Position numbers and translations under genes: made by a program. DNA of 33,188 nt from Pseudomonadales bacterium (lineage in GTDB: Bacteria; Pseudomonadota; Gammaproteobacteria; Pseudomonadales; Azotimanducaceae). The number at the start of each line of letters is the position of its first letter. Positions within the stretch are counted from its first letter, which is position 1. Of this stretch, positions 1 through 33,188 are shown in pieces. The stretch lies in NCBI GenBank assembly GCA_017854255.1, contig JAFMIA010000032.1, positions 1 through 33,188 on the forward strand, read 5' to 3'. The notes under the pieces are model-generated. The model saw nothing but the letters and a program-made list of their open reading frames with translations, searched no databases and was not told the DNA's origin.

Positions 1-2
1 GT

Positions 3-338
3 TTCGGGATTAGTGATGGGGAATATCTCCCGATTGTGAAAGTGCAACCGCAATACCCAAGGCGGGCGTTGTCTCGCGGATTGGCAGGATACGTGATCGT
101 TGAGTTTACGGTGACCGCGCAAGGCACAGTCAAAGATCCCTTTGTGGTAGAGAATTGTGGGCACATACCGAATGCTCGCTCGCCCGCTGATTGCGTTGAT
201 AAGCCGAACAGCGTTTTCGATTCAGCGGCTGTTAAGGCGGCGCTTAAATTTAAGTACAAGCCCAAAGTCATTGATGGGAACCCGGTCGAAACCGGAGGGG
301 TTCAAAACAAGATCACGTTTGAACTGGCTGAAAGTTGA
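3..338 (+). CDS. TonB-family protein, C-terminal domain (5' end outside window)
   Basis: The frame is open from the left edge to a TGA at 336-338, so only the last 111 residues are seen; an internal GTG at 36 is not a credible start. The visible part is a TonB C-terminal domain: V-Q-P-Q-Y-P-R-R-A at the start, then GYVIVEFTV, a GTVKDP turn, FDSAAVKAALKFKYKP and a closing VQNKITFEL. This domain reaches across the periplasm and contacts the TonB box of outer-membrane receptors, passing on energy from an ExbB/ExbD motor. An insertion holding two cysteines (ENCGHI and ADCVD) sits between the first strands and the helix; a periplasmic disulfide is my inference. A TPR protein gene follows 14 bases later, an arrangement known from TonB2-type loci of Vibrio and Shewanella. 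Confidence 0.9.
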   Translation, partial: FGISDGEYLPIVKVQPQYPRRALSRGLAGYVIVEFTVTAQGTVKDPFVVENCGHIPNARSPADCVDKPNSVFDSAAVKAALKFKYKPKVIDGNPVETGGVQNKITFELAES

Positions 339-352
339 TGGAGAGGTTAGTC

Positions 353-1708
353 ATGGAGTTACAACGTAGCGCGAGCGGCTTGGTTAAGAGTCTGGTCGGC
401 ATCGCTCTGGTCATCAGTTTCGGGTTCGCGTCGATTGATGAAGTTATGGCGGAAGACGACAAGAAAAAAACACGTCGAGTCCCCGCTATTAGCCAAAGCT
501 TGTATAAGCAGATGTCTGAAGCGCAAGTCATGATCGATCCGGACTCAATTCCCCGCGAAGAGGGTGAGCCTGCGCCAGAGCCAAAGGGTACGCCTCAAGA
601 TGGTATTCAGATGCTCCTGGACATGACAAAAAAGAAGAAGCTGAACTCAAACGAGTTGTCCCAGCTTTGGAATCTCCTCGCATTTGGTTATTACACGCTC
701 GAAGATGTGCCAAATACGATTTACTCGTATGAGCAGGTTTTGGCAGCTGGAAAAGTGGGCTTAATTACGGAAGCACTTGAGAAGAACTCACTTCGGGCAC
801 TGTTTCAGTTGAATTATTCAATTGAGAAGTACGAGTTGGCTCTGAAGTATATTGATTTGTGGGAAGCGGTGAATGGCGCGCCTGATGCCGCCGTAAGCTA
901 CTTAAAGGCAACTGCTAATTATCAATTAGAGCGGTTTGAAGAGTCCTTAAAATGGGCACTGCAGGTCGAGGAAATCATCATCGCTGAAGGGCGTGAGATG
1001 AAGGAAAACTGGGTTTATCTCCAGGTTGTGCTCTACAGTGAGCTCAAAGATGACGATAATGTCATTCGGGTCTTAGAGCGGATGGTCGTTGACTATCCTA
1101 AGAAGCAGTACTGGATGCATCTCGCCGGGATGTACACCGAGAAAGAGTGGGATGATCGAGCGTTGTCCGCCTACTACGCGATCTACAGTCAGGGCATGTT
1201 TGAGAAAGATTCTGAGATTGTAATGTTGGCTCAGCGCCTTCTAAATGCCGAAGTACCGTATGAAGCGGCGATCGTGCTTGAAAAAGGCATTAAAGACAAG
1301 CTGGTGGAAACCAGTGAAAAGAATTTAAGACTGCTTGCGACCTGCTACACGGTTGCCCAAGAGATGAGCAAAGCGATTGATGCTTGGGAGCGTGCAACCA
1401 AGTCCTCCGAAGATGGTGATATTCAGTATCGTTTGGCACAAGCACTTGCCCAGCAAGATCGCCACAAGGAAGCGGTTGGCGCTTATCGCCAGGCTTTGGA
1501 AGATGATGAGTTGAAGTCGCCATCTGATGCCCATTTTTGGATGGCAATTTCTCACATGTCGTTGGAAAACTGGGATCAAGCTTCAACAGCGTTTAAGGCA
1601 GCCTCCAAATTAGATAAAAAGATTGAGAAACAGGCGCGTCAATACATCCGGTATATTGCCGGCGAAAAACGACGTCAGGCCGCGCTTAAAGAAATGCTTG
1701 AGGGCTAG
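353..1708 (+). CDS. Secreted TPR protein of a TonB2-type locus
   Basis: This is a 451-residue protein with a signal peptide: a hydrophobic stretch (LVGIALVISFGFASI) ends at VMA, with probable cleavage before EDDKKK. The mature part is almost entirely helical with TPR-like pairs, for example around residues 85-130 (LWNLLAFGYYTLEDVPNTIY), 180-215 and 330-445 (YRLAQALAQQDRHKEAVGAY and FWMAISHMSLENWDQAS). TTG at 335 and ATG at 338 also open the frame, but ATG 353 is chosen because GGAGAGG lies six bases before it and the signal peptide then starts correctly. It follows the TonB gene and is surely co-transcribed. TPR proteins in this position are thought to support TonB2-type transport in the periplasm; the exact role is not established. 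A 7-bp hairpin lies just after the stop (1722-1742). Confidence 0.85.
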   Translation: MELQRSASGLVKSLVGIALVISFGFASIDEVMAEDDKKKTRRVPAISQSLYKQMSEAQVMIDPDSIPREEGEPAPEPKGTPQDGIQMLLDMTKKKKLNSNELSQLWNLLAFGYYTLEDVPNTIYSYEQVLAAGKVGLITEALEKNSLRALFQLNYSIEKYELALKYIDLWEAVNGAPDAAVSYLKATANYQLERFEESLKWALQVEEIIIAEGREMKENWVYLQVVLYSELKDDDNVIRVLERMVVDYPKKQYWMHLAGMYTEKEWDDRALSAYYAIYSQGMFEKDSEIVMLAQRLLNAEVPYEAAIVLEKGIKDKLVETSEKNLRLLATCYTVAQEMSKAIDAWERATKSSEDGDIQYRLAQALAQQDRHKEAVGAYRQALEDDELKSPSDAHFWMAISHMSLENWDQASTAFKAASKLDKKIEKQARQYIRYIAGEKRRQAALKEMLEG

Positions 1709-2026
1709 TATTTGTTTGCTATAGCGCCGAGTGCGGGCGCTAGGATGAATGTGGGGTCATCGACAGCAAAAAAACGATGAGACGGGCCCCATAGGTCAAT
1801 AGCGGATATTATCGAGCGATCATGGTCGCGTTCAATTGGTTCAGGCGTTCCAGCCACCCAAATCATCCGAGCCATCCCAACGATGTAGGGCACGAGAGTC
1901 GCTCAACATCTCGCATCGTAAGGCCGAGACGTCAGTCGCTTAGTGCGCGATGGCGACGTCAGCCGGTTGTCTCAGGCTTCCAACGAGCGCCTCATATGGT
2001 CGAGCCTATTGGGTTTCAGACTGACC
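1709..2026. other. Intergenic region between convergent TPR and rsgA genes
   Basis: No convincing gene is seen in these 318 bases. A hairpin at 1722-1742 (TAGCGCC / GGCGCTA, 7-base loop) lies right after the TPR stop codon; it has no U-tract on either strand, so termination there is uncertain. The 8-mer GACGTCAG occurs twice in direct orientation (1928-1935 and 1955-1962). A 62-codon minus-strand frame from GTG 1893 to 1705 has a natural-looking composition (see findings) but no Shine-Dalgarno site and no family I recognise. Confidence 0.5.
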
Positions 2027-3025
2027 TCACTCGGTAACCGCCATCGCTTGTAGCAAGCTATACTGCCGCCACAAATCTGTGGTTCTCTTGGATTTTAGGG
2101 CCGTCTCACGTACCGCGCAGTCTGGATCCTCGTCGTGACGACAGTCAGAGAACCGACAATATTGCGCTGGCACCAGTAAGTCCTGATAGCGTTCAGCAAA
2201 TTGTGCGGGCTCAAACCAAATCTGAGCTTCGCGCATACCAGGGGTATCGATAATCAAGCCGCTGTCGTTGGGGAGGATGCACAACTCACGATGGGTGGTT
2301 GTGTGCCGGCCTTTATCATCAAAGGCGCGTACTGCTTGGGTTGGCATGTGATCAAGACCTAAAATTTGATTGATCATACTGGACTTCCCGACGCCCGAAG
2401 AGCCAATGAGGGCCGCGCATTGCCCTGGATTTAAGTTTTTCAGTGGTCCGGTTAGTGTCTCAGTATCATGCATATTGACCGGGTATACCTTAGTACCGTG
2501 CAAGATGGGCTCTAAGGCTTTGATTTTTGCGTCTGCATCTTCCGCGATATCGGCTTTGCTGAGGAGGAGGATTGCAGGCAGGCCACAACTCCAGGCCATG
2601 GTTAGAAAGCGTTGAATCCGATTCAGGTTGAAATTTTGATCAAGTCCGGACACGACAAAAATTAGGTCCAGGTTCGACACTAAAATTTGTTCGAGATAAT
2701 TGTCGCCTGAAGCGCGCCGCGACAGCTTGGAGCGTCTGGGAATTCGGCCTGTAATTGGGATGGTGGCGTTATTAGCCTCTAAAGAACCCAAAGTGACCCA
2801 ATCGCCAACAACCGGAAAGGCTGTTTTATCTCTTGGGTCAAAGCGTTGCCCGGTCGTTAGCGCTGCGCGGACGATACCGTTTTCAGTGATCACAGAATAA
2901 CGTTGGCGGTCTTGACGCATGACCCTGCCCAATCGGTCCAGATCAGTCTCACTGTCGAAACAGCCGATCATTTCGTGATAGCCCAGCTGAGCCAGGATCG
3001 GGTGGGTTTCTTTAAGATCTCGCAT
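2027..3025 (-). CDS. rsgA: Small ribosomal subunit biogenesis GTPase RsgA
   Basis: RsgA is a circularly permuted GTPase that tests late maturation of the 30S subunit and leaves it on GTP hydrolysis. The 332-residue protein shows the permuted motif order: G4 as SKAD (156-159), G1 as GSSGVGKS (208-215), the switch-I threonines in GRHTTT, and G3 as DTPG (260-263). An OB-fold-like N-terminal part (residues 40-100, VVGDWV) precedes them. The C-terminal zinc knuckle is present as C290, C295, H297, C303. The start is taken at ATG 3025, with AGAGG eight bases upstream and overlapping the last 14 bases of tctA; an earlier in-frame start at 3073 would lie inside tctA. It is the last gene of an overlapping run starting at serC, an unusual place for rsgA. 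Confidence 0.95.
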   Translation of the reverse strand: MRDLKETHPILAQLGYHEMIGCFDSETDLDRLGRVMRQDRQRYSVITENGIVRAALTTGQRFDPRDKTAFPVVGDWVTLGSLEANNATIPITGRIPRRSKLSRRASGDNYLEQILVSNLDLIFVVSGLDQNFNLNRIQRFLTMAWSCGLPAILLLSKADIAEDADAKIKALEPILHGTKVYPVNMHDTETLTGPLKNLNPGQCAALIGSSGVGKSSMINQILGLDHMPTQAVRAFDDKGRHTTTHRELCILPNDSGLIIDTPGMREAQIWFEPAQFAERYQDLLVPAQYCRFSDCRHDEDPDCAVRETALKSKRTTDLWRQYSLLQAMAVTE

Positions 3026-4511
3026 TAAACGTGCCTCTAATGAGCTTCTGTGCCAATGGTGCGATGAGCGCAAGGAAAATAAGTGTGGCTAAGACCAAGC
3101 TAATCGGGCGATCGAGTAGGTAACTGAGGTTGCCATCGCTAATGATGAGACTTCGACGGAGATTATCCTCGAGTAGGCCGCCCAATATAAAGCCCAGTAG
3201 CATTGGCGCCATGGGGAAGGCGCGGCGTCTAAGCCAAACGGCGACGAGGGCGAAGGCAATCATCAAATATAAATCAAAGAGATTAAAGGAAACCAAATAC
3301 ACACCGGTCAAAGAAAAGAAAATGATCAAGGGCGCAAGAATCGCTCTGGGAATATTCAGCAGCTTCGCGAAGATAGGAATCATTGGGAGGTTGAAGAACA
3401 ACAAGATCAGGTTGCCAATATACATGGAGACGACGATCGACCAAAACACCGTCGGCTCGTCTAAGTAAAGTCTGGGTCCGGGTTGGATGCCATAGGCAAG
3501 TAGGGCCCCTAATAGGATGGCGGTCGTGCCAGATCCGGGGATACCCAAGGTAAGAAGCGGCACAAAGGAGCCCGTACAAGCTGCATTGTTGGCGGATTCT
3601 GGCGCTGCCAGACCTTTCAAATTGCCTTGGCCAAAGGGCGGTCGCGGCGCTTTAGCGATGACTTTTTCGAAACCATAAGCAATGAACGAGGCAATGGTGG
3701 CGCCAGCGCCCGGCAGAACGCCGATTAAAAAACCTAAAACGGCGCTACGGGAAATCACGGGCGCGATACTGCGTATTTCCTGGGTCTCTAACCTGAGTGC
3801 CTGACTCGGGATAGTGGGAATTATGGTTTGAGTCGGCTGTTCCGCCCGCAGCATCATCAGGGCCTCGGTTAAGGCGAACGTGGCCATGGCAAGCATCAAA
3901 AAGCTAATGCCGTCGATTAAATCCATCCGACCAAACGTGAACCTCGGAATACCGGAGGCAAGGTCCGTACCCACCGTTGAGAGACACAGTCCAATAGCCG
4001 CCATCATGATCGCCTTCAGATACTGCCCAGGCTCGGAAAAAGAGGCAACGAGGGACAGGCCGAGGAGCATCATTAAGGTGTACTCCGGTGACTGGAAGGC
4101 GAGCGATAGGTTGGCCAGCGCAGGCGCCGAGATCATCAGCATAACCACTGCGATGGTCCCACCGAAAAAGGAGGCATAGGCGGCAACGGCAAGCGCTTTG
4201 CCAGCCTGACCGTTTCTGGCCATAGGATACCCATCGAATGCGGTCGCGACCGTTCCAGCAACCCCAGGCGCATTGATGAGAATGGCACTGGTTGAACCAC
4301 CGAAGATGGCGCCATAATAGACGCCTGCAAGCAATATCATTCCGCTGGACGGTTCTAGGTTATAGCTAATGGGAATCATAAGTGCGATGGCCGAAATCGG
4401 TCCAAGCCCGGGCAGCATGCCGATCAACATGCCAATTAGACAGCCAGCAGCGACAAACAAGAGATTAGAAAAGCTCAGTGCGGTAGATAGCCCAACTAAC
4501 AAACCATCCAT
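3012..4511 (-). CDS. tctA: Tripartite tricarboxylate transporter, large membrane subunit TctA
   Basis: A 499-residue, very hydrophobic protein with the TctA hallmark near the N-terminus: a glycine-rich stretch GMLIGMLPGLGPISAIALM followed by PISYNLEPSSGMILLAGVYYG and GGSTSAILINAPG. A second similar glycine-rich segment (GVLPGAGATIASFIAYGFEK, then TLGIPGSGTTAILLGALL) marks the internal repeat of the family. TctA is the main permease of TTT carriers, driven by an ion gradient and fed by the periplasmic TctC protein. The start ATG 4509-4511 shares one base with the tctB stop codon (TGATG), so translation is likely coupled; the resulting length matches the family (about 500). The longer frame to 4586 is rejected because it lies within tctB. 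The true substrate cannot be read from sequence. Confidence 0.95.
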   Translation of the reverse strand: MDGLLVGLSTALSFSNLLFVAAGCLIGMLIGMLPGLGPISAIALMIPISYNLEPSSGMILLAGVYYGAIFGGSTSAILINAPGVAGTVATAFDGYPMARNGQAGKALAVAAYASFFGGTIAVVMLMISAPALANLSLAFQSPEYTLMMLLGLSLVASFSEPGQYLKAIMMAAIGLCLSTVGTDLASGIPRFTFGRMDLIDGISFLMLAMATFALTEALMMLRAEQPTQTIIPTIPSQALRLETQEIRSIAPVISRSAVLGFLIGVLPGAGATIASFIAYGFEKVIAKAPRPPFGQGNLKGLAAPESANNAACTGSFVPLLTLGIPGSGTTAILLGALLAYGIQPGPRLYLDEPTVFWSIVVSMYIGNLILLFFNLPMIPIFAKLLNIPRAILAPLIIFFSLTGVYLVSFNLFDLYLMIAFALVAVWLRRRAFPMAPMLLGFILGGLLEDNLRRSLIISDGNLSYLLDRPISLVLATLIFLALIAPLAQKLIRGTFNARS

Positions 4512-4999
4512 CAAGGTCTGTCCAACCAGATGGTGAGGAGTCGCCCAGGACTGATGTAGATGTTCATTAAGTCGAGCAAGCCCCAAAGCACTAAGGGAAC
4601 CCCAACGGCCAAGGGCAATAAGAGTCGCCAGGCGATGGGGCCGGTTTTTCGAGCGGCGATGATCAAGAAAGCAATGCTCGCAAGGACAAAACCAAGGACA
4701 TCGATCAAACTGATGTAGATGACCAGCATCACGATCATTCCGAGAATCGGATCGTGATGGAGGCGATGTTCCAGGGGCTTCTGTGGATGTTGTTCTGTAG
4801 TCCGGAAAGCGCCAGTGAGCAGCATCAGTAGTGCAGCGATGAATCCCAGTCCGCCGGCAAGGTAAGGAAACGCGCTGGCGGTAAAATCACCCGGAAGCGA
4901 CCAAGGGTCTATGGGAATCTGTGCAGCAAGGTATAAATAGCCGGTAAAAAATAAAAGAAGAACTAGCGCCGGATAGTTGATTCGAGTCACTGGCGGCAC
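4511..4999 (-). CDS. tctB: Tripartite tricarboxylate transporter, small membrane subunit TctB
   Basis: A 162-residue protein with four predicted membrane helices, the pattern of TctB: helix 1 near 8-27, helix 2 near 44-63 (YLAGGLGFIAALLMLLTGAF), helices 3-4 near 87-150, the last containing VGVPLVLWGLLDLMNIYI. The start is a GTG at 4999 (a second GTG lies three codons later); no clear Shine-Dalgarno site is seen, consistent with translation coupled to tctC, which ends 11 bases upstream. TctB is the poorly conserved small subunit, recognised here as much by size and position between tctC and tctA as by sequence. Confidence 0.9.
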   Translation of the reverse strand: MPPVTRINYPALVLLLFFTGYLYLAAQIPIDPWSLPGDFTASAFPYLAGGLGFIAALLMLLTGAFRTTEQHPQKPLEHRLHHDPILGMIVMLVIYISLIDVLGFVLASIAFLIIAARKTGPIAWRLLLPLAVGVPLVLWGLLDLMNIYISPGRLLTIWLDRP

Positions 5000-5010
5000 C
5001 GGCTGCGCAT

Positions 5011-5985
5011 TTACCGTAAATAACCGATACTTTGCATCAGGGATCGAATCTGCGCCTCCTGCTGCGTCAAAAAAGCATAAAACGCATCGCCTTCAAGGTA
5101 GTTTTCTGCCCAGCCGTTGCGAAGTCGAATGTCATCAAATACAGCAGTCTCTGAAACCGTGCGAAGCGTGTGCCGCATCCGTGCGTATTGAGCATCTCCA
5201 AGGCCTTTAGCTGCGAAAAACCCGCGCCAATTCGCAAACACCAAATCAATACCCTGAGTGTTTAACAACGGCAGATCGGGTAGGTGCGGCATTGGGGCGG
5301 GCGCTGTGACCGCTATAATTTTAAGCAACCCTGCTTGATGCATCTGTAGTGCTTCACTGAGTCCCGTCGATAAAACCTGGGTTTCTCCTGACAAAAGGCC
5401 TGCCGCCGCCTTGCCGCCGCCGTCATAGGCGAGATAGACCAGTTGTTTGGGGTCAGCGCCAGCAAGTTGCAGCGCTTTGGCAAGGACGAAGTGATCGGTA
5501 TTGCCGCGCACAGAACCGCCTGCAACAACGATGGATCTTGGATCTGTTTTGTAACGCTTGGCGAGATCTGAAAAGTTCTGGATCTCGGAATCTGCGCGGA
5601 CGGCAAAGCAGCTGTAATCGGCGATCATTGCGGCAATCGGTACTAGGTCTCGAAAAGACTGCGGGAAAACACCCTGCAGCGCCCGGACTATGATGGGCGT
5701 CGAGCTGATGAGCAAAGTATTTTGCTGTCGGTCGGCAGTTTCGATGAGCTTTGCGATGGCGCGGCCACCGCCGCCGCCGGCGGCATTTTCATACGTAATG
5801 TTCGAGACCAGTTGCGTTTGACTTAGCGCGAGCCCCACGCCTCGAGCGGTGCCATCCCAACCGCCGCCAGGACCTGCTGGAATAAGGAAGTGAACGCGAT
5901 CTAGGCCCGCATCGGCGGCGACTGCGGTTGATCCGAAATCGATCAAAAAGGTCAGTGCGAGCGCGTAAGTTACAAGTTTATGCAC
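5011..5985 (-). CDS. tctC: Periplasmic substrate-binding protein TctC (Bug family)
   Basis: A 324-residue extracytoplasmic solute receptor. It has a signal peptide (hydrophobic LVTYALALTFLIDFG, cleavage likely after AVA) and then the Bug/TctC opening VHFLIPAGPGGGWDGTARG, a glycine-rich GGGGGRAIAKLIE segment, AGGSVRGNTDHFVLAKAL and a C-terminal FFAAKGL. These proteins enclose carboxylates such as citrate or other organic acids. The start is taken at GTG 5983-5985, which shares a base with the TAG stop of serC (TAGTG) and puts the signal peptide at the N-terminus; the longer frame to 6030 runs into serC. The glycine-rich loop NAAGGGGG departs from the common D-N-R-P-G-A-G-G motif, so the ligand may be atypical. 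Confidence 0.93.
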   Translation of the reverse strand: MHKLVTYALALTFLIDFGSTAVAADAGLDRVHFLIPAGPGGGWDGTARGVGLALSQTQLVSNITYENAAGGGGGRAIAKLIETADRQQNTLLISSTPIIVRALQGVFPQSFRDLVPIAAMIADYSCFAVRADSEIQNFSDLAKRYKTDPRSIVVAGGSVRGNTDHFVLAKALQLAGADPKQLVYLAYDGGGKAAAGLLSGETQVLSTGLSEALQMHQAGLLKIIAVTAPAPMPHLPDLPLLNTQGIDLVFANWRGFFAAKGLGDAQYARMRHTLRTVSETAVFDDIRLRNGWAENYLEGDAFYAFLTQQEAQIRSLMQSIGYLR

Positions 5986-7145
5986 TAGGAAACGGTCATA
6001 AGGGTTTCTGAAAAAGCCCAGTCGAGCCAAGGGGTAAGCTTTTCTAAATCAGTTGACTCAACCGTTGCGCCACCCCACAACCGTAGGCCGGGAGGTGCAT
6101 CGCGGTAGGCCGCAATATCGAACGCGACATTTTTTTGTTCGAGTAATGCGGTCATAGATTTAATAAAGGCTCTTTGGGCCGAGTCTGGAAGTCCGCCAAA
6201 AATTGGATCGATGATTTTAAGACAAATTGAGGTGCTGGATTGCTGACTGATATCGGGTGTTAAAAATGCTGCCCAGCTGCTCTGATCGACCCAATTTCGA
6301 ACCACGCTAAGGTTTGCCTGGCTGCGCGCGATGAGCGCAGACAGACCACCAATTTGAGTCGCCCAAGCCAAGGCATCAAGCTGATCTTCAACGGCAAGCA
6401 TGGAGGGCGTGTTAATCGTCGCGCCTTCAAATAAATCTCGAATCAGGGCGCCACCTTTGGTCAGTCGAAAGAGTTTGGGTAGGGGCCAGGCTGGATCATA
6501 GGACTCGAGCCGAGCGACTGCTCTGGGTGACAGGGCAATCATGCCATGGGCTGCTTCGCCGCCCATCACTTTCTGCCAAGACCAGGTTACAACATCGAGC
6601 TTCGTCCAAGGCAGTGCCATCGCAAAGCTCGCAGAGGTCGCATCGCAAAAGGTTAAGCCTTCTCGCACATCCGAGATCCAATCCCCATTGGGTATGCAGG
6701 CGCCGGAAGTCGTGCCATTCCAGGTGAATACGACATCGCGATCAAGGGTTGAGACTGCCGTCAGATCGGGCAAGCTGCCGTAGGGCGCATCAAAAATGCG
6801 AACGTCGTTCAGCTTCAATTGTTTTTGAATGTCCGTTTTCCAGCCAGCGCCAAAGCTCTCCCAAGACAGGACGTCTACACCCCGAGCGCCCAGCATGGTC
6901 CACATTGCCATCTCGAAGGCGCCAGTATCGGAGCCCGGAACAATGCCAAGCAGATAGTCATCGGGCATGCCTAGAAGGGCTTTGCTCTGATCAATAACGG
7001 CCTTAATACGCGACTTCGGCACACTGGCACGGTGAGACCGGCCGAGGGCGTCGATTGAAAGCTTGGTCAGCGCCCAGCCGGGCCGCTTCGCCGTCGGTCC
7101 GGAGGAGAAACAGGGATTGTTGGGTTTTGCTTCGGGTGGGTTCAT
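5985..7145 (-). CDS. serC: Phosphoserine aminotransferase, second (alphaproteobacterial/archaeal) SerC type
   Basis: A PLP enzyme turning 3-phosphohydroxypyruvate plus glutamate into phosphoserine. The 386-residue sequence has [12 protein letters not shown] at the N-terminus, the substrate-binding region [37 protein letters not shown], the cofactor aspartate in CDATSA, and the Schiff-base lysine in [14 protein letters not shown]. These are features of the TIGR01365-like subfamily best known in alphaproteobacteria, not of the E. coli-type SerC. No serA is adjacent. It leads a run of overlapping genes (serC, tctC, tctB, tctA, rsgA). ThrH, encoded at 24023, could supply the next step (phosphoserine phosphatase). 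The ATG at 7145 has no strong Shine-Dalgarno site. Confidence 0.92.
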
Positions 7146-7179
7146 CGCATTTATCGGTTGTCTAGTGTTCAGAGTCGAG

Positions 7180-7209
7180 AGTATAAGGCATCATGGGGTT
7201 GTCTGTCGT
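7180..7209 (-). promoter_or_regulatory. Possible sigma70 promoter for serC operon
   Basis: On the minus strand a TATACT -10 (7180-7185) lies 18 bases after ACGACA (7204-7209; 4 of 6 matches to TTGACA). It sits about 35 bases upstream of the serC start, in the gap between serC and the divergent carrier gene. Pattern match only. Confidence 0.35.
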
Positions 7210-7288
7210 CGCTGTAAGCTGCAACTTCGTCAGATAGCCTTATTCTTAGGCGGATCTGAAAACGCACACGGTTATCGGAACATTGCGC

Positions 7289-8503
7289 ATGAAATCGAAT
7301 CTGGTCCTTGTGGCTTTAATGGCCGGCGCGGCTTTTTTTACACTCTCAGGTTACGAGTTAATTCGATCGTCGGCGACGGTTTTATTTAAAGCAGCCTATG
7401 GCGCTGAAAATTTACCGGTGGTGATGGCGTTGATGCCCCTGGTCATGTTTGCAGGTGTTTGGGGTTATGGCGCGCTGTTAACGCGCTTTGGTCCACGCCT
7501 TACATTAAGAATTACAACCATCGCCGCGGCCTGTTTGATGCTGCTGTGTTATGGCGCGCTGCAACTGGAGCTGTTATGGGTGACGGCCGTTCTATTTCTG
7601 CTGAAAGAGTTCTATGTGGTGCTTTTGATCGAACAGTATTGGAGCTATATCAACTCCAGACTCGATCAAGATACGGCAAAGCGTTTTAATGGGCCGATTA
7701 CCGGCCTTGCAGGGCTCGGTAGTGTGGTTGGTGGTGTCATGGTCGCGCAACTCGCAATCCCTTTCGGGACGGAAAATCTCGTTTTGCTTGCTGCTATTGC
7801 GTTGATCCCCGCGGCATTGCTTTCTAATACAGCCTATCGATGGTTTGGTGAGCCAGCAGACCATCAGGACGGGCCGCCCGCTGAAACCTTCAGCGAAGGG
7901 GTTGGTTGGCATTTCGTCAAGCGTAATCCGCGGTTGCTCGCGTTATTGGCGATCGTTTTATCATCTCAGATCATGGCTGCTGTATTGGACTTCAAGTTCC
8001 AAGGGATGTTGTCTGGCGCTTTCAACGGTGATGTCGATGCTGAAACAGCATTTCAAGGCGAGTTCTGGTCTTATCTCAATGCCGTCGCGGTTGCGGCGCA
8101 GTTTATTCTTACGCCGATCTTACTAACCGCTGTCGCGCTTCGGTGGGTGCACCTGTTGATGCCGGTTGTGCATCTCGCTTTGATTTTGTGGGCGATCATT
8201 GAGCCCGGCCTTTGGTCCGTGGGCGCGGCGTTCTTTGCGTTTAAGGTGTTTGATTACTCCGTGTTTCGAGGTGCGAAGGAACTCATTTATTTACCCTTGG
8301 GATTTCAGGAACGATTTAGAGCAAAGGAGTTTATCGATGTGTTTGGCTACCGTACGAGTAAGGGCGGATCATCCATCATTATTGCTACGCTTCAAAAAAG
8401 TGGTGTTGCCATGAGTCAATACTATTTGTGGATCGCCTTGTTGATGGCGAGCTTGTGGTTGGCATTGGTGTTTCCGCTGACGCGTAAGCGCGATGATCCA
8501 TAG
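7289..8503 (+). CDS. NTP/NDP-exchanger-like (Npt/Tlc, MFS-type) membrane transporter
   Basis: A 404-residue integral membrane protein with about 11-12 hydrophobic helices. Several signatures recall the bacterial nucleotide carrier group (COG3202-like relatives of chlamydial and rickettsial Npt/Tlc): FKAAYGAENLP after helix 1, EQYWSYINSRLDQDTAKRFNG in the middle, then GPITGLAGLGSVVGG, and near the C-terminus VFRGAKELIYLPLGFQERFRAKEFID followed by YRTSKGGSS. In parasites these exchange ATP for ADP; in free-living bacteria related proteins exist and their substrate is mostly unknown. ATG 7289 is preferred over TTG 7283; ribosome-binding sequence is weak. It is single and divergent from serC. Substrate assignment is inference. 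Confidence 0.75.
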   Translation: MKSNLVLVALMAGAAFFTLSGYELIRSSATVLFKAAYGAENLPVVMALMPLVMFAGVWGYGALLTRFGPRLTLRITTIAAACLMLLCYGALQLELLWVTAVLFLLKEFYVVLLIEQYWSYINSRLDQDTAKRFNGPITGLAGLGSVVGGVMVAQLAIPFGTENLVLLAAIALIPAALLSNTAYRWFGEPADHQDGPPAETFSEGVGWHFVKRNPRLLALLAIVLSSQIMAAVLDFKFQGMLSGAFNGDVDAETAFQGEFWSYLNAVAVAAQFILTPILLTAVALRWVHLLMPVVHLALILWAIIEPGLWSVGAAFFAFKVFDYSVFRGAKELIYLPLGFQERFRAKEFIDVFGYRTSKGGSSIIIATLQKSGVAMSQYYLWIALLMASLWLALVFPLTRKRDDP

Positions 8504-8542
8504 CGCCTGAATTTGAGTGAAGGGTTTGGGATATTGCTTACT

Positions 8543-10537
8543 TTAAGCCGATTCGGTGTGCTGCTGCCAGCCGAGGGTTGTTTGCCATGTAAGACGTAAA
8601 CCTTCAATGGGCGGGATCATATCGTGTGATCTGACCTCGATAACGAGGCCAGTGCGCACTAAACAGTGCAAGGACGCTTGCATGACCGACGAGGCCACGG
8701 TGACGGCCGATAATTCGCATACGAGACTGCGCGGCTGGGTATAGAGCGCGCGAGTGAGGATTAAGCGCGCGTGCTCGAAGTGATCAAAGCGGTGCTGATC
8801 CGGGGTGATGACGGTATCGAGGCCGAGCGGGTGTCGATGAATTGCCTCGGTTAATGCCATCTGCTGTATTAACCGATCGACCCGTGCCAGATCTGGCGCA
8901 ACGGTCATCATCGTGATGTTGGCCAATATCGTGGTGTTAAAAATAGCGTCGGTGGTCGCAGCCGTTGCGATCGGTGCGGGCAAGTCTGGTTTAACCGCGC
9001 TGTCCGGGCTCCCTGCTTTGGGGTGAGGGTTTAAAATGGATGATCTGACGGCTGAGAAGGATGTTGACGGGCTGAGTTGCAGATACCGCAACGCACCCCT
9101 TTGACTTGTTTGAGCTGAATACCGATTGTGCACCTGCCAATCGGACCGCAATAATTGCGGGCTCGCCGCAATCTGAGTGGGGGGTGTGATCTCGCGGAGA
9201 TCAAGCCGTATTTCCTGAGCTGAACGCGCGCTCGTGAATTGCTGGCACATCGACAAAACATGCTGGGTCAACAGACCGCGATAGGCCAAGATTAGGTAGA
9301 GTCCGCCGAGGCTCATCTGACCGATCATGGCCTCTGATGCGATGCCGTAGAGCAAGAGACTCAAAGCGCTGCCGACTATAAGCTGGTTTATCAAGGTCAT
9401 TTGCGCTTTGCGATTACCCACCAAAAACTGAATAGAATGGGACCCAAGAAGGGTTTGATGGATCCGATGCAGGAAAGACTGCTCGGCGCTGTAGCGGCGA
9501 ATTTCTGTGCGATGATTGAACCACTCCATGAGGTGATCTAACCAAGCGTGTTCTGAATTGGCGCCGTGTTTTTCTGCAGAGATTATGGGTTGTGTGAACC
9601 ATAGGCTGATGCCGACCAGGGCCGCACTGGTCACAGTCATGAGGACTGCAGATGCGGGATGGATTAACCATAAAGTGGTTAAAAGACCGAGTGCCAGTAG
9701 CAGATTGCCTAAAAAGCGAACGGCTTCAGCGCCATAAAATTGCCCGAAGGCGTGAAGGCGTTTAAGACGTTTTAAAGCCCCTTGTGTGTCGATTGCATCG
9801 ATTGTGCCCGATGGCGCGGCAATCTGTTTGCCAAGCAGACTGGACAGAGCATTTCGTTCAACACGCTGACTGCAGCCTAATAAGGCGCGTTCCTGCAAAT
9901 GCGTCATCAATGGCATCGCAAGCAAGGCCAGCAATAATCCGGTCACCGTTGATTGCAATAGGACGAGGTCCTGACTGACGACGACGTCGTCCAAAATGAA
10001 TTTAATCATGAGTGGCACACCGGCCTGAAGGACGCCGGCCATTAGACAGAAAACAAGAGACATGATTTGATTGAGCTGAACCGTTAAGTCATGAGGGTTT
10101 GGGGCGCTGGTTTGCCCTGATATCGCCTTTGACCGGACGTCGATCAACGGCTCGCAGGTCAGAGCCACACCCGTGAAATGGTTCAGAAACGTTTGCTCGT
10201 CGATTGTTAAGCGGCCGATGGCTGGATCATCAACAATATAGCGTCCCCACCGCATCGCTCTGAGGACGACGAAGTGATTGAGTTGCCAGTGTAGAATACA
10301 GGGCAGCGAGACCTCGGGCAGCTCTGCGGGTTCTAGCTCAAGTGCCTGGATGGCAAGGCCGAGCCTTGCCGCGTTCTGGACGAGGTCCGCTGCCGACCAT
10401 TCCTGATTCGCAAGGCCGTGCATGGCTTCGAATTGCACTGCGGTGGTCTGGCCACCAAAGTGATGATCAATCATGATCAGAGTGGCGAGCCCGCAGGCGG
10501 TTCGTCGGTGTTGCAGAATCGGGTGATCAAAGCGCAT
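8543..10537 (-). CDS. C39-peptidase ABC exporter with degenerate ATPase domain
   Basis: A 664-residue protein laid out like peptidase-containing ABC transporters (PCAT), which trim double-glycine leaders and export peptides. Residues 1-125 are a C39 peptidase with the triad intact: Q9, C15 (TACGLATL), H88 (NHFVVL), D104 (VDDPAIG). Residues about 155-435 are the membrane domain. The last part (about 450-664) aligns with an ABC ATPase only loosely: IFNTTILANI (532-541) and ARLILTRALYTQPRSLV (590-606) match the usual post-Q-loop and post-signature segments. There is no Walker A motif anywhere, the signature region reads PDQHRFDHFEH in place of LSGGQ-like residues, and the Walker B aspartate is a cysteine (LVCELSA). 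The ATG at 10537 has GGGGA upstream and overlaps the HlyD gene by 11 bases. The frame has no stops, so it does not look like a simple pseudogene. Confidence 0.85.
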   Translation of the reverse strand: MRFDHPILQHRRTACGLATLIMIDHHFGGQTTAVQFEAMHGLANQEWSAADLVQNAARLGLAIQALELEPAELPEVSLPCILHWQLNHFVVLRAMRWGRYIVDDPAIGRLTIDEQTFLNHFTGVALTCEPLIDVRSKAISGQTSAPNPHDLTVQLNQIMSLVFCLMAGVLQAGVPLMIKFILDDVVVSQDLVLLQSTVTGLLLALLAMPLMTHLQERALLGCSQRVERNALSSLLGKQIAAPSGTIDAIDTQGALKRLKRLHAFGQFYGAEAVRFLGNLLLALGLLTTLWLIHPASAVLMTVTSAALVGISLWFTQPIISAEKHGANSEHAWLDHLMEWFNHRTEIRRYSAEQSFLHRIHQTLLGSHSIQFLVGNRKAQMTLINQLIVGSALSLLLYGIASEAMIGQMSLGGLYLILAYRGLLTQHVLSMCQQFTSARSAQEIRLDLREITPPTQIAASPQLLRSDWQVHNRYSAQTSQRGALRYLQLSPSTSFSAVRSSILNPHPKAGSPDSAVKPDLPAPIATAATTDAIFNTTILANITMMTVAPDLARVDRLIQQMALTEAIHRHPLGLDTVITPDQHRFDHFEHARLILTRALYTQPRSLVCELSAVTVASSVMQASLHCLVRTGLVIEVRSHDMIPPIEGLRLTWQTTLGWQQHTESA

Positions 10538-11756
10538 TGCGCATCCCCAATGCTGGCGAGACCATGGCAGCAAGACGGTCGAATAGCGTTTTTTCGGACA
10601 CAACGAGCCAAGTTTGGGCCTGAGTGCCAGCAATAAAACTTAACGCTTTGCCGGTTGACGTAATGATCGGTTTGGGTAAGCGCACGGTCGCGATTAGGTC
10701 GCGCGGCCTGGATGTGTCATTCGGCGGATCGCTCACGGCGAGGGCTGAGAGGTCTCGAATCGTTCCTGAGATGCTGCCGTCCAGTGGGGTTAAGTGGGTG
10801 AGTAATTTTAAGTCTATGGCATCACCAATATTGAGTGCGGTTTGAAGCCTTTCGGGAACGCGCAGTTTTGCGAGGTAATAAGGCTTTTGGGTTGCCAGTT
10901 CAACAACGGGCATATTGGGGCCGATAAAATCCCCGGGTTCAGCAGCTCTGGCCACGATTCGCCCTGAGCTGTTAGCGGTGATGGTTCGAAGAAGGGCCCT
11001 GTCCCGCTGTTGAGCGTCTTGGTTAATGCCTTGGCGCTGGCGCTGGGCTTGAACTTCAGCCAGTTGAGCCGCGAGTTTCGCTGACTCAAGGTTGGCTCGC
11101 GCGGACGCGAGTTTAAACGACAGGCCGGCTTGCTCGGATTTAAGATTGACAATCCGAGCGGCTGAGACTCTGAGCGGCGCATTCATACGCTGCCATTCGA
11201 CGGCTGAGATGTACCGGTTTAGAAACAGTTCACGAGCCGCTGCGAGGGCGTTTTGTTGTTGTCGTAAGTGGTCTACCTCGAGGTTGATTAAGGTGCCGCG
11301 CCAATGCCGTTGTTGAATCAATAAGTTGACCTCGCCTTGGCGTTTACCGATAAGCAACGCTTGCTGTTGCTGTCTAATTTGATGCTCACGTTGCAGGGAT
11401 TGAGCCTCGAAGGCCGAGATTCGTTTGCGCGCAGCGTGCTCGGGAGTTGTGACTGGTTTGATATAGGCGATGACCTTGCCAGACTCGACAAAATCGCCAA
11501 TTTGGACTGCAAAGGCTTGCAGTTGGCCGCTGGTAGCGGCGGTTTGAATCAAGGTTTTGGGTTCATAAAGATGTCCGCTCAGGAGAACGCGATCGGGTAA
11601 CGGTACGAATCCAACGAGCAACAACAGCACCAAGGCTAATAGGGACCCTACTATTAGGCGCATGGCTGCACTGTCGTGATTCCGTGGCAGGTCGCCAAAG
11701 GTCGCCGCTCGGTGAGAGACTTTTCGAGCCCGGTCGCGAAAAAGTAATCGATTCAT
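10527..11756 (-). CDS. HlyD-family membrane fusion (adaptor) protein
   Basis: A 409-residue periplasmic adaptor typical of type I secretion and bacteriocin export. It opens with MNRLLFRDRARKVSHR, a single membrane helix at about 32-50 (MRLIVGSLLALVLLLLVGF), a lipoyl-like half-motif (QIGDFVESGKVIAYI), a long coiled coil rich in Q, A, R and L (about 95-245), the second lipoyl half (RIVARAAEPGDFIGPNMPVVEL) and a beta-barrel part. A TTG at 11879 would add 41 residues with an extra hydrophobic segment; ATG 11756 is preferred because the N-terminus then matches adaptors of PCAT exporters, but the extension cannot be excluded. It overlaps the exporter gene, so the two proteins are expected to form one complex together with a TolC-like outer membrane channel, which is not in the window. 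Confidence 0.85.
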   Translation of the reverse strand: MNRLLFRDRARKVSHRAATFGDLPRNHDSAAMRLIVGSLLALVLLLLVGFVPLPDRVLLSGHLYEPKTLIQTAATSGQLQAFAVQIGDFVESGKVIAYIKPVTTPEHAARKRISAFEAQSLQREHQIRQQQQALLIGKRQGEVNLLIQQRHWRGTLINLEVDHLRQQQNALAAARELFLNRYISAVEWQRMNAPLRVSAARIVNLKSEQAGLSFKLASARANLESAKLAAQLAEVQAQRQRQGINQDAQQRDRALLRTITANSSGRIVARAAEPGDFIGPNMPVVELATQKPYYLAKLRVPERLQTALNIGDAIDLKLLTHLTPLDGSISGTIRDLSALAVSDPPNDTSRPRDLIATVRLPKPIITSTGKALSFIAGTQAQTWLVVSEKTLFDRLAAMVSPALGMRNAL

Positions 11757-12041
11757 TTTTGACTCGAAGAAAAACCACGGATCATAGGCATAGAACAAAA
11801 TAGTGGCGGCTGCGATTGGTATCCAGTTACGTAGGACATTGATCGCCCTTGATGTTGTTTTCGTCCGCTGCTTGCGCAAGACAAGACCGGTCGTGGTGAC
11901 TGACCGAGTGCTCAGGCAAGGATGTGTTTGAGTCAGGCGCGCGAGGCGTCATATTCGGCGCATTGCAATCAATTTTGACGGGGACTAGGATGATCGAAGG
12001 TGTTGTGTTTGCTCTTGTCAAAAGATCAGGAGGTCACTTTG

Positions 12042-12881
12042 ATGTCGCTTTCCTCAGTGGGTGCTAATGCAGCCGATTGTCTTGACGGTCGGGTTGTCGT
12101 CATTACGGGCGCGAGCCGAGGTATTGGCGAAGCCATCGCCTACCGATTTGCGCAGGCCGGCGCGAAGGTCGTTGTTTCTGCAAGAACCTTGTCTGATGGT
12201 GATCACGTTTTAGCGGGTGGAATCTTGAATGTTGCCGCGACAATTGAGCGATTGGGTGGGCAAGCCTTAGCTGTTCGCGCCGATATTGGTCTTGCAGAAC
12301 ATCGCAAGCACCTGATCGATGAAGCGGAAAGCCGGTTTGGCCCGGTTGATATCTTGGTGAATAATGCCGCCGTAACCTACTTCGAACGCGTCCAAAATTT
12401 TCAACAAAAGCATTTCGATTTAATGTTTCGGGTTCAAGTCGACGCGCCGTTTGCGTTGGCGCAAAGGGTGTTGCCTGGGATGATCACGCGTGGCCACGGC
12501 GCCATTTTAAATGTCAGTTCTCATGCAGCGCGCCACCCTGCAATCGATGTTGGTGGTCGAGGCGGCACGGTTTACGGAATGTGTAAAGCAGCCCTAGAGC
12601 GGTTTACGACGGGCCTAGCCTCGGAAGTCTATGACCAAGGGATTGCGGTGAACGTGATCTCACCAGGTCTTGTTGCGACGCCCGGGGTGCTGCATCACAA
12701 TTTGATCAACGAGGACACGCCAGCCGGTCGCGTTACACCGATTGAGCATATGGCGGAAGCCTGCTTACGGCTTGTGCAGGGTGATCCAAAAAATCTGACC
12801 GGGTTAATTACGGATGCCGATGAGGTTATGCAGCAGTTTGATTTGGTGGCTCAGACGCTGCCGCCCCTGCATGGGATTTAA
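12042..12881 (+). CDS. Short-chain dehydrogenase/reductase (SDR)
   Basis: A 279-residue classical-type NAD(P)-dependent oxidoreductase. Rossmann motif TGASRGIG at 22-29, NNAA at 107-110, catalytic serine near 159-160 (NVSSHAA), and the Y-x-x-x-K pair at Y178/K182 (YGMCK). The start is fixed by AGGAGGT eight bases before ATG 12042; the TTG at 12000 is not needed. Sequence resembles the hydroxysteroid-dehydrogenase-like (HSDL2/atypical) branch in its LSDGDHVLAGGILNVAATIE insertion, but the substrate cannot be named. Its last 56 bases overlap the 3' end of the convergent MATE gene. Confidence 0.9.
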   Translation: MSLSSVGANAADCLDGRVVVITGASRGIGEAIAYRFAQAGAKVVVSARTLSDGDHVLAGGILNVAATIERLGGQALAVRADIGLAEHRKHLIDEAESRFGPVDILVNNAAVTYFERVQNFQQKHFDLMFRVQVDAPFALAQRVLPGMITRGHGAILNVSSHAARHPAIDVGGRGGTVYGMCKAALERFTTGLASEVYDQGIAVNVISPGLVATPGVLHHNLINEDTPAGRVTPIEHMAEACLRLVQGDPKNLTGLITDADEVMQQFDLVAQTLPPLHGI

Positions 12882-14211
12882 ACGTTTTTCGATTCCAGAG
12901 GTAACCGAGGATCGCAACCAGTACATTGGCGACGGCTGCGGCGACAAAAATACCCACCATTCCGAAAAAATGATCAAACGTCAGCGCTAGGGGAACGTAG
13001 ATCCCCAACATTCTGATGAAGGACATCAGTGTCGAGCGCAGGGGATAGCCCAGTGCGTTGAAGATTGCAGACGTCATCATGATGATGCCCCAGGTGCCAT
13101 AGGTAATGGGCAAAACCATCAGGTAGATTTCGGCGGTTCGGGTCACTTCCGTATTCGAATCGAACAATCCGATTAATGCCGGGGCGGCAACGGCCAAAAC
13201 GACCGCGACGATGAGGCCCCAAAAAAGCGACCATTTGAAAGACAAGCCCATGGCCTTGTCCGCACGGTCGGTTTCGCCGGCGCCCCAGTTTTGTCCCACA
13301 TAGGGGCCGATGCTGGCCGAGAGTGCAAAGAGCGGAATAACAAAAAGGGCTTCGATTCGGCTGGCGATTGCAAAGCCTGCAACGGCCTCTTGGCTATAAT
13401 TCGCTAATAACGCAATAATTAAACCGCTCGAAATGGGGCCAATTAGGTTGGTGGCCGTTGCCGGAATACTGACGACCAGAATGCGGCGCCAGGCTTGAAG
13501 CAGGTAAGTCGTTGTAAGCGCCTTAAAATTAATTAGGGTGTACTGCACAGTGAGGATGTAGAAGGTCAAAATGCAAATAATGAATCGTGCAAGCAGGTTG
13601 CCCAGGGCCGCGCCGGTCATGCCCAGTTCAGGCAATCCGAGCCAGCCGAAGATGAAGATCGGGGCGAAACCGATTTGAAGAACGCTGCCAGAAACCATGA
13701 GGGTGCCGGAAATACGCGCGTCTCCCGTCGCGCGCAATGCATTGGCGCCCACCGATGGAATGGCCATAAAAACCAGTGAGCAGTACCAAAGCTGCATGTA
13801 GCTCGTAACCAGGGGCAAGGTGTTGTTGTCTGCGCCCAAGGCAATGAACAGAGGCTCGAGGGTCGCAAGACCCAAGGCAGTGACCAGAATCATAATGCCG
13901 GCTGCGAGGATGAGTCCGCCAGTGGTTGTGCGCTGGATCAGGTCCTTGTGTCCACCCCCGACTTCCCGCGCCAAGACAGAGGACAGGCCGATCGAAACCC
14001 CCAGGGTGATCGACATCAAAGCAGCGGTCACCGGAAAGGTAAACCCGAGCGCCGCCAGCTGTTCCGAGCCTAATAAGCCGAGGTAATAGGCTTCGGCGAG
14101 ACCCGCTAAGAGGCTCGAGGAGATGCCGAGGATCATGGGCATCGTCATCCGAAATAAACCAGGCCCGATTGGGCCCGCCGTGAGTCGGGCAGTGGGTTGG
14201 TTTGCGGTCAA
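12826..14211 (-). CDS. MATE-family multidrug/toxin exporter
   Basis: A 461-residue, 12-helix antiporter of the MATE family, which expels cationic compounds in exchange for Na+ or H+. The N-terminal half begins LTAGPIGPGLFRMTMPMILG and continues YYLGLLGSEQLAALGFTFPV; the repeat in the C-terminal half includes GFAIASRIEALFVIPLFALSASIGPYVGQNWGAG, a conserved MATE segment. The longest frame reaches 14376, but its first 55 codons lie in metA and look like a shadow. I place the start at TTG 14209-14211, five bases after the metA stop, which puts the LTAGPI motif near the N-terminus as in other members; the exact start is uncertain. It is probably co-transcribed with metA. Confidence 0.88.
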   Translation of the reverse strand: MTANQPTARLTAGPIGPGLFRMTMPMILGISSSLLAGLAEAYYLGLLGSEQLAALGFTFPVTAALMSITLGVSIGLSSVLAREVGGGHKDLIQRTTTGGLILAAGIMILVTALGLATLEPLFIALGADNNTLPLVTSYMQLWYCSLVFMAIPSVGANALRATGDARISGTLMVSGSVLQIGFAPIFIFGWLGLPELGMTGAALGNLLARFIICILTFYILTVQYTLINFKALTTTYLLQAWRRILVVSIPATATNLIGPISSGLIIALLANYSQEAVAGFAIASRIEALFVIPLFALSASIGPYVGQNWGAGETDRADKAMGLSFKWSLFWGLIVAVVLAVAAPALIGLFDSNTEVTRTAEIYLMVLPITYGTWGIIMMTSAIFNALGYPLRSTLMSFIRMLGIYVPLALTFDHFFGMVGIFVAAAVANVLVAILGYLWNRKTFKSHAGAAASEPPNQTAA

Positions 14212-14215
14212 GACA

Positions 14216-15166
14216 TCAGACCAATGCGACGGGTGGAACCAAGCGTTGAATGCCAATTTGTGACAGATCAAAGGGTGACAACTGATAAACGTAATAGTTG
14301 AGCCAGTTCGCAAATAAAAGCGAGCCGTGACTCTTCCAGGTGACCTTGACCGACTGATCAGGATCATCGTTGACAAAGTAGTGCTCAGGAATGGAAGGCG
14401 ATAATCCGGTGGCGAGATCCCGTAAATATTCGTTCTTGAGGGAGTCCGGTTCGTATTCGGAGTGTCCTGTCACGAACAGGTGCTTGCCGGTTTCATGGGC
14501 GAACAGGTAAGCGCCAGCGCGCTCTGATTGCGCAATGATATGAAGTTCGGGCTGCGCCTGGATATCGGCAACCGGTACTTCAGCATAGCGGGAGTGAGGC
14601 GCCTCAAAGTAATCGTCAAAGCCGCGAGCAATCGGTGATTGTGGCCGAATGACTTCGTGGGGGTACACCCCGGTGAGTTTTTGCGGCAGTAACCGTTTAT
14701 CAACCCCATAAAAATGAAACATGGCGGCTTGTACCGCCCAGCATAAAAACATGGTTGAGGTTACGTTGGTTTCGGTCCAGTCGAGAATTGCCTGAAGTTT
14801 TGGCCAAAAGATGACGTCTTCAAATGCCATCTGCCCCAGCGGCGCACCCGTTATGATCATGCCGTCATATTTGTTGTGTTTAATGGCCTCGAAGGATTGA
14901 TAAAACGACACCATATGATCGGTTGGCGTGTTCTTACTGGCTCGGTCGTCAATGCGAAGTAATTCGATTTGAACCTGTAGCGGGGAGTTTGAGAGCATGC
15001 GCAGCAAATGGATTTCGGTTTCAATTTTGAGCGGCATCAAATTAAGAATCAATATTCGCAGGGCACGAATGTCTTGAACCTCAGCCTGGGTTGACTCGAT
15101 GCAGGCGATGTTTTCCTGCAGCAGGATGGCCGATGCGGGTAGCGCATCCGGTATCTTAATTGGCAT
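14216..15166 (-). CDS. metA: Homoserine O-succinyltransferase MetA
   Basis: First committed step of methionine synthesis: acylation of homoserine. The 316-residue protein carries the glutamine-amidotransferase-like fold with catalytic C142 (FLCWAVQAA), H235 and E237 (VTGHSEYE). Residue 111, which decides acyl donor in this family (Gly for succinyl-CoA, Glu for acetyl-CoA), is glycine (TGAPLG), so succinyl-CoA is predicted. ATG 15166 gives the canonical MPIKIPDALPA start; the nine-codon extension to 15193 is rejected. No strong Shine-Dalgarno site precedes it. Upstream lie a sigma70-like promoter, a SAM-II riboswitch and a strong hairpin, so expression should fall when S-adenosylmethionine is plentiful. 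A MATE gene follows five bases after the stop. Confidence 0.96.
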   Translation of the reverse strand: MPIKIPDALPASAILLQENIACIESTQAEVQDIRALRILILNLMPLKIETEIHLLRMLSNSPLQVQIELLRIDDRASKNTPTDHMVSFYQSFEAIKHNKYDGMIITGAPLGQMAFEDVIFWPKLQAILDWTETNVTSTMFLCWAVQAAMFHFYGVDKRLLPQKLTGVYPHEVIRPQSPIARGFDDYFEAPHSRYAEVPVADIQAQPELHIIAQSERAGAYLFAHETGKHLFVTGHSEYEPDSLKNEYLRDLATGLSPSIPEHYFVNDDPDQSVKVTWKSHGSLLFANWLNYYVYQLSPFDLSQIGIQRLVPPVALV

Positions 15167-15200
15167 AGTGTACTCGCATAAAAAAACCCACACAGCATGT

Positions 15201-15227
15201 CGCTAAAGCAGGTTTTACGCTTTAGCG
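15201..15227 (-). promoter_or_regulatory. Hairpin competing with SAM-II aptamer (expression platform)
   Basis: A perfect 9-bp inverted repeat, CGCTAAAGC / GCTTTAGCG, with a 9-base loop. In the metA transcript its first arm contains the GCUAAA element needed by the upstream SAM-II pseudoknot, so the two structures exclude each other. It lies 35 bases before the metA start. A T-rich stretch (GGGTTTTTTT on the minus strand, about 15179-15188) follows 12 bases later; AAAACC from the hairpin loop could pair with GGTTTT there to give a weak terminator-like alternative. Confidence 0.7.
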
Positions 15228-15268
15228 GTATTTTTTAAGCGCCCGCAAGCTGATTTCAAATCGGCGCT
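15219..15268 (-). promoter_or_regulatory. SAM-II riboswitch upstream of metA
   Basis: Read on the minus strand, stem P1 is AGCGCC (15268-15263) with GGCGCT (15243-15238). The loop starts GATTT and ends GCTTGCG, and the 3' part runs TTAAAAAATACC then GCTAAA (15226-15221). GAUUU, the CUUGC segment, the A-rich linker and GCUAAA are the conserved elements of the SAM-II (metA/metC) riboswitch, a compact H-type pseudoknot that binds S-adenosylmethionine. Position before metA and a promoter whose predicted start falls at about the first base of P1 support the call. SAM-II is mainly reported from alphaproteobacteria and marine metagenomes. Confidence 0.85.
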
Positions 15269-15274
15269 GCGGGA

Positions 15275-15303
15275 ATTATAAACAAACCCGTGTGTGGTGT
15301 ATA
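15275..15303 (-). promoter_or_regulatory. Sigma70-type promoter of metA
   Basis: A perfect TATAAT -10 (15275-15280) and TATACA -35 (15298-15303; 4 of 6 matches) are separated by 17 bases. Transcription would begin near 15268, the start of riboswitch stem P1. Confidence 0.65.
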
Positions 15304-15453
15304 GCAAGCGCAAACAGTGCGCATCCTAGGACCTTGCCGGTCTTGCCGACGCGCAATCAGGGCCCAATCATAGGGGCTGAATTTCTTTGGGAGAACGGGG
15401 TTGTCCAAGGGGCCGCCGTGACGGCCTAGATTGCCCGCGGCTGCTGCGCGTCT

Positions 15454-16230
15454 CTAAGGCCAGCTAGGCTGACCATAATGACTTTGCAGTCGTCGCATGC
15501 CAGTAAGCCAGCGATCGTAGTCGGCGGTTTTGCGTCGAATGTAGGTCGCGACTTCCGGATGAGGCAGCACCAAAAAGGACTCCGCAGCCAAGGTTTCAAT
15601 CACGGCATCACACAAGGTTTCGGGCTCCATCATGCCGTCAACGGAGGCAACACCATCCTCATGTCCGGCTGTCATGGCGGTTCTAACCGCTTGTGGACAG
15701 AGCGCGGAAACGTTTAAACCTTGATCGCCATAAGTGATCGCAAGCCATTCGGCATAGGCAACCGCCGCATGCTTAGTGACCGCGTAGGGGGCGGAACCAA
15801 TTTGGCTGAGGAGTCCCGCAGCGGATGCGGTGTGTAATAAATAGCCTTCTCCTCGCGAGAGCATGGCAGGCAATGCGGCGCGGGTAGCCCAGACGTGCGC
15901 CATGACATTGATGTTCCAAATGGCCTGCCAGTCGCTTGTCTCAACCTCCGGTCCACCAGAGACGGATATCCCAGCATTGTTGCAAAGCAAATCAATCTGG
16001 CCGAGTTCTGTTTCGGCAAAACCAATGAAATCAAGAACCGCCTGTTCTTCACCAAGGTTGGCAGCTCGAGCAATAGCGCCAGTCTCCTCAGCGACGGCGG
16101 CCAAACCCTCGGCATTGACATCTGTAATGACGATGTTGCCTGCGCCCTCTGCCTTGAAACGACGCGTCATAGCGCGACCGATGCCGCTGGCAGCGCCGGT
16201 AATAACAATGTTTTTTCCAGCAAGGTTCAT
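15454..16230 (-). CDS. Short-chain dehydrogenase/reductase (SDR)
   Basis: A 258-residue classical SDR: TGAASGIG at 11-18, an aspartate after the second strand (ITDVN) that favours NAD(H), NNAG at 84-87, catalytic S136 (HTASAAG), Y149 and K153 (YAVTK). ATG 16230 has AAAGGA about eight bases upstream. It lies 35 bases after the aminotransferase gene on the same strand and is the last gene of the apparent operon that begins with the VWA gene. Together with the aminotransferase it may handle the aldehyde/keto product of an amine or beta-amino acid (inference). Substrate unknown. Confidence 0.9.
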   Translation of the reverse strand: MNLAGKNIVITGAASGIGRAMTRRFKAEGAGNIVITDVNAEGLAAVAEETGAIARAANLGEEQAVLDFIGFAETELGQIDLLCNNAGISVSGGPEVETSDWQAIWNINVMAHVWATRAALPAMLSRGEGYLLHTASAAGLLSQIGSAPYAVTKHAAVAYAEWLAITYGDQGLNVSALCPQAVRTAMTAGHEDGVASVDGMMEPETLCDAVIETLAAESFLVLPHPEVATYIRRKTADYDRWLTGMRRLQSHYGQPSWP

Positions 16231-16265
16231 AACAATGTCCTTTAGATTAAGGTTTAGAAAAAGCG

Positions 16266-17597
16266 TTAACCAACCTCGCAGATGGCCTCGCCGATAATGT
16301 CAAAAATGCGCTTGATTTCGGCTTCCGAAATAATGAGTGGCGGTGATAAGACTAACGAGTCGCCAATCGGACGAACCCAGGCGCCTTTTTCATAGCAACG
16401 TTTTGCAACCGCTGCACCGCGTTGCATGGGCGCGCCATCGAGCGGCGCGAGTTCGATCGCGCCGAGTAAAGCAAAGCACCGAACGTCGATAACATTTGGG
16501 AGGTCACTAAGGCCGAGTGCGGCGTCTTGCCAGGGGTCTTGGAGCGCCTTCGGGCGCTCAAAAAGCCCCTCTTGCTCATAGATATCAAGGGTTGCCATGC
16601 CAGCGGCACAGGCAACAGGGTGGCCTGAGTAGGTGTAACCATGGCTCAACTCGACGCCGGGTACGTCGGTATCCATAAAACGCTCGAAAATAGCATCGGA
16701 AACAAAGACGCCGCCCATCGGAATGGTCGCATTGGTGATGCCTTTTGCGGTGGTCATGATATCCGGCACGACACCAAAGCGCTCGGCCGCGGTGCAGGCG
16801 CCGGTGCGTCCGAAGCCGGTAATGACCTCATCAAAAATCAATAAAATGCCATGCTCATCACATAAATCACGGAGGCGTTGCAGATAACCCACCGGCGGCA
16901 GGTGAACCCCGCCCGCGCCGCCAATCGGCTCGACAATCACGGCGGCTATGGCGTCGGCACCATGCAATTCGACCAAACGCTGCAAGTCCATTGCCAGTTC
17001 CTCTCCCTCTGGCGGCAGGCCTCTTGCAAACCGATTGCCCGCCAGACCATGGGTTTGACGCATGTGATCTGTGCCGGGCAGCAACAGACCGAACGGATTT
17101 CGGTTTTTGACGAGGCCCCCAACAGAGAGTCCCCCAAAACCCATGCCGTGATAGCCCTTTTCTCGACCGATTAAACGTTGACGGCCCGCTTCACCATTGC
17201 GTCGATGATAAGCCAGTGCAATCTTTAAGGCGGTGTCCACGGATTCTGATCCGGAATTGGTGAAGAAGACATGATTGAGCGGATCAGGCACATGTTTAAC
17301 CAGGCGGCTGGCATATTGAAATGCAAGCGGATGACCAGAGTTAAAGCTGTGCGCAAAATCTAGACTTTCCAGCTGATGCGCAATGGCCGCGTTGATGTGC
17401 GCTCTGTGGTGACCGGCATTCACACACCAAAGACCCGCGCTGCCGTCGAGCGTCTCATGACCTTGGCTGTCGGTGTAATACATGCCTTTCGCGGACACGA
17501 TAAAACGAGGGTCTTCTTTGAATTGCCTTTGCCCCGAAAACGGCATCCAGAAAGCATCGAGGTTATCGGGTACCAGGTTGTGATGTTTCGTGCTCAT
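16266..17597 (-). CDS. Class III aminotransferase, omega-amino acid:pyruvate type
   Basis: A 443-residue PLP-dependent fold-type I enzyme. Near the N-terminus it has DAFWMPFSGQRQFKEDPR, then the cofactor-phosphate loop TNSGSESVDTALK, GREKGYHGMGFGGLSVGG, the D256 pair to the pyridine nitrogen (IFDEVITGFGRTG) and Schiff-base lysine K285 (TTAKGITNA). The overall pattern matches beta-alanine/omega-amino acid:pyruvate aminotransferases (EC 2.6.1.18), which move the terminal amino group of beta-alanine or similar amines to pyruvate. GAGGTT precedes ATG 17597. The HAD phosphatase gene ends 17 bases upstream, so both share a transcript. The exact amine donor is not predictable. Confidence 0.88.
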   Translation of the reverse strand: MSTKHHNLVPDNLDAFWMPFSGQRQFKEDPRFIVSAKGMYYTDSQGHETLDGSAGLWCVNAGHHRAHINAAIAHQLESLDFAHSFNSGHPLAFQYASRLVKHVPDPLNHVFFTNSGSESVDTALKIALAYHRRNGEAGRQRLIGREKGYHGMGFGGLSVGGLVKNRNPFGLLLPGTDHMRQTHGLAGNRFARGLPPEGEELAMDLQRLVELHGADAIAAVIVEPIGGAGGVHLPPVGYLQRLRDLCDEHGILLIFDEVITGFGRTGACTAAERFGVVPDIMTTAKGITNATIPMGGVFVSDAIFERFMDTDVPGVELSHGYTYSGHPVACAAGMATLDIYEQEGLFERPKALQDPWQDAALGLSDLPNVIDVRCFALLGAIELAPLDGAPMQRGAAVAKRCYEKGAWVRPIGDSLVLSPPLIISEAEIKRIFDIIGEAICEVG

Positions 17598-17614
17598 GAT
17601 CGACTAACCTCGTA

Positions 17615-18292
17615 TTAAACGTAGTGTAAGAGTTCTAACGGATGTTCGATGAGGACATCTGCTCCGGCAGCAGTGAGGGTTTCACGGCTCCGGAAACCCC
17701 ATGACACACCAACGGCAAAAAGACTGCAAGCCCGAGCCGTGGCGAGATCGACCGGTGTGTCGCCGACCATCATAAGCTCATCGGGACGCAAACCGAGGGT
17801 CTTAATGACCGCTGCGCCGCAAGCCGGATCGGGTTTATGGGGATAAGCGCCGGTATAACCCAGCACGCAGTCAAAGCTGTGTTGCGGAAAGCATTCGATG
17901 AGACACGCGTTGGCGGCATCTTGATCCTTGTTGGTCAGCACTGCCGTTGGAATGCTACGGGCTCGCAGGGCTGCGAGTAATTCTGGGATGCCATCATAAA
18001 TGGCGATTTCACGGCGCCAGACCGTATCGTAGAGCCGGCGCTCGAGCGTGACCAGTGCGCTGATAATCTCAGCTTCTCGCGCAGCCTTTGGTAGCGCGCG
18101 TTCAGCGCATTTGAAGACGCCATCCCCGATGAAGTCTTTATAGTCTTGAATCGCGTGAGTGGGGTAGCCGGTTTCTGTAAGCGCTTGATTAAAGGCGGTG
18201 CCAATGCAGGCTAGGGTATCCAATAACGTACCATCCAAGTCGAAAATAACACCTTGAAAGGGGCCGGTTTGGTCTTGCTTGGGTTTGATCAT
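17615..18292 (-). CDS. gph: HAD-family phosphatase, phosphoglycolate phosphatase-like
   Basis: A 225-residue HAD hydrolase with motif I FDLDGTLLDT (nucleophile D18, D20), a helical cap of the Gph type containing DYKDFIGDG, motif II VLTNKD, motif III lysine in HKPDP, and motif IV VGDTPVDLATA. Gph removes phosphate from 2-phosphoglycolate formed by DNA repair or Rubisco oxygenation. The sequence fits that family well, but related enzymes act on other small phosphates. ATG 18292 has only a weak AAGTGA before it. The preceding gene ends 47 bases upstream. Confidence 0.85.
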   Translation of the reverse strand: MIKPKQDQTGPFQGVIFDLDGTLLDTLACIGTAFNQALTETGYPTHAIQDYKDFIGDGVFKCAERALPKAAREAEIISALVTLERRLYDTVWRREIAIYDGIPELLAALRARSIPTAVLTNKDQDAANACLIECFPQHSFDCVLGYTGAYPHKPDPACGAAVIKTLGLRPDELMMVGDTPVDLATARACSLFAVGVSWGFRSRETLTAAGADVLIEHPLELLHYV

Positions 18293-18339
18293 AAATCACT
18301 TACGGTGTCGGTTGGTTGAAGGGGACGCCGGCAGGCGTC

Positions 18340-19311
18340 TTATGATCCCTGCTGGGTGTTGGTCTCGAGCTGGTCCATAAAAAAGTCGCTGATCAGCGTA
18401 ATGGGTTCGATCATGAAGTGGGCATCGATTGGTGCATTAATTGACCCAATGGGCTCGTTCTGACCCGGTGGGGTTGCCTCGGTTAACGCATAGTACCCAA
18501 GCTGCTCGTGTCTGAGTTGCAGGCTCTTTATCTGAATTTCGCGCGCAATTTGCGTAACGATCAGCTGTTTCGCGCGCGCGCCACTTTGGATGAGCCGATG
18601 GCAAAGGGTTTCTTGAGCGGTTTGTAAAATTTCAAGCTCGCAAAGTCGTTGGTTTTCCCGCCCCATTGGGTCCTCGCAGGAAAGCGTTCGCAGTGTTTTA
18701 AGCAGCGCACGATTGCGCCAGACAGCGGCAATGGGTTGATGATCGCGGTGCAGTTTTAACAGCATTTCGCCCGCATCTAAACTCAGCACAAGGCTGGTTT
18801 TTAGGTCGGTGGTGGTGGGGGGCAAATTTGCTTGCAAGCCAGGCCAGGGCCTTAAGATCTCAATCTGCGAAGTACCCTCGGCTTGATTCTGAATGAGCAG
18901 TACCCAGTCGGCCTGCTCGAGGGCCTTTAGTCGTCTCATAGGACTGTGTGGTAAGTCCAGGCAGACTAAGTCCCAAGACGCTTGTCCAGCTGCGATGGCT
19001 TGCAAATGCGCGCTGTGCTGCGATGGGGTTGCCGTCATTAATAAAAGCGGGCCAACCAATTCTGTTGTAACCGGGTCCGGCATGGGGCAACCGTGTTCCG
19101 CGCACAAAGACCAGAAATGAACCAGTGCTTTGTCCGACCAGTTGCGGCCACCATGCTCAAAAGGGTATCCCGGAACGCGCAAGTGATGCTCGGTCAACGC
19201 GAGCTCCCATGACGCCGCGCGACGTTCATCGCCCAGGTCAGTGAGCGCAAGCCAATGCGTTTCGACAAAATCGTTCGCAAAGGCCGCAGCGCTGGCTTCA
19301 GTGATCTCCAA
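18340..19311 (-). CDS. Divergent acyl-CoA dehydrogenase-like protein, probably non-enzymatic
   Basis: A 323-residue protein I recognise only by weak resemblance to acyl-CoA dehydrogenases. The segment around residues 47-115 (VPGYPFEHGGRNWSDKALVHF, then AEHGCPMPDPVTTELVGPLLL and a helix ending QAIAAGQASWDL) matches their N-terminal helical domain and the start of the middle sheet. The usual FAD-binding residues and catalytic glutamate region are not evident, and the protein is about 60 residues shorter than normal. The start is TTG 19311, well supported by AAGGA eight bases upstream; it overlaps the DnaJ gene by 14 bases. Tight linkage to the VWA and DnaJ genes suggests a joint role. Function unknown. 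Confidence 0.65.
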   Translation of the reverse strand: MEITEASAAAFANDFVETHWLALTDLGDERRAASWELALTEHHLRVPGYPFEHGGRNWSDKALVHFWSLCAEHGCPMPDPVTTELVGPLLLMTATPSQHSAHLQAIAAGQASWDLVCLDLPHSPMRRLKALEQADWVLLIQNQAEGTSQIEILRPWPGLQANLPPTTTDLKTSLVLSLDAGEMLLKLHRDHQPIAAVWRNRALLKTLRTLSCEDPMGRENQRLCELEILQTAQETLCHRLIQSGARAKQLIVTQIAREIQIKSLQLRHEQLGYYALTEATPPGQNEPIGSINAPIDAHFMIEPITLISDFFMDQLETNTQQGS

Positions 19312-20035
19312 GTAATCGGTCCTTAGCGGCGTTTAAGCGCGCGGCCATATCGTTCGAGCCACCTCGATCCGGATGGTGAATCTGCATGAGCCGACGGTGG
19401 GCTTTAATGATCTCATCATGCGTTGGATTGGCGCCGAGTTCTAACAGGGTTATGGCAGCAGCGCGATTCATGTCGCCTGAAGGATCTTGCGCTGCATGCG
19501 CGCCTGATGCGTGATCTGCATGGTAGCGTTCAAAGTAAGTGTTCAGTAACTCGCTGGAGTCGATATCTGAGGCAACTTCAGCTTGCAGGGCTAAAAGCGC
19601 GTCCCGTGACAGCTGGGAAAGCAGCTGTCCTTGGAAGGCACCTTTTTTAATGGTGCCATCGAGTTCACCGGAGTCATGGTCAAGCGTCATAGTAAAGAAC
19701 GCACTCTCGATTTGACTCTTGCCGCCGGATTTAGGGCCTTTCTGGACGCTGGCCAGGCCCAGCGCGGCCTGGATGGTTTTCCAAAGGTTGACTGCCTGAA
19801 ATAAACGCATCATTACCGGCAGCGCCCGAACGAACATGGCGAGCACAACCCCAAGGCTTGCGGTCACGGGATGTAATCGACCGGTCAAGCCCAGGCCAAT
19901 GAGCACCACCACCGCAAGCGCTGCGGCATACAGCGCAAAAAATTGGGCAACGCTTAATTTGCGCTTACCCAGAAGGGTCCTTAATAAGAAAAAAATCGCG
20001 ACGGCGGCAACTGCTGCTAAAAGTAGACGACCCAT
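19298..20035 (-). CDS. Membrane-anchored DnaJ-domain protein
   Basis: A 245-residue protein with an N-terminal membrane helix (2-20), a second hydrophobic region (about 30-80), a central soluble part (about 105-185) and a C-terminal J-domain (about 190-245) with the HPD tripeptide at 221-223 (QIHHPDRGGS). Such proteins recruit and stimulate Hsp70 (DnaK) at the membrane; the layout recalls mitochondrial TIM14 and its bacterial relatives. The ATG shares one base with the VWA stop (TAATG) and its end overlaps the next gene, so the three products are probably made together. Confidence 0.85.
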   Translation of the reverse strand: MGRLLLAAVAAVAIFFLLRTLLGKRKLSVAQFFALYAAALAVVVLIGLGLTGRLHPVTASLGVVLAMFVRALPVMMRLFQAVNLWKTIQAALGLASVQKGPKSGGKSQIESAFFTMTLDHDSGELDGTIKKGAFQGQLLSQLSRDALLALQAEVASDIDSSELLNTYFERYHADHASGAHAAQDPSGDMNRAAAITLLELGANPTHDEIIKAHRRLMQIHHPDRGGSNDMAARLNAAKDRLLGDH

Positions 20036-20748
20036 TATGTTTTTGGTAACTGCTGGGTCAATTGCTTTAACCCCGGTTGCTGATGGGCAAGGCTGCCGAG
20101 GGCGGCGCTGCCACCGGTTGCATAAGCGGCAGCGCCGGCGAGGAGCCGTTTTAATTGATTCGGACTGGCTAGATCGAAGGGCGCATAAGCGCCGCCAGAC
20201 AGTTTCGTCATAGCGCGAAACGTTCGTTCAACCGCCACGTCACGACCCTCGTGAAAAATGAACAGCGGTATTTTTTTAAGACCCAGTAGACCTGCCTGAT
20301 TGCACAGATCATCGACAGACTCCTCGATGGCGTCGCCGACAAATAATATTGCTTTGAGAGTGTCGGTACGTGAGACCTTCAGAGCATGCTTCAGCAGTCG
20401 GCCGATTTGGGTGTGGCCACCTTTGCATCGTACTTTGCTCATTAGGTTCTGCAGTTCGGTCGCAGAATGACAAAAACGCGATGCCTTAAGCTCTCGAAAG
20501 CCGCTGTAGAAACACAACTGTACCGCTAGGCGTTGGTTGCTTTGCACCGCTGCGAACATTTCGTGCTGAATTTGACTGGCCTGATCCCAGGTTGGTTCTC
20601 GGGATGCTGTGGCATCCATGCCAAAAATGATCCTGCTTTCGATCGGTGTTCCCGGCAGTTTTGCAGGTGATTTTGCTTGGGCGATAAAGGTTGCAACCGC
20701 TTGGGAGGGTTGTGCCGGTTCGTTTTGACTCGTGGGATTCTTGCTCAT
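20035..20748 (-). CDS. Von Willebrand factor A domain protein
   Basis: A 237-residue soluble protein with a VWA fold. MIDAS metal-site residues are present in variant form: D45-A-T47-A-S49 (MDATASREPTW), T113 in GGHTQIG, and D139 in LFVGDAIEE. No signal peptide or membrane helix is seen, so it is likely cytoplasmic. The N-terminal 35 residues are low in structure (SKNPTSQNEPAQPSQ). It is the first gene of the minus-strand operon with DnaJ and ACAD-like genes and diverges from a 5'-nucleotidase gene across a 72-base gap. The partner protein is unknown. Confidence 0.85.
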   Translation of the reverse strand: MSKNPTSQNEPAQPSQAVATFIAQAKSPAKLPGTPIESRIIFGMDATASREPTWDQASQIQHEMFAAVQSNQRLAVQLCFYSGFRELKASRFCHSATELQNLMSKVRCKGGHTQIGRLLKHALKVSRTDTLKAILFVGDAIEESVDDLCNQAGLLGLKKIPLFIFHEGRDVAVERTFRAMTKLSGGAYAPFDLASPNQLKRLLAGAAAYATGGSAALGSLAHQQPGLKQLTQQLPKT

Positions 20749-20820
20749 CTAAGGGTAAGGATATAGGCTTTATTCTTCTCTGCAAGTATTTGCCTGCAGA
20801 CATTAGCCAAGGGTTAGAAA

Positions 20821-21711
20821 ATGTCGTCAAGAACTCGACTTGTGCTTGCAATTGCCAGCAGTGCGTTGTTCGACTTAAGGCAAAGTGACGCCGTTTTTCG
20901 GCGGGAAGGACTGCAGGCGTATCGCGCCTACCAGGTCGCGCAAGAAAAACAGGTTTTAGAACCCGGCGCTGCCTTTTCACTAGTGAGCAAGCTACTGGCG
21001 CTGGGTGCGGAGGGCCTCGTTGAGGTAGAAGTGATTTTATTGTCTCGAAATTCAGCGGATACCGGGTTGCGGGTTTTTAACTCAATTCAGGCTCATGGGC
21101 TGGATATTCGGCGGGCGGCCTTCACAGGCGGGGCGGCGCCCTATCGATATATGCGACCCTTTGGGTGTCATTTGTTTCTTTCGGCCAATCCAATTGACGT
21201 GGTTGATGCTTTGGATAATGGCTTTGCGGCGGCGTCGGTGCTACCGGGCTCGGTTCGGCATCAAGAAGGACCTCGGATCCGGTTCGCCTTTGACGGTGAT
21301 GCGGTTTTATTTTCCGATGTTGCGGAACGGGTGTACCAACGCGATGGCCTTGACGCGTTTACAGCCCAAGAACAAGCTTCTGCGGATGAACCCTTGCCAA
21401 GAGGGCCCTTCGCTGCATTTCTAACGCAGCTGCACAAAGTCCAATCGGTGTATTCAGAAGATACCTGCCCGATCGAAACAGCCTTGGTGACGGCCCGGTC
21501 TGCGCCCGCCCATGAGCGGGTGATTAAAACGCTTCGCAGTTGGGGTATTCGTCTGGATGAATCCTTGTTTTTAGGTGGTCTGGACAAAACCGAGTTTTTA
21601 GCGGCGTATGGCGCGGATATTTTCTTCGATGATCAAGCGGAGCATTGTCATCTTGCCAGTCGGGTCGTCGTGTCAGGTCATGTGCCACACGGTGTTAAAA
21701 ACCCGCGTTAA
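20821..21711 (+). CDS. Cytosolic 5'-nucleotidase (PF06189-like)
   Basis: A 296-residue protein of the 5'-nucleotidase family related to animal NT5C1: LVLAIASSALFDLRQSDAVFRREG at the N-terminus, EVEVILLSRNSADTGLRVFNSI, FTGGAAPYRYMRPFGCHLFLSA, then RFAFDGDAVLFSD, LVTARSAPAHERVIKTLRSWGI and a C-terminal FLGGLDKTEFLAAYGADIFFDDQ. It would remove phosphate from nucleoside monophosphates. AAGG lies eight bases before ATG 20821. It diverges from the VWA operon; the shared 72-base gap must hold both promoters. Confidence 0.9.
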   Translation: MSSRTRLVLAIASSALFDLRQSDAVFRREGLQAYRAYQVAQEKQVLEPGAAFSLVSKLLALGAEGLVEVEVILLSRNSADTGLRVFNSIQAHGLDIRRAAFTGGAAPYRYMRPFGCHLFLSANPIDVVDALDNGFAAASVLPGSVRHQEGPRIRFAFDGDAVLFSDVAERVYQRDGLDAFTAQEQASADEPLPRGPFAAFLTQLHKVQSVYSEDTCPIETALVTARSAPAHERVIKTLRSWGIRLDESLFLGGLDKTEFLAAYGADIFFDDQAEHCHLASRVVVSGHVPHGVKNPR

Positions 21712-21760
21712 GGCCTTGTAGGCCGATATCGATAAAGCTCGATTGCCCTGGGTATCCTCG

Positions 21761-21900
21761 TGTTGCGGCAGAGCCTTCAGCGTTGTGGAAGAGCCTTCAG
21801 CGTTGTGGAAGAGCCTTCAGCGTTGCAGAAGAGCCTTCAGCGTTGCAGAAGAGCCTTCAGCGTTGTACAGAGCCTTCAGCGTTGTGGAAGAGCCTTCAGT
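21761..21900. repeat. Seven-copy 20-bp tandem repeat array
   Basis: The unit GAGCCTTCAGCGTTGTGGAA begins at 21771 and recurs at 21791, 21811, 21831, 21851, 21870 and (partial) 21890; half a unit precedes at 21761. Copies 3 and 4 read TTGCAGAA in place of TTGTGGAA; copy 5 is 19 bases long. GAGCCTTCAG is invariant in all seven copies. Each junction forms GAAG-AGC-CTTC, a tiny inverted repeat. A 20-base period cannot keep a reading frame, so it is not coding, and there are no unique spacers as in CRISPR. It lies between the 5'-nucleotidase and cysB genes. Confidence 0.95.
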
Positions 21901-23854
<1,954 letters not shown>

Positions 23855-23903
23855 AATCAAAGATCGGAAGTCGCTGGAGCGGAGAATTTAGGTTGGTTGC
23901 GCG

Positions 23904-23917
23904 TCATTGTGTAATGA
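23904..23917. promoter_or_regulatory. Inverted repeat in cysH-thrH divergent gap, possible operator
   Basis: TCATT-GTGT-AATGA is a perfect 5-bp dyad placed 50 bases from the cysH start. A -10-like TATAAC for thrH follows at about 23934. No regulator is assigned. Confidence 0.3.
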
Positions 23918-23973
23918 TCTTTTGCTCTAGGCTTATAACCTCACGGAAAACAAATGGTTCATGCGTTGAAGCC

Positions 23974-24019
23974 AAGGAGGTGCCGTGAAACAATGGCGTT
24001 GTTTAGCTGTTTAGGATGA
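23974..24019 (+). other. Strong Shine-Dalgarno site with tiny leader frames before thrH
   Basis: AAGGAGG (23974-23980) is followed by GTG 23985 (9 codons, VKQWRCLAV, stop 24012-24014) and ATG 23993 (8 codons, MALFSCLG, stop 24017-24019). The second frame ends inside the AGGA that should serve thrH (ATG 24023). A leader peptide coupled to thrH is possible; neither frame is proven. Confidence 0.25.
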
Positions 24020-24022
24020 CCA

Positions 24023-24631
24023 ATGGATTTAGTATGTTTGGATCTGGAAGGGGTTTTAATTCCAGAAATATGGATCGCCTTCGCCGAGGAAACGGGCATT
24101 GCCTCGCTCCGAGCGACAACCCGAGATATCCCTGATTACAACGAATTGATGCAGCAACGTTTGCGAATACTCGATGAAAATAGACTCACATTGCCCGAAA
24201 TTCAGCGCGTGATCGCTGGGCTATCCCCCTTAGAGGGCGCTGCTGACTTCCTGCAAGATCTGAGACAGGTCTACCAAGTCGTGATTCTGTCAGACACCTT
24301 CTATGAGTTTGCACAGCCTATGATGCAGCAGTTGGCATGGCCAACTTTATTGTGTCATCGGCTGCGGGTCTCAGATGACGGGCAAATTTTAGACTATGTC
24401 TTGCGGCAGCAAGACCCGAAGCGTCACGCTGTTGAGGCCTTTAAAGCATTGAACTACCGTATTTTTGCTGCGGGGGACTCGTATAACGATACCTCCATGC
24501 TCGGATCTGCCGACAGGGGTTTTTTGTTTAAGGCGCCCGATAATGTGAAAGCCGAGTTCCCGCAATTTAAATCAACGCAAGACTATGATGTGTTGCGGGC
24601 AATGATCGATGAGGCCGCGCGCGAGGGGTAG
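24023..24631 (+). CDS. thrH: ThrH: phosphoserine phosphatase / homoserine phosphotransferase
   Basis: A 202-residue HAD enzyme nearly colinear with Pseudomonas ThrH, which hydrolyses phosphoserine and can pass the phosphate to homoserine. Motif I is the unusual D7-L-E-G (CLDLEGVLIPEIWIAFAEE), followed by TTRDIPDYNELMQQRLRILDE, motif II SDTFYEF, the lysine in QQDPKR and motif IV GDSYNDTSML. AGGA lies six bases before ATG 24023. With the SerC encoded at 5985-7145 it can complete serine synthesis from phosphohydroxypyruvate. It diverges from cysH, linking serine supply to sulfate reduction. Confidence 0.95.
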   Translation: MDLVCLDLEGVLIPEIWIAFAEETGIASLRATTRDIPDYNELMQQRLRILDENRLTLPEIQRVIAGLSPLEGAADFLQDLRQVYQVVILSDTFYEFAQPMMQQLAWPTLLCHRLRVSDDGQILDYVLRQQDPKRHAVEAFKALNYRIFAAGDSYNDTSMLGSADRGFLFKAPDNVKAEFPQFKSTQDYDVLRAMIDEAAREG

Positions 24632-24899
24632 GTGGCCTGAACCGAGCCGTTGCGACGCAAGCATCTGTGGTATTCTAGCTCGCCCTGAGAGACGGGCGGA
24701 TGCCTTCGATAGGGGTGCGGATATGGGCTGAACCGGCGCAGGCTGGCATCAGGCTGGGTTGGTTTAAGGCGAGATATTTGGCTTAAAGTGCCCGAAAGAC
24801 ATCATCTTGTAACGATAAGCGAGCTTAGCCGTTCGGTTGGGGCGTCTCGACAAGGGGCAGTTCAAGCGGTGATAAAACGAGTTAGTAAGGAGAAATCAG
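24632..24899 (+). other. thrH-prpB intergenic region with hairpins
   Basis: No gene is seen. CGCCC / GGGCG (24681-24698, 8-base loop) and, right after it, GATGCC (24699-24704) pairing with GGCATC (24745-24750) could fold into a structured prpB leader. I do not match it to a known riboswitch. A good ribosome site for prpB (AAGGAGA) is at its end. Confidence 0.4.
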
Positions 24900-25787
24900 A
24901 TGGACAGTGCTGGTCGACGTTTAAGACAAGCCATTAAGGCCGAGTCGCCATTACAAGTGGTGGGGACCATTAACGCCTATACCGCGATAATGGCGGAATC
25001 GGTCGGCTACCAAGCCATCTACTTATCGGGCGCGGGGGTTGCGAATGCCTCTTTCGGGCTGCCGGATCTGGGTATGACGTCCTTGAATGACGTGCTGGAA
25101 GATGTTCGACGCATCACCAATGCCAGTAGCTTACCGTTACTGGTTGATGTCGATACGGGTTGGGGCGGCGCCTTTAATATTGCTAGAACGGTTAAGGAAA
25201 TGATCAAAGCCGGTGCGGCGGGCATGCATATTGAAGATCAGGTCTCTCAGAAACGGTGCGGACATCGACCGAATAAGGAAATAGTTTCCAGAGCCGAGAT
25301 GGCCGATCGGATAAAAGCCTCGGTTGATGCCAAAACCGATCCGGATTTCTTGGTTATGGCGCGCACAGATGCTTTAGCCGTGGTTGGACTCGATGAGGTC
25401 ATTGCCAGGGCGCAGCTTTGTGAGGAAGCGGGTGCCGATGCGATCTTTGCCGAAGCGATGACCGATCTAGAAATGTACCGTGCTGTGACGCAGTCGGTGG
25501 ATATCCCGGTTCTGGCCAACATTACAGAGTTTGGGGCAACGCCGCTGTTCACCACCGAGGAGTTGGCATCGGCGGGCATTGATATGGCGTTGTATCCCCT
25601 GTCAGCATTTCGAGCGATGAATCTCGCAGCGTTGAAAATGTATCAAGGATTAAGAGAAAAAGGCACGCAGAGCCATATGGTGGATCAGATGCAAACGCGC
25701 GCGGCGCTCTACGAGTTTCTCGGCTACCATGAGTATGAGGCGAAACTTGATGAGTTGTTTCTCGACGAGAAAGCAAAAGAGTCATAG
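24900..25787 (+). CDS. prpB: 2-methylisocitrate lyase PrpB
   Basis: Cleaves 2-methylisocitrate to pyruvate and succinate in the 2-methylcitrate cycle for propionyl-CoA. The 295-residue ICL/PEPM-fold protein has the catalytic loop KRCGH (118-122; isocitrate lyases have KKCGH), Mg-binding DVDTGWG (83-89), [17 protein letters not shown] at the substrate pocket and IEDQ at 111-114. AAGGAGA seven bases before ATG 24900 fixes the start. prpC follows after 149 bases. No prpD, acnD, prpF or prpR is in the window. Confidence 0.95.
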
Positions 25788-25936
25788 CGCGACGGAGTGC
25801 GGCGAGTCAGTCCAGGCGCGTTCAGCTATGATCTGAAGCCGCTGTGATTTGAAGCAGCGTGGTTCGATTAAAATGTAATGGCCAATCAAGCGCTATGATG
25901 ACAAACAGATGTGAGCAATTCCAAAATTAGGAGAGA

Positions 25937-27064
25937 ATGATGGTGGATAAAAAGTTAGGCGGCGCGGGGTTACGAGGGCAATCCGCTGGTGAAACGGCCT
26001 TGTGCACCGTAGGGAAAGAGGGTGCTGGGTTAACCTATCGCGGTTACACCATCGAAGACTTAGCGGCCAATGCTAAGTTTGAAGAAGTTGCCTACATGCT
26101 GCTTTATGGCGAGTTACCCACCCAAGACGTTTTGACTGCGTATGAAACGAGATTGACCGGTATGCGGGATCTGCCTGAGGCCTTAAAGAAAGTGCTTGAA
26201 GCGATCCCGAAAGAAACCCATCCCATGGATGTGATGCGGACCGGTTGCTCGATGCTGGGCAACTTGGAGCCTGAGACCAGTTTTGACGAACAGCACCAAG
26301 CCGCCGACCGATTACTCGCCACGCTCCCGGCGATCATCTGCTATTGGTATCGGTTTAGTCATGATGGGGTTCGAATCAGTACGGATACGGGGGAAGACTC
26401 AATTGGTGGCCACTTCTTAAAGATGCTGTCGGATGAATCTCCAAGCGATTTACATCGAGCCGTGATGAATGCCTCACTGATTCTGTATGCCGAGCATGAA
26501 TTCAATGCAAGCACCTTCACCGCACGCGTTTGTGCGGCCACGCTCTCGGATATGTATTCGTGCATCACCGGCGCAATAGGCTCGCTGCGCGGCCCCTTGC
26601 ACGGCGGCGCCAATGAGGCGGCGATGGAATTGATTGAAAAGTTTGGAAGTGTTGCTGAGGTTGAAGGCGAATTGGACGCCATGCTGGCGCGCAAGGACCT
26701 GATTATGGGATTTGGTCATGCGATCTATCGCACGTCCGATCCCAGAAATGCTGTAATCAAGGACTGGTCGAGTAAGCTAGCCGCAGAAAACGGCGACACC
26801 ACTTTGTACGACATCTCCTGCAAGATCGCAGACACGTTATGGGATCGCAAAGCATTGTTTCCGAATGCAGATTTCTTTCATGCCTCGGCCTACAACTACA
26901 TGGGGATCCCAACCAAGATCTTCACGCCGATTTTTGTCATGTCTCGACTCACGGGGTGGGCGGCTCATGTCATGGAGCAGCGATCCAATAATCGCTTGAT
27001 TCGACCCAGCGCAGATTACATTGGACCTGACATCCGGCCTTACCAGCCGATTGAGGCGCGATAA
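25937..27064 (+). CDS. prpC: 2-methylcitrate synthase PrpC
   Basis: Condenses propionyl-CoA with oxaloacetate. A 375-residue citrate-synthase-fold protein of the short PrpC type: GLRGQSAGETALCTVG and LTYRGYTIEDL at the N-terminus, H187 (AEHEFNAST), active-site H222 (GPLHGGANEAAM), H261 (GFGHAIYRTSDPR) and D312 (ADFFHASAY). Two ATGs in tandem (25937, 25940) follow AGGAG; the second has better spacing. The 218-base gap to rraA holds nothing I recognise beyond a TTGACA at about 27107 without a matching -10. Confidence 0.94.
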   Translation: MMVDKKLGGAGLRGQSAGETALCTVGKEGAGLTYRGYTIEDLAANAKFEEVAYMLLYGELPTQDVLTAYETRLTGMRDLPEALKKVLEAIPKETHPMDVMRTGCSMLGNLEPETSFDEQHQAADRLLATLPAIICYWYRFSHDGVRISTDTGEDSIGGHFLKMLSDESPSDLHRAVMNASLILYAEHEFNASTFTARVCAATLSDMYSCITGAIGSLRGPLHGGANEAAMELIEKFGSVAEVEGELDAMLARKDLIMGFGHAIYRTSDPRNAVIKDWSSKLAAENGDTTLYDISCKIADTLWDRKALFPNADFFHASAYNYMGIPTKIFTPIFVMSRLTGWAAHVMEQRSNNRLIRPSADYIGPDIRPYQPIEAR

Positions 27065-27282
27065 GACAAGCGAGTCGTCCAAGACGGTTTGCTGCGATAA
27101 CGAGGCGTTGACAAAACGAAATCTGGAAGTCGGCCATGACGGTGATTCCGGAGACGCTCTAAGCCAGCGCGCGCGATGGGCCCACGCGGGGCTGATACCA
27201 AAGTAAGTCAGAAGCTTTACAGGAAGTGAGCCTGCTTGGTTCGACAAGGCGTGTTCTAACCATCTACTTAAGAGTGAAATGA

Positions 27283-27774
27283 ATGATGAGATTGCCCCTA
27301 CCAGATTTGTGTGATGCCTACCCCGATGCGGTTCACGTGGCCGAACCCATGTTTAATAACTACGGGGGCAACGACTGTTTCTCAGGCGAAATTGCAACGG
27401 TCATTTGTTTTGAAGACAATTCGGTGATTGCGGCTCGGGTTGAAGAAGCGGGTCGCGGGCGGGTCCTCGTTGTGGATGCCGGCGGTTCGCTTCGGTGCGG
27501 CGTATTGGGAGACAACCTCGCTCAAAAGGCGCTCGACAATGGCTGGTCTGGATTGATTATCTATGGCTGTATTCGCGATGTTGATATTATTGAGACCCTG
27601 CCAATTGGTGTCGCAGCACTTGCAACGCATCCCTTGAAAAGCGTCAAACGCAATATCGGCCGCGTTGATGAAACTGTATCCTTTGCCGGCGTACAGTGGG
27701 TGCCAGGGCAGTTCGTCTACGCCGATAACAACGGCGTTTTGGTGAGCGCGACGGCTTTGACGTTGCCAGCCTAG
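27283..27774 (+). CDS. rraA: RraA-family protein (RNase E regulator / HMG aldolase-like)
   Basis: A 163-residue protein matching RraA almost end to end: LPDLCDAYPD, VAEPMFNNYGGN, FSGEIATVICFEDNS, GRGRVLVVDAGGSLRCGVLGDNLA, the GWSGLIIYGCIRDVD block and VYADNNGVLVS. E. coli RraA binds RNase E and lowers its activity; related proteins are divalent-metal aldolases for 4-hydroxy-4-methyl-2-oxoglutarate. The G-x-x-x-D and R-D residues of the aldolase site (GVLGDNLA, IRDVD) are both present, so aldolase activity is also possible. Two ATGs in tandem (27283, 27286) leave a two-way choice of start. Confidence 0.9.
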   Translation: MMRLPLPDLCDAYPDAVHVAEPMFNNYGGNDCFSGEIATVICFEDNSVIAARVEEAGRGRVLVVDAGGSLRCGVLGDNLAQKALDNGWSGLIIYGCIRDVDIIETLPIGVAALATHPLKSVKRNIGRVDETVSFAGVQWVPGQFVYADNNGVLVSATALTLPA

Positions 27775-28020
27775 CCGGATGCACTGAGCCTTGATAGCTT
27801 TAGCCGCGCAACCGCAGGCTTGAGCTTCAAGACGGTATCGAAAACACTTTGGGTCCTCGCCCTTTTGTCGAAACCTAAGACGACAACGATCGCGTAATTC
27901 TGAATCTTGCATTGCCCTCAACTTTGGGCATCAACGGTCTCAGCAACCCAGCAACAGCGGTTTTATCCCGGCTATAGGTAGTGGTAGCCTTTACAGTTTG
28001 ATCGGTAGCAGGAACTCAAT

Positions 28021-30846
28021 ATGACCGTTCTATCTCGAATTCTCGGTAATTTTAAAACCAAGCCTAAAACCCCAGAAGAACAGCTTGCTGATCTCGCACA
28101 ATTGCCGATGTCATCGCTTATTGAGATCGCCGTGGCGGATGAGTCTGTTGCGCAGCGATTAGGGGCCATTGCTCGATTGGATTATGATCCGACGCTCATC
28201 GCGCTCGCTTTCGAGGGGGCCCTGACAGGGATTCAGCAGGGGGCCCGGCGACGTCTCGCTGCGCTTTTGGATAACGGTCTGATCACCCTAGAACAACTTT
28301 CAGCAGATGGTGTCGAGCCACTGGCTCAGCTCGCTGTAGTGGGGTTTTGCGAGCAGGATGGGTGGCTTGAGCGTCTGCTGAATGCAAGTTTTGATGAAAC
28401 CTTGTTGTATCAAATCGCCATAGAAGGGGTGTCCGCTCGGGCGCGACAGTTGGCGGTCGAGCGAATCGAGGACGAAAACGTGCTCAACCAATTGCTCAAA
28501 GCGACGAAGGGTAAGGACAAGCTCGTTTATAAGGTTGCCAAAGCAAAATGTGATGGTTTTCGCGAACGGGATCAACGTGCGGCAGAAACGCAGGTTGAGA
28601 TTGCGCACTTGTGTCAGCGTGTTGACGCGCACAGTAAGCGGGCTTTTGATCCGTTTTTTGCGACTCAAAGCGCGCAGCTGCAAGCAAAATGGTCGCTTTT
28701 GAAACACGCGGCGGATGCGCAAGCGACAGCGCGTGTGGAACAGGGATTGCTGGTATGCCAGCAAACACTCGACGCCGTTTTGCAGCAGCAGGCTGACCTG
28801 GTCGCGCAGGAAGTGGCAGCGCTTAAGGCCGTTGAGGCCCAAGGGCTGCTGATTAAGCAGCTCCGCTTGCGCTTGGCAAGCTTGTTTGACTGCCCCGCAA
28901 CCGAGGCAGAGATGCGCTCAGCACAAGAGGACCTTGTCGCGTGCCGTGAACAATGGGAAGAAGCAGGGCAGATTAAGGCCGCGAAAAAGGTGGATGAGCA
29001 AACCTTTAGTCAATTAGGCGAAGGCATCACGTTTCAGCTAGAACAGTTGCAGCAACAGGGTAGTTTTCGAGATCAAGTGGCGGCACTAACGGATTTGATT
29101 GCGACAACGTCATCGGATAACGCCGGGGAGTCGGAAGGTGCTGAAGCGTTTGAGTCGTTACGGGTCCGCCTTAAAACGACAAGCCTGCTTCCGGATGCGG
29201 TGTTGCCTCAGTCAGTCTCAGCTGCATGGGCATTAGTCTCGCAGCGGCAGCAGCAGCTGACCGCGCAGAAGGATGCTGAAAAGCATCAAATACGTCAATT
29301 AACCGCGCTGATACGACGAGCTCAGTCTGCGACGGACGCAGGGCAATCCCGCGAAGCATTTGGTATTCGACGAAGCATTGAGCAAAAGCAAGGCGAGCTA
29401 AAAGCCCTGCCGCTCAATGTGTCTAAGCAATTAGCGCAGTTGGATGCGGCTTTGGAAAAATTGCTGGATTGGAAAGACTATGCGGTCGAACCCAAGAAAC
29501 AGCAATTGATTGAACAGATGCGAGCCTTGCTCGACAGCCCAGAAAGTCCAGAAGCCCTGGCAATAAAGATTAGTCGCTTGCAGGACGAGTGGAAGGGTTT
29601 GAGTAAAGGCGCTCAGGATCAAGCGCAATGGGAAATATTTCACCAATTGTCTCAGACGGCCTACCAGCCCTGTAAGGTGTTCTTTGAGCAACAGGCGAAG
29701 ATTCGTCGTGAAAACTTGGATCGCCGAATTGCGATGGTCCAGCAATTACGGAACTACGTGTCATCTCAGGGTTGGGACACAGAAGCGGCCCAGCCGTTTG
29801 AGGCGAGCGCCGTTGAGGCCGTATTCGCGGCAGCGATTCGGGAGTGGCGAGGGTGTGTCCCGGTTGAACGAAGCCAGAATCAGTCAGTACAGAATGACTT
29901 TGATCGAATGTTGGATTTGATACGGAGTCAAATAAATGCGCATTATGAAAAAAATGCAGGTATTAAGCGCAGTCTAATCGAACAAGCGCTGAAATTGGCA
30001 GAGAACGAGGATAATCAAAAAGCGATCGAGGCCGTAAAACGCCTGCAAGCGCTATGGAAGGCGACGGGGCCTGCTTTACGCAAAGAAGAACAGGGCTTGT
30101 GGAAGGCTTTTCGGGCAGCGTGTGATGCGCTGTTTGAAAAGCGACAGCAACAGGCTGACGCTTTTAAAGCGGACCTCGAAGTCAATAAAGCCGCGGCGCT
30201 GGCATTGCTGGATCAGTTAAAGGGCTTTTTAGCGCTGTCCGGTAAGGACCTAATGGATGCCAGAATCCAGGTGACGGCCTGTCAGCAAGCCTTTCAAGAA
30301 CTCGGTGCGCTGCCGAGAGGTCAAGGACCGCGTCTGGAGCAAAATTTTAAGCAGTCAATTGAGCGGTTTGCTGGTTTAGTTGCTCAGCAGTTGCAGGCTG
30401 AAAAAGAACAAGTCTGGCTGGATGTATTGACGGCCGCGGATCATATCCGCTTGAGCCAACTGCCGGAGAATGTGGATTCCGCAGCAAGTCTTGAAGAAGC
30501 TGCGAGGACGTTTATAACAGGTGTTGCGCAGTGGCCTAAAAATGGCTTGCAAGCCTTAGAAGAAAAATTGTTGCGCGGCGCTGGCGATACCACTGCCGAC
30601 GAGAATGAATTGGCGTTGAAAGGCTTATGCATTCGAGCTGAGATTCTGTCCGATCGGCCCACACCCGAGACGGACAAGGGATTGCGAATGCAAGTGCAAA
30701 TGTCGCGGCTGCAGCAAGGCTTTGGACAAAATGCACTTGATAAACAGACGGAACTGAACGCAATGGTGCTTGAATGGGTGGCGGTTGGACCGGTGGCAAC
30801 GGCCGTCTATCAGGGTCTCGTTGAGCGGTTCGTAACGTGTCGGTAA
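28021..30846 (+). CDS. Long DUF349 repeat protein
   Basis: A 941-residue, highly charged helical protein rich in Q, E, A and K. It contains several DUF349 units, each a helical hairpin around a W: LVACREQWEEAGQI (about 308), ISRLQDEWKGLSKGAQDQAQWEIFH (about 520) and VKRLQALWKATGPALRKEEQGLW with FRAACDALFEKR (about 680). The N-terminal 200 residues look HEAT-like (LDYDPTLIALAFEGALTG, VEPLAQLAVVGFCEQDG). No signal peptide is seen. AGGAA seven bases before ATG 28021 supports the start. Pseudomonads and relatives carry similar long DUF349 proteins; the function is unknown. Confidence 0.85.
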   Translation: MTVLSRILGNFKTKPKTPEEQLADLAQLPMSSLIEIAVADESVAQRLGAIARLDYDPTLIALAFEGALTGIQQGARRRLAALLDNGLITLEQLSADGVEPLAQLAVVGFCEQDGWLERLLNASFDETLLYQIAIEGVSARARQLAVERIEDENVLNQLLKATKGKDKLVYKVAKAKCDGFRERDQRAAETQVEIAHLCQRVDAHSKRAFDPFFATQSAQLQAKWSLLKHAADAQATARVEQGLLVCQQTLDAVLQQQADLVAQEVAALKAVEAQGLLIKQLRLRLASLFDCPATEAEMRSAQEDLVACREQWEEAGQIKAAKKVDEQTFSQLGEGITFQLEQLQQQGSFRDQVAALTDLIATTSSDNAGESEGAEAFESLRVRLKTTSLLPDAVLPQSVSAAWALVSQRQQQLTAQKDAEKHQIRQLTALIRRAQSATDAGQSREAFGIRRSIEQKQGELKALPLNVSKQLAQLDAALEKLLDWKDYAVEPKKQQLIEQMRALLDSPESPEALAIKISRLQDEWKGLSKGAQDQAQWEIFHQLSQTAYQPCKVFFEQQAKIRRENLDRRIAMVQQLRNYVSSQGWDTEAAQPFEASAVEAVFAAAIREWRGCVPVERSQNQSVQNDFDRMLDLIRSQINAHYEKNAGIKRSLIEQALKLAENEDNQKAIEAVKRLQALWKATGPALRKEEQGLWKAFRAACDALFEKRQQQADAFKADLEVNKAAALALLDQLKGFLALSGKDLMDARIQVTACQQAFQELGALPRGQGPRLEQNFKQSIERFAGLVAQQLQAEKEQVWLDVLTAADHIRLSQLPENVDSAASLEEAARTFITGVAQWPKNGLQALEEKLLRGAGDTTADENELALKGLCIRAEILSDRPTPETDKGLRMQVQMSRLQQGFGQNALDKQTELNAMVLEWVAVGPVATAVYQGLVERFVTCR

Positions 30847-30862
30847 TCGATGTTTTGCGGAC

Positions 30863-30887
30863 AGCTCGTGGCTTAGCGGGTTTTTTT
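30863..30887 (+). terminator. Probable terminator of the DUF349 gene
   Basis: AGCTCG (30863-30868) pairs with CGGGTT (30877-30882, two G-T wobbles) around an 8-base loop and runs into seven T residues, 17 bases after the stop codon. The stem is weak. Confidence 0.4.
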
Positions 30888-31143
30888 CAGCCATCGGCCG
30901 TAAGAAGTGAACCTTACCCAGTCATTTAAGGGTAAGACGCTCCAAGGTTACCCGCGACCGATGGTGGCCCGCGTCATAACAAAAGAAAGGGGCCAACGGT
31001 TCTGGGGAACCCAACGGGCGGCAGCCTAATTCTAGACTTGCTTGCCGATGAAGGTTGTAAAAAAAGGATCCTCGTAAAAAGGAGCGCTGCTTGCGATAAC
31101 CCACCCTTGAGGCGGGCTACAACGAGCACGCCTTGCGCAACGC
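30888..31143. other. Hairpin-rich intergenic region, possible small RNA
   Basis: No protein frame is convincing. Inverted repeats are clustered: CTTACCC / GGGTAAG (30913-30936, 10-base loop), GGTTC-TGGG-GAACC (30998-31011), and on the minus strand after the lipoprotein gene AGCCCGCC / GGTGGGTT (about 31100-31120). A run of eight A around 31059-31067 would be a U-tract on the minus strand. I compared it by eye with 6S, SRP, RNase P and tmRNA and found no match. Confidence 0.35.
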
Positions 31144-31335
31144 TTAGTCTGATCCGTCGCCTTTTTCGTCAGATTCCTCACCATCCGGCGTGATCGCCTT
31201 CGCAGCAGCACCCACGGCTTTAACGGGTAAGGCGACGACCGCGGCGGTTGTTTTGACGACCGCAGTCGCAAGGGTTGCCGTGACGCAGCCACTGAGCATC
31301 ATCGATAGACCAAAGGCTAAAATTAATCGTTTCAT
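31144..31335 (-). CDS. Small lipoprotein
   Basis: A 63-residue protein with a lipoprotein signal: MKRLILAFGLSMMLSGC, the lipobox LSGC placing the lipidated cysteine at residue 17. The mature part is alanine/valine-rich (ATAVVKTTAAVVALPVKAVG) with an acidic tail (DGEESDEKGDGSD). AAGGAAA about nine bases upstream supports ATG 31335; the frame upstream to 31413 is not needed. Similar tiny V/A-rich lipoproteins are common in gammaproteobacteria and without known function. With no Asp at +2, sorting to the outer membrane is expected. Confidence 0.8.
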   Translation of the reverse strand: MKRLILAFGLSMMLSGCVTATLATAVVKTTAAVVALPVKAVGAAAKAITPDGEESDEKGDGSD

Positions 31336-31454
31336 ACGGTAGGTTTCCTTTTCGAGTGTCAGTGTAGCAGGGAATAGGGCCCGATTTAGAGAATTAGCAG
31401 AATAGATAGCCAATTCGATTCCTTCGGCACCGGAACTAAATCAAGTTCGAGGTC

Positions 31455-31498
31455 ACGCTCTAAAATGATAATTATAAAAATATTTCTAGAGCGTTTTT
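31455..31498 (+). terminator. Inverted repeat with AT-rich loop and T-tract
   Basis: ACGCTCTA (31455-31462) and TAGAGCGT (31487-31494) enclose a 24-base AT-only-like loop; five T residues follow on the plus strand. The right arm overlaps the stop codon of the PHP gene. The loop also holds TATAAT on the minus strand (31471-31476), which could be a -10 for the lipoprotein gene. Terminator or promoter element; role uncertain. Confidence 0.3.
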
Positions 31499-32355
31499 AG
31501 CCTAGCCGGTGGCTGAGTGTTGTCGTGTTGCTCCCAAGTAGGATGATGCCAAATCCCGCGCTGTGCCGCCGCGCGGTCAAGGGTTGGGAATTTACCCACA
31601 TCGGTCCAATGTGCGGCGGCATCGTGAAAATCGGATCCGGTTGAGAGGTATAACCCATGTTCGACAGCCAGCCGCATCAGATATTGGTTCATATCGGGCG
31701 CGATATTTGGATAGGACGCTTCAAGACCCTCGCCGCCAGCGGCGGTAAAGCATTCGAGCAACCGATTTAACTTCGTCTTGTTCATAGCATACCGACCTGG
31801 ATGTGCCAGAACCGGAATACCGCCAGCTGCTTTAATGGCGCGCGTGGCTTCGGTGTGGTCGCACCACTGCGCGGCGACAAACAACTTGCCGGAGCGATTT
31901 AGATAGGTTTTGAACGCTTTCTGCCGGTTTTTACAAACATTGTTGGCCACTAGGAAATCAGCGACATGGCTTCGAGTTAAGGCAACGGCGGGTTTCGCCA
32001 GCAAGTTGGGCAGCAGGCCTGCGGTGCCGAGCGCGGTGAGCTTGGCATCGATTTGAGCCACGCGCTCACGACGCCGAACCTGCTGCGTGCTGAGTAGCGT
32101 TTGGAGATGGGTATTGGTTGGGTCGACGAACAGGCCGACGATGTGGATTTCAAAGGCCTCCCATAGGCAAGAGATCTCAACGCCATTAATCAATTTAAGG
32201 TCTTGATAGCCCATGGCCTGGGGTAGCGCTTGACTGACATCGTGATCGGTAATGGCAAGGTGCGTGACAAGGTTCGCGCGGGCCCGTTCAATAACAAAGG
32301 CCGGGGTGTGTTGGCCGTCGGACAGATGGGTATGGCAGTGCAGATCAGCTTTCAA
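31486..32355 (-). CDS. yciV: PHP-domain phosphoesterase (RNase AM / TrpH-like)
   Basis: A 289-residue PHP metal-dependent phosphoesterase. Metal ligands: DLHCHTHLSDG (D4, H6, H8, D13), ITDHD (D37, H38), GVEIS (E60), EIHIVGL (H71), LAHPGRY and GSDFH. The family (E. coli YciV/RNase AM) acts on 3',5'-nucleotide bisphosphates and trims 5' ends of rRNA and short RNAs. The only start compatible with the motif at the N-terminus is TTG 32355, since an in-frame TAG lies just upstream; there is no visible Shine-Dalgarno site. The stop overlaps an inverted repeat. Confidence 0.9.
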   Translation of the reverse strand: MKADLHCHTHLSDGQHTPAFVIERARANLVTHLAITDHDVSQALPQAMGYQDLKLINGVEISCLWEAFEIHIVGLFVDPTNTHLQTLLSTQQVRRRERVAQIDAKLTALGTAGLLPNLLAKPAVALTRSHVADFLVANNVCKNRQKAFKTYLNRSGKLFVAAQWCDHTEATRAIKAAGGIPVLAHPGRYAMNKTKLNRLLECFTAAGGEGLEASYPNIAPDMNQYLMRLAVEHGLYLSTGSDFHDAAAHWTDVGKFPTLDRAAAQRGIWHHPTWEQHDNTQPPARLKTL

Positions 32356-32601
32356 AGTGGGGGCTTGTGTCTAAGGGAACAAGGACTATACCAAACTATC
32401 TTGAGTGGCGCGGCAAGCATTGGGGTTGCTTGCTGCGTGAATCCGGGGGCAGGTTGCTCTGGGCAGGCTGCAGGGCTCAGGTCAAAGACGTTATCTGCTG
32501 TTTGGTGTGCCGACAGGCAAGAGTTCTTGAAAGCTGAATCAAGCGCTCTTAGACCACTCAGCAAGCATCGTGCGAGTGGTTTTAAACTGAGGCAGGATTA
32601 A
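32356..32601. other. Intergenic region with two strong hairpins
   Basis: No gene is seen in 246 bases. GCAAGCA / TGCTTGC (32413-32433, 7-base loop) is a perfect stem. ACCACTC-GCA / TGC-GAGTGGT (32553-32580, one bulged A, 7-base loop) is a 10-bp stem followed by TTTAAA on the plus strand. The second lies just past the 3' end of the minus-strand DUF7931-type gene and may mark its end. Confidence 0.4.
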
Positions 32602-33188
32602 TCAAAGTTTCAGAACCCGCAATTGTGGATCTTCAAGGGCATTTTGCCAGGCAACTTTGAACGGCTCATGCAGCCGTCTTGCCGCGAGAATGTCATCAAG
32701 GCACGCCCAAGCGTGGTAATCAGAATGGTTCGGTCTAAAAAAAACGGTCCGCTCATCAATTAAGAGGACTTCTTCTACCGATGCCGCCTGTTCGGGAGCC
32801 GCGCGTTTGATTTGAATGCTCGAGGGTAGTCGTCGACTGAGTTCCAGCAAAAGATGGCCCTGTTCCACCAAAGACCGGCTGTCCGAGAGTAAAATTTCAA
32901 TGCGGGTGTGTTTGTTTTTCAGAGCCAGGTTTTTGAAGTGCACCATGAGCGCGGCGTGGCTGTATAACGCGACGTCGATCGTCGGCGTCCAAAGGCGGAC
33001 CCGAGTCTTGCTCAACTGGATGAGCGCAGCGATCGCGGTAACACAATCGGGTAAGCCGCGAATGTACTGCCGGACTTTGGGGTCGCTCACGTCCAAAAGG
33101 TTGGTTTGGGTTGGCTCGTTGTGCAAGTTTGCCGCGGTGCTCGCCTGGGCTGGGCTGGACAGTACCAAGCAGCGTGAACCTTTGCGGA
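32602..33188 (-). CDS. DUF7931-type (PLD-like) domain protein, N-terminus outside window
   Basis: The frame is open to the right edge; a TTG at 33168 is not needed as a start because coding (RKGSRCLVL) continues upstream. The visible 195 residues contain YIRGLPDCVTAIAALIQLSKTRVRLWTPTID, then RIEILLSDSRSLVEQGHLLLELSRRLPSSIQIKR and a C-terminal FKVAWQNALEDPQLRVLKL. This is the pattern of the domain that often follows a GNAT acetyltransferase domain in gammaproteobacteria and resembles a phospholipase-D-like half without the HKD motif. Whether a GNAT domain precedes it cannot be seen here. Function unknown. Confidence 0.75.
   Translation of the reverse strand, partial: RKGSRCLVLSSPAQASTAANLHNEPTQTNLLDVSDPKVRQYIRGLPDCVTAIAALIQLSKTRVRLWTPTIDVALYSHAALMVHFKNLALKNKHTRIEILLSDSRSLVEQGHLLLELSRRLPSSIQIKRAAPEQAASVEEVLLIDERTVFFRPNHSDYHAWACLDDILAARRLHEPFKVAWQNALEDPQLRVLKL

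Follow-up and report, generated by a model that had tools for sequence, protein, structure and literature searches.

A gene on the reverse strand of a 33,188-nucleotide stretch of Pseudomonadales DNA (hereafter the window; gene coordinates 8546..10537) encodes a protein of 664 amino acids, in which a C39 peptidase domain and an ABC exporter membrane domain (TMD) are followed by the remnant of an ATPase domain (NBD). Comparison across the genus suggests that it is probably a peptidase-containing ABC transporter (PCAT) stripped of its ATPase and kept as an ATP-free maturation gate for a 54 amino acid peptide, beside an HlyD-like adaptor. The combination of a kept peptidase and a dead ATPase described in the initial annotation is conserved across species, and of the three readings offered with it, a membrane-tethered leader peptidase working with HlyD appears the best supported, and an exporter driven by some other means is conceivable.

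The reading frame (8543-10633) is open throughout, its ATG at 10537 giving the 664 codons previously read, and all domains lie on the reverse strand. The C39 domain (10148..10537; residues 1-130) matches the Peptidase_C39 model over residues 7-130 (PF03412; Bitscore: 90.3, curated cut-off: 22; e-value: 1.2e-25), while the motif columns contain the complete catalytic set of Gln, Cys, His and Asp (Q9, C15, H88 and D104), as had been noted from the sequence. By model score and catalytic residues it is a member of the C39 family. The TMD (9260..10066; residues 158-426) matches the ABC_membrane model (PF00664; Bitscore: 50.5, cut-off: 28; e-value: 3e-13) and is further supported by an own-genome match. 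No Pfam match to ABC_tran was found in the 664 amino acid protein at an e-value ≤ 0.01. The window protein has nothing at the Walker A column, FDHFE at the signature column and SLVCEL at the Walker B region, where Cys takes the place of Asp and the next Glu is retained, and the reported loss of all three motifs is therefore upheld. Furthermore, neither [GA]x4GK[ST] nor LSxGQ is matched in any of the six frames across 8300-10700, which rules out a hidden Walker A or a frameshift as the cause and agrees with the earlier view that one frameshift does not explain the loss.

The expected position of the Walker A lobe is occupied by a fast-evolving linker without Walker A (8978..9259; residues 427-520), and residues 521-664, from the IFNTT region to the C-terminus, constitute the NBD remnant (8546..8977). 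The NCBIfam models for the ABC exporters MsbA, CydD, CydC and PrtD match residues 519-634, approximately, with weak scores, and the C-terminus can therefore be considered a real NBD remnant, in line with the proposal that fragments of the fold persist. The distance from the end of the TMD to IFNTT, which the initial annotation judged shorter than usual, is 105 residues and is indeed short by comparison with the 127 residues in three same-genus orthologs with an intact ATPase, but not with seven intact outgroups (105-142 residues). Because the outgroup locus with 105 residues (L017) retains Walker A, a short region alone does not equate to ATPase loss. The top NCBIfam model is NHLM_micro_ABC1 (residues 7-463; Bitscore: 131.5, cut-off: 853.3), and the score falls below both PCAT cut-offs, those of TIGR03796 (131.5 against 853.3) and TIGR01193 (35.5 against 523.85). 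PCATs require an NBD with Walker A, signature and Walker B, and since this ATP-binding feature was checked and all three motifs are missing, the window protein is classed from its sequence as a variant of the PCAT exporters and is not counted as a member. The tetrapeptide HRFD at the X-loop/signature position (residues 582-585) is common to the window clade and the pair G007/G004, proteins sharing about 30% identity, and is missing in G014 and G006.

A structure model predicted from a 14-sequence alignment reached a mean pLDDT of 71.5, against 34.2 with a five-sequence alignment. Values lie mostly at 80-94 in the TMD, at 43-84 by ten-residue blocks in the C39 domain and at 69-86 over residues 521-610 of the NBD remnant, being lower beyond; the linker is predicted mostly below 50 from residue 449 onward (26-50 over residues 451-520). 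The top PDB matches of the model are PCAT1 chains (e-value: 1.3e-23), with a TM-score of about 0.45 and an rmsd of about 20 Å, on account of which the placement of the domains is unreliable. PCAT1 also ranks first for the sequence profile of the ATPase-dead clade (e-value: 1.9e-37).

The genus was represented by fifteen genomes, with G000 being that of the window, and the locus was read in fourteen of these. A C39 search matched in thirteen of the fifteen genomes, and 10/13 C39-TMD proteins at the locus lack Walker A, the signature and the Walker B Asp-Glu (G000, G002, G003, G004, G005, G006, G007, G009, G012 and G014; hereafter dead copies), although the Walker B Asp is retained in G006, where only the Glu of that pair is missing. 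Recurrence of the same losses in ten of the thirteen proteins places them beyond chance. The peptidase Gln, Cys, His and Asp are retained in all ten dead copies, those of G009 in a separate reading frame. The copies in G001, G011 and G013 are intact, with the motifs GPSGCGKS, LSLGQ and DEST (one residue being unread in G011). The shared neighborhood comprises SDR and MATE genes on one side, the HlyD gene, the C39 gene, a convergent transporter gene, SerC, TctC/B/A and RsgA; only 4 kb of it are available in G006, covering the C39 and convergent genes plus a fragment, and the stretches of G004, G005, G009, G012 and G013 end inside it. The convergent gene (7283-8503, forward strand, in the window) encodes a transporter matching the TLC ATP/ADP-carrier family (PF03219; e-value: 1.5e-08), and this convergent arrangement is seen in every genome whose contig reaches that far.

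Adjacent to the C39 gene, the HlyD-like periplasmic adaptor gene (10527..11879, reverse strand) encodes a HlyD-family adaptor beside an inner-membrane protein, a feature of type I secretion systems (PF13437; Bitscore: 33.8, cut-off: 22.2; e-value: 6.3e-08 for a 430 amino acid part). In the window, its last 11 bases are shared with the start of the C39 gene, ATG included. An 11-base overlap is seen in all four close-clade copies whose start is clear (that of the window in G000, and those of G003, G005 and G002), and overlap or spacing differs in other copies. The adaptor is found at the locus in all twelve genomes with enough contig. Three OEP-type open frames were identified in the window genome by the search for TolC, none of them adjoining the operon.

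Several copies are damaged. The G008 locus contains a HlyD fragment of 153 amino acids and an ORF of 169 amino acids matching the NBD remnant, while C39 and TMD are gone; the deletion (L039, 10084-11051) places the N-terminal HlyD fragment beside the 169 amino acid ORF, an uninterrupted frame that encodes nothing but the NBD remnant. A frameshift immediately behind the peptidase domain divides the G009 copy of the C39 gene into two overlapping frames (L031, about 9919-9946) and may be genuine or an assembly error, and the matches in G007 and G014 read through a stop near the C-terminus. In G010 neither the C39 protein nor the neighboring transporter was found, the transporter search being one without a positive control.

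In a tree of the C39 and TMD regions (443 columns, 20 sequences), the ten dead copies are monophyletic (support: 0.999) and joined at 0.998 by the intact same-genus group (0.999), with weaker support for the deepest nodes inside the dead clade (0.79 and 0.82). A tree of flanking genes (12 protein clusters, 13 genomes, midpoint root), which leaves out G006 and G010, separates the three intact species from the others. From the monophyly of the dead copies and the flanking-gene tree, the ATPase loss therefore looks single and vertically inherited, and it is older than lineages with C39 domains sharing 44-48% identity. Among the best-scoring loci read in order- and family-wide surveys, no other ATPase-dead case was found outside the genus. 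Walker A is present in the main frame of 26 and the second frame of two of the 29 best-scoring loci from 390 genomes of the order, and the remaining locus (L067) is cut short at a contig end by its coordinates. From 150 genomes of the family, 29 loci were read: six are dead and come without exception from this genus, the filter recognized the motif in 21, and in two the motif begins with Ala. These two (L159 and L162, from another genus) were considered as a second dead lineage and rejected, as they are intact (APSGYGKT or APSGFGKT, SGGQ and DEAS) and had been missed by the motif filter. The dead-clade profile matched seven loci on viral contigs, all on contigs also matched by intact-PCAT queries, and no dead copies were seen among the viral loci read (some of the seven), which all have Walker A.

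Selection was estimated by pairwise codon maximum likelihood, using our own script, for five pairs from the close dead clade and the separate dead pair G007/G004. Across the five close pairs, ω is 0.08-0.18 for C39, 0.19-0.38 for the TMD (0.14-0.38 with G007/G004 added), 0.16-0.27 for the NBD remnant (0.15-0.27 with G007/G004 added), 0.26-0.55 for the linker (residues 427-520) and 0.19-0.34 for the whole protein. Neutrality (ω = 1) is rejected for C39, the TMD, the remnant and the whole protein in all five pairs (whole-protein 2ΔlnL: 31.8 to 222.8); the linker differs, with 2ΔlnL at 1.8 (no rejection) in the closest pair and 4.3 (marginal rejection) in another. In G007/G004, ω is 0.12 for C39, 0.14 for the TMD, 0.13 for the linker (dS of 4.5, saturated) and 0.15 for the remnant, with ω = 1 rejected per domain. 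The intact pair G013/G001 gives 0.10, 0.12 and 0.11 for C39, TMD and NBD, respectively, the HlyD gene 0.19-0.30 in dead pairs (intact pair: 0.17), and the flanking control genes 0.03-0.20, most of these below 0.09. On these codon comparisons, constraint in the dead clade is relaxed about twofold relative to G013/G001, yet far from absent. Under neutrality, about 72 stops per substitution per site are expected in the C39-gene frame, and as such about 52 (72 x dS) between G000 and G003 (dS of 0.72), where none is seen.

These estimates bear on the possibility that function has been lost and the system is slowly on its way out, as might be suggested by the relaxed ω relative to the intact pair, the G008 deletion, the G009 frameshift and the read-through stops in G007 and G014. 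We consider such decay improbable, as all five pairs reject ω = 1 over the whole protein and G007/G004 rejects it per domain, the expected stops are absent, and the loss predates deeply diverged lineages. The initial annotation had proposed that a decaying pseudogene would be marked by an excess of neutral substitutions together with close relatives whose Walker A is intact at this locus; such relatives exist in three genomes, but the substitutions point to purifying selection. By its substitution pattern, the window gene is not a simple pseudogene, with C39, TMD and NBD remnant under purifying selection, and the conservation across orthologs that the initial annotation asked about is thus borne out for the losses in the ten dead copies.

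C39 is the most conserved module in the dead copies. Between the deep dead lineages (window/G007, window/G014 and G007/G014), identity is 44-48% in C39, 20-26% in the TMD and 22-38% in the NBD remnant, and between the window protein and that of G006 it is 35%, 18% and 20%, respectively. Among four intact outgroup pairs, NBD identity is above that of C39 in two, the same in a third and 47 against 50 in the fourth. The intact same-genus locus L011 shares 42% (C39), 24% (TMD) and 39% (NBD) identity with outgroup locus L014, and since the TMD of this intact pair reaches only 24%, low TMD identity is not in itself a mark of ATPase loss. In terms of sequence identity, what has changed in the dead clade is the NBD part, which is now much less conserved than C39.

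The prominence of C39 could also be explained if the protein were a peptidase only, with the TMD and NBD stub acting as a membrane anchor, the cut peptide staying cytosolic or inserting into the inner membrane, no export taking place and HlyD having another role. The low TMD identity between dead lineages, the higher ω of the TMD than of C39 and the disappearance of the ATP cycle used by PCAT1 for release are in keeping with this explanation. It is nevertheless rather unlikely, given that the ω of the TMD is well below 1, that the HlyD gene is itself constrained in dead pairs (0.19-0.30) and that HlyD was truncated along with the loss of C39 and TMD in G008. The retention, constraint and co-truncation of HlyD suggest that the envelope side still matters.

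The initial annotation also offered the protein as the heterodimer partner of an active half-transporter. One half with a degenerate site might pair with an intact ABC half-transporter encoded elsewhere, and nine other ABC exporter matches occur in the window genome, namely three adjacent pairs, an MsbA-LpxK frame, LssB proper (L049, a separate gene) and one MsbA-related single frame. As described in excerpts of PMC7756269, a composite ATP site is formed by the Walker A of one NBD and the signature of the other. Because the remnant lacks both of these halves, an intact partner could complete no site with it, making an ordinary heterodimer very improbable. Furthermore, ABC sets similar in size and pairing, the only features compared, are present in G008, where an MsbA-size frame is lacking, and in the intact-clade genome G013, so that this limited comparison reveals no partner peculiar to the dead clade. 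The partner proposal is thus not sustained. The MsbA-LpxK frame (L042, in the region G000:C113:6518-7234) joins MsbA (TIGR02203) and LpxK (TIGR00682) in a single open frame with both matches above cut-off, that of LpxK covering its N-terminal half before the locus end; frames of 962-991 amino acids at ABC exporter matches in nine other genomes of the genus suggest, by size only, that this fusion is shared.

A double-glycine precursor, which the initial annotation recommended searching for, was found in the window genome. The GG-leader model TIGR01847 has no match there at an e-value ≤ 1; it has matches in five of the fifteen genomes, two of them above cut-off, and its sub-cut-off matches in G004 (e-value: 0.9) and G008 (e-value: 0.475) are homologous short peptides. 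A profile built from these two identified a 54 amino acid peptide in 12/15 genomes (e-value: 2.9e-28 or better), the three without it being 80, 72 and 62% complete. In the window genome it is encoded at G000:C68:4314-4478 and comprises a leader of 15 residues and a hydrophobic core of 39 residues. The peptide gene is unlinked to the C39/HlyD operon and is flanked by a beta-lactamase-family gene (PF00144) and pntB in G000, G003, G007 and G008; an extra gene stands between peptide and pntB in G001 (PF01694, rhomboid) and G013, and the G010 contig stops 3′ of the peptide. Between G000 and each of G003, G005 and G009, the core shows 16-19 synonymous codon differences and no amino acid change, and ω for the peptide is 0.008-0.032 in 7/11 pairs (dS below 4), the other four being saturated and unused.

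Met1, L(-12), V(-4) and GG are invariant in all twelve peptides, position -7 is L or I in all twelve and E(-8) occurs in nine, with the remaining leader positions varying; the leader consensus L(-12)xxxE(-8)L(-7)xxxxG(-2)G(-1) is thus matched. Recognition positions of PCAT1, LahT and ComA substrates, as set out in excerpts of PMC6959990, are L(-12), L(-7), the specificity position -4 and GG. The four invariant positions among the fourteen after Met all fall within these five, for which the chance is 5/1001 if positions are taken as independent. On the peptidase side, the position aligned to A55 of PCAT1 holds A in the dead copies (G in G014) and that aligned to I59 holds V, I or L. Position -4 of the leader is faced by V or I, an arrangement shared with LahT147 and its V(-4) substrate. 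Because outgroup PCATs likewise have V or I at the facing position, this residue is consistent with the peptide without being specific to it. A family search gave one C39 match in the window genome at an e-value ≤ 0.001, and the 54 amino acid peptide is the best substrate candidate for this only detected C39 peptidase. The proposal of a tethered leader peptidase acting with HlyD is supported by the conservation of C39, the retention of HlyD and the existence of a GG-leader peptide.

None of the bacteriocin or microcin models matched the peptide above cut-off (e-values: TIGR03949, 0.00044-0.048; PF10439, 0.026; PF17508, 0.17; TIGR01847, 0.065), and no match to it was found in plasmids. Inspection by eye of the gap between HlyD and SDR in nine loci revealed no convincing small ORF for a precursor. 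The peptide is retained in G008 despite the loss of C39 and TMD, and the G010 peptide resembles those of the intact clade. Because the three intact species (G001, G011 and G013) carry it too, the peptide, on its distribution, marks the genus and not the dead clade. A second C39-ABC pair is observed in G001 (frames of 997 and 707 amino acids; L040, at G001:C40:1-20000, L176, L181 and L177), with two Cys-rich GG-leader precursors near it and a similar precursor in G013:C160.

We suggest that the ATPase was lost once, in the stem of one clade within this marine Pseudomonadales genus, and that the protein has been kept since, its NBD remnant possibly packing against the TMD. Excerpts of PMC8794836 describe nucleotide-free PCAT1 as inward-facing with its peptidases docked, and ATP-bound PCAT1 as outward-open with undocked peptidases and reduced cleavage. 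Without nucleotide, the window complex would rest inward-facing, corresponding to the docked, cleaving state of PCAT1, and C39 would bind the peptide and cut after Gly15. Then, with no ATP hydrolyzed by the window protein, the freed core would reach the membrane or envelope, a step proposed because HlyD is retained. The fuller version of this scheme, in which an ABC exporter became an ATP-free gate where C39 cuts at the TMD mouth, after which the core either exits through TMD and HlyD or inserts in the membrane, is put forward tentatively, as it is somewhat less likely than not to be correct in these particulars. Counted against the proposed gate are the roughly twofold relaxed constraint relative to G013/G001, the G009 frameshift, the read-through stops in G007 and G014, the unlinked peptide gene and its persistence in G008, and the sub-cut-off scores of the bacteriocin models. 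If true, the fuller scheme would represent a naturally ATPase-less ABC secretion complex that was stable over the divergence of a clade.

Among known systems, PCAT1 of Clostridium thermocellum (PDB 4ry2, 4s0f, 6v9z and 7t54) is the closest, sharing the C39-TMD-NBD order, the Gln/Cys/His/Asp set and the best profile and fold match; its ATPase is intact, whereas the window protein has no Walker A, signature or Walker B and only an NBD stub. FapD and free C39 peptidases share a C39 domain without an ATPase, and FapD is matched weakly by the window protein (NCBIfam; e-value: 0.0017), but they lack the exporter TMD and NBD remnant. The type I exporters HlyB and LssB share the TMD-NBD exporter with an HlyD adaptor (fold match rank 7). 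They are the mirror image of the window protein, with an active ATPase and a catalytically dead C39-like domain. The heterodimers TmrAB and TM287/288 share degenerate NBD motifs but keep one complete composite site, as described in excerpts of PMC7756269, whereas the window remnant can complete none. No report of a natural ATPase-less PCAT was recognized in searches of an open-access full-text library, subscription papers being outside the scope of the search. PCATs tie peptide cleavage and export to ATP; in the dead clade these functions would have been separated by evolution and not by mutagenesis, in a lineage that keeps peptidase, TMD, NBD stub and HlyD under selection after loss of the ATP site. 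Peptide processing and release by an exporter without nucleotide thereby become testable with a specific candidate substrate, and the G001, G011 and G013 orthologs, which share the locus, the HlyD partner and the GG peptide but have intact ATPase motifs, provide built-in controls.
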